Shown here one piece after another: positions 1 to 64,000 of a stretch of 64,000 bases of DNA; the stretch's first letter is position 1; every line of letters starts with the position of its first letter. Below the pieces are notes generated by a model that saw only the letters and a program-made list of their open reading frames with translations, was not told the DNA's origin and did no database searches. Origin of the DNA: Opitutaceae bacterium (GTDB lineage: Bacteria; Verrucomicrobiota; Verrucomicrobiia; Opitutales; Opitutaceae); contig JABTUS010000002.1 of assembly GCA_015075305.1 (NCBI GenBank), positions 248,001 to 312,000 on the forward strand, given 5' to 3'. The position numbers were made by a program, and so were the translations under genes.

Positions 1-19
1 GACTGCGACCGGCCGCACT

Positions 20-631
20 TCAGCGATCGGGCCGGCGCATGCTGAAAACGTCGCGCGTACGCGTGTAGCTTTCACCCCCCATGCGCCCGATTGCGTCAAG
101 CTTCGCCGCATCGACATGGCCATGCTCATCGAGGATCGCATCGTCGATGTGGGCGAGGCGTATCAACCCAAAAACGACATTGGCTGCCAGCGGCCCCTCC
201 CCCAGGCGCACGATGGAATGCAGCGCGCATTCAAAGGATACCGGCGCGAGCGCAACTCGCGGAGGTCGGATGGTCACGCTGGGCGCCGCCTCGATCCCAA
301 ACGCATCGAACTCACTCTCGCCATGCGGCAGGAGCGAGGCCGAGGCGTTCATCTTCTCCGCAAGTGCAAAGGAGCAGATGGAAACGACAAACTCCGGCAC
401 CTCCTCAATGTTGCGCACCGTGTCTTTCTTCGTTCCATCCTTCTTGTTCACGGGAACGACCATCAATGTCGGCGGGTTTGCCGTGACACCCTGAAAAAAC
501 GAAAAGGGCGCGAGATTGGACCGACCTTCCTTCGAAATGGTCGACACCCAGGCGATTGGACGCGGGAGAATCGTCGATACCATCCATTGATAGGCATGAC
601 GCGGCTCAAGCCGCGTGAAATCGAGATGCAT
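20..631 (-). CDS. Flavin reductase-like domain protein
   Basis: The protein has about 203 residues and resembles the flavin reductase / FMN-binding split-barrel family. Members bind FMN and act as NAD(P)H:flavin oxidoreductases or related redox proteins in the cytoplasm. Typical stretches are visible early on: ILPRPIAWVSTIS, then NLAPFSFFQGVTANPPTLMV and KDTVRNIEEVPEFVV, which form the flavin-binding barrel. The frame stays open upstream to a TTG at 745, but the residues before the ATG at 631 are not family-like, so I place the start at 631. It is transcribed divergently from the DUF1800 gene. The true substrate cannot be read from the sequence; the family call is firm and the physiological role is not. 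Confidence 0.8.
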   Translation of the reverse strand: MHLDFTRLEPRHAYQWMVSTILPRPIAWVSTISKEGRSNLAPFSFFQGVTANPPTLMVVPVNKKDGTKKDTVRNIEEVPEFVVSICSFALAEKMNASASLLPHGESEFDAFGIEAAPSVTIRPPRVALAPVSFECALHSIVRLGEGPLAANVVFGLIRLAHIDDAILDEHGHVDAAKLDAIGRMGGESYTRTRDVFSMRRPDR

Positions 632-1007
632 GTCGGCGTTCAATTGAGCAAGGTCGGCACCTTCGCGCGAGAGTTTACGGTGTTCCGGTTTGTCCAGCCC
701 GGGAAACCAGCCTCCGAACGCCGCACGTAACCCTCGCAGATACAAGTGCGTCTCATGAATGAAACTGAAGAATCGGTTCGGCGTTTATCCAGTAACTACG
801 ATTTTTGCGCAATCCCGGCGCAAATCAGTCATGCAATCAAAATGCATAAATTCCGTTTCATCACATCCGTCCTTCCTCCGCTATTCGACAATAAATTGAA
901 ACCATGTTCCGCTTTGGGGTGTATCCGCAATATGCTCAATTCCGATTGATGACCGCCGGCAATTTATCGATAATACAATCATCCCCGCATCATTGTCCGC
1001 TCACGTT
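632..1007. other. Intergenic region, divergent promoters
   Basis: This spacer lies between the divergent flavin reductase and DUF1800 genes. From about 780 it becomes clearly AT-richer than the flanking genes. It contains one plausible sigma-70 type promoter for the rightward gene, given separately. A 67-codon frame at 746-949 has no family resemblance or convincing start signal and is not called. Confidence 0.5.
946..974 (+). promoter_or_regulatory. Putative sigma-70 promoter of DUF1800 gene
   Basis: TTGATG at 946-951 and GATAAT at 969-974 are separated by exactly 17 bases, matching 4/6 and 5/6 consensus positions. Transcription would begin near 981, about 27 bases before the ATG at 1008. 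The surrounding AT-rich DNA fits a promoter. This was assigned by eye. Confidence 0.45.
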
Positions 1008-4000
1008 ATGAACAATATGAAACCGCGCTTTCCTGCGTGTGCATTGGTTTTCATCGCCTGTCTTGTGATCGTTCCCCTGGTCCCTGGTGCCCAGTTCGGT
1101 CAGCGCCTCATCAACATTTCCACCCGCGCCAGGGTCGGCACCGGTGACGCCAACGCGCTGATTGCCGGCTTCATCATCAGCCCCGGCACATCCAAGCAGG
1201 TTCTCATTCGCGCCTCGGGCCCGAGCCTGACGCAGGCCAGCATTGGTCTGCCCAGCTCACTGGTCCTCGCGAATCCACGTATCGAGGTCTACAATGGCGA
1301 TTCGATCAAGATTTTCGAGAACGACAACTGGAAGGTTTCCAGCGGTGGCTCGCTCGCCACTGCGGCGGACTTCAGCTCAGTCGGTGCCTTTCCTTTCACA
1401 AGCGACAATGACTCGGCTCTGCTTGCCACCCTTGCTGCGGGCAGCTATACGGTGAAGGTTACGAGCGCCAACGCCGGAACCGGACTGGCCCTCGTCGAGG
1501 TTTACGATGTCTCGGGGGCCTCCGAGCTCATCAATCTTTCGTCGCGCGCGGAGGTTCAAACCGGCGCAAACATCGTCATTTCCGGCATCGTCGTTGCACC
1601 CGGCTCCGGTACCCGCCGGGTACTGTTCCGCGCGATCGGGCCGACTCTGGCCAATTTCAACGTACCCAATCCTCTGGCCAATCCCACGATGGCCATTCTC
1701 AACGGTTCGGGCGTGCAGATCGCCGGCAACGACAACTGGGGCTCCAGCGGAAACACCTCCTCGCTCGCCACAACCTTCGCGTCCGTCGGTGCCTTCGCTC
1801 TCGCCAGCACCAGCAGCCTCGATTCGGCCCTGATCGTCGATCTCGCGCCAGGATCCTACACGATACAGGTGAGTGGGGTGGGCGGAACCAGCGGTGTCGC
1901 ACTGGTCGAGGCCTATGACCTAACTCCCTCTTCGCTGCCACTTGTCAGCGTGCTCGCCTCCAAGCCCTCGACCGATACAGCCGGGGCGAGCCCGGGTGTG
2001 TTCACCATCTCCCGCACGGGATCGACCACGGACCCGATGACCGTCTACTACACGCTGTCAGGCTCCGCAGTGTCCGGGGTCGACTACATCAATGTGCCGG
2101 GATCGGTCACGATTCCCGCTGGCGCGAGCAGCGCAACCGTCGAGATAAAGCCGTATGCAACCACGCAATCAACGACAGTCAGCAAGTCCGTCGCGCTCAC
2201 AGTCGCCTACAACCCGGCGTACGGTTCCGCCGCAAACAATTCGGCGATCGTCTCGATCTTCTACAACCCCGGCAGTCTCTACGTGTCCACACTTCGGCCG
2301 TCAGCGGCTGCCACAGATTCGGTTGGTTATGGCAGCTCCTCCATCCAGCTGAGCTCTGACCAGACCTTTGCCCTGGTCAATCTCAGCTTTTCCGCGCTTT
2401 CCTCGCCGCAGACCGTCGCCTACCTGAGACTCGGCAATCTTGGCGACAGTGGAGCCGCCTACCTGTTCCGGATTCCCAGCGGGCAGGCATCAGGAGTGCG
2501 GTGGGACATACGCGACAGCGGGCAGTATAGTGCCGCCGAACTCGTTCAAGCCCTCAAGGAAGGCCGGATATTTGTCAGCGTTGAATCCGTAAGCTATCCA
2601 TCCGGCGAACTCGCGGGCACCTACCTGAAGAGTTCCGGAACAATGGCTTTCACCCCGCCGGAGGACCCGCCGATCATAAGCCTTGTCAATCCGACACCCC
2701 AGGAAGCCGCACGCTTTCTATCACAGGCCAGCTTCGGCGCGACCCAGGCGGCAATTGATGAAGTAGTCTCCAAGGGCTATCAGGCGTGGATCACCGATCA
2801 GGTGAACATGCCGGCCGCATCCCATCGCGCGGCTGTTGCCGCGGACTTTGCCGCCAACAACGCAGGCGGTCAGGATCGCGATCCCAATACGAACCTCTTC
2901 CGCCGTGCCGGGCAATCGCACCGCCTGAACACTTGGTGGAAGTTTGCGCTCCAAGGCGGCGACCAGCTCCGCCAGCGGGTGGCTTTCGCCCTGTCGCAGA
3001 TCATGGTGATCTCCGATCAAAACGGCACTGTGAACGCCTGGCAGGAGGGTGCTGCAAACTACTACGACATCCTCGCAAAAAATGCGTTCGGCAATTTTCG
3101 CCAGCTCCTGCAGGACGTCACGCTCAACCCGATGATGGGAATCTACCTGACCTATCTGCGAAACCAGAAGGCCAGCGGCGCCAGTCTGCCCGATGAGAAT
3201 TACGCACGCGAGGTCATGCAGCTCTTCACCATCGGCCTCGTGCAGCTGAATCCCGATGGAACCCTCCGGTTGGATGCCCAGGGTCTGCCTATTCCCACCT
3301 ATGACCAGACCACCATTTCAGAAACCGCAAAGGTCTTCACGGGATGGGGCTTTGCCCAGAACTATTCGGCAAGGCCCAGCTTCACGGGAGGCGGAGGCGC
3401 GGGCTCCCCGGCAAACGGCACGGACTACATTGATCCGCTGCGACTCTTCCCCGCCTCGCACGAGGACGGTCCGAAAACAATCGTCGGCGGCAGGGTGATT
3501 CCCGCGGGGCAGGGCGGACTGAAGGACCTCAATGACATGCTCGACACCCTGTTCAATCATCCGAACACCGGGCCCTTTGTCTCCCGTCAGCTCATTCAGC
3601 GCCTCGTCACCGCCAATCCGAGCCCCGCCTACGTCTATCGCGTTGCGCAGAAGTTCGCTGACAATGGAGCCGGCGTCCGGGGGGATCTCGGTGCTGTCGT
3701 TCGCGCGATCCTCACCGACTTCGAGGCACGCTCGCCCGAGGCTTCGGCGGTCAGCTCCTTCGGCAAGCTGAAGGAGCCCATTCTGCGCACCGCCGCCCTC
3801 TTCCGCGCGCTGGGTGGTGCCACCAACACGGGGCGATATGTGATCACCAATTCCGATGCGCAGACATCCCAGCAGCCGTTGAGCGCCCCCACGGTGTTCA
3901 ATTTCTTCGAACCCTACTACGTCCAGCCCGGTGCGCTTGCCGCGGCGGGTCTCTACGCTCCCGAGTTTCAGATCTTCACGTCAACGACCGCGATAACCAC

Positions 4001-4286
4001 AACCAACTACCTCTACGGCTTTCTGTATGCCAACAAACCCGCGAGCATGGACAACAGCACGACCGTCTACATGAACCTGGACAGTCTTCTTCCGCTCGCG
4101 ACAACGCCCCAGGCTCTGGTGGACAGGCTGGATCTGCTCCTGACCGGCGCCGCAAGCAGCGATAGAACCCGGACAAGGATAGTGACCGCGCTCAACGCTA
4201 TGCCATCCAACACCAGTGCGACGGAAAAGGTCCGCAGCGCCGCTTATCTGCTCATCTCGACGCCTGACGGTGCCATCCAACCGTAA
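1008..4286 (+). CDS. Secreted DUF1800 protein with Calx-beta and CHRD modules
   Basis: The protein has about 1092 residues and an N-terminal signal peptide (hydrophobic stretch ACALVFIACLVIVPLVPGA). It then carries two tandem copies of a beta-rich module of about 130 residues, recognisable by matching VLIRASGPSL / VLFRAIGPTL and NDNW motifs. A Calx-beta-like segment follows (ISRTGSTTDPMTVYYTLSG), then a CHRD-like domain, and from about residue 565 a full DUF1800 domain (AARFLSQASFGAT, DENYAREVMQLFTIGL, APTVFNFFEPYY). DUF1800 proteins are exported proteins of unknown function that are nearly always paired with a DUF1501 protein, as here 16 bases downstream. ATG 1008 is preferred to an upstream TTG at 993; ATG 1017 is also possible. 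The extra beta modules suggest surface or matrix binding, which is inference. Confidence 0.9.
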   Translation: MNNMKPRFPACALVFIACLVIVPLVPGAQFGQRLINISTRARVGTGDANALIAGFIISPGTSKQVLIRASGPSLTQASIGLPSSLVLANPRIEVYNGDSIKIFENDNWKVSSGGSLATAADFSSVGAFPFTSDNDSALLATLAAGSYTVKVTSANAGTGLALVEVYDVSGASELINLSSRAEVQTGANIVISGIVVAPGSGTRRVLFRAIGPTLANFNVPNPLANPTMAILNGSGVQIAGNDNWGSSGNTSSLATTFASVGAFALASTSSLDSALIVDLAPGSYTIQVSGVGGTSGVALVEAYDLTPSSLPLVSVLASKPSTDTAGASPGVFTISRTGSTTDPMTVYYTLSGSAVSGVDYINVPGSVTIPAGASSATVEIKPYATTQSTTVSKSVALTVAYNPAYGSAANNSAIVSIFYNPGSLYVSTLRPSAAATDSVGYGSSSIQLSSDQTFALVNLSFSALSSPQTVAYLRLGNLGDSGAAYLFRIPSGQASGVRWDIRDSGQYSAAELVQALKEGRIFVSVESVSYPSGELAGTYLKSSGTMAFTPPEDPPIISLVNPTPQEAARFLSQASFGATQAAIDEVVSKGYQAWITDQVNMPAASHRAAVAADFAANNAGGQDRDPNTNLFRRAGQSHRLNTWWKFALQGGDQLRQRVAFALSQIMVISDQNGTVNAWQEGAANYYDILAKNAFGNFRQLLQDVTLNPMMGIYLTYLRNQKASGASLPDENYAREVMQLFTIGLVQLNPDGTLRLDAQGLPIPTYDQTTISETAKVFTGWGFAQNYSARPSFTGGGGAGSPANGTDYIDPLRLFPASHEDGPKTIVGGRVIPAGQGGLKDLNDMLDTLFNHPNTGPFVSRQLIQRLVTANPSPAYVYRVAQKFADNGAGVRGDLGAVVRAILTDFEARSPEASAVSSFGKLKEPILRTAALFRALGGATNTGRYVITNSDAQTSQQPLSAPTVFNFFEPYYVQPGALAAAGLYAPEFQIFTSTTAITTTNYLYGFLYANKPASMDNSTTVYMNLDSLLPLATTPQALVDRLDLLLTGAASSDRTRTRIVTALNAMPSNTSATEKVRSAAYLLISTPDGAIQP

Positions 4287-4302
4287 ACATCCCGCTTCAA
4301 TC

Positions 4303-5769
4303 ATGAATCGCTCACCATTCCCCTCGCCCGTCGATCCTTCCCGCAGAAAATTCCTCGGGGCCTGCTGCGCCGCCGTCAGCGCAACCGGCATGCTCTCCGC
4401 GCTCGCGCAGCTTCGCGTCCTCGGCGCGCTCGCGCAGCCTGGCAACGGTCCGCAGGTACCCGGCATGTCGGCAGCGGAGGACTTCAAGGCGCTCGTATGC
4501 CTCTTCCTCGCGGGAGGCAACGATTCCAACAATGTCGTCATTCCCACCGACTCCACCGGTTATGCGGCTTATGCGGCTTCGCGCACCGCTCTCGCCCTTC
4601 CGAATGGCGTCGCCCTCCCAATCGCAAACACGGCGGGTGACGGGCGGAACTGGGGCCTGCATCCTGCGATGACCGGGGTTCATTCAATCTATTCCGCTGG
4701 CAAGGCCGCCGTGCTCGCCAATGTCGGCACCCTGCTCTATCCGACCACTAAGGCGCAGTACTCCGCGCGTTCAGTGCCGCTGCCGCCCCAGCTTTTCTCC
4801 CACAATGACCAGCAGGTCGAGTGGCAGAGCAGTCTGCCCGACAAGGCCTTCGCCTCCGGATGGGGTGGACGGCTCGCCGACCTCACCAACGCCTTCAACC
4901 AGAACCCCACCATCTCAATGTCGATCACCCTGAATGGACAAAATTCCTTTCAGGTCGGGCGCAATATCGCGCAATATTCGGTCTCCCCCACAGGCGCTGT
5001 CGCCCTGAGCGGCTCAGCGGATCCATCCGGGACCTCCGTCGCAGCCATTCGAACAAAGGCGATGAACGACATCTTGAACTCCCCCTCGGCCAACCTTTTC
5101 GAAACGGCATTTGCGGGAATGACGACTGACGCCATCGCCGACAGCGGACTGCTTGCAAGCATTCTCAGCTCCGCCTCCGCCGGCTCAAACTCCGCCTTTC
5201 CCACCAATTACAATCTCTTCCCCACCTCCAGCCTGGGCCAGCAGCTCCGCACGATTGCAAGGCTCATCTCAGCCCGCTCCCAACTCGGCCTCAAGCGACA
5301 GATCTTCTTCGCCCGCATCGGCGGATGGGATCTGCATGACACCCAGGTGACCGCCGGTGCCACCGCGACCGGTGCACACGCCAACCTGCTCACGGATGTC
5401 TCCAACTCCCTGAAGGCCTTCTACGACGCCACCGTCGAGATGGGACTCTCCGATTCAGTCACCACCTTCACCGCCTCGGATTTCGGTCGCACGTACAACA
5501 CCAACGGCGACGGCTCCGATCACGGGTGGGGCAGCCACCACATCATTGTCGGCGGCGCGGTCAAGGGCGGCAACATCTACGGGCGCATGCCGGATCTCAC
5601 CCTGCGCGGCGTGCAGGACACCGGTTCCCGCGGACAGTGGATCCCGACCACCAGCGTTGACGAATACAGCGCCACGCTGGCCCGCTGGTTCGGCGTCAGC
5701 GCCACCGATCTGCCGATAGTTCTCCCGAACGCCGGCCGCTTCGCCCACCAGAACGTCGCCTTCCTCTGA
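4303..5769 (+). CDS. DUF1501 family protein, Tat-exported
   Basis: The protein has about 488 residues. It starts with a twin-arginine-type signal: SRRKFLGACCAAVSATG within the first 30 residues. The body is a DUF1501 domain, related to the alkaline phosphatase/sulfatase fold, with FLAGGNDSNNVVIP near the start, a WDLHD segment, and TFTASDFGRTYNTNGDGSDHGWG toward the C-terminus holding likely metal-ligand Asp/His residues. It lies 16 bases after the DUF1800 gene and is surely co-transcribed with it; this pair is conserved across Verrucomicrobiota, Planctomycetota and Proteobacteria. The frame is open upstream to 4216, but the ATG at 4303 is the only start that places the Tat motif at the N-terminus. 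Its biochemical role is unknown. Confidence 0.9.
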   Translation: MNRSPFPSPVDPSRRKFLGACCAAVSATGMLSALAQLRVLGALAQPGNGPQVPGMSAAEDFKALVCLFLAGGNDSNNVVIPTDSTGYAAYAASRTALALPNGVALPIANTAGDGRNWGLHPAMTGVHSIYSAGKAAVLANVGTLLYPTTKAQYSARSVPLPPQLFSHNDQQVEWQSSLPDKAFASGWGGRLADLTNAFNQNPTISMSITLNGQNSFQVGRNIAQYSVSPTGAVALSGSADPSGTSVAAIRTKAMNDILNSPSANLFETAFAGMTTDAIADSGLLASILSSASAGSNSAFPTNYNLFPTSSLGQQLRTIARLISARSQLGLKRQIFFARIGGWDLHDTQVTAGATATGAHANLLTDVSNSLKAFYDATVEMGLSDSVTTFTASDFGRTYNTNGDGSDHGWGSHHIIVGGAVKGGNIYGRMPDLTLRGVQDTGSRGQWIPTTSVDEYSATLARWFGVSATDLPIVLPNAGRFAHQNVAFL

Positions 5770-5917
5770 GTTCCATTCGGCTCCGCGGGTTTGATTCACA
5801 TCCTGTCGCATTTTCCAGCGGTCAACGCATTCAACGCCTTGGCCCGCTGACTGACCCTCCATGGGCTGGATTTTCCATGGCGAATATCCGACTGTCGCAA
5901 CCCGATCTGTTCCACCC

Positions 5918-6484
5918 ATGAGAAACCGTCGTGTCATTTATGCCGCCGTCCTCCTGATAGCCGCGATCGGAATCTGGTACCTTGGCCAGCCGGAGAAACC
6001 CACGCCCGCTGCGCCACCGGTTCCCACAAAGGCTCCCGTCTTCCCGACGCAATCGCCGGCGGCAATAGCGAACCTTCCAGCCGATTCCATCCCTCGTGTC
6101 GCGGAGGGGGCGGCGTCAACCGAGGACGCAACCTTTGAGGGAATCGGCAAGCTCAATGCTCCCGGCAGGACGATCCACGATGACCTTCAGCTCCTCAGCG
6201 ATTTGTTCGCATCCTGGCGGACCACCTATCCGCACAGCGGCAATCCTGTCGGCAGCAATGCGGAGATCACCCGGGCGCTCACCGGCGAAAACACATTCCA
6301 TCTCGCCATGATCCCGAAACGGCACCCCGCGATAAACTCCAACGGAGAGCTCGTCGATCGATGGGGAACCCCTTTCTTCTTTCACCAGTTGAGCGGCACG
6401 CGCATGGAGATCAGATCCGCCGGCCCCGACCACAGACTCTACACGGCCGACGACACCGTCTTGTCGCCGGACCCCGTGCCGTGA
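5918..6484 (+). CDS. Membrane-anchored protein, pseudopilin-like C-terminus
   Basis: This small protein of about 188 residues has a short basic N-terminus, one membrane segment (VIYAAVLLIAAIGIWYLG), and a Pro/Ala-rich linker. Its compact C-terminal domain ends DRWGTPFFFHQLSG...IRSAGPDHRLYTADD. The latter resembles the C-terminal strand region of type II secretion major pseudopilins (WGxPF and SxGPD motifs). The usual prepilin peptidase site is absent, so it is not called a pilin. It lies 148 bases downstream of the DUF1501 gene on the same strand and may belong with that pair. The ATG at 5918 places the membrane segment at the N-terminus; an upstream in-frame ATG at 5861 would bury it. Function is unknown. 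Confidence 0.65.
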   Translation: MRNRRVIYAAVLLIAAIGIWYLGQPEKPTPAAPPVPTKAPVFPTQSPAAIANLPADSIPRVAEGAASTEDATFEGIGKLNAPGRTIHDDLQLLSDLFASWRTTYPHSGNPVGSNAEITRALTGENTFHLAMIPKRHPAINSNGELVDRWGTPFFFHQLSGTRMEIRSAGPDHRLYTADDTVLSPDPVP

Positions 6485-6491
6485 CCGTCAA

Positions 6492-7697
6492 TCACGAAGT
6501 GGGAGCAAGCGTTTCCGCGACAGGAACGCGATAGGCCTTCATCGCGGGCACGAGGCCGCCCAGCGCGCACAGCCCTATCAGCGCGAGCGGTGCAATCCAT
6601 AGAATCGGCGCGCCGGACGAAACATCAATCACGACTCCGGTCTGACTGCGGATCACACCGGCAACAGCCGTCAAAAGTCCAAAGTAGAACGCAAAGCCGG
6701 CAATCGCGCCGATAGCTCCGATCGCCGCAGCCTCGCCAACAACCGCTGCGAGAATGGTGCGTCGGTGCGCACCCAGGGACCTCAGGATCGCCACGTCGCG
6801 GCGGCGCGCGCTCATCGATGCATAGATGCTCGCCAGCACGCTTCCCGCGGCCACCAGCGCCACCAGATAGGCCACCAGCGCCAGCACCCGGTCGAACCAT
6901 CCGATCTTGCCGAACAGGTCCGCAATGATCGCCGCCACCGGATACGCAAGCGTCAGCCGGTTGCCCTGCTTGTTGTACATCATGTCCATCATCAGTCCCG
7001 CCGTCGGCGTGCGAAACTGAATCAACACCGCACTGACATCGGTCGAGAACTTCGCGTCATGCCCGGACATGGTCTGAATTCCGGATATCGGTATCCAGAT
7101 CACCTTGTCGGCGGGCGTGTTTGTGGGGGCAAGCACCCCCGTGACCGTGAATACATCCTCATGTTGCGCATTGGCCGCAAACACCAGGCCGTGGTACGGC
7201 TTGAACGTGGCCCCGACTTTGAGCCCCAGCTTGTCGGCGACAAAGCTTCCCACCACCGCCTCTCGGGCCGAACCCGCGAACAGCCGGCCGCCGCCCTCGA
7301 TGCGATACTTCCGGCCCTTCGCGTACTCAACCTTCGTGAAGAGATCCTCGATAGTTCCCACGACCCGAAACCCAAGATAGTTGTCGCCCAGCGCGAGCGG
7401 AATGGCCGCCTTCACCCGAGGATCCCGCCGGATCTGCTCGTAATCCGCCGCACTCACGTTTCCAGGCGAGGCCTCCAGGTGAAAGATGCTGTTCAGCACT
7501 ATCTGGAGTTTCGATCCCCTCGCACCCAGCACGGCATCGAATCCCGTGCTCGTCTCAAGGAACGCCTTCTGGGACTGCGTCTTCACCATCCAGACCACCA
7601 TCAGAAGCCCTGTCGCAAGTGCGATGCTGGTCGCCGTCACAAGCGTCGACAAGGCGTGCTGGCGAAGGCTGCGATAGATGATCAGGGGGAGCGTCAC
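6492..7697 (-). CDS. ABC transporter permease, FtsX/MacB type
   Basis: The 401-residue permease has the MacB/FtsX layout. One N-terminal membrane helix (ALSTLVTATSIALATGLLMVVWMV) is followed by a large periplasmic domain of about 220 residues, then three C-terminal helices beginning DRVLALVAYLVALVAAGSVLASIYASM. The RRRDVAILRSLGAHRRTIL coupling motif lies between helices two and three. The family does not translocate across the membrane like classical importers; it drives periplasmic work such as lipoprotein release or export through mechanotransmission. It begins 9 bases after its ATPase gene and is the third gene of a minus-strand operon. No outer-membrane channel or membrane-fusion protein is adjacent, so the substrate is unknown. 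Confidence 0.88.
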   Translation of the reverse strand: MTLPLIIYRSLRQHALSTLVTATSIALATGLLMVVWMVKTQSQKAFLETSTGFDAVLGARGSKLQIVLNSIFHLEASPGNVSAADYEQIRRDPRVKAAIPLALGDNYLGFRVVGTIEDLFTKVEYAKGRKYRIEGGGRLFAGSAREAVVGSFVADKLGLKVGATFKPYHGLVFAANAQHEDVFTVTGVLAPTNTPADKVIWIPISGIQTMSGHDAKFSTDVSAVLIQFRTPTAGLMMDMMYNKQGNRLTLAYPVAAIIADLFGKIGWFDRVLALVAYLVALVAAGSVLASIYASMSARRRDVAILRSLGAHRRTILAAVVGEAAAIGAIGAIAGFAFYFGLLTAVAGVIRSQTGVVIDVSSGAPILWIAPLALIGLCALGGLVPAMKAYRVPVAETLAPTS

Positions 7698-7706
7698 GAC
7701 ACGATC

Positions 7707-8399
7707 TCAGTTTGCCCGCTGCGCCGACCGCAGCGCCGCCGGGCGGTTGATGTCCGAAAACGACTGGACGCTGCCAAAGGCCGCGAGAACGTGTTCGTCA
7801 TGGCTCACAACGAGAAGCGCTGCACCGGCTTCACTACAGGCCTCGCGTATGAGCGCCAGCGCTTCGGTGCCATGCCTGCGATCGAGATTGCCCGTCGGTT
7901 CGTCCGCCAGCACCAGCCTCGGTCGGTTGGCGAGCGCGCGCGCCACCGCGACACGCTGCTGCTGCCCCGTCGACAACTGGCGGGGAAAATGCGAGAGGCG
8001 ATGCCCAAGGCCCACCCGTTCCAGCAGCTCACGTGCACGCGCCCGGTCTGCCCCGGCACCGAAACTCATCCCCAATATGACATTTTCCAGGACAGTATAC
8101 CCCTGCAGCAGATTGAACGTCTGGAAGATATACCCGATCTTCTCCGCCCGCAGCCGGTCGCGCCGCGCCTCGCTCAGGGCAGTGACAACCGTCCCATCGA
8201 GTTCAATCCTACCTTCATCCGCCGCAAGAATTCCGGCGATCAAATGCAGGAACGTCGTTTTTCCGGAGCCACTTTCACCACGCAGCGCAACCTGCTCTCC
8301 GGCGGAAAGCGCGAATTGATGCACCCTCACGATCTCCACCATGGCGCCAGCCGCCTCGGGGGATCTGAAACGTTTGCAGAGATCCGTGATTCGCAGCAC
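7707..8399 (-). CDS. ABC transporter ATPase, LolD/MacB type
   Basis: The 230-residue nucleotide-binding subunit shows Walker A GESGSGKTT at about residue 42, the signature LSTGQQQRVAVARAL at about 140, and Walker B LVLADEPTGNLD at about 160, followed by the H-loop in VVSHD. TGNLD after Walker B and the short length are typical of the LolD/FtsE/MacB subfamily, which pairs with FtsX-like permeases. It sits between the repeat protein (12 bases upstream) and the permease (9 bases downstream), so the three are probably one transcript. The partner permease is certain from context; the cargo is not. Confidence 0.9.
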   Translation of the reverse strand: MLRITDLCKRFRSPEAAGAMVEIVRVHQFALSAGEQVALRGESGSGKTTFLHLIAGILAADEGRIELDGTVVTALSEARRDRLRAEKIGYIFQTFNLLQGYTVLENVILGMSFGAGADRARARELLERVGLGHRLSHFPRQLSTGQQQRVAVARALANRPRLVLADEPTGNLDRRHGTEALALIREACSEAGAALLVVSHDEHVLAAFGSVQSFSDINRPAALRSAQRAN

Positions 8400-8411
8400 G
8401 TCAGACAGAAA

Positions 8412-10259
8412 TCACTCGGAAGCCTTTTCGCCAGCCCTGGCGCTCTTTCTCGCCGGGCGACGAACACCCGGACCAGCGGCTCGCGCACTGCGCGCTGCCT
8501 TGGCCGGTTTCATGTTTACCGAAAGCACTTCATCCTTCTTCCCACGGGAAATCCAAATGGACTCGCCTTCAATTTCGATGGCATCCGACTTCTCCGTTCC
8601 ATCGGCAGGGACGGCCAGGCCAAGGCTCGACAGCGACTGGAGCAGCTTGTCCGGCGCCTGGCTTATTGCCTCGGCCAGCAGGCTCACCTCACCCGTCGCG
8701 ATGCTGCTGCGCGGCTTGGTTTTCAACAGTGGCCGGATCAAGGCAATGACGCCGGCCTGCCCAGCGGAATCCGCGGGCGTTTCCTTTCCACCCGCATCCG
8801 CCACACGTGACGATTCGTCGCGTGCAAGCGCTTCAGCCGGTGGATCGGATGGCTTTTCGTCAGCCTGCGTCGATTCCGCTGTGGTCGGAATTTCAGCTGC
8901 TCCAGTGGATGTCTCGGGAGCAGCGGCGGCAGTATCCGAGGCGGGCGATGCGGCCGGTTCAGCGGCATGCGGCTGCGAAACTTCGCCTCCGGCTCTGCTG
9001 TCGCGGTGGCGCTTCTCCCGTCCGTTGATCCAAAGTCCTCCCCGGTTGTCCTTGTTTATCCAAAAGGTCCAGCTTCCCGCATCGATGTACGCAGCCTTGT
9101 CATTCGAGCGCTCGGGTATGACAAAACCAACCGTCGCCAGGGCGGCGGCAAGCTCCGCATCCGACTGATCGAGCGCGCGCGACAGGAAACCCACGCTGCC
9201 GGAAACTCCGGGACCCCGGCGATTGCGGCGCATGTGCGGGCGGAGTTTCGCGAGAAGCTCCTCCCCGCCAGGCAGGATCGTGGGGTTTGCGGCTGCGGGC
9301 GCCGCCTTTGTCTGGCCACGATCCCTCTCCCTGCGCTGATCGTTGTCATTGCGCTGCGCGGGCGAAGCCGGCCTTTCCTCAACTGCAACATCTGCTGCCA
9401 CGGGATCCGCCTCACTTGCGGAAGATTCGGATGCCGAGACACTCGAATCGTCGGCCATCGCCTTGTCCCCCTTGCGATGGCGGCCCTCCCGACGGCCTTC
9501 GCGCGGAGCATCCTCGGACTTTTCCGGCGCGGCAAAAGGCTCTCCCTTGACCGCTCGAAAAACAGGGCGCGGCTTTTCCTTGGTATTGATGAATAGCTGG
9601 TGATGCCGGTTCACGTTCACCCAGTAGAGATCGCCATCGTACTCGATGTAGGCGGGATCGTCATCCTCGTCCTCGGGAATTGAAAAGCCGCACTCCTTGA
9701 GGGCCGTCACGATATCGCCGGGCGACTGGTCGATCTTGTTGGCAAGGTAGTCGACCGCCAGCGAAAGACCGGGACCTCTCTGATTCCGGCGCATGTAGGG
9801 GCGGATGTAATCGAAGAAGGTCGGCAGTTCATCCTCCGCATCGAGCGCGACCTCGTCCATTTCATCGGAATCCGCGAGCGCTTCGGGATCCTGATCCCGA
9901 TCGGTATCCCTCAACCGTCGCAATCCATCCTCGGGCGCGGCGGTATCGGCAACCAGCGAGGATGGCTTGTCCTCGACGGGCGCGCCCGACTGTGCCGCCT
10001 GGAACTTCGCGGCAAATTCCGCACGCAGTTTCTCCGCCTCCGCTTTTGCAGCCGCCGCAGCCGCATCCTGAAGCGTCCAGTCGCGCTGCGTTGTTCGCCG
10101 CGCAAGTCCCTGGAAGGCGAGTGGATTTTCAGGACTCGTGATGAAAGCAATGATCTCCCACTCGTCCTTTCCGAGCTGGTTGAGATGTGATTCGAGCAGT
10201 GACGGGCTTCCAAAGCCTCCTTTTCCGCTGCCGATGATCTTGTATTCCCAAAGGGCCAT
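8412..10259 (-). CDS. Three-repeat protein with DUF4177-like N-terminus
   Basis: The protein has about 615 residues and no signal peptide. It opens with a DUF4177-like segment (LWEYKIIGSG ... LNQLGKDEWEIIAF). An Ala-rich, probably coiled stretch follows, then three divergent copies of one domain of about 80 residues at roughly 147-228, 334-415 and 503-586. Copies share a RPYMRRNQRGPG / RPHMRRNRRGPG start, a middle helix ending in GF.IPE, and a YWVN / FWIN strand ending LFIN / LWIN. The third copy lacks the MRRN.RGPG motif. Acidic and Arg/Glu-rich linkers join them. I do not know a named family for the repeat. ATG 10259 is chosen over an upstream frame start at 10307 because the DUF4177-like domain begins there. 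It heads the ABC transporter operon and is divergent from the esterase gene. Confidence 0.75.
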   Translation of the reverse strand: MALWEYKIIGSGKGGFGSPSLLESHLNQLGKDEWEIIAFITSPENPLAFQGLARRTTQRDWTLQDAAAAAAKAEAEKLRAEFAAKFQAAQSGAPVEDKPSSLVADTAAPEDGLRRLRDTDRDQDPEALADSDEMDEVALDAEDELPTFFDYIRPYMRRNQRGPGLSLAVDYLANKIDQSPGDIVTALKECGFSIPEDEDDDPAYIEYDGDLYWVNVNRHHQLFINTKEKPRPVFRAVKGEPFAAPEKSEDAPREGRREGRHRKGDKAMADDSSVSASESSASEADPVAADVAVEERPASPAQRNDNDQRRERDRGQTKAAPAAANPTILPGGEELLAKLRPHMRRNRRGPGVSGSVGFLSRALDQSDAELAAALATVGFVIPERSNDKAAYIDAGSWTFWINKDNRGGLWINGREKRHRDSRAGGEVSQPHAAEPAASPASDTAAAAPETSTGAAEIPTTAESTQADEKPSDPPAEALARDESSRVADAGGKETPADSAGQAGVIALIRPLLKTKPRSSIATGEVSLLAEAISQAPDKLLQSLSSLGLAVPADGTEKSDAIEIEGESIWISRGKKDEVLSVNMKPAKAARSARAAGPGVRRPARKSARAGEKASE

Positions 10260-10355
10260 AGAGTGTCGTACTATCTTTTGTTGCCGCTGTCCGCCAAGCC
10301 ATCCCAAATGCAGGCGAGATTAACGAGCCTATTTTCTCAACCCTCCATTTCAATC

Positions 10356-11702
10356 ATGCCTTCTCCCACAAGACTTGCCCTCGTTTATGGATGTGCATTG
10401 GCGATACTGACGCCGGTAATCCGCGCTGAAATTGCGCTTCCAGCGCCTGCCGACGAAAGGGTTGCAACAACGCAGATACGTGTGGTGCCCGATCGCCTTG
10501 GATGGACCTACAAGACCGGCGAACCCGCAAAATTCAGGGTCACCGCAGTCTGGGATCAGCAACCCTTGGAACAGCTTGCGATTCACTACAAGGTCGGCCC
10601 AGAGATGATGGAGGTCCCCGAAAAAACAGCCGTGGTTCCGGCCGAAGGCCTCACCATCGATGGAGGCACGCTTCAATCGCCAGGTTTCATCCGCTGCATC
10701 ATAACCGCAGTGGTCGGCGGGAAAAGCTACCGCAGTGTCGCCACAGCGGCCTTCAGCCCGGAAAAAATCACTCCAACGCAGGCCAATCCACCGGATTTCG
10801 AGACCTTCTGGAATGCTCAGAAGGAAATGCTCGCGGCCATTCCCATCGATCCGGTGCTGACGCTTCAACCGGATCTCTGCACTTCAAAGGTTGATGTCTA
10901 TCAACTGAACCTGCAATCGGCGGGTCCCTCGGGCAACTCCACAAGCCGGATCTACGGCATGCTCTGCGTGCCGAAGGCCGAAGGCACCTTCCCCGCCGTC
11001 CTCAATGTACCGGGCGCCGGCATTCGCCCCTACCGCGGCCTGGTCGAACTTGCCGAGCGCGGCATAATCACCCTGCAGATCGGCATTCACGGCATCCCGG
11101 TCAACCTGCCCCCCGACGTGTACACCGGGCTCGGGCGCGGTCCGCTCAACAACTACTTCGCGATCAATCTGGACCAGCGCGACAGCTATTTCTACCGGCG
11201 CGTCTACCTCGGCTGCCTTCGCTCCAATGACTACCTCGTGTCCCATCCCAAATGGAACCGGAAGCAGCTCATCGTCATGGGCGGAAGCCAGGGCGGACAG
11301 CTCTCCATCGTCACCGCAAGCCTCGATCCAAGAGTCACCGCTCTCGCCGCCAACTATCCCGCCTACTGCGATGTCACCGGCTACCTGCACGGCCGCGCGG
11401 GCGGCTGGCCCCACATGATGCGCGCCACCCCGCAGGGTCCCTCGCCGCACGCCACCGATCTCAAGATCGCGACAACATCGTATTACGATGCGGTCAACTT
11501 CGCGCGCCGACTCAAGGTGCCGGGCTACTACTCCTGGGGATACAATGACGAAACCTGCCCGCCCACCTCGATGTTCGCCGCCTACAATGTCATTCAGGCT
11601 CCAAAGTTCCTCCTGCTCGCACTTGAAATGCCCCACAGCGCGAATCCCGAGCAGAATGCCAGAATCGAAGCCTGGGTCGTGGCGCAGGCCGGCATCCGCT
11701 GA
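10356..11702 (+). CDS. Acetylxylan esterase, CE7 family, secreted
   Basis: The protein has about 448 residues with a signal peptide (LALVYGCALAILTPVIRA). It belongs to carbohydrate esterase family 7, the acetylxylan esterase / cephalosporin-C deacetylase group, which removes acetyl groups from xylan and small acetylated sugars. The nucleophile motif GGSQGGQLS lies near residue 311, the acidic residue in GYNDETCPP near 398, and the histidine in EMPHSANPE near 427. It is longer than cytoplasmic CE7 enzymes (about 320 residues) because of an extra N-terminal beta domain (residues 30-150) that may bind substrate. The frame is open upstream to 10263, but the ATG at 10356 gives the signal peptide. 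It points to hemicellulose use. Confidence 0.85.
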   Translation: MPSPTRLALVYGCALAILTPVIRAEIALPAPADERVATTQIRVVPDRLGWTYKTGEPAKFRVTAVWDQQPLEQLAIHYKVGPEMMEVPEKTAVVPAEGLTIDGGTLQSPGFIRCIITAVVGGKSYRSVATAAFSPEKITPTQANPPDFETFWNAQKEMLAAIPIDPVLTLQPDLCTSKVDVYQLNLQSAGPSGNSTSRIYGMLCVPKAEGTFPAVLNVPGAGIRPYRGLVELAERGIITLQIGIHGIPVNLPPDVYTGLGRGPLNNYFAINLDQRDSYFYRRVYLGCLRSNDYLVSHPKWNRKQLIVMGGSQGGQLSIVTASLDPRVTALAANYPAYCDVTGYLHGRAGGWPHMMRATPQGPSPHATDLKIATTSYYDAVNFARRLKVPGYYSWGYNDETCPPTSMFAAYNVIQAPKFLLLALEMPHSANPEQNARIEAWVVAQAGIR

Positions 11703-11728
11703 ACATCACAAAATCCTTGGGCGCCGTG

Positions 11729-12421
11729 ATGCGTCGCATCGATCAACTGCTAAGCAGCCTCGGTTACTGCTCGAGGCGGAGTGCGCGCGAGTTTCTCAGG
11801 GATCATGAGGTGACTGCAAATGGCGCGCGGCTCGGGGATTCCTCACTGAAGGTGAATCCCTCCGAAATCCGGATCGATGGCGAGCCGCTCGACCATCCCG
11901 ACGGCATCCTCCTCATGCTCAACAAACCGCTCGGACTGGTTTGCTCGCACGATTCGAAAGACGGCCCCACAGTCTACTCCCTCCTGCCCGAACGATGGCG
12001 GAATCGGTCCCCTCAGCTGACGACCATCGGACGGCTCGACAAGGAGACTTCCGGCCTCCTGCTCATCACCGACAACGGTCCGCTGGTTCACCGGCTCACC
12101 TCCCCGCGCCATCACGTCCTCAAGCGCTACCGCGCCCGAGTTGACGGACTTCTCCCGGTCACACTGGTCGACGTCTTCAGCAGCGGAAAGCTCATGCTCG
12201 ATGGCGAAAGCAAACCCTGCGCCCCCGCGCATCTCGAAATTGTCAGCGCGCATGAGGCGCTGCTCGAGCTGACCGAAGGCCGCTATCACCAAGTTCGACG
12301 CATGTTCGCTTCGCAGGGTCTCACGGTTCTTTCACTGCACCGCGAAGGTCTTGGCGGCCTGACGCTCGACAATCTCGCACCGGGCGAATGGCGCGAGATT
12401 TCCTCATCGCTTTTCGACTGA
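11729..12421 (+). CDS. rsuA: 16S rRNA pseudouridine synthase RsuA-like
   Basis: About 230 residues. An N-terminal S4 RNA-binding domain (RIDQLLSSLGYCSRRSAREFL) precedes the catalytic domain with the family motif GRLDKETSGLLLITDNG, whose Asp is the catalytic residue. The family isomerises uridine 516 of 16S rRNA (RsuA) or sites in 23S rRNA (RluB/E/F). The length and the compact S4 domain favour RsuA, but paralogues are hard to separate by eye. The ATG at 11729 is used rather than the in-frame TTG at 11717. It follows the esterase by 26 bases on the same strand, probably without functional connection. Confidence 0.85.
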   Translation: MRRIDQLLSSLGYCSRRSAREFLRDHEVTANGARLGDSSLKVNPSEIRIDGEPLDHPDGILLMLNKPLGLVCSHDSKDGPTVYSLLPERWRNRSPQLTTIGRLDKETSGLLLITDNGPLVHRLTSPRHHVLKRYRARVDGLLPVTLVDVFSSGKLMLDGESKPCAPAHLEIVSAHEALLELTEGRYHQVRRMFASQGLTVLSLHREGLGGLTLDNLAPGEWREISSSLFD

Positions 12422-12517
12422 CTCTCAATTGCTGCGCTCGTCGCGAGTCACAGCGCTGTGCTTGTCACTCCGGCGTTCATCGGGCATGTATGGCCGCTTA
12501 TGCAGATTTCGTTCGTC

Positions 12518-14605
12518 ATGAGGAAGACAGCGTCGACCACACGAGGTGTCTCCTTGGTTTTCGCAACAGCATTTGCCACTGCAGGCCTCTCCCAGACGAA
12601 CGCCGCATCGACCCAAGGCGGCTTCAACCGCCTCTCCGCAATGGTCGTCTCCGCAAGTCGCACGCCAACTCCGGTCAATGAACTTCCGGTGACCGTCGAC
12701 CTCTTCTCCGCTGAACGACTGCGCACATCACCCGCCCTCACGCTCGATGCGACACTGCGGGAGTCGGCGGCCTTCAGCCTCTTTCGGCGAAGCAGTGGCC
12801 TGACCGCGCATCCCACCGCCCAGGGAGTCTCGCTCCGCGGCGTCGGCCCCAGCGGCGCAAGCCGTTCGCTCGTCCTGCTCGACGGCATTCCCCTCAACGA
12901 TCCCTTCGGCGGCTGGGTGTCCTGGTACAAGGTGCCGCGCCTTTCGCTCGCAGGCGCGGAAATCATGCGCGGTGGCGGCTCCGGCGTATGGGGAAATGCC
13001 GCCCTCGGCGGCACGATCGCACTCACCAGCCTGCCGCTGACCGGGACCCGCGGCGACACCGCTGTCGCCGCCGGTGAATTTTCAACCTATCAGGGCGAAG
13101 CCAGCCTGACCCAGGCGCTCAACGATCGCTCCACCGTCAGGTTCGATGCCGCGGCGTTTTCCACCGATGGATTCTTCACCGTGGGCCCCGGCCAGCGCGG
13201 TGCGGTGGATCGCCGCCTCGATTCCGAGTATCAACTCGCTCAACTCACCTGGAGGCAGGCGCTGGGCGGCGAATTGTACGCGCAGATCACCGCCCGCGGT
13301 TTCCGCGAGGACCGTGGCAATGGAACTCCGCTTCAGCGAAATGGCACGCGCGAGGGATTGGTCTCCGCAACGATTGAGCGGCAGGCTCCCACAGGCGTGA
13401 ATTGGTCGGCCGTGCTCTACGGCCAGCGACAGGATTTCAACAGTTACTTCACGTCCGTCGACGCACTGCGCCAGAGCGAGACTCCCGCCAATGACCAGTA
13501 CTCCGTGCCTGCGTCCGCGGCTGGCGCCGCCTTCAGCGCCAACTGGACTGACTCCCATGGCGCACGCAGCGCAGCCGGATTCGACGCGCGCTGGGTTGAG
13601 GGCGAGACCCGCGAGGAGTACCTCTACTCCGCCTCTCGATTCACCCGCAGCCGATTCGCCGGCGGCGAGCAGCTTTTCGCAGGCCTCTTCGCCTCCCACG
13701 ACCGACCGCTGCCCGGTGATTGGCGGGGATCAATCGCCGCCCGCGTGGACCGCTGGTCAAACCGCGACGGCCATCGCCGCGAGTTCAACCTGCTCACCGG
13801 CTCCGCGGTGCGCAATGATCGCCACGCATCCAGCTCGGGAACGGAATTCAGTCCGCGCCTGGGCGTGACCGGGCCGCTGCCCGGGGTCAAATGGCTGCGC
13901 GCCCGCGCCGCCGCGTATCATGCCTTTCGCGTGCCGACACTGAATGAGTACCACCGTCCGTTCCGCGTGAGAAACGTGAACACCGAGGCGAATCCCTCGC
14001 TGAAACGCGAAACCGTTGACGGCGGCGAGCTGGGGCTCGACCTCACCCATCGCACGCTGCGACTGAGCGTGACCGGATTCGTCAACGAGCTGAACGATGC
14101 CGTCGCCAACGTCACGCTGAGCAGCACACCCTCGCTCGTCAATCGTCAGCGGCGCAACCTCGACGCCATTCGCGTGCGCGGATTCGAAGCCACCGCCGAG
14201 TGGAACGCGCTGCCTTCGCTCACACTGAGGGCCGATCTGCTGCTCAGCGACACGCGTGTGGAAAAGGCCTCGGAGCAGCCCTCGCTCGTGGGCATGCAGC
14301 TCGCCCAGGATCCTCGTCGCACATTGACCCTGGGCGCGTCCTGGCGTCCGGCGGACGCATGGTCGTTCGACGTTCGCGTGCGTTCCGTCGGAGAACAGTT
14401 CGAGGATGACGAGAACACGCTTCGGCTCAGATCCTTCACCGTGGTCGATTTCCAGACCGCCTGGCGCATCAACAACGATCTCTCGCTGACGATGGCCATT
14501 GAGAACCTGTTCGATCGCGACATCGCAACCGGACTGAGTTCGGATGGGCTGATCACGCTCGACAGCCCGCGTCGCGGGCGCGTCGGACTGCGCTGGACCT
14601 GGTGA
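12518..14605 (+). CDS. TonB-dependent receptor, BtuB-like
   Basis: About 695 residues: a signal peptide (GVSLVFATAFATAGLSQTNA), a plug domain at about 40-160 (LVLLDGIPLNDPFGGWVSWYKVP, RGGGSGVWGNAALGGTIAL), and a beta-barrel ending in aromatic tryptophan (RVGLRWTW), as outer-membrane barrels do. The short plug and barrel length match vitamin B12 and siderophore receptors rather than the larger SusC-type receptors. No transport partner (periplasmic binding protein, ABC importer) is next to it, so the ligand cannot be assigned. ATG 12518 gives a clean signal peptide; an in-frame ATG at 12500 is an alternative. Confidence 0.87.
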   Translation: MRKTASTTRGVSLVFATAFATAGLSQTNAASTQGGFNRLSAMVVSASRTPTPVNELPVTVDLFSAERLRTSPALTLDATLRESAAFSLFRRSSGLTAHPTAQGVSLRGVGPSGASRSLVLLDGIPLNDPFGGWVSWYKVPRLSLAGAEIMRGGGSGVWGNAALGGTIALTSLPLTGTRGDTAVAAGEFSTYQGEASLTQALNDRSTVRFDAAAFSTDGFFTVGPGQRGAVDRRLDSEYQLAQLTWRQALGGELYAQITARGFREDRGNGTPLQRNGTREGLVSATIERQAPTGVNWSAVLYGQRQDFNSYFTSVDALRQSETPANDQYSVPASAAGAAFSANWTDSHGARSAAGFDARWVEGETREEYLYSASRFTRSRFAGGEQLFAGLFASHDRPLPGDWRGSIAARVDRWSNRDGHRREFNLLTGSAVRNDRHASSSGTEFSPRLGVTGPLPGVKWLRARAAAYHAFRVPTLNEYHRPFRVRNVNTEANPSLKRETVDGGELGLDLTHRTLRLSVTGFVNELNDAVANVTLSSTPSLVNRQRRNLDAIRVRGFEATAEWNALPSLTLRADLLLSDTRVEKASEQPSLVGMQLAQDPRRTLTLGASWRPADAWSFDVRVRSVGEQFEDDENTLRLRSFTVVDFQTAWRINNDLSLTMAIENLFDRDIATGLSSDGLITLDSPRRGRVGLRWTW

Positions 14606-14657
14606 AAAACGCTGCACCGCCGGGCAACCGGTGCCGCGCGCCGGCACCAGACGCGCT

Positions 14658-15956
14658 TCAATCGATTCGCTTCCTGCCCGCCGTAAGACTGGCCGTGCCA
14701 TCCGCGAACTCCGCAACCACGGCCGCCCCGGGCTTGAGCTCCGCGCACCGCTGCAGGGGAACGCCGCCGGTGTCGCGCAGAATCACAAATCCGCGGTTGA
14801 GAACCGACTTCGGGCTCGCCGCCTGCAGGCGTTTCCAGAGCGCAAGCAGGCGATGCGACTCCTGCTGCACGCGCAACTCCGGCGAATGACGTGCAAGGCC
14901 ATGCGCCGCGTCGACGAGGCCGCGCCTCATTTCCTGGATTTGCCGGTGCGCGGCGGAAAACAGGCGGTTCGAAAGATCGTCAATCCGCAGGTAGCCCTGC
15001 TCGACCTGCGCCGTGGGTGAAAGCAGCCGCAGGCGCGCCCGCTGGTGCTCCACCCGGCGCTGCAGGGCCGCAAACTGGTTCTGCACGCACCGAAGCAGGG
15101 AACCCGCGGCCCGGCCGAGGCGCTCGTTGCAGGCGACGAAGTGACTCGAAATTAACTCCGCAGCGGCACTCGGAGTTTCGGCGCGTACGTCGGCTGCAAA
15201 ATCGCACAGCGTCACATCGATCTCATGTCCCACCGCGGAGATCACAGGAATCGTAGATGCCGCCACCGCGCGCACCAGCACCTCCTCGTTGAACGCCCAC
15301 AGGTCCTCGAGGCTGCCTCCGCCACGTCCAATCACCAAAACGTCAAACAGCTTCATTTGTTCCGCCTGGGCAAGCATCGCCGCCAGCTCCGAGGCCGCAC
15401 CCTCGCCCTGAACCTTCGCCGGCAGCACGACGACCCGCCCGCGCCACTTGCGCCGCCTGAGTATCTGAATGAAGTCGCGCACCGCCGCTCCGGTCGGGGA
15501 CGTGATGAAACCGATCGTGCGCGGCATCTTGGGCAGCGCGCGTTTGCGCTCGGTGGCGAAGAGACCCTCAGCCTGAAGGCGCTGCTTCAATGCCTCAAAC
15601 TCCCGCTGAAGGCGCCCCACCCCGTCATCGACAATCGCGCGCGCTATCAACTGGTAGTTTCCACGCGCCTCATAGACGCTGATCTCGCCAAAGACGATGA
15701 CCTGCTGACCGTCGCGCAGCGAGACCGTCTGGTGCTGCGCATCGCCGCGAAAGAGGACCGCCGAAAGCTGCGCGCCGGCATCCTTCAGCGAAAAATAGGT
15801 GTGGCCGCTCGACTGCTGCCTCAGGTTTGAAACCTCGCCGCGCACCCAGCCGGGAGGAATCTGCGACTCCAGCAGCCCCTTCACCCGCCGGGTGAACTCC
15901 GTGACGGTCGCAATGCGGTCGCGTCCGGAGAGAGCTTCATCATTGATGCGCGTCAT
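14658..15956 (-). CDS. xseA: Exodeoxyribonuclease VII large subunit
   Basis: About 432 residues. The N-terminal OB-fold (VTEFTRRVKGLLESQIPPGW, then RGEVSNLRQQSSGHTYFSLKD) binds single-stranded DNA. The catalytic core carries IGFITSPTGAAVRDFIQILRRR and the GRGGGSLEDLWAFNEE motif, followed by VISAVGHEIDVTLCDFAADVRAETPSAAAE. With the small subunit XseB the enzyme degrades ssDNA to oligonucleotides in repair; no xseB is seen here. The frame is open far upstream, but ATG 15956 is the start that matches family N-termini. Its first 17 bases overlap the end of the TVP38 gene, suggesting translational coupling. It is convergent with the BtuB-like receptor. Confidence 0.93.
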   Translation of the reverse strand: MTRINDEALSGRDRIATVTEFTRRVKGLLESQIPPGWVRGEVSNLRQQSSGHTYFSLKDAGAQLSAVLFRGDAQHQTVSLRDGQQVIVFGEISVYEARGNYQLIARAIVDDGVGRLQREFEALKQRLQAEGLFATERKRALPKMPRTIGFITSPTGAAVRDFIQILRRRKWRGRVVVLPAKVQGEGAASELAAMLAQAEQMKLFDVLVIGRGGGSLEDLWAFNEEVLVRAVAASTIPVISAVGHEIDVTLCDFAADVRAETPSAAAELISSHFVACNERLGRAAGSLLRCVQNQFAALQRRVEHQRARLRLLSPTAQVEQGYLRIDDLSNRLFSAAHRQIQEMRRGLVDAAHGLARHSPELRVQQESHRLLALWKRLQAASPKSVLNRGFVILRDTGGVPLQRCAELKPGAAVVAEFADGTASLTAGRKRID

Positions 15957-16656
15957 TGCGGTCTCCCTCAACCCGGTGAATGGCGCGTGCCGGCTGCGCC
16001 TCGCACTTTCGCTTGGCGTAGTGTCTGCGCAGAACGTGAACGCCAAGCCCCACCGCGATGAGCAGGCTGATGCCAATGACCGCCCACCTGGCATTTCCCT
16101 GAGCCAGCGCGTCGCCAAACATGACAATGCCGGTGGCGTTGACCATGGGAAAAACGAAGGAGGGAAGGATGTACTTTCGAAACGGTATCTGGGCCAGTCC
16201 GAGCAGATAACTCTGCACAAAAAACGGGGGGCCCGGAGTGATGCGCACAAGAATGGTCACTTCAATCTGATCGGCCTCGTCCACCACTGGTATCCTGTAG
16301 CCGAGCCGGCCCAGCCAGCGCGCAAGAAGCGGACGGAGCGCGTATCGGGCCAGCCAATACGTCAGCGTGACATTGATCAGGATGGCGACGGCCGAGCCCG
16401 CAAGAATTCCAGGAAGTCCGATCTCCTCCCCGAATGCCGGACCCGCGGCCAGACAGAACGCCATGAAGGGAAAACCGACGGCCGGCAATAGAGCGAACCC
16501 CGCAAAGAAAACCCATGGTCCCGCAGCCCTCACATGCACCATGGCCTCCTGAATCAAACCCTTGAGATCGACCCCGCGCAGCAAAAGGATGCCCAAGCCA
16601 CCCGCAACAACTGCGACGAGTCCAAGCTTTAGCAAAAGCCACTTCTTTCCACGCAT
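15940..16656 (-). CDS. TVP38/TMEM64 family membrane protein
   Basis: About 238 residues with five or six membrane segments and a VTT (SNARE-associated/DedA-like) domain. The diagnostic stretch runs AAGPWVFFAGFALLPAVGFP and MAFCLAAGPAFGEEIGLPG, with a later TILVRITPGPPFFVQSYLLGL that holds the conserved Arg and Pro of the family. Bacterial VTT proteins act in the inner membrane, and several are lipid scramblases or undecaprenyl-phosphate flippases. ATG 16656 is favoured; 16671 is possible. The end overlaps the xseA start by 17 bases, an accidental-looking but probably coupled arrangement. Confidence 0.85.
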   Translation of the reverse strand: MRGKKWLLLKLGLVAVVAGGLGILLLRGVDLKGLIQEAMVHVRAAGPWVFFAGFALLPAVGFPFMAFCLAAGPAFGEEIGLPGILAGSAVAILINVTLTYWLARYALRPLLARWLGRLGYRIPVVDEADQIEVTILVRITPGPPFFVQSYLLGLAQIPFRKYILPSFVFPMVNATGIVMFGDALAQGNARWAVIGISLLIAVGLGVHVLRRHYAKRKCEAQPARAIHRVEGDRNDAHQ

Positions 16657-16802
16657 CGGGGATCCCTGCATCCCGTCACGATGCCCGCCCTCCGTCGAGC
16701 GCGTCAAGGGAGCGAATAAGATCAATGTCCACAAAATGGCATCAAGCGCACCCTGCGACCGCAATCCGCATTCCTTTCGCGGCTTTTTCGCTTTAGGCCT
16801 TC

Positions 16803-19204
16803 ATGTTGAGGGCAAAACTCCGAGTGTTGAGCTTGTTGCCATCATTTGCCGACATCTCCGCCCGATTGAACCGTCTTGCCGCGGCTTGCCTCTGCATCGG
16901 ACTGATCGCGACAACTGTCCTCTCGCTGATTCCACCCTCCACCAGCCAGATGCAGGTGTGGCCATGGTCCTTGCTCACGGTGCTCACCTGGACGACATGG
17001 ATTCTTGCGGGAAGCGCCGCTCTCGCAGCCAACGGCAGACTCGCCGCTTCAATGACCGGAGTGGGGCTGCTGATGCTTGGAATCATCGGCGTGCTTTCCG
17101 CACACACCGCCTTCCTTCCCGGCATTTCAAAGCCTGCCGCGCTTCCGATCCTCGCAGGATGCCTGGTACCGTTTGCCTTTGAATCGCCATTGCGCGGAAA
17201 CCATCGCCGGCGCTGGCTCACGCTTCTGGGATTGTCGGGTGCCGTCGTGATGCTTGTCTCCTTCCACCTGTGGCTCACCACCCGGGTCGGCCCGGCCTTT
17301 GCCAGCGGACAAAACATCCTCAATGCGCTGGCCGCGCGAAATGACCAACCTTTCGGACACAGCAACTACGTGGCCGCATTTTCACTGCTTGCCATGGGTG
17401 CAATGGTCGCGTGCCTGATCGGCTCGACGCACCGATGGGTGCGCCTCGGCTGGTGCGTGGGAACGCTTGTCGCAGCCGTCGTTCTGTTTTCCACAGGGAG
17501 CCGAGCTGGACTCGTTGCCCTCGCGTTCGGTCTCGCATCGTTCGCATTCCTCTCCGTCAAGGCGGGCGTTCGTCCATCGCGGAGGCAGGTCCTCATCATC
17601 GGCATCGGCGTGTGTGCCGTCGTCGCGGCAGGCATCGCCGCAAACCCCCGCTTGCGGGAGCTGGTTCTGAGCGGACACTGGGGCGCATCTTCGCAGGAAA
17701 GCAATCAGCAGCGACTCGGCATGTCGCAGGCCGCTGTCGCCCTCGGACTCGAACGCCCCTGGCTGGGCTGGGGTCCCGGATCCGTTCCGCAGGTTTTCCC
17801 GTCAGTGCGCTCCACGGTCGCCGGCAACGTCGACAATGTCATCCAGGTTCACAGTTCCTTGCTGCAAACGCTGGCAACGCTGGGTGTTCCCGGAATGATT
17901 GCCGTCGTGCTCGTCGCCGCCGGACTGCTGAGCCGCTTGCTGCGACTCGCCATAGGCCCAGCGCGATTCCCCTCCAATGATTCTCCACACCCTCCGCTGG
18001 AGGGGCATGCTTTGTCATGCCCAGGGGTCGCCCACGATCCCCACAACGCCGGACCTTTCGCCTCCATCCCATCGCGACCCCACATCCAATCCACAGATCA
18101 ATCCCAAACCGGGCACGACGAAGCGTGCCCCTCCAGCGGTTATGACTCCCCACGCGTCGGACTCCAACGCGCACTCGAAAACGCATCGCTCGCAAGCGGA
18201 CTGATCGCCTTTCTCGCCTATTCGTTTTTCGATCATTCGCTGGATATTCCCGCAATGGCCATGTTCGCGGGCGCGGCTGTCGGGGCGACCGGATTCTCCG
18301 GGGAAACATCGCCCCCGCGCACCGGTCTCGGACGAGCCGCGGCATTCGTCGCGCTAGCCTCGGCGCTGCTCCTGACCGCCGGCACCTACCGGGATCAAGT
18401 GGCACGCAAGGCCTTTTCGAATGCGCTCACGTGCGTCGTCCATCAGGACCCGTCCGGCTTCCGCAACGCCCTGCTCCGCGCCGACAAGGCAGTCCCCGAT
18501 TCGACCTACGCCTCCCATGTTCTGGCCTCCTGGCTCGCAACGGGACAGCCGTTCACGAATCAACCGCCGCTCGCCGACAAGGGCGCCGCGGCGATTCCAC
18601 CCTTGGAAGCCTCGCTTGTGAGGAATCCATTTCTTGAATACGCCCACTACAATCTCGGGTGGCTCCAACTCGAAAACAATCCGGCAAAGGCGGAACGACA
18701 CTTTCTCGCGGCAGCCCTTCTGGCGCCACATCGCATCGGCGTTCATCTCGGCATCGGCCTCGCCCGCATCGCCCAAGGCAATGCCACTGGCGCGGCCGCC
18801 GCATTCGCCGCGGAACAGGCCAACGATCCGCGTCAGGCATTCCAACCGCTTTTCCGAGAGCCGTCACTCGCAGGAATCTCCAGTCAGGCGACTCGCCTCG
18901 CGGAAAACTTCCTCAGCGCACAAGCGAAAGCCGGACACCTGGACGCGGGCCGGGTTGATGACATCCTCGCGATCTGGCACGACGAGAGTCTTCGCAGCGT
19001 TGCCATGGGCAAACCGTTCCGTCGCGTTCGTCCCGGGTACGGCGTGTTGATGGGATTTCCCGGAGGCCGGCCGCCGGCCGATGTCAACGTCATGAGCACG
19101 CCCGCACTGACATCCGCGATCGAGGCGAGGCTGCCAAAGCCCGGCTGGATAAACGGCGAACTCCTCCTCAAGCTCGCGCTCGATGATGCCTCATTGAAGA
19201 AGCC

Positions 19205-19208
<4 letters not shown>
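16803..19208 (+). CDS. O-antigen ligase family protein (Wzy_C) with TPR-like tail
   Basis: The 801-residue inner-membrane protein has about ten membrane segments. The Wzy_C motifs are GHSNYVAAF (about 181), STGSRAGLVAL (about 228) and GLERPWLGWGPGSVPQVFP with VHSSLLQTLATLGVPG after it. Such enzymes ligate or polymerise lipid-linked glycans at the periplasmic face. The C-terminal 270 residues after the last helix look like a tetratricopeptide-type helical region (YAHYNLGWLQLENNPAKAERHF). Residues 398-446 are not family-like; they are encoded by an inverted-repeat element (see the repeat entry) yet the frame stays open. The last four bases (ATGA) overlap the start of the sugar transferase, so the two are translationally coupled and form an exopolysaccharide unit. 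Confidence 0.85.
17994..18139. repeat. REP/MITE-like inverted-repeat element inside ligase gene
   Basis: Two 29-base arms, 17994-18022 and 18111-18139, are inverted copies with 26 of 29 positions paired. Both carry CCGCTGGAGGGG followed by a small hairpin (GGCATG...CATGCC in the left arm, GGCACG...CGTGCC in the right). The three arm mismatches fall within that hairpin. Inside lies another 8-base pair, GGGGTCGC at 18024-18031 and GCGACCCC at 18074-18081. The encoded peptide is Pro/His/Ser-rich and unlike the flanks. This architecture is that of a REP doublet or MITE. Confidence 0.75.
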
Positions 19209-20626
<1,418 letters not shown>

Positions 20627-20843
20627 TCCGGTTGGGTCGACCACGTGAATCATTTCCAAATTCCCCTCCGCACTTTTGCGTGGAGCATACTTCGCTAGTT
20701 TCCCGACAAAAACGCAAAGTTGCGGGATCTCCGAAAGGTGGGACAGGAAGCAGCAGTTCGACACGCGGAAGGTGGAGAGGATGCCATCCTCAATGATCCG
20801 GTTCGTGGCTTGTCATGCCACTGAATTGAGCTAGGATTGAGTG
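20627..20843. other. Spacer between polysaccharide genes and TA pair
   Basis: No coding signal. An imperfect hairpin CTCCGCAC-TTTT-GCGTGGAG at about 20667-20686 could end the polysaccharide transcript, but it lacks a T tract. Near the right end TTGTCA (20810-20815) and TAGGAT (20832-20837), 16 bases apart, could form the promoter of the toxin-antitoxin pair; the -10 would lie only 6 bases before the antitoxin ATG. Confidence 0.3.
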
Positions 20844-21065
20844 ATGAAAGTTGCCGATTTTCCGCAGATTCAAGCCCTCACAACCTCCGAGAAACTACTC
20901 CTGATCGAGGAACTGTGGAACGAAATTGGCCCAAATTCGGAATCGGTGGAAATACCGGACTGGCACAAGCGGGAACTCGACCAAAGTTTGGAGGAACACC
21001 GGCGCAATCCAGACGAAGGTTCGCCTTGGACTGAGGTTAAAGCCCGCATTCTTGCCCGGCGGTAG
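20844..21065 (+). CDS. Addiction module antitoxin (TIGR02574-like)
   Basis: This 73-residue protein resembles the putative addiction module component family. It has a first helix with LTTSEKLLLIEELWNEI and a second part with IPDWHKRELDQSLEEHRRNPDEGSPWTEVKARI, where the GSPW..VK.RI end is typical. Members neutralise RelE/ParE-type toxins encoded directly downstream. ATG 20844 is preferred over GTG 20841. Only two bases separate its stop from the toxin ATG, so the pair is one transcript. Confidence 0.85.
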   Translation: MKVADFPQIQALTTSEKLLLIEELWNEIGPNSESVEIPDWHKRELDQSLEEHRRNPDEGSPWTEVKARILARR

Positions 21066-21067
21066 TC

Positions 21068-21355
21068 ATGGATTTTCGCGTCACCTCGCGCGCCGAGGCT
21101 GATCTGGCTTCGGCGTTTGACTGGTATCGGGAAAGAGGCGTCGATCTTGCGCTGGATTTCGTTCGCTGCGTTGATGCCACCATTGCGACGGTTCAACGGT
21201 CTCCACAGATTTTCAGAAAGCGACATGGTGACGTACGCATGGCCATGACGCCGCGCTTCCCGTTCGGAGTTTACTTCGTTTGGGATGAGAAATCGGGAAG
21301 TGTTTCTGTGTGCCGTATTCTGCGCTTCTCCCAAAATGCGCCGGCTCACATGTAA
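21068..21355 (+). CDS. RelE/ParE family toxin
   Basis: This 95-residue protein has a RelE/ParE superfamily fold: an N-terminal strand (DFRVTSRAEADLASAFDWY), helices with DFVRCVDATIATVQRSPQIF, and C-terminal strands FPFGVYFVWDEKSGSVSVCRILRFSQNA. Members either cleave mRNA at the ribosome or poison gyrase. The pairing with a TIGR02574-type antitoxin and the V.RILR.. end fit the ParE-like branch, but target assignment by eye is not safe. It sits between polysaccharide genes and a DMT exporter. Confidence 0.85.
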   Translation: MDFRVTSRAEADLASAFDWYRERGVDLALDFVRCVDATIATVQRSPQIFRKRHGDVRMAMTPRFPFGVYFVWDEKSGSVSVCRILRFSQNAPAHM

Positions 21356-21496
21356 GTTTGTCGGACTTCCTCATCCCGGTTGATCGTTGTTGGATGTCGG
21401 GGGCTTGGCGCAAAGCCCAGTACCCAGGCACCCGGAATTCCCCATCTTCATTTCCGGGCTTCAGTCCCCGCTTCTCTTCACATTGAATCATCTGGC

Positions 21497-22375
21497 ATGC
21501 CCAACGCCCCCCACTCTCGCGCTGTCGTCCAGCTCTTCCTGGCGGCGCTCTGCTGGAGTCTCGGCGGATTGCTGATAAAATACCTTCCCTGGTCTCCCCT
21601 GGCCGTGGTCAGCGGACGCGGACTCATCGCAGCGCTTTTCCTCATCGCCCTCAATCGCGGTGTGAGATTCCACTGGTCGCGCTGGCAGGTGCTCGCGGCC
21701 ATGGCTTATGCAGGCACGTCACTGACATTCGTGATGGCGACAAAGGCCACCACCGCCGCCAACGCCATCCTGCTCCAGTACACCGCACCGGTTTGGATCG
21801 CTCTGCTGGGCTCCTGGCTGCTCGGGGAAAGAGCCACGCGCAGCGACTGGATCACCATCGTCGTCGTCCTCGCAGGCATGGGCGTGTTTGTCTATGAAGG
21901 CGTCAGGTTCAGCAGCCTCTCGGGCAATCTCATCGCCGTCTTCAGTGGATTCCTTTTTGCCGTGATGATCCTGCTGATGCGAAAACAGAAGGACGGTTCG
22001 CCCGTCGAATCCGTCATCCTGGGAAATCTGCTCGCCTTCCTCATCGGTTTTCCCGCGCTGATCAAGGCACCGGCGCTGTCAGCCAACGGCTGGCTCGCGC
22101 TTGTGCTTCTCGGCACCGTCCAACTCGGCCTTTCCTACTGGTTCTATTCGCAGGCCATCAAACACGTCACCGCACTCGAGGCCGTTCTCATCCCCATCAT
22201 CGAGCCGCTGCTCAATCCGCTCTGGGTTCTGTTCATGACGGGTGAGAAACCGAGCACAATTGCGCTTTTCGGCGGCGCAATCGTGCTGGGCTCCGTCACC
22301 GCGCGAGCGATCGTTTCCCTGCGCGGGACCCGCTTCAAACGGCCCATCGCCGCAGAGGTCGCCCGAAGCGGCTGA
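21497..22375 (+). CDS. DMT superfamily transporter (EamA)
   Basis: About 292 residues with ten membrane helices in two EamA repeats. The first repeat starts LFLAALCWSLGGLLIKYLPW, with TSLTFVMATKATTAANAILL in its fourth helix; the second starts NLIAVFSGFLFAVMILLMRK and ends with IPIIEPLLNPLWVLF. EamA transporters export amino acids and small metabolites across the inner membrane; the substrate cannot be read from sequence. The open frame begins at 21380, but the ATG at 21497 matches the first helix. Two small hairpins lie just upstream (21401-21418 and about 21433-21460), either terminators of the TA pair or repeat remnants. Convergent with the SGNH hydrolase. Confidence 0.88.
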   Translation: MPNAPHSRAVVQLFLAALCWSLGGLLIKYLPWSPLAVVSGRGLIAALFLIALNRGVRFHWSRWQVLAAMAYAGTSLTFVMATKATTAANAILLQYTAPVWIALLGSWLLGERATRSDWITIVVVLAGMGVFVYEGVRFSSLSGNLIAVFSGFLFAVMILLMRKQKDGSPVESVILGNLLAFLIGFPALIKAPALSANGWLALVLLGTVQLGLSYWFYSQAIKHVTALEAVLIPIIEPLLNPLWVLFMTGEKPSTIALFGGAIVLGSVTARAIVSLRGTRFKRPIAAEVARSG

Positions 22376-22386
22376 CGCGAAACGCC

Positions 22387-23109
22387 TCAGGGTTCCGCCA
22401 GCACGGGCTTCAGCAAGGGAATCCACAGTTCATACCCCTTGCGATTCATGTGAAGGAGGTCGGAAACAAAGATGTCCGGTTTAGGCGTGCCGTCGGACTG
22501 CAGCATTGCCGGCACCACGTCGACAAAGGTGTCGCGGGAGTCATGCGACAGATAATCCGCCATCATTCGATTGAGCCTGACGACCTGGTCACGCTGGTCC
22601 CAGCGGCGGGGATTCAGCGCAACCGCAATCACCGCCACGCGCGTCCGCGGAAGCTCCCGGTGAATCCGCTCCACAATGGCCTTCATGTCGGCGAACACCT
22701 CCTCCACCGGCTTCTTCGCATTGATGTCATTCCCGCCTGAATACAGGACGACCTGCCGGGGGTGATAACGCAGGATCAACTCGTCAAAAAACAGGCGGAT
22801 GTCGGAGAACTGCGAACCGCCGAAACCACGATTCAGCACGCGGTACTCGGCAAAGTCCCTCGTGAGATCGGTCCATCGGCGAATCGAGGAACTGCCCGTA
22901 AAAACAATCGGCGAGGCCGGTGGCGGTGTCCTCCGGTCCGCCGCGGTGAACGCCGCGATGTCCTTGGCCCACTTTGACGCCGCCTTCGCCGCCGCCCCCT
23001 CAGTCGTCGGATGCCCGATCGCCGGAGACTGCGCGGAAATCGTCCCCAAGTATAGCGCAACGGCAAGCGATCCGGAAAACAGGTGTCGAAACAGGGCGGC
23101 CATCGTCAT
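22387..23109 (-). CDS. SGNH/GDSL-type hydrolase, secreted
   Basis: About 240 residues with a signal peptide (LFSGSLAVALYLGTISAQS). The four SGNH blocks are visible: block I FTGSSSIRRW with the nucleophilic serine, block II GFGGSQ with the oxyanion glycine, block III SGGNDI, and block V SDLLHMNRKGYELW with the catalytic Asp and His. The family includes lipases, acetylesterases and peptidoglycan or glycan deacetylases. The variant FTGSSS/GFGGSQ is common in secreted esterases of Verrucomicrobiota and Planctomycetota. ATG 23109 or 23103 both fit; the longer frame from 23166 adds non-signal residues. Confidence 0.88.
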   Translation of the reverse strand: MTMAALFRHLFSGSLAVALYLGTISAQSPAIGHPTTEGAAAKAASKWAKDIAAFTAADRRTPPPASPIVFTGSSSIRRWTDLTRDFAEYRVLNRGFGGSQFSDIRLFFDELILRYHPRQVVLYSGGNDINAKKPVEEVFADMKAIVERIHRELPRTRVAVIAVALNPRRWDQRDQVVRLNRMMADYLSHDSRDTFVDVVPAMLQSDGTPKPDIFVSDLLHMNRKGYELWIPLLKPVLAEP

Positions 23110-23271
23110 GCAGGCGAGACTATGAACCGGATTTCGAAACCCAAGTCCGCATTTGCATGAAACCACTTTAGCCCAACTTCGAAATTGAAGTGCCGTTCGA
23201 CGAGCTCCTATCTCGTTTGACCGTCAAGGACCCGTTGTCATCGCCCGGCGCAAAGCCGCCGTCGCCGCAAA

Positions 23272-25542
23272 TCAGAGTTGTGTCACAGCGCGGCCCTTCG
23301 AAGAGCCGGCGGCGTCGGCGCGCGACGAAATTTCCGCAAGCGCATCCAGCACCTTTCCTCCAGTGAGCAGCTCAGGCAGCACGACGGGGTCCTTCAACGC
23401 GGGCGCATAGATCAAATTGAACGGAACCGCCGAACGGTTCCATTTGGCGAGCTCCTGGGTGATCTTTGGATCCTTGTTGGTCCAGTCGGCCTTGAAGAGA
23501 ACCACATCGCGTTTGCCAAACTCCGACAGCACATCCTTCGAATTGAACACGGTCGCCTTGTTGGTCTGGCAGGTCGCGCACCAGCGTGCGGTGAAATCGA
23601 CGTAGGCAAACTTGCCTGCAGCCTGTGCGGAGGCGACCGCCTCAGGACTCCACTTTTCCCAGACAACACGGTAGCCCGCATTCGCGGCACCTGCAGCCTG
23701 TGCGTTCATGGAACGGGGCCAACCGAGCCAGACACCGCCGACCAGAAGCGCAGCGGCGGCAACTCCGCCGACAATGCGACGCGCGGCCTTGCCATGCGGC
23801 TGGGCAAATCTTCCGTACGCCCACCCGGCCATCGCGATGAGCACAAAAGCAAACACGATCATCAGAAGCGCGTTTTCATCCGCCGCGGTCTGCGCGGCAA
23901 GCACCCAGAGGAGCCAGGCCACCGTCGCGTAGAGCGGGAACGCCATGAGCTGCTTGAATGTCTCCATCCAGGCGCCGGGCCGCGGAAGGATTTTCGTGGC
24001 CTGGGGGAAAATCGAAAGGAGCAGGTAGGGCAGCGCCAGGCCGAGCGCGATGGCCGTGAAGACGAGAAGCGATTCGACAGGCGCCAGCGCGAGGGCCACT
24101 CCCAGCGCAGGCGCAAGGAACGGCGCACTGCATGGGGTGGCCACAAGGGTCGCGAGCATGCCCGTGAAGAAGGATCCGCTGAGGCCCTCCTTGCTTTGCA
24201 GTCCGGACCCCGCACCGGTTGCAGAGAGACCGACTTCAAAAAGTCCGCTCAGGTTGAGCGCAAAAATCAGCAGGAAAACAGCCATGCCGAAAACAAAGGC
24301 GGGGGATTGCAGTTGAAAGCCCCACCCGAGCTGTTCGCCGCCCGCACGCAGAGCCAGCAGCAAACCCGCGAGCGCCCAAAACGAGAAAAGCACACCCGCG
24401 GAAAAAACCAGCCCGTGCTGCACGACCTTCGCCTTGTTGCTGCCCGACTGATTGACGAAACCGAGCACCTTGATGCCGAGGACCGGAAACACACAGGGCA
24501 TGAGGTTCAGCACGAGACCTCCCATGAAGGCGAGAAACAGCGTGCCCGCCAGCCCCGCACCTCCACCTGCGCCGGTCGCCGAGCCAGAAACGCCACCGCC
24601 TGCCGCGCCGCCACCCGAGGGAGGAGAACCGGCATTTGTCACAGCCACCCCAGCCGCGCCAGTCGACGATGCGGCCTTGTCGGTCGAAAATGGAACGTTC
24701 ACCAGGATTCCCGCTGGTCCTCCCGATGCGGCCTGCCAGCCATTCTTCGCGGTCAGTATTCCCGTGAGCACCCTGGCGTCCGCCGGGGAATCAGGCCCCG
24801 TGGACATTTCAATCTGATACCTGCCATTCTCCGCTTTCACGGTTTGCGGAGCCGAGTAGTCGACGACTCCCACATCATCGAAGAAATGAATTTCCCCGGG
24901 GGCATGCGTTGTTCCCGACGGCGGAGTCACCGTGAGTGAAACCTTGCCGCCCTGCTTCGTCGCATGAAACGCCCAGCCCTCAATCGCGCGCGGCAGGGCG
25001 CGGAACGCGGCGTCAAATTCCGCGGCGATCGCCGATTTCGCGGACGATTTTTCCGCGGTGACCGGCAGGTTCAGTTTCACCGCACCGTCGCCGGGCATGC
25101 AGGACGCCTCGCACATGAGCCATTCGACAGTCGCAGCCAGCGTGGCGGTCGTGCCCGGCTTCGCATCGGCGGGCACCGCAATCTCGGTGAACAGGAACGT
25201 CCGTCCTTCGTATCCATTTCCTGTTACAGCGCCGTTCGCGTCCTTCACGGTGTGCGGCACGGGCCAGACGATTTCACCCGCCTTGTAGCCTTCCGGCAGT
25301 TTCCAGGTGATCGAGGTGGGATAACCCGTGCCGGCGACCTTCCAGTAGGAATGCCAGTGCGGATCGTGATCCAGCTTCACCGCAACCCAGATCGACTTGC
25401 CGGGCTGCACGGAGGTCTCCGCCGACACAAGTTCGACCTGGACCGCGCCGTTGCGAACCGGCTGGGCGCTGAGCTGGAGCGACGAAAAGAGAATGAAGAG
25501 CGCGGGAAGGAGAAGGCCCGCGAGGGTGGATTTCGGGTTCAT
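23272..25542 (-). CDS. DsbD/ScsB-type thiol:disulfide reductase
   Basis: About 756 residues. After a signal peptide comes a periplasmic DsbD-alpha-like domain with a CEASC pair at residues 144-148. A glycine-rich linker (about 310-330) leads to the eight-helix DsbD core with LMPCVFPVLGIKVLGF and ATPCSAPFLAPALG, the paired membrane cysteines. A C-terminal thioredoxin domain carries CATC near residue 655 (FTARWCATCQTNK). The protein moves electrons from cytoplasmic thioredoxin to periplasmic targets. The gene follows a cysteine synthase gene by 28 bases on the same strand, so sulfur and thiol functions are grouped. It may also feed the five-thioredoxin protein encoded nearby, but that is inference. 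Confidence 0.92.
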   Translation of the reverse strand: MNPKSTLAGLLLPALFILFSSLQLSAQPVRNGAVQVELVSAETSVQPGKSIWVAVKLDHDPHWHSYWKVAGTGYPTSITWKLPEGYKAGEIVWPVPHTVKDANGAVTGNGYEGRTFLFTEIAVPADAKPGTTATLAATVEWLMCEASCMPGDGAVKLNLPVTAEKSSAKSAIAAEFDAAFRALPRAIEGWAFHATKQGGKVSLTVTPPSGTTHAPGEIHFFDDVGVVDYSAPQTVKAENGRYQIEMSTGPDSPADARVLTGILTAKNGWQAASGGPAGILVNVPFSTDKAASSTGAAGVAVTNAGSPPSGGGAAGGGVSGSATGAGGGAGLAGTLFLAFMGGLVLNLMPCVFPVLGIKVLGFVNQSGSNKAKVVQHGLVFSAGVLFSFWALAGLLLALRAGGEQLGWGFQLQSPAFVFGMAVFLLIFALNLSGLFEVGLSATGAGSGLQSKEGLSGSFFTGMLATLVATPCSAPFLAPALGVALALAPVESLLVFTAIALGLALPYLLLSIFPQATKILPRPGAWMETFKQLMAFPLYATVAWLLWVLAAQTAADENALLMIVFAFVLIAMAGWAYGRFAQPHGKAARRIVGGVAAAALLVGGVWLGWPRSMNAQAAGAANAGYRVVWEKWSPEAVASAQAAGKFAYVDFTARWCATCQTNKATVFNSKDVLSEFGKRDVVLFKADWTNKDPKITQELAKWNRSAVPFNLIYAPALKDPVVLPELLTGGKVLDALAEISSRADAAGSSKGRAVTQL

Positions 25543-25570
25543 GACAGTAAATCGAGCGCGCAAATGAGCA

Positions 25571-26620
25571 TCATCGCATCAGTTCCACGCTAGCCGGTTT
25601 CGCCTCCGATACAAGAGGGGCGGCAAAAAGCTTCGTCGAATAGTATCGCTCCGCCCGGTCGCACAAAATCGTAACAACCCGTGAACCTTCAGGCAATTGG
25701 GCGGCGGTCCGCAGGGCGGCAATGATGTTTGCCCCGGATGAGGTCCCAACCAATAGCCCAAACTCGGAGGCCAGCCGGCGTGTCATTGCAATCGCATCGG
25801 CGCTGGCCACCTTTTCCTTGGCGTCGATTGCCAGTCCCTTGATCAACGGGGGAATATATCCGCCGGCAACGCCTTCAATATTGTGACAGCAAGGCGACTC
25901 CCCCGACAGCATCGCCGCCTCCGCCGGCTCCATCGCCACGATTCTCACGCGCGGATTGCGGGCTCGCAGGGCGCGACTCACGCCATTGATGGTGCCGCCC
26001 GTTCCATACCCGGAGACAAACGCATCCACCCGCCCACCCATCTGCGAAAGGATTTCACGACCGGTGTGATCGACATGATCCTGCGCATTCAGCGGATTCT
26101 CAAACTGCCGGGGCAGAAAATACCGGTCATCCTCCTTCGCCATGGCCTCCGAAATCTCGATCCCCGTCACATAACCGCGTGTCGCGGAAAACAACTGCAG
26201 CTCAGCTCCGAAATGCCGCATCAGGTGCCGTCGTTCGATGCTCGCCGTGTCCGACATCAGAATCCTCACCCTGACTCCCAGAAGCGCGCCCACCATTGCG
26301 AGCGCAATGCCGGTGTTCCCGCTTGTGCACTCGAGGACCGTGGTGTCAGGCCGCAGCAGACCACGGCGCCGGGCATCTCCGAGAATCATCAGCGCAAGGC
26401 GATCCTTGATCGACCCACTTGGGTTCAGGTACTCGCATTTTACATGCAAGGTGATCCCTTCCGCACGGAAATGAAGCGGGATCAGCGGTGTGTTGCCAAT
26501 AAGAGACAGGACGGGTGGCAGCACATCTTCCGCTCGAGGCAGCGGGGCTCTCGCACTCGGTCGCCTGCCACGGACTGCACGGACAGCCGCAAGGCGTGAA
26601 GAGGTTGGGTTGCTCGCCAT
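25571..26620 (-). CDS. Cysteine synthase family protein (PLP-dependent)
   Basis: About 349 residues of the tryptophan-synthase-beta/cysteine synthase fold. The PLP lysine lies in NPSGSIKDRLAL, the substrate-binding loop is TSGNTGIALA, and the phosphate-binding glycine loop is GYGTGGTINGV. These make O-acetylserine sulfhydrylase (CysK/CysM) the best guess, but cystathionine-beta-synthase-like and related ammonia lyases share the motifs. ATG 26620 is chosen; the extended frame from 26683 adds a non-homologous tail. Upstream of the DsbD-like gene on the same strand. Confidence 0.83.
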   Translation of the reverse strand: MASNPTSSRLAAVRAVRGRRPSARAPLPRAEDVLPPVLSLIGNTPLIPLHFRAEGITLHVKCEYLNPSGSIKDRLALMILGDARRRGLLRPDTTVLECTSGNTGIALAMVGALLGVRVRILMSDTASIERRHLMRHFGAELQLFSATRGYVTGIEISEAMAKEDDRYFLPRQFENPLNAQDHVDHTGREILSQMGGRVDAFVSGYGTGGTINGVSRALRARNPRVRIVAMEPAEAAMLSGESPCCHNIEGVAGGYIPPLIKGLAIDAKEKVASADAIAMTRRLASEFGLLVGTSSGANIIAALRTAAQLPEGSRVVTILCDRAERYYSTKLFAAPLVSEAKPASVELMR

Positions 26621-26783
26621 AGCCGCCTGTATACCATGCCACAAACGCGCTTCCAATAGGTCAAAAGGAGGAAACAGCATCAATCCCGCGAGTTGTTACC
26701 GTCGGCCTATTCGACAGTTCGCCGGGCTGTGCTAACGTGGCACCTTGTTCTTTTCGAACGACACATCCCTGAATCTCCAACCC

Positions 26784-29700
26784 ATGAAATTATCGCTCTT
26801 GCCGATTCTCATTCTCGCAGCGGCAGGCACGGCCGTCGCAGGATTTGCCCAGACGGCTGACACAGTCGCCCCGTCCTCCGCACCGAGTTCGGCGCGTTCA
26901 CTCCTCAAGCCGGGTGACCCCGCCCCCGACTTCGCGGTTGTCGGCCCCGACGGCAGGACGATCAAGCTGTCCGATTTCCGCGGCAAGATGGTCCTCGTGG
27001 ACATCTGGGCGACCTGGTGCGGACCGTGCGTCGCCTCGATGCCGCACAACAGCGAGATCGCGAAAAAATTCGCCAAGGACGATCTTGTCGTCCTCGCCGT
27101 CTGCACCGATGACAGCCGCGAAAACTACGACGGGTGGGTGAAACGCAATGCGTCCAAGTACGCGTTCCTCACCGCGCACGACACCGCAGGCAAGGACAAC
27201 TGGGACCGGTCCATCTTCAACACCGAGTATCGCGTCTCCGGTTTCCCCACGCTCTTCCTCATCGATCGCAACGGACGCCTTGTCGGGCAAACCTCCGGCG
27301 GCGGCAACGCCGAGAATCCCTACCTGACGCGCCTGCTCGCGAAGGGTGGAATTCCCATCGACACCTCCCACCTGCCACCTGAACCGACGGGCGGACCCAA
27401 ATCCATTCCCGCCATGACCAAGACCATGGCCATGGGCATGGGCGCACCCGCGCAGGCGACCGCCGCAGGGGCAAGTCCAACAGCGCGCTTTGCCTCGATG
27501 GCCGCCGGCACGATGGTTCCCGATTTCACCATGCTCGATCTCTCGGGCCGCGAGGTGAAGCTCTCCTCGCTGCGCGGAAAACCGACATTCATCGCATTCT
27601 GGACCAACCTGCGCGCGCCCGCTGACGATGTCGCCAGGATCTACTCCGCATACAAGGACAAGGGACTCCAGGTGATCGGCATCAACACGGGCACCGACAA
27701 CGCAGAGTTCGCAAAGTGGCACGCTCAGAACAGCAGCGCCATCCCCTTCCCAGTCTACTCGGATCCTGCAGGCAAGGCACCGATGGAGAGCATCTCCTAC
27801 ATGACCTTCGGCGCAGGCATGTACCCCGCCTATGCCATGATCGACAGCGCCGGCAAACTCGTTGGCGGCACGATCGGCATGGGTCCCAAGGTCAGCGGTC
27901 TGCTCCGCGATCTGGTAAAGAACGCCGGCATTGCACTCACAGCCGCCGACCAGGAATTGCTCGCCGCCGCAGTCAAGGAAACCGCTCCAGCGATGCGGGC
28001 CGCCACGATCAAGCCCGGCCCCGCCCCCAGCGGCGGCATGACTGCCGCACGGCCTGCGACACTCGAAGCCGGCGCCATCGCCCCGGACTTCCTCATGAAG
28101 ACTGTCGATGATCGCGACGTCCGTCTCTCCGATTTCAAGGGGAAGATCGTCATCCTCGACTTCTGGGCCACCTGGTGCGGACCGTGCATCGCCTCGTTTC
28201 CGCATACACAAAAAATCGCCGAAAAATACAAGTCGCAGGATGTCGTCGTCCTCGCCTCCGGCACGAGCGACAAGATCGATCAGTTCAAGAAATGGATCCC
28301 GGCGCATCAGTCGAAGTACCCCGACATCCAGTTCACCTTTGATCCCAACGAACGCGGCTCCGCGACGGAGGCCGAGCGCGCCTCGGCCAAGCTTTACCAT
28401 GTGGTCGGCATTCCGACCCAGTTCATCATTGGCCGCGACGGCAGGATCGCGGCCGTTGTTGTCGGCAACGGCGGCGAAAGCGACGCCCGCACCGAAACCG
28501 CGCTCGCCAGCCTCGGCGTCAAGGTTGATGCCACAGTTGTCGAAAAAGGCAGGCAGCAGATCAAGGAAGCCGAAGAGCGCGAGGCGGCGATGCGCGAGCA
28601 GGCAAAGACTCCACGTCCGCCATTCTTTGAAAACTACGGCAAACTCAAGGCCGGCGAAATTCCCCCTGCGATAAATGTCATCACCGCCGATGGTCAGACG
28701 AAACAACTTTCCGATATCACCGCGGGCAAGGTTGCGGTCATCGGACTCTGGAACGCGGGCATGGGCCCCCCTCAGCCGATGCGCGAACTCTGGAACTCCT
28801 GGGGCGGCGCCTACAAGGACGAGAACGTGACCTTCCTCGGGATCGGCGCCTTTGATTCACGCGAGAATTTCGACGATTGGGTTTCAAAGAACTCGGGGAA
28901 CATCTCATTCCCGGTTGTTTTCGACCCGGCCGGCAAGCCGCCGCGTCCCGACAAGGACTACGCCGATCTCACGGACGAGGAAAAGGGCGCCTTCGCGGCC
29001 AAGAGTCGTGAACACATGCAGAAGGTCATTCCCATGCTCATGGGTGGCGTCATCACCCCGATCCCCTCCGGAATGGTCCTCGACGCCAAAGGCAGGCTCG
29101 TCGGCTGGTTTGCCGGATACGGCGAGCCCACCCCCGATGCCATCGCCAACCTGCTCCTTCGGGCCGGTGTCAAACTCAAGCCCGAACACACGCCCGCCAG
29201 GATCTGGACCGCCGAGGAAACCAAGCCGCCGGCACCCGAGGCGCGCAAAGGAACCATTGCCATCGGAGCAATGGCTCCCGACTTCCTCACCACAACGGTC
29301 GACGGCAAAGCGATCCGCATTTCCGACTACAAGGGCAAGGTGCTCATCCTTGATTTCTGGGCGACTTGGTGCGGACCCTGCATGAGCGCCATGCCCCACA
29401 CCCAGGAGGTCGCCGCCAAGTACAAGGACCAGGGCGTCGTTGTCCTTGGTTCCTGCACGAGCGACACGCGGGCCGCGTTTGAACGCTGGGTGAAGGCCAA
29501 TCAGGAAAAGTACCCGGACATCGTCTGGAGCCACGACAAGGAGGAGCGCGGACCGAAGCGGGCCTCGTTCGATCTCTACGGTGTATCCGGAATTCCCACA
29601 CAGTTTATCATCAACCGCGATGGAAAGATCGTCGACATCGTGGTCGGCTACATGCAGGGCGAGGCCATCCTCGATGCAGCCCTGGCCAAGGCTGGCGTCT

Positions 29701-29816
29701 CCGTCGACCCCGCCCTCATCGCGAAGGGCGCAGCTGACTTGAAGCGTCGCGCAGTGCTTTCGGGTGAGGCTCCCATTCCCGCGAAAGCTCTCGTCGCGCC
29801 AAAAGCCGGGGATTGA
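26784..29816 (+). CDS. Secreted protein with five tandem thioredoxin-like domains
   Basis: The protein has about 1010 residues with a signal peptide (LLPILILAAAGTAVAGFA). Five TlpA/redoxin-like domains follow in tandem at about 41-190, 238-385, 428-580, 621-797 and 826-972. Domains 1, 3 and 5 hold intact WCGPC at residues 78-82, 464-468 and 862-866 with cis-proline motifs (SGFPTLF, VGIPTQF, SGIPTQF). Domains 2 and 4 keep the fold pattern but have no CXXC: domain 2 has WTNLRAP near 273 and domain 4 has WNAGMGPP near 656. Such single domains usually reduce periplasmic disulfides. A five-fold array with alternating CXXC-containing and CXXC-less domains is unusual. ATG 26784 is the first that gives a signal peptide. 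The stop overlaps the LuxR gene start. Confidence 0.9.
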   Translation: MKLSLLPILILAAAGTAVAGFAQTADTVAPSSAPSSARSLLKPGDPAPDFAVVGPDGRTIKLSDFRGKMVLVDIWATWCGPCVASMPHNSEIAKKFAKDDLVVLAVCTDDSRENYDGWVKRNASKYAFLTAHDTAGKDNWDRSIFNTEYRVSGFPTLFLIDRNGRLVGQTSGGGNAENPYLTRLLAKGGIPIDTSHLPPEPTGGPKSIPAMTKTMAMGMGAPAQATAAGASPTARFASMAAGTMVPDFTMLDLSGREVKLSSLRGKPTFIAFWTNLRAPADDVARIYSAYKDKGLQVIGINTGTDNAEFAKWHAQNSSAIPFPVYSDPAGKAPMESISYMTFGAGMYPAYAMIDSAGKLVGGTIGMGPKVSGLLRDLVKNAGIALTAADQELLAAAVKETAPAMRAATIKPGPAPSGGMTAARPATLEAGAIAPDFLMKTVDDRDVRLSDFKGKIVILDFWATWCGPCIASFPHTQKIAEKYKSQDVVVLASGTSDKIDQFKKWIPAHQSKYPDIQFTFDPNERGSATEAERASAKLYHVVGIPTQFIIGRDGRIAAVVVGNGGESDARTETALASLGVKVDATVVEKGRQQIKEAEEREAAMREQAKTPRPPFFENYGKLKAGEIPPAINVITADGQTKQLSDITAGKVAVIGLWNAGMGPPQPMRELWNSWGGAYKDENVTFLGIGAFDSRENFDDWVSKNSGNISFPVVFDPAGKPPRPDKDYADLTDEEKGAFAAKSREHMQKVIPMLMGGVITPIPSGMVLDAKGRLVGWFAGYGEPTPDAIANLLLRAGVKLKPEHTPARIWTAEETKPPAPEARKGTIAIGAMAPDFLTTTVDGKAIRISDYKGKVLILDFWATWCGPCMSAMPHTQEVAAKYKDQGVVVLGSCTSDTRAAFERWVKANQEKYPDIVWSHDKEERGPKRASFDLYGVSGIPTQFIINRDGKIVDIVVGYMQGEAILDAALAKAGVSVDPALIAKGAADLKRRAVLSGEAPIPAKALVAPKAGD

Positions 29817-31054
29817 GTCAGCGACGGTTGTTTGCAAGCATTCGTGCCGAGGTGAAAAGGAAGAAGGCATCACCCGGCACGAAATCCCCCGCGATCGAGG
29901 TCCGCGATCGCTCTCCGCATCTGGACGATCCGGCGCTGCAGCGCCTCATCGTCGACATGCAGGTCGCCGCCAGCATCCCCGAACTCTGGAAGGCGCTGCA
30001 CCGCCTGCTTCAGCAGGCGATTCCCAACCATCACTCGACGACGCTCTTTCTCGATGCGATGGAGCGCAATCCCGGCGCGCTGACCCTGCATTCGCAGCCT
30101 TCGCGCAAACCGCCCGATTGGTGGAAGGCCAGGGCCCGGCTCTCACCCACGCACGCCTGGCTCGACGCCCATCCGGGGGTCAAGCTCTACAGCCTGGACG
30201 ACGTCGTTCCCGACCGGGTTGCGCTGAAAAACAGCGACTTCTACCGCCACGTCCTCATTCCCGAGGGCTGGGACAAGCTGCTGGGCCTCACCCTCTGGCA
30301 GCAGGGCGAACGCAAGAGCATCCTCTGCCTGCGCCGCGCGATGAATCAGCCCGCATTCAACGACGGCGAGAAGGCGCTGATGCTGGAGATCCATCCCTTT
30401 CTCGACCGCAATCTGCGGCGGCTGGAAAAACACGAGGAGGAGGTTGTCGCGCGCAACAGCCTGCAGCAGTTCATCAATCTCCTCCCCCAGGGCATCCTGC
30501 TGATCAATGCCCGTCACGAACTCGTGTTTGCGAATCACCAGGCCTTTGAGGCCTGCGCGGTCTGGAACCACGGCGCAACGGCGGCGCGCCAGCTCAACGG
30601 CCGCGCCGTCTTTGCCGTGCCACCCGCCTTCATCGAGGTCTACCACGAACTGATGTCGCACCACTACGCGACCGCCCTGGCCGATCCCGACGGACATCAT
30701 CCCGCGGAAAAGCGCCGGCTTGTCCATCCGACGCTGAAACACATGCAGGCGGACCTGTCGCTTTTCTCCCTCGATGACCCGCTGCTCTCGCGTCCGAATC
30801 TTTTCGCCCAGATCATCAACCGGGAGTCGCTGAACCCCTCTGTGCCGGAGACCATGGACCGCCAGTTGACGGTCCTCGCGAGCCTGACCCAGCGCGAAAA
30901 GGAGGTCGCCCTCCTCGTGCGCGACGGCCTCAGCAACGACGAGATCGCCCAGCGCCTGTCAAAGGGCGTGGGCACCGTGAAGAACCAGCTGCAGTCGATC
31001 TTCGGAAAACTCGAGATCGACTCGCGGGCCAAACTGATCTCGCTGCTGCGATAG
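29813..31054 (+). CDS. LuxR-type HTH transcriptional regulator
   Basis: The 413-residue protein has a C-terminal LuxR helix-turn-helix (LTQREKEVALLVRDGLSNDEIAQRLSKGVGTVKNQLQSIF) preceded by about 340 residues with a possible GAF/PAS-like sensor region (FINLLPQGILLINARHELVFANHQAF). There is no receiver domain, so the input is probably a ligand or protein. The frame begins with TTG at 29813, which overlaps the stop of the five-thioredoxin gene by four bases (TTGA), suggesting translational coupling. An in-frame GTG at 29852 and ATG at 29957 are alternatives. The coupling implies it may regulate its upstream partner or the convergent TonB receptor. Confidence 0.8.
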   Translation: MSQRRLFASIRAEVKRKKASPGTKSPAIEVRDRSPHLDDPALQRLIVDMQVAASIPELWKALHRLLQQAIPNHHSTTLFLDAMERNPGALTLHSQPSRKPPDWWKARARLSPTHAWLDAHPGVKLYSLDDVVPDRVALKNSDFYRHVLIPEGWDKLLGLTLWQQGERKSILCLRRAMNQPAFNDGEKALMLEIHPFLDRNLRRLEKHEEEVVARNSLQQFINLLPQGILLINARHELVFANHQAFEACAVWNHGATAARQLNGRAVFAVPPAFIEVYHELMSHHYATALADPDGHHPAEKRRLVHPTLKHMQADLSLFSLDDPLLSRPNLFAQIINRESLNPSVPETMDRQLTVLASLTQREKEVALLVRDGLSNDEIAQRLSKGVGTVKNQLQSIFGKLEIDSRAKLISLLR

Positions 31055-31097
31055 TTGGACGGCAGCGGCGCTCGCCGCCACCGTCAACAGACTTTCA

Positions 31098-34052
31098 TCA
31101 GAACGGCAGACGGAAGGACAACTCGTACGACCGGCCCAGCACCAGATTGCTGTGAAGGGCTCCATTGTAGCCGAACGCCGTATCCGAGAACGGCGGCTCC
31201 TTGTCGAAGAGGTTGCTGATGCCGCCGCTCAAGACCAGCCCCTTGCCGTACCCCCGCCAGACCCCCTTCGGGAAACGATAGCTGCCGCGGATATCGACCC
31301 TGATCACCGCCGGAGTGGGCAGATATCGGATGGCGCTGTTGTTGGCGACAAACGTATTGCCAGTCAGGTTGGTCTCGAATCCATCGATGTAATTCACGAA
31401 GAGCGAACCGCTCAGGGGACCCCGGTCCCACAGCAACGAGCCGAGAAAGCGCCACTTGGGAGGAGCGCCCGTGTCGTCCTCAAGAATCACCGGAGGCTGG
31501 CCTGGAGCCAGGGTCTTTTGATTCTTCAGCGTGCGCGAGGCGCTGCCCGACAACCGCCATCTGCCGAGCCGTTCATACGGCACGGCATAGTCCACACGAA
31601 GGTCGAGGGAGTCGGCCAGGATGCTCCCAAAGTTGACGAAAGTGGTGTCGATGGAGGTCAATCGTCCCGGTTGGTTCAGCGCGATGTCCTCGGGTGCCGC
31701 GGGTGCGCGAACGATGCGGTCCTGGAACAAGGCTTCATTGTTGACCAGCGTGGTTGCCGAAAGGCGCTGCAGCGCGTTCTTCTGCTCGATGCGCGTGTAA
31801 TTGACCTCAAACGTAAGCCCTTTCACAACCGGCGGCTCGAAGACGAGTCCGTATTTCTCGGTGGTGGAAGTCTCAGGCCCCATGTTGGGTGCCGAACCCG
31901 AGCTCACTTGAACATTGGGTGTTGATGCCGGGGTGCGCCGCGGATCGACAACGGTCGAATTCGATACAGTCGGTGCAATCTGATATTCGGTAAGAAACGG
32001 AACGCGGAAGCCTTCAGAGTAACTTGCCCTCAGAAGCAGCGATTGCGCAGGCACCCATGCAATCCCGTACTTTGGCACAAACTTGGTATACTGTTCATGA
32101 TCCTCGTACCGGCCCGCAATCTGCAACTCCAGCCTGCGAAGCAGCGGGGCAGCGTTGGGCTTGCCGAAAACCGGAACTGACAGTTCGGAAAATGCGGCGA
32201 TCGTATCCCGCGATCCCCCCACCTGGGTTCTCAATGGCACCGGCGTCACAGCCTCACGGGTGTTGACCGAGATGTTTTCATTCTCCTCCTTGTAGAAACT
32301 GCTTCCCACGGCCATCTTGATCGGACCGCCGGGCAGCCGGTAGAGATCCCCATCCGCCGAGACATCCACCTGCTGTTCGGTCGAATCGGAATTCACGGTG
32401 TTGTAGAGCGCCATTGCCTCATAAATAGCCGCCTGCTTGTTACCCGCCACTCGGGCATCCAGGAAGGGATTCAGGCGAAGCGAGAGATCCGGATTCGCCA
32501 ATGCCGCCGTGATGGCCGCCCCGTTGAACAAACGCGTGGATTTGTCCATCTTGTAGTTCTGCCAGGAATAGGAGGCATCCCATTGCCAGGTGTCTCCAAA
32601 CGTCCCGCGCATGCCGATCGAGCTCAGAAGAGTCTTGCTGTGCGTCTTCTGGCTCGCTGGGCCAAACTCGTAGTGGACCATTCCAACGAGCACATCCTGG
32701 CCAAACGGGTTGTAAGGATTCGCCACACCGTTGATCGTTGCAGGGACAACCGTCGAATAGTTTCCAAATCCGCTAAACGCCGAAGCCGAGGACACGCCAG
32801 GCTGAGATTCGAACAATCCGCGCACATCCGCGTAACTTACCTTGCCGTAAAGTTCGACCGAACGCTTGAACTTGTAGGTGAAGTTTCCCGCAAAATTGTA
32901 CCTTTCAGACTCAGGAATGATATCGATGAATTCCGCCGTATTGCCCCGGACAAGACCCGACGCGCTGTTGAGATTGCTGGGGGGGGATGCCGTAAAGTTT
33001 GACAAGACAGGATTGCCGGTGATGCCGTCCCGCACCAATGCGAAGCGGGCTGGCGTTCCATCAGGAAGAAAGAAATTCGTCAGGTTTCCCGTGCGCGCCT
33101 GAACAACACCGGGATAGCCCCAATTTAACCGCAGATCCCGTCCCTGAGAAGGAGCCCCCGTGGAAACCAATGTTCCGGCGACAGTTCCGCGATGGTCCTG
33201 GTTCTTGGAGAAAGACCGCTGCGACGCTTTTAGATCCGCGCGGCTGTAGTAGTCCGCACTCAGCACCACCTGAAGCCGGCCCTTGGAAAAGCCCGAAGTG
33301 ACATTGGCGAAACGCTCATGTCCGCCGCCGTGAAATGCCCCGCGGTAGGATCCGCTGATCTCCGTGCCGGTCCAGTTCTTCTTGAGGATGATGTTGACGA
33401 CACCACCGACGGCGTCGGCTCCATAGAGCGCGGACGATCCATCCGTGATCACCTCAACCCGCTCGATCATGCCGAAGGGAATGCCGTTGAGATCGACAAA
33501 GCCCTGACGGGAGTCAGATGACTGATTGCCCTCACCTGACTTGACCATTCGGCGCCCGTCGACCAGCACCAGGGTCGACCCGGCGCCGAGTCCTGAAAGG
33601 CTGATGCCCGAGACACCCGTCTGCCCGGGAGGCGCGGACGACGCGCCTGTCACAAAGTTTATCGCTGGCGAAGTCGTTTCCGTCCGCTGCCCGAATTCCG
33701 GATTGAATTCGTTCGGGGTCGATCCTCGGCCCGAACTGATGCCCGTGTAGTTCTGCGGAAGGAAATTGAAGAAGTCCGCCAGGGTCATCGCTCCGGTGGC
33801 GTCGATGTAGGACCGGTCATAGACGATCACCGGGGAAGGCCCCTCCACATCGGGCCTGCGTATCCGGGAGCCCAATACGCGCATTTCCTCGAGTTCGGTC
33901 GCCTTGACCAGCTTCTCGGCCTCAACGGTCTGGGTTCGCATGCGAGGCAGATCCTCGGCATCGCCAGGCTTGGAAGGCGTGGATTGCGCGTGGACTGCAC
34001 TCCCCAGCAGCAGGACCGCGAGGGAGCGCCGGAAGATTGATTTTGAGTTCAT
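31098..34052 (-). CDS. TonB-dependent receptor, large
   Basis: About 984 residues with a signal peptide (FRRSLAVLLLGSAVHA), a plug domain with LVLVDGRRM and IERVEVITDGSSALYGADAVGGVVNII, and a long barrel ending in phenylalanine (YELSFRLPF). The SRIRRPDVEGPSPVIVYDRSYIDATGAMTLADFFNFLPQN segment at the plug start is like that of sugar-type TonB receptors common in Verrucomicrobiota and Xanthomonadota. No SusD partner or glycoside hydrolase is adjacent, so the ligand is unknown. ATG 34052 gives the signal peptide; an ATG at 34064 is possible. It is convergent with the LuxR regulator. Confidence 0.88.
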   Translation of the reverse strand: MNSKSIFRRSLAVLLLGSAVHAQSTPSKPGDAEDLPRMRTQTVEAEKLVKATELEEMRVLGSRIRRPDVEGPSPVIVYDRSYIDATGAMTLADFFNFLPQNYTGISSGRGSTPNEFNPEFGQRTETTSPAINFVTGASSAPPGQTGVSGISLSGLGAGSTLVLVDGRRMVKSGEGNQSSDSRQGFVDLNGIPFGMIERVEVITDGSSALYGADAVGGVVNIILKKNWTGTEISGSYRGAFHGGGHERFANVTSGFSKGRLQVVLSADYYSRADLKASQRSFSKNQDHRGTVAGTLVSTGAPSQGRDLRLNWGYPGVVQARTGNLTNFFLPDGTPARFALVRDGITGNPVLSNFTASPPSNLNSASGLVRGNTAEFIDIIPESERYNFAGNFTYKFKRSVELYGKVSYADVRGLFESQPGVSSASAFSGFGNYSTVVPATINGVANPYNPFGQDVLVGMVHYEFGPASQKTHSKTLLSSIGMRGTFGDTWQWDASYSWQNYKMDKSTRLFNGAAITAALANPDLSLRLNPFLDARVAGNKQAAIYEAMALYNTVNSDSTEQQVDVSADGDLYRLPGGPIKMAVGSSFYKEENENISVNTREAVTPVPLRTQVGGSRDTIAAFSELSVPVFGKPNAAPLLRRLELQIAGRYEDHEQYTKFVPKYGIAWVPAQSLLLRASYSEGFRVPFLTEYQIAPTVSNSTVVDPRRTPASTPNVQVSSGSAPNMGPETSTTEKYGLVFEPPVVKGLTFEVNYTRIEQKNALQRLSATTLVNNEALFQDRIVRAPAAPEDIALNQPGRLTSIDTTFVNFGSILADSLDLRVDYAVPYERLGRWRLSGSASRTLKNQKTLAPGQPPVILEDDTGAPPKWRFLGSLLWDRGPLSGSLFVNYIDGFETNLTGNTFVANNSAIRYLPTPAVIRVDIRGSYRFPKGVWRGYGKGLVLSGGISNLFDKEPPFSDTAFGYNGALHSNLVLGRSYELSFRLPF

Positions 34053-34361
34053 GGTGTATTGCATGGTCTGTTGTGTTGCTCGTCGTTTGGGTGACAAAGA
34101 AATGGGATGATCACTTTGACCGAGGTCGAGCGCCGGTCCACCGCGATTGTGGAGTGATCAGGCTTGGGGACGTGGGTGCCACACGACCATTCTCCTGCAT
34201 CAATTGTGGGTGAGGTGGATTGCAAAGACAGGCCAGCGTCTGCGCGGCGTTGCTTTCATCCTACGCGACCCGCGGCAGGGTCATCCATAGGTCAAAAGGC
34301 CTAATCCGATTCGATTCCAACAACACTCCTCCAATCCCGCATCGAAGAATATCGGAAATTT
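34053..34361. other. Leader region of the large TonB receptor gene
   Basis: No coding sequence. On the minus strand this is the upstream region of the TonB receptor. It contains an 8-base inverted repeat TGATCACT (34108-34115) and AGTGATCA (34153-34160) with a 37-base spacer, which could be a regulator site or part of a leader structure. I see no convincing riboswitch or tRNA. Confidence 0.35.
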
Positions 34362-35318
34362 CTACCCCTTGCGCACCCCCACCATCAGCAGGACATTTGC
34401 AGCCGTGATCAGTCCGCCCCCCACAAGCAAGCGGGAGGTCAGCGTTTCATTGGCATAGTCCACGCCCGCCAATGCCGACAACCACGCTGGAAGAAAAAGC
34501 GCCATCATCGCTCCAAATATGGGCTCAATGCAGTAAATGAGCCCGGCCTCGGTCGCCGTGATCTTCGGCTGCCAGGCGTTCATGAGGCCGTAGGCGGCCA
34601 CCGTGCACACAAGCGTCAGCACCACCGTGAACAGCCACCAGGGCGCTGACGTCACCAGCTCTCCAATCGACGTCGCATCGGAAGCCATGACAAGCACCAT
34701 GCCCGTCAGCACGAGACTCATGGTGGCATACATCACGAGAGAGATCCGCTCCGGCCGATTCGCCGCATACTCCGGTTTCTCCAGCCAGAGGATCTGACCG
34801 GCGAAGAAAAGCGATCCCAGCATCGTCTCCCATTCTCCGCGCCCGAAATGAAGCGACCTCAGATCGAAGTCTCCAAGAATGCACACCCCCACGATCACAA
34901 GCATCACGCTGATCCACATCGCCGTCCCCGGATTCGTGCGCGTCCGCACCATCAGGTAAACGGGGATGAACACCACGTAGAGCTGCGTGAGAAACGCCGA
35001 CGTGCTGGCCGATGTGAACTGCAGGGCGTCGCTCTGGCATATCATGCCCGCCGATGAAAAAAGTCCGATCACCCCGCCTTGAACGATTTCATCGCGCGTG
35101 CACCGCAGCGTTCCGGATCGGACGACCTGCCACACCGCCAGCAGCAGTGCCGCGAGCATGAAGCGCGGCATCAGCACCATCGACGCAATGAACCAGGTGT
35201 CGCTGCCCGGTAGCAGCCGCCCATGCAGGAACGCCAGTCCCTTCACCAGAGGAAAACTGACGCCCCAGCAGGCCGTCGCCAGAATCAGGAGGAAAAACGC
35301 TCGTGAACGGGTGGACAT
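34362..35318 (-). CDS. DMT superfamily transporter (EamA)
   Basis: About 318 residues with ten membrane helices. The first begins AFFLLILATACWGVSFPLVKGLAFL, with the CWG.SFP entry motif of EamA exporters. The second repeat begins LGSLFFAGQILWLEKPEY and holds ITATEAGLIYCIEPIFGAMMALF, the EA..Y.IEP motif. It presumably exports a metabolite; substrate unknown. ATG 35318 is preferred to the longer frame from 35366, whose added residues are polar. Divergent from the polyphosphate phosphotransferase gene; a strong palindrome lies between them. Confidence 0.87.
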   Translation of the reverse strand: MSTRSRAFFLLILATACWGVSFPLVKGLAFLHGRLLPGSDTWFIASMVLMPRFMLAALLLAVWQVVRSGTLRCTRDEIVQGGVIGLFSSAGMICQSDALQFTSASTSAFLTQLYVVFIPVYLMVRTRTNPGTAMWISVMLVIVGVCILGDFDLRSLHFGRGEWETMLGSLFFAGQILWLEKPEYAANRPERISLVMYATMSLVLTGMVLVMASDATSIGELVTSAPWWLFTVVLTLVCTVAAYGLMNAWQPKITATEAGLIYCIEPIFGAMMALFLPAWLSALAGVDYANETLTSRLLVGGGLITAANVLLMVGVRKG

Positions 35319-35432
35319 GGAGGGAAAAAAGGATTCAGAGCGAACTTCGAAGGATTCGCAGCGCATCGGTTCGCACCCGCCGACGCAATCACCATGCGGC
35401 CGGTGATGCCGCCGTGCCAGACTGCCGCCGCG

Positions 35433-35463
35433 GCAAGTTCATGAACTTGCGAGCCCCGGCTCG
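35433..35463. promoter_or_regulatory. Two adjacent palindromes between divergent genes
   Basis: GCAAGTTCATGAACTTGC at 35433-35450 is a perfect 18-base palindrome. It is followed immediately by CGAGCC (35450-35455) and GGCTCG (35458-35463), a second perfect pair with a 2-base centre. They lie between the DMT gene and the phosphotransferase ATG at 35498, so they may be an operator serving both, or a dispersed repeat. Confidence 0.5.
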
Positions 35464-35497
35464 ACAAACGCCAACCGGACGCGTTGCCTGTTCCTCC

Positions 35498-36988
35498 ATG
35501 GCCAGACCACGCGCATCCAACGGCCGTCTCGGCAGGAAAGAGTATGAACGCGCCCTCCCGTCGCTTCGCGAACAGCTCGTGCAACTGCAGGTTCAACTCA
35601 AGGAACGCAACGCCAAGGTTATTCTGATCGTCGCGGGCGTGGATGGAGCCGGGCGCGGCGATGTCCTCAACACTCTCGGCGAATGGCTCGATCCGCGCGG
35701 AGTCGAAACCTTCTATTTCCATTCCCCGACCGACGAGGAACGTGAGCGTCCGCTGCTCTGGCGCTTCTGGCGCCGCCTGCCCGCGCACGGGCGCATCGGC
35801 ATCTTCGCGAGTTCCTGGTACACTGAGGCCCTGCATGAGGAGGTCAGCAACAAGCGTGAACAGGCCGTGCTCCAGAAGGAGCTGAAGGGCATCCGCCACT
35901 TCGAAAAACTGCTCTCCGACAACGGCACCCTCATCATCAAGGTCTGGCTGCACATTTCACGGGAGGCCCAGGCCGCGCGGCTGCGCAGCCTCGAAAGCGA
36001 CCCCGACACCGCATGGCGCGTGACCGAGGACAACTGGCGCGCTCACAAGCACTATGACCGGCTAGCACGCACCGCACGCATCATCGTCGAGGGAACCGAC
36101 TCCCCCGGCGCCCCGTGGACGGTCATGGACGCAACCGACGCCCGTTCGCGCAATCTCGCCGTCGGCTCCCTTCTGGTCCGGCGCTTCCAGTCTCACCTGC
36201 GCCGCCTTTCCGCACGCAGCGCCCTCGCAACGCGTCCTGCGCAGCATCCACGATCGCTCGCCCCCGCAGGCCGCCGCCGCCTGATGAGGCTCCGGCTCGA
36301 CCAGGCGTTGTCGGAGGAGGAGTACGAGCGGAAACGGGAGAAATGGCTCGGGCGCCTCAACCGCAGCCTGCGCGCGCTGCAGGGCGCGCGACGCTCCGTC
36401 GTCTTTGTCTTCGAGGGCTGGGACGCCGCAGGAAAAGGCGGCGCCATCCGCCGGCTCGCCAGCGCGATGGACGTCCGCAACTACCGCGTTGTCCCCGTTT
36501 CCAAACCCACCGATGAGGAAAAGGCCCATCACTACCTCTGGCGCTTCTGGCGTCATGTGCCGCGCGACGGCTTTGTCACCATCTTCGACCGCTCCTGGTA
36601 CGGCCGCGTGCTGGTCGAGCGGCTCGAAGGCTTCGCGCGTCCGGACGAATGGAAACGAGCCTTCAAGGAGCTCAATGAATTTGAGGAGCAGCTCACCAGC
36701 CACGGCAGCCTCGTTGTGAAGTTCTGGATGCACATTTCAAAGGAGGAGCAGCTCCGGCGTTTTCGCGCCCGGGAGCACACGCCGTACAAACTTCACAAGA
36801 TCAACGCCGAGGACTGGCGCAACAGGCGCAAGTGGAGCGCCTATGAAACAGCGGCGGGCGACATGCTCGCGCTGACCAGCACGCACTACGCCCCCTGGCA
36901 CATCATCCCGTCCAACAACAAGCGGTACGCCCGCCTGCAGATCCTGAAGACCGCCTGCAAGGTGATCGAGAACGAGCTCGGGAAATAG
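35498..36988 (+). CDS. pap: Polyphosphate:AMP phosphotransferase (double PPK2)
   Basis: About 496 residues made of two PPK2 domains. The C-terminal one (about 265-496) has a full Walker A (EGWDAAGKGGAIRR, about 305-318), FDRSWYGRVLVERLEGFA and the lid region. The N-terminal one (about 20-250) has GVDGAGRGDVLN, in which the Walker lysine is replaced by arginine, and SSWYTEAL in place of RSWYGRV. This matches characterised PAPs in which only the second domain is catalytic. The enzyme makes ADP from AMP and polyphosphate, linking phosphate storage to energy state. The frame is open from 35303; ATG 35498 fits the first helix, though 35441 is possible. Divergent from the DMT gene. Confidence 0.87.
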   Translation: MARPRASNGRLGRKEYERALPSLREQLVQLQVQLKERNAKVILIVAGVDGAGRGDVLNTLGEWLDPRGVETFYFHSPTDEERERPLLWRFWRRLPAHGRIGIFASSWYTEALHEEVSNKREQAVLQKELKGIRHFEKLLSDNGTLIIKVWLHISREAQAARLRSLESDPDTAWRVTEDNWRAHKHYDRLARTARIIVEGTDSPGAPWTVMDATDARSRNLAVGSLLVRRFQSHLRRLSARSALATRPAQHPRSLAPAGRRRLMRLRLDQALSEEEYERKREKWLGRLNRSLRALQGARRSVVFVFEGWDAAGKGGAIRRLASAMDVRNYRVVPVSKPTDEEKAHHYLWRFWRHVPRDGFVTIFDRSWYGRVLVERLEGFARPDEWKRAFKELNEFEEQLTSHGSLVVKFWMHISKEEQLRRFRAREHTPYKLHKINAEDWRNRRKWSAYETAAGDMLALTSTHYAPWHIIPSNNKRYARLQILKTACKVIENELGK

Positions 36989-37419
36989 AGATTTCCCAAA
37001 CGTTGCCCCTTCGCGACTTCGCGTAAAAACCCCCGGCGCCGTTTAGCGACACCCGTCCATCACCCCACTCCGCCAGTTCCTATTCTCATCGACCCATCTC
37101 CCTCCCTATCCCCCTCCCCCGCCCTCTCCCTCTTCTCCGCGTGCTCCGCGCCTCCGCGTGAAACTATTCCGATCTCCTCCTTCGCGCCCTTCGCGTCTTC
37201 GCGTGAAACCATTCCGATCTCCGACCTCTGCATTCCGCCTTCCCTTTGATCCTCAGGATGACTGCGGGCTGGAAGCCCGAGCCACTCTTCTCCCCCTCCG
37301 CGTGCTCCGCGCCCTTCGCCTCTTCGCGTTGGAACCTCCGGTGCCGTTTAGCGACACCCGCCATCCACGACGCATCTTCAGTTGCCGCCGACCCGACCGT
37401 TTCGATATATCCCAACGCA
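36989..37419. other. Repeat-rich intergenic region before the DUF1275 gene
   Basis: Non-coding DNA made largely of short related repeats: CTTCGCG/CTCCGCG motifs, two copies of an ATTCCGATCTCC element, and two copies of an 18-base unit. A perfect 6-base-arm hairpin CGGGCT-GGA-AGCCCG sits at 37265-37279. A frame reading through from 37246 is not used as a start for the DUF1275 gene. Confidence 0.6.
37006..37360. repeat. CTTCGCG-type interspersed repeat cluster
   Basis: At least four units. Units A (about 37006-37055) and D (about 37285-37360) both end in GCCGTTTAGCGACACCCG at 37038-37055 and 37343-37360, an 18-base perfect copy. Units B (about 37134-37177) and C (about 37180-37222) both end CGTGAAAC then ATTCCGATCTCC with one difference. 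All contain runs of CTTCGCG or CTCCGCG. Similar CGCAAAG/CTTTGCG-type repeats are scattered in intergenic DNA of several phyla; their role is unknown. Confidence 0.75.
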
Positions 37420-38085
37420 ATGATCGACAAACTGGAGCGCTGGGCATGGTGGGGAGGCGCATCCCTCGCGGGAATCGCCGGCGTCGTCAACGTCGTCGGA
37501 CTCCAGAGCTACACCCACCAGGCCATCACTCATGTCACCGGCACCACGACCCTGTTCTCGCAGGCACTAGCGCGCGGCAACGGCGTGGGAATCGTCGAGC
37601 TCTCCCTGATCCTGCTGTCATTCACTTTCGGAGCGGCGCTCGGCGGATTCATCATCCAGGACGCGGTGCTGCGCCTCGGCCGGCGCTATGGCGTGGCACT
37701 CTTCCTTGAGAGCATCCTGCTCTTCGTGGCATCGGCGCTCATGCATTCAAATCGGGTCACGGGCGGCTGCGTCGCCTCAATCGCCTGCGGACTTCAAAAC
37801 GCCATGGCAAGCACCTACAGCGGCACCATCCTTCGCACCTCCCACCTGACGGGAATGTACACCGACATCGGCGCCGCCATGGGGCACTTGGCGCGGCGCG
37901 CCTGTCGCCGGATTCGCATCCGACTCTACACCCTGATCATCGCATCGTTCGGCATCGGCGGCGTGATCGGCAGCCTGCTCTATCCCCGGTTCGGCTCGCA
38001 ATCGCTTTACTTTCCTGCAGCGCTCACCGGGGTCGTGGCCATTGTCTACACCGCCTACGCCCACGCCCGTCGCAAGAAGGCCTGA
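37420..38085 (+). CDS. DUF1275 (YoaK-like) membrane protein
   Basis: About 221 residues with six membrane segments of the DUF1275 family. The motif GLQNAMASTYSGTILRTSHLTGMYTDIG at about residues 127-154 is the family hallmark. The function is unknown; family members are inner-membrane proteins of about 220 residues, matching this length. The start ATG at 37420 follows the repeat cluster directly, so its promoter must lie inside or before those repeats. It is followed by hemN after a 138-base gap. Confidence 0.87.
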   Translation: MIDKLERWAWWGGASLAGIAGVVNVVGLQSYTHQAITHVTGTTTLFSQALARGNGVGIVELSLILLSFTFGAALGGFIIQDAVLRLGRRYGVALFLESILLFVASALMHSNRVTGGCVASIACGLQNAMASTYSGTILRTSHLTGMYTDIGAAMGHLARRACRRIRIRLYTLIIASFGIGGVIGSLLYPRFGSQSLYFPAALTGVVAIVYTAYAHARRKKA

Positions 38086-38223
38086 ACGCGCCATTCATTT
38101 TCCGCAACACATCGGACAAACCGGCGCAGCCTCGACCGCCTGCACGACGGCAAACCGGTCGCGCTGGCTCCAATGCAACAACAGTTGCGAAGCGGCGGTG
38201 ATTCATCAGCCTTGTCTTCAACC

Positions 38224-39615
38224 ATGCCTGCGTCCGCCGCACCATCCTCAACGGAAATCGATCTCCAGCTGATCCAGAAATACTCGGTGCCGGGCCCGCG
38301 CTACACCTCCTATCCCCCGGCCACCAAGTTCACGACCGACTGGAAATCCCTTGATCTCGAGGGAGCCGTAAAGGCAGACAACGCCGCAAAGGGTCCACTG
38401 TCCCTCTACTTTCACCTGCCGTTCTGCGAAACCCTCTGCTGGTTCTGCGGCTGCAACACCATCATCACACGCCAGCGCGGTGCGGCCGACACCTATGTCG
38501 ACGACCTCGCCCGTGAAATGCGGATCACCACCGCGCGCATCGACAAGAGCCGGCCCGTCTCCCAGATCCATTTCGGCGGTGGAACGCCAACCTTCCTGCC
38601 ACCCGACACACTGCGCCGGCTGGGCAGCCTGATTCATTCGCACTTCAATCTGTCACCGGACTGCGAATTCAGCGTCGAGGTCGATCCCCGCCGGCTGGCG
38701 CGCGAACATGTCGAAGCCCTTCAGTCGATCGGCACCAATCGCGCATCACTCGGTGTTCAGGACATCAATCCGGAGGTGCAGGTGGCGGTGCATCGCATCC
38801 AGCCGCATCAGATGAACATCGATGCGATCGGCTGGTTGCGGGAGCACGGATTCACCTCGATCAATCTCGACCTGATCTACGGCCTGCCGCTGCAGACTCC
38901 CGAATCGTTCTCCGAAACCATCGACAGCATCATCGAACTGCTCCCCGACCGCCTTTCGCTCTTCAGCTACGCGCATGTGCCGTGGATGAAGCCTGCGCAA
39001 AAAATCTTCGATGACAGAAAGCAGTTGCCCAATGCAGAGGCAAAATGGGCCATGTTTTCGACGGCGCACCGGAAACTCATCTCGGCCGGATACGTCGACA
39101 TCGGCCTCGACCATTTCGCGCGGCCGGACGACACGCTGGCGATCTCGCTCCGCAACGGAACGCTTCAGCGAAACTTTCAGGGCTACAGCACACAGGCGGG
39201 AACCTCCCTCTACGGATTCGGGATCTCAGCCATCTCCTCGACCGAGGAGACCTACCGGCAGAACCACAAGACGCTCTCCGGCTGGCGCGCCGCGCTCGAC
39301 CGCGATGAACTGCCCGTCGAACGCGGGATGCGGCTGACGAAGGACGACCGCCAGCGGCGTATCGTGATCATGAGGATCATGTGTGACCGTCGCATCGACT
39401 ACGTCGCGCTCTCGCGTTTGCTCGGCCAGGATTTCCAATCCCTGTTTGCACCCGAACTTGCCAAGCTTGAGGACCTCCAGCGGGACGGCCTGCTGCGCAG
39501 GCATGCAGCCGGATTCGACGTGACGCCCCGCGGTGTGCCGCTCCTGCGCGTGATCGCCATGCGCTTCGACGCCACGCTCACACCCTCCGCCCGCCAGCAC
39601 GCCAACACCATTTGA
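38224..39615 (+). CDS. hemN: Oxygen-independent coproporphyrinogen III oxidase
   Basis: About 463 residues. The radical SAM cluster ligands lie in FHLPFCETLCWFCGCNTI (CX3CX2C, with the following Cys typical of HemN). The HFGGGTPTFL glycine motif, SVEVDPRRL and the DLIYGLPLQTPESFSETI stretch identify true HemN rather than the HemW chaperone, which lacks the fourth cysteine and the C-terminal domain. It converts coproporphyrinogen III to protoporphyrinogen IX without oxygen, in the cytoplasm. ATG 38224 is chosen over an upstream start at 38173. It precedes the SnoaL-like gene by 5 bases, so the two are probably co-transcribed. Confidence 0.93.
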   Translation: MPASAAPSSTEIDLQLIQKYSVPGPRYTSYPPATKFTTDWKSLDLEGAVKADNAAKGPLSLYFHLPFCETLCWFCGCNTIITRQRGAADTYVDDLAREMRITTARIDKSRPVSQIHFGGGTPTFLPPDTLRRLGSLIHSHFNLSPDCEFSVEVDPRRLAREHVEALQSIGTNRASLGVQDINPEVQVAVHRIQPHQMNIDAIGWLREHGFTSINLDLIYGLPLQTPESFSETIDSIIELLPDRLSLFSYAHVPWMKPAQKIFDDRKQLPNAEAKWAMFSTAHRKLISAGYVDIGLDHFARPDDTLAISLRNGTLQRNFQGYSTQAGTSLYGFGISAISSTEETYRQNHKTLSGWRAALDRDELPVERGMRLTKDDRQRRIVIMRIMCDRRIDYVALSRLLGQDFQSLFAPELAKLEDLQRDGLLRRHAAGFDVTPRGVPLLRVIAMRFDATLTPSARQHANTI

Positions 39616-39620
39616 TCCCG

Positions 39621-40022
39621 ATGCCCGATTTTGACGCCGCGCTCAACGCGCACTTCAAGGCCATCGCCGATCGCGACCTCGCTGCGTTCAAGTCGCACCT
39701 CACCACCGGCGACACCCTCTACACGATCGTGCAGAACGGCCATGTCTTCAAGACCCCCGCCGAAACCATCGCGATTCACACCGAGTGGTTCAAGGATGCC
39801 GGATGGACCTGGAAGGCGACCGTGGAGCACAAGGTCGTCGGCACGGACATGGCCATGGCGCTCGTGCGCTATACCTACAAGCCGGGAAAAGACGCCGCCG
39901 ACTTTGAAACCTGGCTCGTCTACGTCTTCCAATTGCAGGACGGCGCTTGGCGCATCATCCACGACCAGAACACCGCCCTCGACTACCACGCCTTCGCCCG
40001 CGCCGCAGGCCTCGAGACCTGA
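39621..40022 (+). CDS. SnoaL/NTF2-like (YybH-type) protein
   Basis: About 133 residues with an alpha/beta-cone fold: LNAHFKAIADRDLAAFKSHLT, then a strand region VFKTPAETIAIHTEWF and C-terminal strands ALVRYTYKPG and WLVYVFQLQDGAWRIIHDQNTAL. NTF2-like proteins include ketosteroid isomerases, polyketide cyclases and many uncharacterised ligand binders; no specific catalytic residues are recognisable. It starts 5 bases after hemN and is the end of that operon. The ATG at 39621 is used; TTG 39612 overlaps the hemN stop. Confidence 0.75.
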   Translation: MPDFDAALNAHFKAIADRDLAAFKSHLTTGDTLYTIVQNGHVFKTPAETIAIHTEWFKDAGWTWKATVEHKVVGTDMAMALVRYTYKPGKDAADFETWLVYVFQLQDGAWRIIHDQNTALDYHAFARAAGLET

Positions 40023-40025
40023 TGG

Positions 40026-40412
40026 TCAGCGGGAGGAATCAGCATCCCCTGCTGAGTCCGTCAGTATCGGATGTGTCCTGAAGCGGGATACTCGGATATT
40101 TCGTTTGGCGGGCAGAAATCGAATTTCGACGCGCTTGTTCACGGCCTCAGCAATGCGGTTAAGCATCGCCAGGGAGTGCCCGTGGTAGTCGGCAGCTTCC
40201 AAGTCGGAGATGACGGACTGCTGGGTTCCGATGCGCTCAGCGAGTTGCTTTTGAGTTAGCCCGGCCTTCTTGCGGAGGTCGTAAATTTTCTGGGCTACAT
40301 CATTGTCGACGCGGACCTGCTCCCGATAGGGCTCCATTTCGGGGCTCGGTGGAATTTCGGCGTCCAAGATCTCTGTGGCGCTGCGAATTTTTGACTGCTT
40401 GGTCTTGTTCAT
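40026..40412 (-). CDS. HigA-type XRE antitoxin
   Basis: About 128 residues with an XRE helix-turn-helix at about 45-95 (LRKKAGLTQKQLAERIGTQQSVISDLEAADY). In a HigBA module the antitoxin follows the toxin, as here 31 bases downstream of it, and binds the operon promoter. Inverted repeats lie upstream of the toxin, consistent with autorepression. The N-terminal 40 residues (KTKQSKIRSATEILDAEIPPS) would hold the toxin-binding segment. ATG 40412 is preferred to the long frame from 40583. Confidence 0.83.
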   Translation of the reverse strand: MNKTKQSKIRSATEILDAEIPPSPEMEPYREQVRVDNDVAQKIYDLRKKAGLTQKQLAERIGTQQSVISDLEAADYHGHSLAMLNRIAEAVNKRVEIRFLPAKRNIRVSRFRTHPILTDSAGDADSSR

Positions 40413-40443
40413 ATCCGTATCCTCATGTGGGCACCGTTTCGCC

Positions 40444-40827
40444 CTAACTTTCTGTGCCGAGGTAAGTGTGTGCCTCGGGGTTCGCCAAAAACTTCTTCTT
40501 CCTTTCAATCGCTCGTTCAATTTCGACCACAGGCACCTCAGCCTCTTTGGTGAAACCGGAGGAGAGGACAGCGGCCATCCCACCGTGAAAGAAGTGGAGA
40601 ATCCGGTAGTTCACGTGACCGAGTTTGAACCGGAGTTCGTAGATGCCATCGCGAAGCAAGTCGGCATGGGGTCTCCGCAGTTCGTGGCCGCAATCTTCGA
40701 GGAGCCTGATGACATCGCGTCCTTTCACGTGTGCCTTTGCGTTGGATTTGGCTAGTTCACGTAGCCAGTCCAAGACGGGGACATCGTTCTTCTTCTCCTG
40801 ATACAAAATTACTCGGGTCTTGGGCAT
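40444..40827 (-). CDS. HigB-type (Gp49/DUF891) toxin
   Basis: This 127-residue protein belongs to the phage-derived Gp49-like / HigB toxin family within the RelE superfamily. Landmarks are PVLDWLRELAKSN at the start, the IRLLEDCGHELRRPHADLLRDGIYELRF motif and NYRILHFFHGG near the middle, and a Lys-rich end AIERKKKFL. The family cleaves mRNA in translating ribosomes. It is first in the operon, the HigBA order, opposite to the usual antitoxin-first layout. Inverted repeats directly upstream probably bind HigA. Confidence 0.84.
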   Translation of the reverse strand: MPKTRVILYQEKKNDVPVLDWLRELAKSNAKAHVKGRDVIRLLEDCGHELRRPHADLLRDGIYELRFKLGHVNYRILHFFHGGMAAVLSSGFTKEAEVPVVEIERAIERKKKFLANPEAHTYLGTES

Positions 40828-40838
40828 CCTTTCTTCGC

Positions 40839-40898
40839 ATTATCGGTATCACTTAAAACCGATAATCTGGCAACAGGGAATATCGTAAAAAGGCGATA
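40839..40898 (-). promoter_or_regulatory. Putative HigA operator with two inverted repeats
   Basis: ATTATCGGT (40839-40847) and ACCGATAAT (40858-40866) are a perfect 9-base pair with a 10-base spacer. A second site, TATCG (40881-40885) and CGATA (40894-40898), repeats the core with an 8-base spacer. Both lie just upstream of the toxin ATG at 40827 on the minus strand, where an autorepressor would bind. This is inference from position and symmetry. Confidence 0.6.
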
Positions 40899-41278
40899 GT
40901 CCTAAGTGGTCTTTGGCGGACAGGGACAGCTTTTTCCTGATTGAAACCTTGCACTTGGCCGCAAGGCGTCAGGCGATCCCGGAATAAAGTTAGGAAACAT
41001 TTAGGGCCTGTGAGTCAGGGCTGGACGCAACCAGCTCTGAATCGCTATCGTTTCCCTGACGGTCGCCGCTTTTGTCATAGAAACCAAAATTATGGAGACC
41101 GCTATTTGGCCGAAGCCAGGGAATCCTCCCGGTTTCGGCCATTATCATTTTACGTTATCGTATGCAGGTAAACATGCTATGAACTTTGGACAGGCTCTAA
41201 ACATGACGCTATGTCTAATGGAAATAATTTCATAAGTATAGATTCGACTGAATTATCCTAAGCGCTTAGCTTTTTCCC
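40899..41278. other. AT-richer non-coding region between two TA modules
   Basis: No coding sequence of credible size. It is less GC-rich than the flanks. It contains a 6-base-arm hairpin CCTTGC/GCAAGG near 40950-40970, a long imperfect hairpin at 41107-41141, and a perfect 12-base palindrome CTAAGCGCTTAG close to the start of the nucleotidyltransferase gene. The region may hold promoters or an insertion remnant; I see no attachment site. Confidence 0.5.
41107..41141. repeat. Strong imperfect hairpin
   Basis: TGGCCGAAGCC (41107-41117) pairs with GGTTTCGGCCA (41131-41141) with one G-T pair. The inner bases GGGA and TCCC extend the stem beyond a one-base mismatch, leaving a loop of four. It is not followed by a T run on either strand, so a terminator is unlikely. 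Confidence 0.55.
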
Positions 41279-41716
41279 ATGAACCATGCGGCTTTCAGTC
41301 GTAAAGGGGGACGGGCTCGATCGCTCGCCAAGACCATCGCGAACCGGGCGAAGGCAAAGGCTTATTGGCAAGCCGTGCGTAGCGGAAAGGTTTCGAGGCC
41401 TCGCCGATTGCGAGTTCCTCCAGATCCAGAGGCGATCGCTCGGGTCCTGTCTGACTACTGCCGGAAAAACGGCATCACCCGGCTGGAAGTTTTTGGTTCG
41501 GCGGCTCGAGGCGACGCGAAACGAGGCAGCGACGTCGATCTGATCGCGACATTCGACACGAACCCAGGCCTGCGATTTTTCACGATGGAGGACGAAATGG
41601 CCGCAATCCTTGGCGCGCCGGTGCACCTGCTGACACGGGAGTCGGTCGAAGCGATGTCCAATCCCTATCGGCGGACATCCATACTTACGGATGCCCGGGA
41701 GATATTCCGTGCCTAG
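41279..41716 (+). CDS. MNT-domain nucleotidyltransferase (antitoxin)
   Basis: This 145-residue protein has the minimal nucleotidyltransferase motif GSAARGDAKRGSDVDLI at about 80-96, with the serine and two aspartates of the NTase active site. MntA-type proteins neutralise a cognate HEPN toxin, in some cases by adding AMP to it. The basic N-terminal extension (about 60 residues, SRKGGRARSLAKTIANRAKAKAYW) is longer than in minimal MNT proteins. It overlaps the HEPN gene at its end and forms one operon with it. A perfect palindrome (CTAAGCGCTTAG) ends 11 bases before the ATG. Confidence 0.85.
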   Translation: MNHAAFSRKGGRARSLAKTIANRAKAKAYWQAVRSGKVSRPRRLRVPPDPEAIARVLSDYCRKNGITRLEVFGSAARGDAKRGSDVDLIATFDTNPGLRFFTMEDEMAAILGAPVHLLTRESVEAMSNPYRRTSILTDAREIFRA

Positions 41717-42152
41717 GACGTCACCCAAGACTTCTGACGCCCACCTGCATGACATGCTTGAGGCGGCGCGCCTGATTCATGCCTACACAGCCGGTGTCTT
41801 GTTTGAGGATTTCTGGCACAACAGCGAAAAGCGGGATGCCGTTGCGCTCCGCATCTCTCTCCTCGGCGAGTCAGCCCACAGGATCGACAAGACGACGGAA
41901 GCCGCACTGCCCGGCATCCCTTTCAGGAGCATTCGCGGCATGCGCAATCGCATTGCCCACGACTACGGTGCCGTGGACTTCAAGATTGTCTGGGAGGTCA
42001 CGCAGACGGAGATCAAGCCGCTGATTGCAGCGTTGGAAGCCTACTTCAAGAACAGACCCCCTCCCGAACCCCCGCGCAGAAATCACCGGACGATCCGACC
42101 CGCGCGCGACACAAGGTCCAGGAATTCCATCCGATATCCCTCGGGATCCTGA
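41691..42152 (+). CDS. HEPN domain protein (HepT/DUF86 toxin)
   Basis: The protein has up to 153 residues. The HEPN motif RNRIAHDY (RX4HXY) lies near residue 86, typical of HepT toxins, which act as RNases or are inactivated by MNT-mediated AMPylation. Typical HepT proteins end near residue 117; here about 35 extra residues follow and run antisense into the 3' end of the VWA gene (overlap 42083-42152). Its ATG at 41691 overlaps the MNT gene by 26 bases; GTG 41709 gives an 8-base overlap and may be the true start. The tail looks like stop-codon loss. Confidence 0.84.
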   Translation: MPGRYSVPRTSPKTSDAHLHDMLEAARLIHAYTAGVLFEDFWHNSEKRDAVALRISLLGESAHRIDKTTEAALPGIPFRSIRGMRNRIAHDYGAVDFKIVWEVTQTEIKPLIAALEAYFKNRPPPEPPRRNHRTIRPARDTRSRNSIRYPSGS

Positions 42153-44119
42153 GCCGCCCCTCGCCGGGCCCATTCGTCCACGCTTGTGAATGTTGCGCCG
42201 CCCCGAAAGTCGGAGTCCTTCAAAATCATGCCAAAGGAGGCAACCGCCGCAGCAAACTGAAAATCGGGCGACGCCTGCTCAAACGTTCTCCCGTCATCCA
42301 TCAAATGAAAGTCCAGCGTCCGGCCAGCCCCACCAGCCTGGGGATCCGCATACTTCACGCTCACGGTCAGCATTTCCCCTTGTGTAGCTGGATTCTGGAT
42401 ACGCTCAACAGGCTTGAAGTACCTCAATGTCGGCGTCGGGACGTCTCCCGCCGATGCCGCTCCCGGGGGAATGACCTCGTAAAGCGCGGTCAGACTGTAC
42501 CCGGCGCCGATCTCACTGGTTGCGGGCGCGTCACTCTCGAATGCCCGATGCCCGGCCGCACTCCCCTCATAGCCGATCAGCCGATATTGTGCCACCTGGG
42601 CCGGATTGAACTCCACCCGGATTCTCACATCCCGCGCGATTGTCACCAATGCATCGCAAACCGGGTCGACGGCATGCCGCGCGATCTCGCGAGGCGATTC
42701 CACATAGCCGAAGGTCCCCCGTCCCTTGTCCGCAAGACGCTCAAGCGTGCCATCCCTGTACCCGCCCATGCCAAATCCCAGCGCGGTGAAAAACACGCCC
42801 TCGCGAGCATTTTCCTCGACGAGGCGAATCAGTTCCACCCCGACCGTTGCGCCAAATTCAAAGTCGCCGTCCGTGCACAGCACCACCCGCGTCAGACCCG
42901 GCCCCGCCTGATTCGCCCTCGCAAGCTCATAGGCGAGACGGATGTCCGTCGCACTCTGGGCGGAGCCGGCCGGCTCGAGCTTATCAATCGCAGCGAGGAT
43001 CTCCCCGCGGCGCGCTGCGGGCGTAGCGGGCAGCACGAGTCCCGACTCACCGGCGTAAGTCACGATCGCGATGCGGTCGTCGTCACGCAGACGCTCCAGC
43101 AGCCGGCGCAGCGTTTCCTTCACGAGCGGAAGTTTGCCGGGGGCATTCATCGACCCGGACACATCGATGAGAAAAACAAGGCTCGCAGCCCCGCGTTCCC
43201 GCGCACTCACCTCGCGGCCTTTCAAGGCCACGCGCACGAGACGGTGCTCCGGCGCCCAGGGAGCCGAGGCCACCTCAAGACTTGCGGCAAAAGGGGGCGC
43301 ATCCTTTGTCGATCCGACCTTTGGCGGTGGTGGGTAGGCGTACGGGAAGTAATTGAGAAACTCCTCGATGCGCACGGCACTGGGCGGCGGCAGGCTCCCA
43401 CCGTCAACGATGCGGCGGACATCGGCATAGCTCCCGGTGTCGACCCTGGCTGGAATCGTTGACAACGGCCGGCTGCTCACTGATGCAAAACCACCTTCGG
43501 TCGCAAATGAACGGGGCTTCATCGCGAGATCGGCCGCGGTGCCGGCCTGAATCCTCACCGAAGGCAGCGCCACCCGCTTTGCCGCTTCCGGCATGACCAG
43601 ACGCTGCGGCATTTCGGCAAATCGCAGGCCGGCTCCAACTTCCGCTGCCACAGACTCGTCCTTCGACTGGGCTTCCGCAGCTGCATCGACGTTCCTTTCC
43701 GGCGGAGCATACAAGACCGTCATCGGCGCCGGCTTCTGACGGAATCGCGAATCGCCGGGCGGATGCATGGCCACCATGACCGCGAATCCTGCGGCGGCAG
43801 CCGTGGCAAAAACGTAATAGAGAGCGGGAAAGCTCAGGAGTTTTCCACGTCGAGGGCCCTTTGCCCCATCGTCCTGTCCCCCATCATCCGAAACCATCCC
43901 CACACTCGAAAACTGCGGCGCGGCAGAAAAATCCTCGTCGGCCAGCGCCTGCGTCAGTTCGCCACCCATGGCCTGAATCTCAGCCACCACGGCCTGCAGG
44001 GCGGGATCCGCGCGCACGGCCTTCTCCACGACCGCCAGCTCCGCACCCTCCAATTCGCCGAGCGCGTAGGCCGTCAGCCGGGGATCGTCGGACGAGATCA
44101 ACTCTTTGGGCTCATTCAT
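42083..44119 (-). CDS. VWA-domain protein with anti-sigma-like N-terminus (YfbK-like)
   Basis: The 678-residue protein starts with a short acidic anti-sigma-like segment (DPRLTAYALGELEGAELAVVEKAVR). A single membrane helix follows near residue 100 (ALYYVFATAAAAGFAVMVA), then a periplasmic linker and a YfbK-type von Willebrand A domain with the metal site DVSGSMN (DXSXS) and a TDGDF strand. A DUF3520-like C-terminal region follows. The N-terminal segment resembles membrane-bound ECF anti-sigma factors, and an ECF sigma gene lies 24 bases upstream on the same strand. The fusion suggests a sigma regulator that senses a periplasmic signal through VWA binding. Its 3' end overlaps the HEPN gene. 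Confidence 0.85.
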   Translation of the reverse strand: MNEPKELISSDDPRLTAYALGELEGAELAVVEKAVRADPALQAVVAEIQAMGGELTQALADEDFSAAPQFSSVGMVSDDGGQDDGAKGPRRGKLLSFPALYYVFATAAAAGFAVMVAMHPPGDSRFRQKPAPMTVLYAPPERNVDAAAEAQSKDESVAAEVGAGLRFAEMPQRLVMPEAAKRVALPSVRIQAGTAADLAMKPRSFATEGGFASVSSRPLSTIPARVDTGSYADVRRIVDGGSLPPPSAVRIEEFLNYFPYAYPPPPKVGSTKDAPPFAASLEVASAPWAPEHRLVRVALKGREVSARERGAASLVFLIDVSGSMNAPGKLPLVKETLRRLLERLRDDDRIAIVTYAGESGLVLPATPAARRGEILAAIDKLEPAGSAQSATDIRLAYELARANQAGPGLTRVVLCTDGDFEFGATVGVELIRLVEENAREGVFFTALGFGMGGYRDGTLERLADKGRGTFGYVESPREIARHAVDPVCDALVTIARDVRIRVEFNPAQVAQYRLIGYEGSAAGHRAFESDAPATSEIGAGYSLTALYEVIPPGAASAGDVPTPTLRYFKPVERIQNPATQGEMLTVSVKYADPQAGGAGRTLDFHLMDDGRTFEQASPDFQFAAAVASFGMILKDSDFRGGATFTSVDEWARRGAAQDPEGYRMEFLDLVSRAGRIVR

Positions 44120-44143
44120 GGTGCTTCTTCAGATTCACGGACA

Positions 44144-44668
44144 TCATCTCGGAGCGGCGGCAAACTCCCTGCGCAAACGCGTGACCGCCGTATGGATCAG
44201 GAATCCGACATTGCCCATGGACAGCGCAGTGATGCGGCTGATTTGTTTGTAGCTGAATCCATTCTGGAACCTGAGTCTCAGCAGCTCCTGCTGGCGCGCA
44301 GGCAGGCGGTCGAGCAGCTTGAGCAGCATCATCCGGGTCTCCTCCTTCTCCATCACCTCGCCCGGCCGCGGATCAGGCGCGCGAAGCTGTTCGGTTTCAC
44401 CTGCTTCAAAATGCTTCATGCGGCCTTCCTTGCGCAGGATGTCCAGCGCCCGATGCCGGCAGACCGTGAACAACCACTCCGCCTCATGGTCAGCCACCGC
44501 CGCCGGATCCTGCCCCATGAGCTTGACGAAAGTGTCCTGCACGACATCGCGCGCCCGGTCGGCATCACCCAGCAGACGCGTTGCATAACGAAGCAGCGAC
44601 GCCTGATGACGCGCCACCGCGATCTCAACGAAAGTTCCTGGGTGTTCATCGGGACGAAGCGAAGTCAT
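44144..44668 (-). CDS. ECF sigma factor
   Basis: This 174-residue protein has region 2 (LLRYATRLLGDADRARDVVQDTFVKLMG) and region 4 with a helix-turn-helix (LPARQQELLRLRFQNGFSYKQISRITALSMGNVGFLIHTAVTRLR). Region 3 is missing, as in ECF sigma factors. The neighbouring VWA protein, whose gene starts 24 bases downstream, carries an anti-sigma-like N-terminus and is the likely partner. Upstream sequence has a symmetric GGAA-TT-TTCC patch that could be its own promoter -35 region. The regulon is unknown. Confidence 0.88.
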   Translation of the reverse strand: MTSLRPDEHPGTFVEIAVARHQASLLRYATRLLGDADRARDVVQDTFVKLMGQDPAAVADHEAEWLFTVCRHRALDILRKEGRMKHFEAGETEQLRAPDPRPGEVMEKEETRMMLLKLLDRLPARQQELLRLRFQNGFSYKQISRITALSMGNVGFLIHTAVTRLRREFAAAPR

Positions 44669-44743
44669 GCTGACCTTCAGGGTATGCTACGTTCGAAACC
44701 AATGCTTCTTAGGAAAATTCCCTCCAGCACCGAAGCGGCTGGT

Positions 44744-46237
44744 TCAGCCACCTCCGGTCCGCCGGATCAACTCATGAACTTTCGACACGACCGTTTCCTC
44801 TGCCGCCGGTGTGAAGCGTCCGGGTAGATTGAGTATCCGGGTGTTCGCGCTGCCGCCTTCGTACCCACCCTCCCTGATGACACGCCCGCTGCCAAGATAG
44901 CCAAACACATCGTTCGAATAGCCTGCGACCCACACCGCTGCTTCACCCGCGAGCTCACGTTTTAGACGAAGGGAGTAGTCGACCACGGCCTCACCACCGA
45001 GCGCCACCAGGGTCAGATCATTCCCAAATCGCACAATGTGGACCGGACAGGCAAGCGGTGCCGGATCCTCCTTCCGATCGTGCAGACCTCTCAGTCTGAC
45101 TGCCCGCTGAATGACCTCGGGAGGGAATCTCTCAGGAGCAAACGCATCAAGGTCCGCCAGTGCCGGCGGCTGATACGCAAGCAAGGCCTGACCATAGGCC
45201 ACGCGAAGGCTGCCGGCAACAGGACGCGCCCGTGTGGCAAGCGCCGCATGCACGGCATTCGCAAGCGTGCGCCCGTGATCCCTTGCGAGATCCACCGGCT
45301 TTCTCCCGGGGACGCTTCCATGGCGGGGATACGGATTCTGATCCCCTCCGCATCCGGCGACAAACAGCGCAGTCACTCCTGGATAGGCGGCTTCAATGTC
45401 GAGCTGCGCATAACCCGCATAGTCAGCACTCAGCATGCTCCCGCTCAGCGTGGTGTTGTGGCAGGCATATCCAAACACGATCGCGCGCACTTTTCCATCA
45501 GCGTCACTCACTCTCAGAACCGGCACATCATGATCAACCGGACCATCGGGATTCGGATTGTTGGAAATTGAGCCATCGGCCTCAAGGCGGCGGCGATTCA
45601 TGGCAAAGGCTGCGCGCGCATGAAAATAGTCCAGGCGCGCCGGGAAAGGCGCGGCCAGGCTTTGACCCACAAGGTCCACGATGGCCTCGCGCAGGAACAC
45701 CTGATACGCATTCACAGCCTCGACATCCTGAGGCCTTGCCATCTTTCGGAACACCGGTTCAAGGATCATTCGCTCCGGTTCGACCTCAGGACCACTGTGC
45801 GTGTGCGAGGCGTTCAGCAGGATCTCATGCGGCTTCAACCCGAACCGCCTCTCCACCTCCGCCTCCACGAAAACCCGGAGCGCATGAGGCACGCGGATGA
45901 GATCCATGGTCACCAGCACAACACGGCCGTGATGCCCGTCGTCGATTGCAAGCGCCTTCGCTCTGACGTCGAGTTCGACCCCCGAAGACGGCGCGGTGCG
46001 GGCCGCGTATCCCGCCAGCCAGATCGGACCAGGCGGCGTGATGACTCGTGAGGCCACGCCCGCCCGCCAGTGCCCGGCTGCTCCCTCGCCAGCGCTGATA
46101 GCGCCGTTTGCAACAGGCGCAAAAAGCACCACAAAGATCATGAACAGGACAAGCGTGCAGGTATCTCGACTCCGAACTTCCAACGGGAAAGGAAAACGGG
46201 TCGATGGAAGCGGTGACATTGACAGGGTGTGTTTCAC
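44744..46237 (-). CDS. Neutral/alkaline ceramidase N-terminal domain protein
   Basis: The 497-residue exported protein has an N-terminal hydrophobic segment (LVLFMIFVVLFAPVANGA) and the neutral ceramidase zinc region NASHTHSGPEVEP near 142-154. Later come GYACHNTTLSG, AGCGGDQNPYPR and ALGGEAVVDYSLRL. Full ceramidases have a C-terminal Ig-like domain of about 150 residues; this protein stops at the catalytic domain, as many Verrucomicrobiota and Planctomycetota homologues do. Substrate may not be ceramide. It starts 11 bases after the RDD gene on the same strand. Confidence 0.85.
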   Translation of the reverse strand: MKHTLSMSPLPSTRFPFPLEVRSRDTCTLVLFMIFVVLFAPVANGAISAGEGAAGHWRAGVASRVITPPGPIWLAGYAARTAPSSGVELDVRAKALAIDDGHHGRVVLVTMDLIRVPHALRVFVEAEVERRFGLKPHEILLNASHTHSGPEVEPERMILEPVFRKMARPQDVEAVNAYQVFLREAIVDLVGQSLAAPFPARLDYFHARAAFAMNRRRLEADGSISNNPNPDGPVDHDVPVLRVSDADGKVRAIVFGYACHNTTLSGSMLSADYAGYAQLDIEAAYPGVTALFVAGCGGDQNPYPRHGSVPGRKPVDLARDHGRTLANAVHAALATRARPVAGSLRVAYGQALLAYQPPALADLDAFAPERFPPEVIQRAVRLRGLHDRKEDPAPLACPVHIVRFGNDLTLVALGGEAVVDYSLRLKRELAGEAAVWVAGYSNDVFGYLGSGRVIREGGYEGGSANTRILNLPGRFTPAAEETVVSKVHELIRRTGGG

Positions 46238-46248
46238 CTTCGCGCACG

Positions 46249-46989
46249 TCAGCCGCGCTTCACGACACGGGTGTCACAGATGAAATCATGAAGCGCGCGC
46301 TTTTCATCGTCGAACGCCGCAATCAGGTATCCCACAAACAGGAGGAGGCTGCTGAGCATCCGTCCGAAATAGCGTCCGATGATCCGCCCCACGGAAAGCG
46401 GGGAGCCATCGGCTCGTTCAATGCGTATGCCCACCGCAAGCTTGCCGGGAGTGGCGGCATATCGCCTCAGGAAGAAGATGTCGTAGGCGATCCCGAGAAG
46501 GGTTGTCACCAGTAGCATGACCGCCATCATTTGAAAAATGAACACCACCGAGCCGGGATCAGCGGATTCCGGGTGATCCCGCAGCTCGGCGAGACGACGG
46601 AGGCCGTCGGGGAATAGCGTTGCCTGCACCAGACTCCCAACAAGCTGCCCTCCAATTCCCAGAATGATCCCATCGATAACAACCGCCACGAATCGAATCC
46701 AAAACCCGGCGTATTGCCGACCGGCGACCCCACATGCTCGAATGAATTCAGGGGTGCTCACCACGGTTGACGCCGTCCGCGATTCACCGGGCGATAGGTT
46801 TGCAGCCGCCGGCAGCGCCGGCGGAACTGCCAGGGATGGCGCCAGTTCACTGTAGCGCCTCCAGTCCGGCATGCCCTGCTTCCACACAAGCGTGTCGTCG
46901 CGCACCCGACCGTTTGCGATGAGCTGGAAAAACTCCTCGTCGCTGACAGGTCCCTGTCTGTCTCCGGAATTGGCGTAGTACCACGGCAT
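46249..46989 (-). CDS. GYF_2 and RDD domain membrane protein
   Basis: About 246 residues. An N-terminal GYF_2 domain (PWYYANSGDRQGPVSDEEFFQLIANGRVRDDTLVWKQGMPDWRRY) is joined to an RDD domain with three membrane segments (AGFWIRFVAVVIDGIILGIGGQL ... YAATPGKLAVGIRI ... LHDFICDTRVV). The GYF_2 domain is thought to bind proline-rich peptides; RDD domains occur in small membrane proteins of unknown role. ATG 46989 is chosen because the GYF domain begins there; the frame extends upstream to 47175. It lies divergent from the OppA gene and just upstream of the ceramidase gene. Confidence 0.8.
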   Translation of the reverse strand: MPWYYANSGDRQGPVSDEEFFQLIANGRVRDDTLVWKQGMPDWRRYSELAPSLAVPPALPAAANLSPGESRTASTVVSTPEFIRACGVAGRQYAGFWIRFVAVVIDGIILGIGGQLVGSLVQATLFPDGLRRLAELRDHPESADPGSVVFIFQMMAVMLLVTTLLGIAYDIFFLRRYAATPGKLAVGIRIERADGSPLSVGRIIGRYFGRMLSSLLLFVGYLIAAFDDEKRALHDFICDTRVVKRG

Positions 46990-47168
46990 GTCCCCAGAAA
47001 GACGCATCCTGGTTTCCGGGCAAATCCGAACTGCTCCTCCTTCTGCGCACGCCATTCCCAGGCGCACGCCATTCATCCGCACGGTTCCTAGGTCTTTTCG
47101 GATCGTTTCCTGATCTTTCCCCGACAGCATGGTGGCGGCATTTCTCCCACCCGCTCGACAAAGTTCAC

Positions 47169-48803
47169 ATGACACATCTTCGCATCACTCCGCCGATTCT
47201 GCTCTCCGCCATTGCAGCCTTCATGGTGCTCGCTGGATCCGGCTGCACAAAGCGGGAAACCCAGGTGGAGGCGGGCCTGCGCACCCACACCCTGCACAAG
47301 GCGATCAGCGCGGAACCGCGCGATCTGGATCCCCATATTCTTGTCGCCTACAATGACATGACGGTCTGCCTCGCCTTGTTCGAGGGGCTCGTCGCCGTCG
47401 ACGAAACAACATCCCATCCCGTACCGGCCTGCGCGGAACGATGGCAGGCCTCGCCAGACGGCCGCACCTGGACATTTTTTCTCAACAAGGATTTGAAGTG
47501 GTCGGACGGCCACCCTTTGACCGCGGAAGACTTCGTCTACTCCTTCCGCCGCGCATTGTCCCCACGCCTCGGCTCCGAATATGCGTACGTCCTTTTTCCG
47601 ATCGAGGGCGCCGAGGCTTTCAACGCCGGAAAGACCGCCGACTCCTCCGCTCTCGGCATTCGCGCGATCGACGCACACACACTCGAAATCAAACTGGCCG
47701 CACCGACACCCACGCTGCTGGCCATACTGGGGCTTCCGGTCAGTTTTCCAGTCCCGCGCCACGTCATCGATCGACTCGGCGGCAGCGACGACCGGGCGAA
47801 TCGCTGGACGCGTCCGCAGAACATCGTGTCGAACGGTCCCTTTCGCGTGACCGAATGGACGCCAAACAAGCGCATTGTCACCGTGCGCAACCCGTACTTC
47901 CGCGACAACGCATCCACACAATTGTCCTCGGTGATTTTCTATCCCTACGAGAGCGCCACCGCCCAGGAGGTCGCCTTTCGCGCCGGACAGGTGCACCTGA
48001 CCAGCGAGATTCCGATCTCGAAGATCGCCTCCTACAAGTCCGGCCCGGACGCCTCAGCCCTCCGCCTCGACCCATTCCTTGAAACGGGATTCTTCAGGTT
48101 CAACGTCGATCGCGGTCCCCTCAAGGACCAGCGCGTTCGATCCGCACTCGCCCGCGCGCTCGATCGCAATGCTTTGGTTGAACGTGTCGCTCTTGCCGGC
48201 CAGCAACCCGCGCACAGCCTGGTCCCGCCCGACACCGCGGGATACACGTCCACGGCGGGGATTCCCGACGATTTCGACGGCGCGCGCAGGCTTCTTGCGG
48301 AGGCGGGATATCCCGGTGGAAAGAACTTTCCGGCGCTCGAGATCATGTCGTTCACCAATGAACTCAACCAGCGGCTGATGGAGGCGATCCAGCAGATGTG
48401 GAAGCGCGAGCTCGGCATAGGCGTCACACTCGTTCTGAAGGAGCAGCGCGTGTGGCTCGACGACGAACGCGAGAGAAACTATGCGATCTCCTGCGCGCGA
48501 TGGATCGGCGACTACGTCGATCCCAGCACGTTTCTGGACATGTTCATTTCCAACAGCGGCAACAACGCCACCGGATGGAGCAGCCCGGACTACGACCGCC
48601 TCGTGCGCGGTGCCGCCTCCGAAACCGATGCCGCGCGCCGTTATGCGATGCTCCAGGAAGCCGAGGCCATCCTGCTCCGGGAGGCCCCGATCGCACCGCT
48701 CTATCACGGAACCCGGCCCTACCTCATCCATCCAGCGGTGAAGGGCTGGGAGCCGGCGCTCCTCGGGTTTCACCGCTACCAGCGCGTCTCGCTCCAGCCA
48801 TAA
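47169..48803 (+). CDS. Oligopeptide ABC transporter substrate-binding lipoprotein
   Basis: The 544-residue lipoprotein has the lipobox LAGSGC at about 21-26. It belongs to the extracellular solute-binding family 5 (OppA). The conserved segments include EPRDLDPHILVAYNDMTVCLALFEGL, the WTFFLNKDLKWSDGHPLTAEDFVYSFRRAL motif, and later FFRFNVDRGPLKDQRVRSALARALDRNALV. It would bind peptides in the periplasm for an Opp-type importer, but no permease or ATPase genes are adjacent, so the importer must lie elsewhere. Divergent from the GYF/RDD gene. Confidence 0.9.
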   Translation: MTHLRITPPILLSAIAAFMVLAGSGCTKRETQVEAGLRTHTLHKAISAEPRDLDPHILVAYNDMTVCLALFEGLVAVDETTSHPVPACAERWQASPDGRTWTFFLNKDLKWSDGHPLTAEDFVYSFRRALSPRLGSEYAYVLFPIEGAEAFNAGKTADSSALGIRAIDAHTLEIKLAAPTPTLLAILGLPVSFPVPRHVIDRLGGSDDRANRWTRPQNIVSNGPFRVTEWTPNKRIVTVRNPYFRDNASTQLSSVIFYPYESATAQEVAFRAGQVHLTSEIPISKIASYKSGPDASALRLDPFLETGFFRFNVDRGPLKDQRVRSALARALDRNALVERVALAGQQPAHSLVPPDTAGYTSTAGIPDDFDGARRLLAEAGYPGGKNFPALEIMSFTNELNQRLMEAIQQMWKRELGIGVTLVLKEQRVWLDDERERNYAISCARWIGDYVDPSTFLDMFISNSGNNATGWSSPDYDRLVRGAASETDAARRYAMLQEAEAILLREAPIAPLYHGTRPYLIHPAVKGWEPALLGFHRYQRVSLQP

Positions 48804-48854
48804 ACAGCCACACCACACTTGCCGTCAGTTTCTCCCCCCCGGTAGTCTTGCCCC

Positions 48855-49322
48855 ATGCTTCATCGCACGCTCTCGCTGGGTCTGGCGCTGTGCTGCCTGG
48901 GTGTCCCCCTGACTGCGCGGGCTGTCGAAATCGTCCGCGTGTGGCCGGGCTTCCGTCCTGCGGAATCCTTTGAGACCATCGGCGAATTCTTCGGACGCGG
49001 GGAGTACACCGGAGGCCGCATCGTTCTTCGAACGCAGCCGGAGCATCGGAGCGGCTACTACTTCCTCACTCGAATCCGCGAGGCGGATGCCATCACTGGC
49101 GCGATCATGCGCGTTCAGCTCATTTTTCCGGAAAGCCCCGTCGCGAAATCATACGCACGTTCCGTTGACATCCCGCCAGGCCGTTCAGTTCTCAATTTCG
49201 GAATCACCGGCACCGACTGGCCCGGCGACAAGGTCAAGCCCGTGGCCTGGCGCGTGACGCTGCAGCGATCGGATGGCACCGAGATCGTGTCGGAGCAGAG
49301 CTTCCTCTGGGCGCAACCCTGA
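48855..49322 (+). CDS. Small secreted protein, unknown
   Basis: This 155-residue protein has a clear signal peptide (TLSLGLALCCLGVPLTARA) and a compact beta-rich mature region (IVRVWPGFRPAESFETIGEFFGRGEYTGGRIVLRTQ, DKVKPVAWRVTLQRSDGTEI). No known family comes to mind. It lies 51 bases after the OppA gene and 42 bases before the ATP-grasp gene on the same strand. Conserved neighbourhood in relatives would be needed to decide which it serves. Confidence 0.7.
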   Translation: MLHRTLSLGLALCCLGVPLTARAVEIVRVWPGFRPAESFETIGEFFGRGEYTGGRIVLRTQPEHRSGYYFLTRIREADAITGAIMRVQLIFPESPVAKSYARSVDIPPGRSVLNFGITGTDWPGDKVKPVAWRVTLQRSDGTEIVSEQSFLWAQP

Positions 49323-49364
49323 GCGGCGGATTCCACTGTCGTCGCCCGCAACCCGCCCCACTCC

Positions 49365-50858
49365 ATGCCCGACCTCTTCGACACCTACGAGCTCGGCCGC
49401 TTCTATGACGAAATGTTTGTAAGCCCGGGCAATCCGAGGGTCCACTACCAGCGCCTGTTCGACCGTTTTGCCCGGCTCGACGGCATGAGCAGCCTGCTCG
49501 AGCGCCAGCGCACGGCCACGCAGACATTCATCAATCGCGGAGTCACATTCACGGTCTATTCCAACACGGAGGGCACCGAGAAGATTTTCCCGTTCGACCT
49601 GATACCACGCATCGTGCCCGCCCCCGAGTGGGCAAAGCTGGAGGCGGGGCTCACGCAGCGCATGCAGGCGCTGAACCTCTTTCTGAACGACATCTACGGC
49701 GGGCAGCGCATCCTCAGGGAAGGCGTGATCCCTCCTGAGATGGTGGAAACGTCAAAGCACTTTCGCCGTGAAATGGTCGGGCTTCCTGTGCCCCGCGGAC
49801 TTCACGTTCACATCAACGGGACGGATCTCATCCGCGACGAGAACGGCGAATACCGGGTGCTGGAGGACAACCTGCGCACGCCCTCGGGCGTGAGTTATGT
49901 CCTGGAGAATCGTCAGGTGATGAAGCGGGTGTTTCCCAACCTGATCCGCGATTATCGCGTGCGTCCGGTGGAAACCTACGCGAGCGATCTCCTTGCCCTG
50001 CTCACACACCTCGCTCCCACGCATGTCCCGGAGCCCACCGTGGTGCTGCTGACTCCCGGCGTCTACAACTCAGCCTATTTCGAGCACGCGTTCCTCGCGC
50101 GCCAAATGGGCATTGAAATCGTCGAGGGCAGCGACCTCGTGGTTGAAAACGACCGTGTCTACATGCGCCGTTGCAGCGGGCTGTCACCGGTTCACGTGAT
50201 CTATCGGCGCCTCGACGACGATTTTCTCGATCCGACGGTCTTTCGGAGGGACTCGCTGCTCGGGGTGCCCGGACTCGTGAACGCCTGCCGCAAGGGCAAT
50301 GTCGCGCTCTGCAACCCGATCGGCACCGGCGTGGCCGACGACAAGGCCATGTACCACTACGTGCCTCGCATGATCCGGTTCTACCTCGGCCAGGAGCCGA
50401 TTCTCCACAATGTGGAGACGTTCCTTTCATCCGACAGCAGGGACCTCACCTACATTCTGGAGAACCTCCCCAGGCTTGTGGTGAAAAGCGTGAACGAGGC
50501 GGGAGGCTATGGCATGCTGGTCGGCCCCCACAGCACGCAGTCCCAGATCGAGGAATTCCGGGCGAAGATCGTTGCCAATCCGCGCAACTTCATCGCCCAG
50601 CCCACCATTGGATTGTCGCGCTGTCCAAGTGTCTGCGACACCTCAATCGAGGGACGTCACATCGATCTCCGACCGTATATTCTCAATGGCGACACCATCA
50701 GGATCATGCCAGGGGGACTCACACGCGTCGCCCTGCGCAAGGGTTCACTCGTCGTGAATTCCTCCCAGGGCGGCGGATCGAAGGACACCTGGGTGCTCGC
50801 CACGGACGACGAGGCGCATGCGCCGCACGCCGGCGCTCCGGAAAAAATGATCGTGTAG
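49365..50858 (+). CDS. Circularly permuted ATP-grasp type 2 protein
   Basis: The 497-residue protein belongs to the circularly permuted ATP-grasp type 2 family (DUF404/DUF407). The motifs [55 protein letters not shown] and [12 protein letters not shown] are visible. These enzymes are predicted to form amide or peptide bonds with ATP, often with an alpha-E protein encoded directly downstream, as here 23 bases later. Transglutaminase-like and peptidase genes that usually complete the cluster are missing. Cytoplasmic; substrate unknown. Confidence 0.88.
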
Positions 50859-50881
50859 TCAGCCGCCCATCACACCGCCCC

Positions 50882-51868
50882 ATGCTATCCCGAGTCGCCA
50901 ATCTGATCTACTGGATGGCCCGCCAGCTCGAGCGGGCCGAAAACACCGCGCGCATCGTCGACGTCAATTCCCAGCTCGTCATCGACCTTCAATCGCGGCA
51001 GGCGGCGGACGATCCGAAATCCTGGGAGCCGCTGGTTTACGTCTCCGGAAACGAGGAGACGTTCTTCGAACTCTATGGCAAACGCGCGTCCGAGCGCAGC
51101 GTCGTCGAGTTCATGCTGTTCGACCGGCGCAATCCGTCCTCGATTCTGTCATGCGTCAGCCACGCACGGGAGAACGCCCGCTGCGTGCGGGACCTCCTGG
51201 CCGCCGAAGTATGGGAGACGCTCAACACCTTTTATCTGAAGCTGAAGGACGACGATTTCGCGCGCTACGCCCAGCTCGGTTCGGCCGAATACCTAAACCG
51301 CGTGAAGGGGCGCATCCATCTCTTCAACGGTGTCGCCGATTCCATGCTGCCTCGAAGCAACGCATGGTGGTTCCTTCAGCTCGGACGTCACCTTGAACGG
51401 GCGGACAATACGTCGCGCATTCTCGACGTGAAATACTTCATGCTCCTGCCGGAGGTCTCCGCCGTCGGCACCGCCCTCGACATGGTCCAGTGGGGATCCG
51501 TGCTGCGCTCATGCTCCGCCTTCGAGGCTTTTCGTCGCAGCCGCCGCGGGCAGCTGAGCCTTGAACGGGTCGTCGACTACCTGTTGCGGGACGAGCTGTT
51601 TCCCCGCAGCACTCTCTATTCCGCGCTGGCGGCGAGTCACGCGCTGTCGCAAATCGTGGAGGGCGCACCTCACCTGCAGGGCAACCGCGCGGAGATCTTG
51701 ATCGCGGCCTTGATCAATGAACTCAGGCGGACCGACACCCAGCAGATCATCACTGGCGGACTGCATGAGTTTCTGGATACCATCCAGGTCCGACTCAACG
51801 AGGTGCATGAGGCGATACAGCGGACTTTCATCGACTATCCCATCGATCGCGCGGAAGTGGTTGCCTGA
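50882..51868 (+). CDS. Alpha-E domain protein (DUF403)
   Basis: The 328-residue all-alpha protein begins LSRVANLIYWMARQLERAENTARIVDVN, the hallmark of the alpha-E family. Further motifs are SILSCVSHARENARCVRDLLAAEVWETLN and WWFLQLGRHLERADNTSRILDVKYFMLLP, a second copy-like half with the same GRHLERADN theme. The family is always linked to circularly permuted ATP-grasp enzymes and is probably their partner. The true start is ATG 50882; the open frame reaches far upstream to 50171. Three bases separate it from the following glycosylase gene. Confidence 0.9.
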   Translation: MLSRVANLIYWMARQLERAENTARIVDVNSQLVIDLQSRQAADDPKSWEPLVYVSGNEETFFELYGKRASERSVVEFMLFDRRNPSSILSCVSHARENARCVRDLLAAEVWETLNTFYLKLKDDDFARYAQLGSAEYLNRVKGRIHLFNGVADSMLPRSNAWWFLQLGRHLERADNTSRILDVKYFMLLPEVSAVGTALDMVQWGSVLRSCSAFEAFRRSRRGQLSLERVVDYLLRDELFPRSTLYSALAASHALSQIVEGAPHLQGNRAEILIAALINELRRTDTQQIITGGLHEFLDTIQVRLNEVHEAIQRTFIDYPIDRAEVVA

Positions 51869-51871
51869 CCG

Positions 51872-52786
51872 ATGCCACCACCCTCTTGTTCCGGCCCTTG
51901 GTCAGACTGGTTCGATCTTCCCGGATCGCTGCAATTGGATGCTCACACCCTCGCCGAGATGCTCGATGGCGGCCAGGCCTTCCGCTGGTTTCCCGGCAGG
52001 GAGACGGGCCAGTGGATCGGTCAATGGGAGAACCACCTGGTCACGCTTCGCACCGCCTCAACGGGATCCCTGCAATGGCGCACGCCGCTGGTGTGCGGAA
52101 CACCGCTGTGCACCCGGAGGCGGGTCGAATCCTATCTCGGCCTTGATCGCGACTGGGATGCCCTCGTGGATGCGCTGCCATGGCGGAGTGACCCACACCT
52201 TGACCGCTGCCTGCGCGCATTTCCACGGTTGCGGATCCTTCGCCAGCCGCTCGGTGAAACGCTGCTGGGCTTTCTCTGCAGCGCCACCAAACAGATTGTC
52301 CAGATCAAGCAGATGATGGCGCTGCTCGCCCAGAGGCACGGCGCCGAAATTATTCCTGGAATTTTCCGCCTGCCCTCCTGGCAGGAGCTGGCTGAAGTGC
52401 CGGAGGAGGATCTGCGCTCCTGCCTGCTCGGCTTCCGGGCGCGACATATTCATCGGACTGCGACGTTCCTCGCGCAGAACCCCGGATGGCTTGAGACGAC
52501 GGAAAAAGCGGAATACCCGGTCGCCAGAGAACGCCTTTGCCAGCTTCCCGGCGTTGGCGAAAAGGTCGCGGACTGCGTGCTGCTGTTCGGGGCGGGCCGC
52601 CTCGAGGCGTTTCCCGTCGACGTCTGGATCCTGCGCACGCTCGAACGACGCTACGGACTCAAGGGGTGGAAGCCGGCGCAGGCCGCTCAGTTTGGGCGCA
52701 TCCATTTTGGCAAATACGCAGGTGTCGCCCAGCAGTACCTGTTCGCCTGGGAGCGCCGGCAGAAAGGCTCGAAGGCGGTATTGTAG
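51872..52786 (+). CDS. OGG1-like 8-oxoguanine DNA glycosylase
   Basis: This 304-residue protein has the eukaryote/bacterial OGG1 layout. The N-terminal beta domain includes GGQAFRWFPGRETGQWIGQW, and a helix-hairpin-helix domain contains LPGVGEKVADCVLLFGAGRLEAFPVDVW with the catalytic lysine and aspartate. The family removes 8-oxoguanine from DNA and also cuts the strand. It is the third gene of the ATP-grasp cluster, separated from alpha-E by only three bases. A strong terminator follows, so the cluster ends here. Confidence 0.88.
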   Translation: MPPPSCSGPWSDWFDLPGSLQLDAHTLAEMLDGGQAFRWFPGRETGQWIGQWENHLVTLRTASTGSLQWRTPLVCGTPLCTRRRVESYLGLDRDWDALVDALPWRSDPHLDRCLRAFPRLRILRQPLGETLLGFLCSATKQIVQIKQMMALLAQRHGAEIIPGIFRLPSWQELAEVPEEDLRSCLLGFRARHIHRTATFLAQNPGWLETTEKAEYPVARERLCQLPGVGEKVADCVLLFGAGRLEAFPVDVWILRTLERRYGLKGWKPAQAAQFGRIHFGKYAGVAQQYLFAWERRQKGSKAVL

Positions 52787-52829
52787 CATTTGCCCGGATA
52801 CACGATCGCCGGACGTGCCGTAAAAAGAA

Positions 52830-52868
52830 GGCAGCGAGGATCATCTCCTCGCTGCCGGAATGTTTTTT
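52830..52868. terminator. Bidirectional rho-independent terminator
   Basis: GGCAGCGAGGA (52830-52840) and TCCTCGCTGCC (52846-52856) form a perfect 11-base stem with a 5-base loop. It is followed on the plus strand by TTTTTT at 52863-52868 and on the minus strand by a T run (AAAAA at 52822-52826). It lies between the glycosylase gene and the convergent DUF481 gene and can serve both. Confidence 0.9.
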
Positions 52869-52906
52869 GCGGAGCACCCTTTGTCAGATGCCCGATGTAA
52901 AACGGT

Positions 52907-53962
52907 CTACTTCCAGTTCAACACCAGACGCGTGAAGTAGCTGGTATCCAGCTTCTCCAGTCCGCGGGGAGGCTGGCTCGTGTAGTCGTTCAGTATGCCG
53001 AGGCGAAGCTTCCAGGCGGGATTGGCAAGCGGCAGCTCAAGGTAGCTCTCGTGGATAAGGCGGTAGTTTCCAAAATCCTTGAAGCTCGGAACGTAAGAAA
53101 CCCGGTTCACCAGGAGCGAATTGTCCATCTGGAGGCGATGATTGAGGCCGAAGTCAAGGCCGGCGTCCTTGACGTCCTCCGTCAGCTGATCGCCGTAACC
53201 TTCATACCGGAACGACACACCCGCGCGACCCGTCAGCGTCTGCTTCGCCTCCTTGATGAAATCGTAGCCAAGACCCGCTGCGGCAACATTGTACAAGTCA
53301 ATGTCCTTGATGCGGTCGAAACCGCCTTCGTCGCGAACATACCATGACTTGCGACCTGAGAAGTTGTTCTGGTAGTCAACGCCTGCCTTGAACTGATCCG
53401 AGGACTTCGTGCCATCGCTTATCTGACGGTCGTAGGCGGAATAGAATTGGAGCGTGTCCTGCGCTCCGGCAAGAATCGCGCGAAAGCTGAAGGCCGTTCC
53501 AGTCTGCTCCTTGTTGCCGGTCTTGCCCGTGATGTCAGCGGCTGCCTCATAGCTCCAGGCACGCTGCAGCGCGACAATCGCCGGATCGGTGGCGCCCGGT
53601 GCCCAGGTTGCGGCGACCTTGTCGACCGTCGTGTTGATTGTTCCGTCCTTGCCGGAAATCTGCACACCACCGTCAGCGGTTGGCGTCAGCTTGCCTTCCA
53701 GCACCGTGCCTGCGGTTAGGCGAACATTCAACGGCTCATCCGTCGAAACGGAGGCAACCTGCGCCTGCTTGACCTTGACCGTGCCCGCGTAGGCCGTGTC
53801 CAGTGTGATTTCCGTGCCATCGATCTTGACGACCTTGCCAAGAAGGCGCGCGCCGCTTTTCGTTTCCACAACATCGGCATGCAATGCCGGTGCGAACAGC
53901 GCAGCGACGCCGAAACCCACGCTGAGTGCGTATGATAAACAAGTTAGCTTGGTTCTATTCAT
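52907..53962 (-). CDS. DUF481 outer-membrane beta-barrel protein
   Basis: The 351-residue protein has a signal peptide (LSYALSVGFGVAALFAPALHA), an N-terminal soluble part (ETKSGARLLGKVVKIDGTEITLDT), and a DUF481 barrel from about residue 135 ending in FTRLVLNWK. DUF481/YdiY-like barrels are porin-like proteins of unclear function. Convergent with the glycosylase gene and sharing its terminator. A possible promoter is TTGACT (plus-strand 53997-54002) and CAACGT (53974-53979) with a 17-base spacer. Confidence 0.85.
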   Translation of the reverse strand: MNRTKLTCLSYALSVGFGVAALFAPALHADVVETKSGARLLGKVVKIDGTEITLDTAYAGTVKVKQAQVASVSTDEPLNVRLTAGTVLEGKLTPTADGGVQISGKDGTINTTVDKVAATWAPGATDPAIVALQRAWSYEAAADITGKTGNKEQTGTAFSFRAILAGAQDTLQFYSAYDRQISDGTKSSDQFKAGVDYQNNFSGRKSWYVRDEGGFDRIKDIDLYNVAAAGLGYDFIKEAKQTLTGRAGVSFRYEGYGDQLTEDVKDAGLDFGLNHRLQMDNSLLVNRVSYVPSFKDFGNYRLIHESYLELPLANPAWKLRLGILNDYTSQPPRGLEKLDTSYFTRLVLNWK

Positions 53963-54240
53963 GGAGAAAGTAGACGTTGAAGTGGCAAACTATTGCAGTC
54001 AAATACCGTTTGGATTGCCGCGGATTTTGCCAAAGAGTAGGAGCCGGTCGATGGTGACTGACCTGCGAGCTCGACAAGGGTTTCCCGCATTCGTTGCGTC
54101 TTTGCTGTCAAAATTATCAAGTGAAACTATCGGCGACCTCGGAAGCCTCCCTCGAATCAATGTCCATAGACTTCCGCAACATCTTGAATATGGGCGACCT
54201 GTAGGATGCGTTTAACATCAGCCACGGGAGCCCTGGCATC

Positions 54241-55155
54241 ATGCGAAATTCAGCCACCTACTCACCTCTATTAATCGCCAATCGCTGGAAGGACTACGCC
54301 GTTCTGGATGCCGGTTACGGGATGAAGCAGGAGAAGTGGGGGAATTACACGCTCGTCCGTCCCGATCCGCAGGTGATCTGGCCGCAGCACGGACAATCCA
54401 GGGAGGCAAAATGGGAGCAATGGGACGGCTTTTATCATCGCAGCGACAAGGGGGGTGGGCGCTGGGAGTTTCGTCGTCAGCTTCCCGAAGATTGGACGAT
54501 CGAATACGACCCGCTGGGCCTCAAATTCAGGATCCATCCCACATCCTTCAAACACACCGGCCTCTTCCCCGAACAGGCGGTGAACTGGGATTGGTTCTCA
54601 TCGCGGATCAAGGCGGCCAGGGCCGCCGGGCGCGAGGTGTCCGTCCTCAACCTTTTTGGCTACACGGGTGCAGCCACGGCCGCCGCTGCCGCCGCAGGAG
54701 CAAGCGTCTGCCACGTGGATGCCGCGGATGGCATGGTGAAGTGGGCCCGCGAAAACGCCACCCTCAGCGGCCTCGCAAACGCACCCATCCGCTACATTGT
54801 TGACGATTGCCTCAAGTTCGTCCGTCGCGAACAGAAGCGCGGCAGGCTTTACGATGCCATCATCATGGATCCCCCAACGTACGGTCGTGGAGCCGGCGGC
54901 GAAATGTGGCGGCTCGAGGACAGCCTCTGGGAATTGCTGAGCGAATGCCGCGCCGTTTTGCAGCCAAAACCGCTGTTCTTGCTGATCAACGCGTACACCG
55001 CCCGCCTGTCTCCAACCGTGGTCCTCAATCTCCTCGCCGAACTCATGCAGGGCCGCGGTGGATCGCTCACAGGGGGCGAAGTGGGACTGCCCATACAAAA
55101 GGACGGCAAGGTGCTGCCCTGCGGAATTTATGGACGCTGGGAGGCAGACGCATAG
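54241..55155 (+). CDS. SAM-dependent methyltransferase, rRNA-type
   Basis: This 304-residue class I methyltransferase has the SAM loop LNLFGYTGAATAAAAAAGA at about 137-155 and the catalytic MDPPTYGRG at about 206-214. The N-terminal extension (residues 1-125) with an RIHPTSFKHTGLFPEQAVNWDWF segment is like that of RlmI/RlmK C-terminal domains, so 23S rRNA is the likely substrate. The PUA/THUMP RNA-binding domain is absent. It starts a two-gene run with the SIS protein (27-base gap). Confidence 0.82.
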   Translation: MRNSATYSPLLIANRWKDYAVLDAGYGMKQEKWGNYTLVRPDPQVIWPQHGQSREAKWEQWDGFYHRSDKGGGRWEFRRQLPEDWTIEYDPLGLKFRIHPTSFKHTGLFPEQAVNWDWFSSRIKAARAAGREVSVLNLFGYTGAATAAAAAAGASVCHVDAADGMVKWARENATLSGLANAPIRYIVDDCLKFVRREQKRGRLYDAIIMDPPTYGRGAGGEMWRLEDSLWELLSECRAVLQPKPLFLLINAYTARLSPTVVLNLLAELMQGRGGSLTGGEVGLPIQKDGKVLPCGIYGRWEADA

Positions 55156-55182
55156 AATCTCCGCGCCGCTTGCCTCGATATC

Positions 55183-55953
55183 ATGTCCTACTCCGAACGC
55201 TATTTCAACGAGGTGATGCAACGCCTCGACGTCGCCAGGAAATCCAATGCAGCGGCCATCAGGCAAATCGCGCCAGCGATCGGCCAATCAATCGCGGCCG
55301 GCGGCGTGCTTCATGTCTTCGGAAGCGGACACAGCGAAGTCATCGCCCGTGAAATCATCGGACGCGCCGGAGGGCTGGCCTGCGTCAGCGGCATTCTCGA
55401 TCCCACCGGCGGCTTCATCGAAAACCTGGTGGGCTATGGATCGTCGCTGATCGCACGCCACGACCGCCAGTACCAGCTGCTGCCGGGCGAAACGATCATT
55501 GTCATTTCCAACTCGGGAAAAAACGTGTCGCCGATCGAGGTCGCCCTCTACGCGAAGGAAAAGAAACTCAATGTCGTGGGCCTGCTCTCGCTTGCCATGT
55601 CCCGGGCCGCAGCCACCGTTCATCCGGGAGGACGGCGCCTGCACGAGATCGCAGACCACATTCTTGACAATGGCGGAGTGCCGGGAGACACGCTCATTGA
55701 CGTTCGTCCGCGGCAATTCACCGGAACTGCATCGGATTCGGTGTCCAGCCCGGAGCCGCTTCTGTCAGGTCCCACGTCCACCGTGATCGGCGCCATGCTG
55801 CTCAATCTCCTCATGCTCGAAGTCATAGAGTGGTTGCAGAAGAACGGCCACACGCCTCCTCTGCTGCGGAGCCAGAATCTGCCGGGCGCGATCGAATACA
55901 ACCGCACGGTCGGCAAGCCCTACCAGCACCGCCTCAGCCGTCAGCTCGCCTGA
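55183..55953 (+). CDS. SIS-domain sugar isomerase (UPF0309)
   Basis: The 256-residue protein has a SIS fold with FGSGHSEVIAREIIGRAGGL at about 45-64 and VISNSGKNVSPIEVALYAKEK at about 107-127, the phosphosugar-binding serine loops. UPF0309 proteins are predicted phosphosugar isomerases or regulators, often near amino-sugar genes. It lies 27 bases after the methyltransferase gene and ends 10 bases from the convergent Agl23 gene. The substrate is not evident. Confidence 0.88.
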   Translation: MSYSERYFNEVMQRLDVARKSNAAAIRQIAPAIGQSIAAGGVLHVFGSGHSEVIAREIIGRAGGLACVSGILDPTGGFIENLVGYGSSLIARHDRQYQLLPGETIIVISNSGKNVSPIEVALYAKEKKLNVVGLLSLAMSRAAATVHPGGRRLHEIADHILDNGGVPGDTLIDVRPRQFTGTASDSVSSPEPLLSGPTSTVIGAMLLNLLMLEVIEWLQKNGHTPPLLRSQNLPGAIEYNRTVGKPYQHRLSRQLA

Positions 55954-55963
55954 TTCCGCGCGG

Positions 55964-57445
55964 CTACTCCTCAGCCACGAGCGTGACCAGGACAAATCCG
56001 GGTCGGAGTCCAAGGTACCCCTGGCGGTATTTTCCCTTCAAGCGGTGCCTCACTTCCTCGGCATAGTCCGCCGAGACAAAAATCAAGGACCCGTCGCAAT
56101 TCTCCGGAATTGTCGTCCAATACCCAACCTCGGGGCGCCGGCGGAGGTACCAGGGAAGCGGCCAGTATTCCTCGCTGATGACCTTGACCGCTCCCGGCGG
56201 CGCGCGCTCCGCAAGCGCCGGCACCTTCTTCACGTCGGGTCCGCTGTGAACATAGGCGAGCGGATTGCGCTCGTCCGCCGGATATCGGAAAACGGCTCGA
56301 AACGTCTGCCGCCCCAGCAGTCCAAGACACACGAGAAAAACCAGTGCTCCCGGCACCCGAGCAGGCCGCCACGCCATGACGCCGGCCAGCAGCCAGGCCG
56401 CAAGCATCGCCATCGGCGGAATGAAGTGAATGACAATCCACGGCGTCTTGTACGGTGTCACCGAAAGTATCGCCGCAATGATCACCAGGTAAACGGCTGC
56501 TCCGCGCGCGAAGCGGTTCGCAGAGAAGAGCGCCGCCACGCCACCGGTCACCGCAAGTCCAAGGAAAAGCGTTTGATCCCAAACCTGGCCACCGCGCCGC
56601 TGCCACCAAAAAAGGTCAGCATAGTACCACCACGGCTTGTCATGTCCCGCGCGCTCCGAGGCAACGCGCGTCATCATTTCCGAATAGGTCGCAAGAGCAT
56701 CCTTCAGCCCCGCGGCATGCGTGAAGAAGGAGGAATAGAAACACACGAACACCACTGCAAACGCCCCGGCTCCCCAAGCCAGCAGCGCCGCCGAGCGTGG
56801 CCCTGGCCTGCCTTCATCATCCGATCCACCCGCACCGCGTTTCCGCACCAAAAGCCAGGCCACGACCGCGGCAAACACGAAGAAAGGCGCACTCGCCTTG
56901 GTCGCCTGCATGAGACCGAGAAACGCCCCGGTGGCCACCGCCCATCCCGCCGCGCGCACGCGCACTGTCCGGCAGGCGCAGATCCACGCCGCGAGACTGA
57001 ACGTGACGAGCAGCGTTTCCTGAATGAAATACCGGCTGTAATACACCGACGCCGGAGCCATGGCCACCATGGCCGCCGCCATCACCGCCGCCCATTTCCC
57101 CAGAGGCGACGCAACCGCAGCCAGCAGCATCACCCCGGCAATTCCAAACAGCGCCGGAGTGACACGGACCGTCGTCTCGGTCAAAGCCGCCAGCGTCGTT
57201 TCTCCAGTCACCCAGGCCGGAATCAGCGCCGCATAGTACAGCGTGGGGCCATGATGATCGTGTGGATCGAAACGATACTCCCCCGTCTCAAGCAGCCGCC
57301 CCAGCTTCACGGCCTGGTTCGCCTCATCGGCATGCATCGGCCGCGCATCGAGGTCGACGAGCCGCAGCCATGCCGCAATCACAACGACCGCAGCCATCGC
57401 GACCCATGCCATGCACGATCGTGTCGAAAAGGCCCCGGCGCTCAT
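55964..57445 (-). CDS. Glycosyltransferase family 39-like protein (Agl23/TIGR03663)
   Basis: This 493-residue membrane protein has about eleven helices. The diagnostic TIGR03663 stretch RPMHADEANQAVKLGRLLETGEYRF DPHDHHGPTLYY appears near residues 36-70, with the DE pair as likely catalytic acid, as in oligosaccharyltransferase-related PMT enzymes. It would transfer sugar from a lipid carrier at the periplasmic face. Convergent with the SIS gene, downstream of the sugar-isomerase-like gene and its terminator. Acceptor unknown. Confidence 0.85.
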   Translation of the reverse strand: MSAGAFSTRSCMAWVAMAAVVVIAAWLRLVDLDARPMHADEANQAVKLGRLLETGEYRFDPHDHHGPTLYYAALIPAWVTGETTLAALTETTVRVTPALFGIAGVMLLAAVASPLGKWAAVMAAAMVAMAPASVYYSRYFIQETLLVTFSLAAWICACRTVRVRAAGWAVATGAFLGLMQATKASAPFFVFAAVVAWLLVRKRGAGGSDDEGRPGPRSAALLAWGAGAFAVVFVCFYSSFFTHAAGLKDALATYSEMMTRVASERAGHDKPWWYYADLFWWQRRGGQVWDQTLFLGLAVTGGVAALFSANRFARGAAVYLVIIAAILSVTPYKTPWIVIHFIPPMAMLAAWLLAGVMAWRPARVPGALVFLVCLGLLGRQTFRAVFRYPADERNPLAYVHSGPDVKKVPALAERAPPGAVKVISEEYWPLPWYLRRRPEVGYWTTIPENCDGSLIFVSADYAEEVRHRLKGKYRQGYLGLRPGFVLVTLVAEE

Positions 57446-57470
57446 CTTGCAGTGAGCAGGATCCGCAATG

Positions 57471-57504
57471 AAAAACGCGTCGAGCGCAAATGTGCCCGAC
57501 GCGT
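57471..57504 (-). terminator. Rho-independent terminator of the sugar isomerase-like gene
   Basis: ACGCGTCG (57475-57482) pairs with CGACGCGT (57497-57504), and the stem extends by GC over a mismatch. On the minus strand it is followed by TTTTT (57475-57471). It lies between the upstream isomerase-like gene and the Agl23 gene start. Confidence 0.75.
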
Positions 57505-57539
57505 CGGTGCGTCCCTCCAGTCGTTTCCGGAGGAGCCGG

Positions 57540-58415
57540 CTATTTCAGAGGCAGATTCCTCAGGTATTCGATGCTCTTCGGCACATTGCTGAGCGGCGCC
57601 AGCGTCTCGTCCTCAATGAAGAAATGCTTGATGCCGAGATTGACCGCCACACCAAGAAGCTTTGGCCAGTCAATTTCCCCCTGGCCCACCGCCACATTGT
57701 CGGTCGGCGGCGCCTTGCCGAGTATCTTGCCGCGCTGCGCTCCCCTGCGCATGTCCTTGACGTGCAGCGCCACCCAGCGGGTCGGATATTTCTTCAGCAG
57801 GCTGACGGGATCCACACCGGAATGATAGACCCAGAAGACATCCATCTCGAAAAACACGAGCTTCGGATCAGTCGCGTTGATGAGCACGTCAAACACCCAG
57901 TCAGCCCCCGGCGTCTCTGATTTGCGGAACTCAAACCCATGCGGATGATAGCCGAACTTGAGCCCCGCTTTCTTGAACGCCGCGCCCCAGGCATTGAACT
58001 TCTCCGCGGCTAGGCGGGCAGCCGCATCATCAAAATCGTCCTTATGCGGAATCGACGGCACAATCCCGTAGGTCACGCCCAGCTCTTTCAGATCGCGAAT
58101 CGTGCCATCGAGGTCCTTCTCAAGCAGCGGCATACCCACATGAGCAGCCACGGGCTTGAGTCCGCGTTCATCGAGCAGTTTCTTGTAATCCGCGGCGGAA
58201 AGGCCGACTGTACCCGCCAGTTCCACCTCCTTCAGTCCCCACGACTTCACCAGATCGAGCGGCGGTATCGCGCCCTCCTTTGCTGTCATGGCACGCAGGC
58301 TGTAGAGCTGAATTCCGACATTGTCCCTGACCACCTTCGCCGTGTTGGCGGAAAAGGCGGCCGATGTTAAAATGACAGAGGACACAAGAGTGGAGGTCAG
58401 GATTCGGAGTAACAT
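57540..58415 (-). CDS. Secreted xylose isomerase-like TIM barrel protein
   Basis: About 291 residues with a signal peptide (LTSTLVSSVILTSAAFSA). The AP-endonuclease-2/xylose isomerase-like barrel shows GIQLYSLRAMTAKEG, LKEVELAG, FGYHPHGFEF, FFEMDVFWVYHSG, VALHVKDM and FFIEDE. Metal-binding Glu/Asp/His residues are in place. Many secreted homologues in Verrucomicrobiota and Planctomycetota act on sugars or inositols. ATG 58415 is chosen from the signal peptide. A terminator follows. Divergent from ppnP. Confidence 0.86.
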   Translation of the reverse strand: MLLRILTSTLVSSVILTSAAFSANTAKVVRDNVGIQLYSLRAMTAKEGAIPPLDLVKSWGLKEVELAGTVGLSAADYKKLLDERGLKPVAAHVGMPLLEKDLDGTIRDLKELGVTYGIVPSIPHKDDFDDAAARLAAEKFNAWGAAFKKAGLKFGYHPHGFEFRKSETPGADWVFDVLINATDPKLVFFEMDVFWVYHSGVDPVSLLKKYPTRWVALHVKDMRRGAQRGKILGKAPPTDNVAVGQGEIDWPKLLGVAVNLGIKHFFIEDETLAPLSNVPKSIEYLRNLPLK

Positions 58416-58550
58416 GGTAAGGCGACTATCCTGCGACCAGCCGCGGCGGGCAAGCCCCGAGTCGCGCCAGGATTGCAAGCCCGGCGCTTGCGTCCGCTCC
58501 CAAGGCGTTCACGGCTTGCCTCGCCTCCGCAGGGCGTGCATGCCGTTTGA

Positions 58551-58880
58551 ATGGCAAGTTCCCTTCCCACACAGCTCGCAAACGTCACCGCCCACACCAA
58601 GGCCAACATCTATTTCGACGGCAGGGTCGTCAGCCACACCCTCATCCTTGCCGACGGAGCAAAGAAGACGTTGGGGCTCATTTATCCCGGTTCCTATCAC
58701 TTCGGAACCGGCGCTCCGGAGCGCATGGAGATTGTCGCCGGCAAATGCCGCGTGACCCTCGATGGACAGAAGGCCGAAACAGAGCATGCCGCGGGTGCCA
58801 CCTTCCTGGTTCCTGGAAAGAGCGGATTCGCCATAAGCGTGGACAGCGGCATCTGCGAATACATCTGCTCGTTCCTCTGA
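58551..58880 (+). CDS. ppnP: Pyrimidine/purine nucleoside phosphorylase PpnP
   Basis: The 109-residue single-domain cupin matches PpnP (formerly DUF1255/YaiE): ANIYFDGRVVSHTLILADGAKKTLGLIYPGSYHFGTGAPERMEIVAGKC followed by TFLVPGKSGFAISVDSGICEYICSF. It splits ribonucleosides with phosphate into a free base and ribose-1-phosphate. Length and motifs are full family. Monocistronic between divergent and convergent neighbours. Confidence 0.93.
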   Translation: MASSLPTQLANVTAHTKANIYFDGRVVSHTLILADGAKKTLGLIYPGSYHFGTGAPERMEIVAGKCRVTLDGQKAETEHAAGATFLVPGKSGFAISVDSGICEYICSFL

Positions 58881-59031
58881 TTTTCCGTCGACAGCGGAAC
58901 TGCTATTACAGGCAGAATCAGCCGCGAAACCAAGGCCGGCTCAGGCGATCGCATGGCCGGAAAGGCAATTTCCCTCACCTGACAATCACGATCCTTCCAG
59001 CAGACTTCGATTGGCGCCACTGATCATGCCA

Positions 59032-59556
59032 TCATGAGTGGGCAGCGTATTTCGAGAGAAGCGCAGCCAGCCTGCGCCGCAGTTCCGCAGCATCATAGTC
59101 CGGCTGGGCTGTCACCGTGAGGAACGCCAGTCCATTTCTGGCAAAGGCGTTCTCGACAAAGTAGCCCTGCTTTGCCGGTCCCTCCCCGCGTCGGGAATCC
59201 TCCCGAAACGCGATTCCGGCCAGTGGGGAGAAGTTCTCCGCCCGCACAAGGAGGAAATCCACACTCTGAGCGCGCAGTCGATCCGCCGATTCCCGCCGTC
59301 GCGTGGCATCCAGCCCCCGCCGAGGAGCGAAGATGTCCGCAAGCCTGACCTTCACCAGCACACCCACACCTGCAGGAAGCTGCGCTGCAAGGATTCCAAG
59401 GAAATGCCGCTCCGCGGGCGACAGCACCGAACCAAACAGTTCGCAGTCGGCCGAGGATCCCTTCTCTCCCGAATCCGGGGTCGAACGCACCTTCATCAGT
59501 GCGAGAAAAAAAGTGGCGGCACCCACTGCGACAATGATGAGAATGAGAACCTTCAT
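59032..59556 (-). CDS. DUF2726 membrane-anchored protein
   Basis: About 174 residues: one membrane helix (VLILIIVAVGAATFFLAL) then a DUF2726 domain (LSPAERHFLGILAAQLPAGVGVLVKVRLADIF, SVDFLLVRAENFSPLAGIAFREDSRR). DUF2726 resembles restriction endonuclease-like nuclease folds, with a Q/DXnEXK-type core not clearly intact here. It could be nuclease-derived but inactive. ATG 59556 is preferred over 59637 or 59571. It lies downstream of the atypical regulator on the same strand. Confidence 0.75.
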   Translation of the reverse strand: MKVLILIIVAVGAATFFLALMKVRSTPDSGEKGSSADCELFGSVLSPAERHFLGILAAQLPAGVGVLVKVRLADIFAPRRGLDATRRRESADRLRAQSVDFLLVRAENFSPLAGIAFREDSRRGEGPAKQGYFVENAFARNGLAFLTVTAQPDYDAAELRRRLAALLSKYAAHS

Positions 59557-59717
59557 GCGAGGGGGTCCCATTGAGCAGATCCAGCCGGCAAATATCGAGC
59601 CTGCGGAAAGTCCGATGAGGACTCCGCACTTGTTCAATCTGCAGGTCCCAAATCACTTCGCGCAGCACTTCGCCACGCTTCCGGCCCGCAAATCTGCGCC
59701 TACCAGCGGACTGTCAC

Positions 59718-60500
59718 TCAGGAGCCTGCCTCGCTCACCAGCAGGGTCGCATCCTTGCTCATTTCGCCAACCATCGACCGTCGTGTAGCCAACTGGCGCT
59801 TGCGCGATTCAATTTGCGCCTTCAGCACATCGAAACTGGGTCGCGCGGTGCGTCCATCGGGAAGGATTCGAACAACACCCAGTTCCAGCGCGCGACGAAA
59901 GAGCATGTCCCTCGTCTGCACTCCCAGTTTTCGCATCAAGCGCTTGCGGTGCGAGTGCACACTCGAAGGTTCGATGCCCAGCCGCTCGCTCGCGATCTTG
60001 TCGTCACACCCATCTCCAATAACCGACAGGACCATGCGCTCCGTATCGGTCATCTGCGAGTAAAGGAGGTGGAGCGCTCCATCGCTGCTCAGGAGCAGTT
60101 CGTGAAACGTCGGACTCAGGTAGCGGCGACCCTGCGCCATGTGGGCGATCGCCAGGGCAAACCGTTCAGGTGCATCATGAACCGTGTCGAAAACCGAGAT
60201 TCTTCGGAATTCACGGAGGAGCGCGAGCATCTGCGCGTCCTTTCGCAATGTGACCAGCAACAACCCACGCACCGCCGACGACTGGGCCATCGTGTAGATC
60301 AACGGCAAACCATCACCGTCATCGAAACTGAGCCCGGCAATCACAAGATCATAGGCATGTCGCGTCAGGCAATCGCGCGCCGCCCCTGAGGAAAAAACCG
60401 TCTCCGTCCGCGCACCCGGATAGAACTCGAGCACCGCATCCGCAAGAAACCGCGCGTAGAGGCAATCCCACTTGATGATCAATACGCGTTCCATGCGCAT
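59718..60500 (-). CDS. Atypical response regulator with LuxR HTH
   Basis: The 260-residue protein has an N-terminal receiver-like fold but not the normal acidic residues: the usual DD pair is replaced by IIKWD and the phosphoacceptor Asp by IAGLSF. The LuxR HTH lies at about 150-210 (MTDTERMVLSVIGDGCDDKIASERLGIEPSSVHSHRKRLMRKL). Such regulators work without phosphorylation, through dimer state or ligand. A perfect palindrome that includes a -10 box lies immediately upstream. Start at ATG 60500 or 60494; both leave almost no leader. Confidence 0.82.
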   Translation of the reverse strand: MRMERVLIIKWDCLYARFLADAVLEFYPGARTETVFSSGAARDCLTRHAYDLVIAGLSFDDGDGLPLIYTMAQSSAVRGLLLVTLRKDAQMLALLREFRRISVFDTVHDAPERFALAIAHMAQGRRYLSPTFHELLLSSDGALHLLYSQMTDTERMVLSVIGDGCDDKIASERLGIEPSSVHSHRKRLMRKLGVQTRDMLFRRALELGVVRILPDGRTARPSFDVLKAQIESRKRQLATRRSMVGEMSKDATLLVSEAGS

Positions 60501-60503
60501 CAG

Positions 60504-60540
60504 TTGTTGCCATTATATGGCAACAATCCAGCTATTTCTA
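60504..60540 (-). promoter_or_regulatory. Palindromic promoter of the atypical regulator
   Basis: TTGTTGCCAT (60504-60513) and ATGGCAACAA (60517-60526) form a perfect 10-base inverted repeat with a 3-base centre. On the minus strand it contains a perfect TATAAT (plus-strand 60512-60517) with TAGAAA (60535-60540) 17 bases upstream. Transcription would begin about five bases from the ATG at 60500, so a bound protein would block it fully. Confidence 0.65.
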
Positions 60541-60637
60541 TGGCACTTTCTGATTCTCCCGCCCCAATTCAGGGCACCTCATGCCTGTAGGCAAATGCGG
60601 GGAGGGATACCAAGGACTGTGAGCGACTGAGCGAACA

Positions 60638-61473
60638 TCATGGATTTCTGGCGGATAAGAAGTCGATAGAGGAGGGAAAGGACGCCGATGGCGGGAAGCG
60701 CCATCGGCGGCGTGGATGGATCAGGAGGGATTCTTCTGGGCGGCGGTCCTTCCGCGCGGTAGGATTTTCCTTCGATGACAACGGTGTGAGCGTGGTGGAG
60801 GAGGCGATCGAGGATGGCGGAGGTGATGCCGGCGTCGTTGTTGAAGATCGTGGGCCAGCTCTTGTAGGCCTTGTTGGTGGTGACGATGATCGAGCCTCGC
60901 TCGTAGCGCTGGCTGATGATTTGGAAGAGGAGGTCGGCGCCAGCCTTGTCGAGGGAAGATAGCCGACCTCGTCGAGAACGAGCAGTTTTGGTGCGACGTA
61001 CTTCTTGAGTTCAAGGGCAAGCCTGTGCGCCGCACGGGCTGCGAGCAGCGAGTTGATGGCGTCGACGGCCGTGGTGAAGAGCACGGCATGTCCTGCCCGG
61101 CAGGCTGCGTAACCGAGTGCGGAAGCCAGGTGTGTCTTTCCCAGGCCGACGCCGCCGCAGAAGACCGCGTTGGTGTGTTCCTCGATGAAGCGCAGTTCGA
61201 AAAGATGGCGCACCTGCGCCTCGTTGATCTGCCGGGGCCAGTCCCACTGGAACTGATCGAGGTTTTCTTCACGGGGAAACGAGCTGCCTTGATCCGGCGA
61301 AGGAGTGCGTGCTGCTGGCGATCGTGCGCCTCGGCCTCGACGATTCTGCGCAGGAACTGGGCATGGGACCAGCGCTGCTTTGCGGCGTCGGCGGTCAGCT
61401 CCTCGTGATGACGGCTCAGGTGGGAGAGCTTCAGATACGGAAGCTGGGATTCAAAGGTCATGGCGTTGCTCAT
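60638..61473 (-). pseudogene. istB: istB-like ATPase of IS21 element, frameshifted
   Basis: The IstB helper ATPase can be followed only by switching frames. ATG 61473 starts SNAMTFESQLPYLKLSHLSRHHEELT. After a frame change near 61270 come NLDQFQWDWPRQINEAQVRHLF and GGVGLGKTHLASALGY (Walker A). The third change near 60960 follows LVLDEVGYLP (Walker B) and leads to GSIIVTTNKAYKSWPTIFNNDAGITSAILDRLLHHAHTVV. The last change is near 60750. The pieces together match a full IstB of about 250 residues. The disruptions could be assembly errors or decay. Confidence 0.75.
60683..60709. repeat. Perfect hairpin near the IS21 end
   Basis: CGCCGATGGCG (60683-60693) and CGCCATCGGCG (60699-60709) pair perfectly with a 5-base loop. 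It is near the end of the istB-like region; on the minus strand a pyrimidine-rich tail (CCTTTCCCTCC) follows but no clear T run. It may be a transcription stop or an end structure of the IS. Confidence 0.5.
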
Positions 61474-62455
61474 GGGTGTAGGGGTCAGATCGGGTGCGGG
61501 CAGTTCCAGTTCGAGCGCTCCGGGAGCGCGGGTCAGATGCAAGGGGCCGGGCTCGGGCAGTCGCCGTGCGCGCTGTTCGAGGAGATTCACGATGTAGTCG
61601 CTGGAGTAGGCTCCGAGTTGGTGGGCGCTCTCGATGGCGTGCGCGAGGGCTTCGGCGCCGTAGGCGGGATCAGTTCGACGATGCGATGAAGGTGATGGCC
61701 GGCATTCATGCGCCGCTCCACAAGCGCACGATGATACGGTCCGGCTGCGGGAGTCAGTTCGAGGAATCGAATCAGCAGCCGCTGCCGGGCGCCGGATTTC
61801 CTCTGTGCCTCCAGTTGCGCGCATGATCGGGTTCTCGGCGTCCAGCCTCCGGCCGAAACGGCGGACATGCTCCGCGACCAGGCTCGTGCCGGCGTACAGC
61901 CGCACCAGTTCGCTGGAAAGCTGCGCGGTCAGCAGCTCCCGCATGTCTTGGAGGAACCGAGTAGCGGTTGGTGTCGATCGTGACGCGGAAGCGCCAGGAG
62001 GCGCGCACGGTGCGTGTCTGGACCGCGGCGTAGGGCTGGGGCTGAGCGCAAGCAGGTGCACGCGCTCCTCCGCCAGCCGGTCGAGCGGGCGGACCTTCGT
62101 TTCACCGTGCTCGCGCACGTTGGCCACCGTGTCGAGCCACAGCTTCACGGCCGGATTGAGTTCGGCAAACCGTGTGATCGCGCGGCCCGAAAGGAAACTC
62201 TTCTTCACATACGCGACGGCGCTCTCGACGATGCCCTTGGACTGCGGATGACCCGGCCCGCAGGCCTTGATCCGAAAGCCGTGGTGCCGGGCAAAATCGA
62301 GGTACTGCGGGTTGTACACCGGCTCGGTCCCGGGCGCGTGCGAAAGAACGGCCGTCTTGCAGTTGTCGACCATCACCTCCTGCGGCACGCCACCGAGCAG
62401 TTCGAACGCGCGCTGGTGGGCGCCGAGGAACCACTCCTGTCCCGCGTCACGGAGT
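61474..62455 (-). pseudogene. istA: istA-like transposase of IS21 element, truncated and frameshifted
   Basis: Reading from 62455 down, the sequence encodes QEWFLGAHQRAFELLGG then VPQEVMVDNCKTAVLSHAPG (the second Asp of the DDE site), HPQSKGIVESAVAYVKKSFL and PLDRLAEERVHLLAL. A frame change near 62045 leads to RASWRFRVTIDTNRYSVP; another near 61950 to LLTAQLSSELVRLYAGTSLV; others near 61790 and 61660 to EALAHAIESAHQLGAYSSDYIVNLLEQRA. The N-terminal HTH and first Asp are lost. The stop that usually ends IstA is missing by one base near 61490, so it runs into IstB. Confidence 0.75.
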
Positions 62456-62586
62456 TTCCTGAAGACGGGAGTGGATTTGGTCAGGGTGGGAGCGACAGTG
62501 GTCTGAAGGATCGGGTTTGGAGCGTGGCGGGGGTTGGGGTGAAGAGAGTGGCGTAAGAGGGAGAGGAGGGATTAAGAGGTTGGGGA

Positions 62587-63132
62587 ATGCAGCGGATCCA
62601 CCCCACGGCGCTGAGTCCTGAGCAATACATCGAGACGGAGGCCCATCGGCAGGTGCGTGGTGAAGGATTGTGTCCGCGGTGTGGAAAGGGTCGGTTGCAA
62701 CGGCATGGATTTTACAGTCGTGGCGTGACAGGGGTGGCGGGGCAGGAGCTGCGGGTGCTGGTGGCACGATTCATCTGCGCAGCGTGCAGGGGTACGGTGA
62801 GCTACCTGCCGGGATTCGCGTTGTCGTACCGGCTGGTGCAGGTTTCGACGTTTGAAGCGTTTCTCGAGGGGGAGTTCTGGCGAAGGGAAGTGCAGCGGTG
62901 GCTGTCGGTGCTGGAGGACTATCGTCGGCGGATGCTTGGCTACGCGACGGAGCTTTGGCGGCGGGTGGGATGCGGCTTGGGCCGTGCACCTCCGGCGAGC
63001 AGCAGGGCGATGTGGCCCTGGCTGAAAGCGGCGTGCGGTGGATTGACCTCCGCCGCACGCCGACTGGTGGCCGAGTTCAGGACAACCCTGTTTCGGCAGT
63101 ACCAGTGCCATCAGCCAGCGGGGGTGTGGTGA
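62587..63132 (+). CDS. Zinc-ribbon transposon accessory protein (DUF6431-like)
   Basis: This 181-residue protein starts HPTALSPEQYIETEAHRQVRG and has a zinc ribbon LCPRCGKGRLQRHGFY ... FICAACRGTVSYLP with four cysteines, then a helical tail (RRRMLGYATELWRRVGCGLG). It resembles DUF6431 proteins found next to DDE transposases, but I cannot verify the family name. The frame is intact, unlike its neighbour. The transposase ORF follows 107 bases downstream; the two would form one mobile unit. Confidence 0.6.
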   Translation: MQRIHPTALSPEQYIETEAHRQVRGEGLCPRCGKGRLQRHGFYSRGVTGVAGQELRVLVARFICAACRGTVSYLPGFALSYRLVQVSTFEAFLEGEFWRREVQRWLSVLEDYRRRMLGYATELWRRVGCGLGRAPPASSRAMWPWLKAACGGLTSAARRLVAEFRTTLFRQYQCHQPAGVW

Positions 63133-63239
63133 ACACCACGGTTGGCCCGGAGAGACCGGGTTCGAACGTGAAGGGAGTAGCAGCCCACACAACGAAAATA
63201 TCGCGATCGTGAACCGGAGCGGTGAAACGCTTTCGGGGT

Positions 63240-64000
63240 ATGAAAATCACTCCTTCGGAAGAGGAATCACGGGAAGCGAGGGCGCTGGCGCGCTTCGCCG
63301 CCGTTCAGGCGGTGATGCAGGCGGTCCGGAACGGACTGCCGTTGATGCAGGCGGCGCAACAGGCCGCGCAGCAGGCCTGGGACGGGCGGCTGTATTCGGC
63401 CGCGACGATCGAGGACTGGTACTACGACTACAGGCACGGCCAGTTTGCCGCGCTGCACAGTCAAAGGCGTTGTGACCGGGGAAAATCGAAGGCGATGGAT
63501 TCGGCCGCGGTGGAGGCGTTGTGCAGACTGAGGCGGGAGCATCCGGGCCTGACACTCAAAGCCCTGGCGGAGGAGTTGGTGCGGCAGGGGATCCTGGAGC
63601 GCGGCAGTGTGAGCGAAAGCACGCTGCGGAGGCGGCTGGTGGAGGCGGGATTGGACCGGCGCAGCGTGCGGGCCGGTTCGGGTCTTAGCGGGGGGCCGAC
63701 GAAGGCCTTCGAACTGCCGCTGCCGAATCTATTGTGGATGGCCGACTGCATGCACGGGCCGACGCTGAGGACCGGGGGGAATGCAGGGGCGCAGCGCACG
63801 TATTTGTTCGCGCTGCTCGACGACTGCTCGCGGCTGTGCGTGCACGGGCAGTTTTACGAGCACGAACGCCTGGAGGGTTTCCGGATGCGCTGCGGCGGGC
63901 GCTCCAGACCCGCAGGCTGCCGGAGAAACTCTACACGGACAATGGAGCGGCGTTCCGCAGCCAGCATCTGGCGGTCGTGTGTGGAACCTCGGCATCCGCC
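63240..64000 (+). pseudogene. DDE transposase (rve-type), partial and frameshifted
   Basis: From ATG 63240 the protein reads ITPSEEESREARALARFAAVQAVMQAV, a helix-turn-helix part (HPGLTLKALAEELVRQGILERGSVSESTLRRRLVEAG) and the first catalytic segment LWMADCMHGPTLR ... TYLFALLDDCSRLCVHGQFYEH. Near 63880 a one-base deficit shifts the frame; the next frame then gives DALRRALQTRRLPEKLYTDNGAAF, the second catalytic Asp. A second deficit lies near 63987 in GGAACCTCGG. The gene continues past the window. Either a pseudogene or a sequence with consensus errors. Confidence 0.75.

Follow-up and report, generated by a model that had tools for sequence, protein, structure and literature searches.

A five-domain thioredoxin-like array protein of Opitutaceae: alternation of two domain types and a candidate DsbD-fed envelope reductase

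The gene at 26784..29816 of the window, by which we mean the whole stretch of 64,000 nucleotides that was analysed, encodes a chain of five thioredoxin-like domains, three with a CGPC motif and two without any cysteine. The same order, A-b-C-d-E, was sought in related genomes and is found in 32 uncut loci, one per genome, the window's included. Based on our data we propose, with a probability of about 0.55, that the product is an envelope reductase with three catalytic heads, fed by DsbD, in which the cysteine-free domains serve binding or spacing, and that it was built by duplication of a two-domain unit. The genes and domains concerned are as follows.

23272..25563, minus strand: DsbD-like transmembrane disulfide reductase, with DsbD_N, DsbD_TM and Thioredoxin_7 matches
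25571..26683, minus strand: cysteine-synthase-like PLP enzyme, with a match in 22 of 87 related loci
26784..29816, plus strand: five-domain thioredoxin-like array protein, 1010 residues
26895..27368, plus strand: D1, class A, type I, residues 38-195
27495..27959, plus strand: D2, class b, type II, residues 238-392, no cysteine
28071..28568, plus strand: D3, class C, type I, residues 430-595
28647..29213, plus strand: D4, class d, type II, residues 622-810, no cysteine
28938..29048, plus strand: D4 insertion region, which precedes the cis-Pro loop and is in part predicted as helical
29226..29738, plus strand: D5, class E, type I, residues 815-985
29813..31054, plus strand: LuxR-type regulator, with a match in 16 of 87 related loci
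31098..34097, minus strand: TonB-dependent receptor, with a match in 59 of 87 related loci

The boundaries of D1 to D5 are our own. A secreted-looking protein of about 1010 residues with five TlpA/redoxin-like domains, as the initial annotation of this DNA had claimed, is indeed encoded here: the frame opens with an ATG at 26784 and closes with a stop at 29816, the N-terminus, read by eye, resembles a Sec signal peptide without a lipobox cysteine, and the Pfam family AhpC-TSA matches five stretches along the whole protein. The WCGPC motifs that it had reported as intact in domains 1, 3 and 5 are present, with CGPC at 27018-27029 (residues 79-82), 28176-28187 (residues 465-468) and 29370-29381 (residues 863-866). 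These motifs hold six of the eight cysteines of the protein, the other two being C107 in D1 and C891 in D5, and no cysteine was found in D2, D4 or the linkers. At the active-site position D2 reads WTNLRAP (27600-27620), with the cis-Pro kept, and D4 reads WNAGMGPP (28749-28772). The two additional cysteines follow the central strand (VCTDD in D1, 27099-27113; SCTSD in D5, 29451-29465). When the domains of relatives are labelled by tree group (A for D1, b for D2, C for D3, d for D4, E for D5 and x for an extra group), such a third cysteine is present in 30/54 A, 19/19 x and 74/78 E domains and in only 7/78 C domains.

The cysteine-free domains are thioredoxin-fold relatives, as was first claimed, judging from sequence profiles and from the secondary structure of a D4-D5 model. 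Profiles of both match ResA and related solved structures, with best E values of 4e-15 for D2 and 9e-8 for D4; D4 taken alone falls short of the Pfam cut-off (Redoxin, E 0.0077). In the D4-D5 model (mean pLDDT 88, pTM 0.65) strands and helices follow one another in matching order in the two domains, D4 having additional helices. As nearly all matches listed in the fold comparison cover D5 and hardly probe D4, the fold assignment of D4 rests on the profiles and the secondary structure. In the whole-chain model (mean pLDDT 73.4, pTM 0.32) the linkers stay below a pLDDT of 50; it is compatible with flexible beads and does not predict the relative placement of the domains. By thioredoxin fold, WCxxC and cis-Pro, D1, D3 and D5 are ResA/TlpA-like, whereas D2 and D4 share the fold and homology of these oxidoreductases but lack their catalytic CXXC.

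The array appears to be a possession of one bacterial family. Within its own genome, where the whole protein scores 2300 bits against itself, the next match reaches 69 bits; the family is matched (E 1e-60 or better) in 70/252 genomes of the Opitutaceae and in 16/49 of their genera. In a sample of the class 11/384 genomes match, and in a sample of the phylum, searched with D4-D5 at E 1e-35, 10/387 match, all of them Opitutaceae in both samples. The record titles of the close relatives L009-L015 name Opitutaceae, Opitutus, Opitutae or Verrucomicrobia. A more distant relative, a two-domain d-E-like protein whose first domain has no CXXC, lies on a contig labelled Candidatus Kuenenia (L016, 2129-3421), a label that may reflect a binning error or a wider distribution of the family.

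For a single five-domain protein with two inactive domains, the chance that these occupy positions 2 and 4 is 1 in 10; because the order recurs in 32 genomes, with one uncut locus in each, a chance layout is rejected. A chimera or a sequencing artefact is likewise rejected, as relatives at 50-83% identity retain both frame and order. Other orders among the uncut loci are C-d-E (12), d-E (11), E alone (6), A-b-C-x (5), C-x (5), A-b-C-x-C-d-E (3) and A-b-x-C-d-E (3), the remaining architectures occurring in one or two loci each. Variation in domain number, which the initial annotation had named as the first half of what would count against its view, is thus real: relatives carry from one to seven domains, and in x-bearing arrays catalytic domains are adjacent. 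For these counts, for the alternation counts and for the first tree, 19 duplicate loci were dropped, as were open frames without a domain of at least 120 bits. At some loci (L131, L134, L135, L136 and L139) two adjacent genes, A-b-C-x and C-d-E, share the array between them, and the same loci also carry an M16-peptidase-like gene.

The classes fall into two types, type I (A, C and E) and type II (b, d and x), and this split appears in all three domain trees. The first tree, without outgroup, holds 360 domains, after removal of those below 90 bits or 130 residues and of identical copies, and supports the split at 0.99. For the outgroup trees, 14 domains of each class were drawn at random and named ones were added, along with 37 of 88 outside domains. 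Without 13 active-site columns, and with two long-branch tips excluded, the outgroup tree recovers an A+C+E clade (98.5/99) and a b+x+d clade (98/98), monophyly of the array family being weak (73.6/53). With the active-site columns type II once more forms a clade (99.9/100), but 36/37 outside domains are then placed within the type I classes (88.9/90), which makes the type I clade less certain.

The presence of the cysteine pair follows this division closely. Among the 357 of 360 tree domains that the counts cover, 3 lying outside the counted groups, CXXC is present in 54/54 A, 77/78 C and 78/78 E domains (209/210 for type I), in 19/19 x, and in 0/57 b and 0/70 d. Its form is CGPC, a motif of the reducing type, in 54/54 A, 74/78 C, 19/19 x and 78/78 E, and the cis-Pro is retained in every domain counted. 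Cysteine loss is therefore limited to type II, with L154 as the sole exception. There (4007-5884) a class C domain reads WSAPC in place of WCxPC, leaving two successive domains without a CXXC pair.

The alternation that the initial annotation had called strict holds for the two domain types and less well for activity as such: types I and II alternate in 56/62 uncut proteins with at least three domains, whereas active and inactive classes alternate strictly in 47/62. The six proteins that depart from type alternation are A-b-x-C-d-E (3), A-b-x-C, A-C-d-E and one with unplaced domains. We consider the alternation more likely to be the trace of a duplicated two-domain unit, in which a catalytic type I domain and a type II domain would have been copied together to give (I-II)(I-II)I. 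Selection, by which the annotation had accounted for the pattern, is evident in the fixed and constrained cysteine-free state of classes b and d, while the pattern itself is better explained by the duplicated unit.

How often the cysteines were lost can be approached through the insertion of D4. The median distance from the DP motif to the cis-Pro is 48 residues in class d, 30 in x and 21 in b, with A, b, C and E all at 20-24, and in class d it is 47-50 residues in 70/70 domains. One domain at the D4 position, domain 4 of L157, has both CGPC and 45 residues from DP to cis-Pro, that is, most of the D4 insertion, which suggests that at this position the insertion preceded cysteine loss and that the cysteines of D4 were probably lost late. 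Class x groups with D4 and apart from D2 in the first tree and in the outgroup tree without the active-site columns, whereas the tree with these columns joins D2 and D4 (98.8/94), and a single loss common to b and d remains acceptable in an AU test (p 0.40). Because the insertion is graded (x 30, L157 domain 45, d 48, b 21), two separate losses, one in the line of D2 and one in that of D4, are favoured over one, though not proved; the sister class x would then have stayed catalytic. One kind of domain is thus seen in three states, catalytic in x, catalytic but bearing most of the insertion in L157 domain 4, and bearing the insertion without cysteines in D4, a natural series within one family that makes the question which protein disulfide isomerase (PDI) raised about cysteine-free thioredoxin domains testable in bacteria.

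Selection still acts on the cysteine-free domains. Compared with relatives of the same genus (L089 and L090), dN/dS is 0.10-0.11 for D2 and 0.13-0.15 for D4, against 0.05-0.10 for D1, D3 and D5; compared with the more distant L092 it is 0.18 for D2 and 0.17 for D4, against 0.12-0.14 for D3 and D5, a comparison in which D1 could not be scored. The linker between D2 and D3 reaches 0.30-0.61. D2 and D4 are therefore constrained, though, one near tie aside, they change more rapidly than the catalytic domains do. Their former active-site loop drifts, and in class d a stretch, NLLLRAG, is strongly conserved. The cysteine-free state of both classes is fixed and under purifying selection, and as fold and cis-Pro are kept as well, with dN/dS at 0.10-0.18, D2 and D4 are not simply decaying.

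D2 and D4 might be decayed catalytic domains that persist as folded spacers between the redox domains and bind nothing, a reading that we regard as unlikely. It would account for the free variation of the old active-site loop, for the faster evolution of D2 and D4 and for the lack of D2 in some relatives, namely A-C-d-E (2 loci, one of them cut by the contig end) and C-d-E (12 uncut loci). Yet a dN/dS of 0.10-0.18 is still low for such a role, the uniform-length insertion and the conserved NLLLRAG of class d exceed what a spacer needs, and class d is directly followed by E in 68/70 cases, one of the two exceptions being cut by a contig end. The drifting loop and the faster evolution fit spacers as well as binders. 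In the reductase that we favour, the two non-catalytic modules would separate the three CGPC heads and set their spacing and may also hold substrates or partners; binding or docking is the likeliest role, at about even odds, with spacing otherwise. By analogy, a role like that of the b domains of PDI is plausible for them.

The DsbD gene lies 1.2 kb from the array gene and gives the only DsbD_TM match of the genome. The position of DsbD was scored in 51 of the 70 genomes with an array, 19 being not scorable, and in 30/51, the window's own included, it lies at most 20 kb from the array gene; in the other 21/51 it is on another contig or more than 20 kb away. By a rough estimate, in which related genomes are not independent, such proximity would arise by chance in roughly ~1% of cases per genome. 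DsbD is a core gene that is not specific to array carriers, as it is matched in 235/252 genomes, array carriers or not. The array gene is on the plus strand and the DsbD and receptor genes are on the minus strand, so they do not form one transcription unit. A scan of 26500-31300 for sigma-70-like promoters returned no site and is uninformative. The listed TTG start of the LuxR-type regulator overlaps the stop of the array gene.

By analogy with known systems, three ResA-like CGPC heads and a nearby DsbD suggest a reductase fed by DsbD. On this proposal the protein would be an envelope thiol-disulfide reductase whose three TlpA/ResA-like heads sit on flexible linkers; judging from genetic linkage, DsbD would hand cytoplasmic electrons to the CGPC domains, and these in turn would reduce disulfides of periplasmic substrates.

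The opposite direction, in which the protein acts as an envelope oxidase or isomerase and thus as a bacterial analogue of PDI, is very unlikely in our judgement. Like the array, eukaryotic PDI (a-b-b'-a') joins catalytic and cysteine-free thioredoxin-fold domains in one protein of the secretory pathway, and two DsbA-family matches in the genome would fit an oxidising pathway. PDI active sites are CGHC, whereas all three sites of the array are CGPC; the order of active and inactive domains is A-b-C-d-E and not a-b-b'-a'; and the linkage to DsbD sets the array apart further. Searches of the genome for VKOR and DsbB gave no match, and the proximity of DsbD points to reduction.

A reductase of narrower purpose, acting in cytochrome c maturation (the role of ResA or CcmG) or in regenerating a peroxidase or a methionine sulfoxide reductase, is also improbable, somewhat less so than an oxidase or isomerase. 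The closest solved relatives of the array domains are ResA, Etrx and DsbE-type reductases, and the NCBIfam ResA model PRK03147 exceeds its cut-off of 170 with 310.2, a score that sums several domains of the array protein. No gene of such a process is found among the recurrent neighbour groups that were named (receptor, DsbD, FecR, cysteine synthase, LuxR, M16, EamA and ECF), several smaller groups being unnamed, and 70/252 genomes are fewer than would be expected for a core process.

A frequent neighbour is the TonB-dependent receptor. The 87 related loci include some with single-domain relatives or fragments only, and the neighbour counts come from a translated search, as gene picking by the longest frame took some antisense frames as genes. 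Receptor matches, some of them weak, occur in 21/27 loci with long flanks and in 38/60 others; they reach at least 400 summed bits in 50/87, and in 22/87 the receptor lies less than 400 bp upstream, on the same strand. As the next-best relative of the window's receptor in its own genome scores only 237 bits, the high-scoring neighbours look orthologous, and as receptors are common (84 plug matches), the weak matches may be due to chance. FecR, ECF sigma and M16 peptidase-like genes, named by us from their sequences, recur at some loci.

Elsewhere in the same genome, three of the five next-best receptors (L220, L221 and L222) adjoin a TlpA-like gene, unlike the other two (L225 and L226); L223 is an additional pair, retrieved because a TlpA-like match lay there. 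At L220-L223 the TlpA-like gene is directly beside the receptor gene on the same strand, and at L220 it is an open frame of 646 residues that contains two CXXC thioredoxin domains besides other long segments. These genes adjoin a receptor related to that of the window; unlike the array, their products combine CXXC domains with long N-terminal parts, and a domain match at L223 that has no CXXC of its own seems to be the latter half of a domain that is split. When the own-genome matches of the array protein are collected into 10 loci, 5 of these are no more than 1.5 kb from a receptor (binomial p 0.002 against a background estimated at 10.7%, the cut-off of 1.5 kb having been chosen after the places had been seen).

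The recurrent receptors, together with the M16 peptidases at some loci, suggest imported peptides or proteins as substrates, which would probably be material handled with the neighbouring receptor. The receptor itself is thought unlikely to be a redox substrate: of 48 receptor open frames longer than 800 residues, 27 lack cysteine altogether, 14 carry a single one and 7 carry between two and five, so that 41/48 have none or one. We also considered a bolder arrangement, a thiol relay crossing the periplasm in which catalytic beads and docking modules would carry the reducing power of DsbD from the inner membrane to the TonB receptor in the outer membrane, and we hold it to be very doubtful. If true, incoming disulfide-bonded material would be opened at the receptor for import and digestion, and the number of domains would tune reach or substrate range.

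A literature search found no description of the alternating five-domain layout, in agreement with the statement that no bacterial protein was known to have this layout, and none of an Opitutaceae reducing module linked to DsbD and a TonB receptor, to which the array points. ResA/TlpA/CcmG-type oxidoreductases resemble the array in fold, in the WCGPC-type active site and in the cis-Pro; the best solved ResA-type relatives are matched over one domain, whereas the array has five per chain, two of them cysteine-free. In the model of a report on pneumococcus, Etrx1 and Etrx2 are reduced by CcdA proteins, relatives of the membrane part of DsbD (PMC3914529). The Etrx1/Etrx2-CcdA-MsrAB2 system described there resembles ours in that a donor of CcdA/DsbD type is genetically linked to ResA-like extracytoplasmic thioredoxins (PMC3914529). 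It differs in that Etrx1 and Etrx2 are separate surface lipoproteins with a different partner, and the passages on them mention no cysteine-free domains (PMC3914529).

Further along the window, on the plus strand at 35303-36988, an open frame of 561 residues, read by eye, resembles polyphosphate kinase 2 and comprises two repeats.
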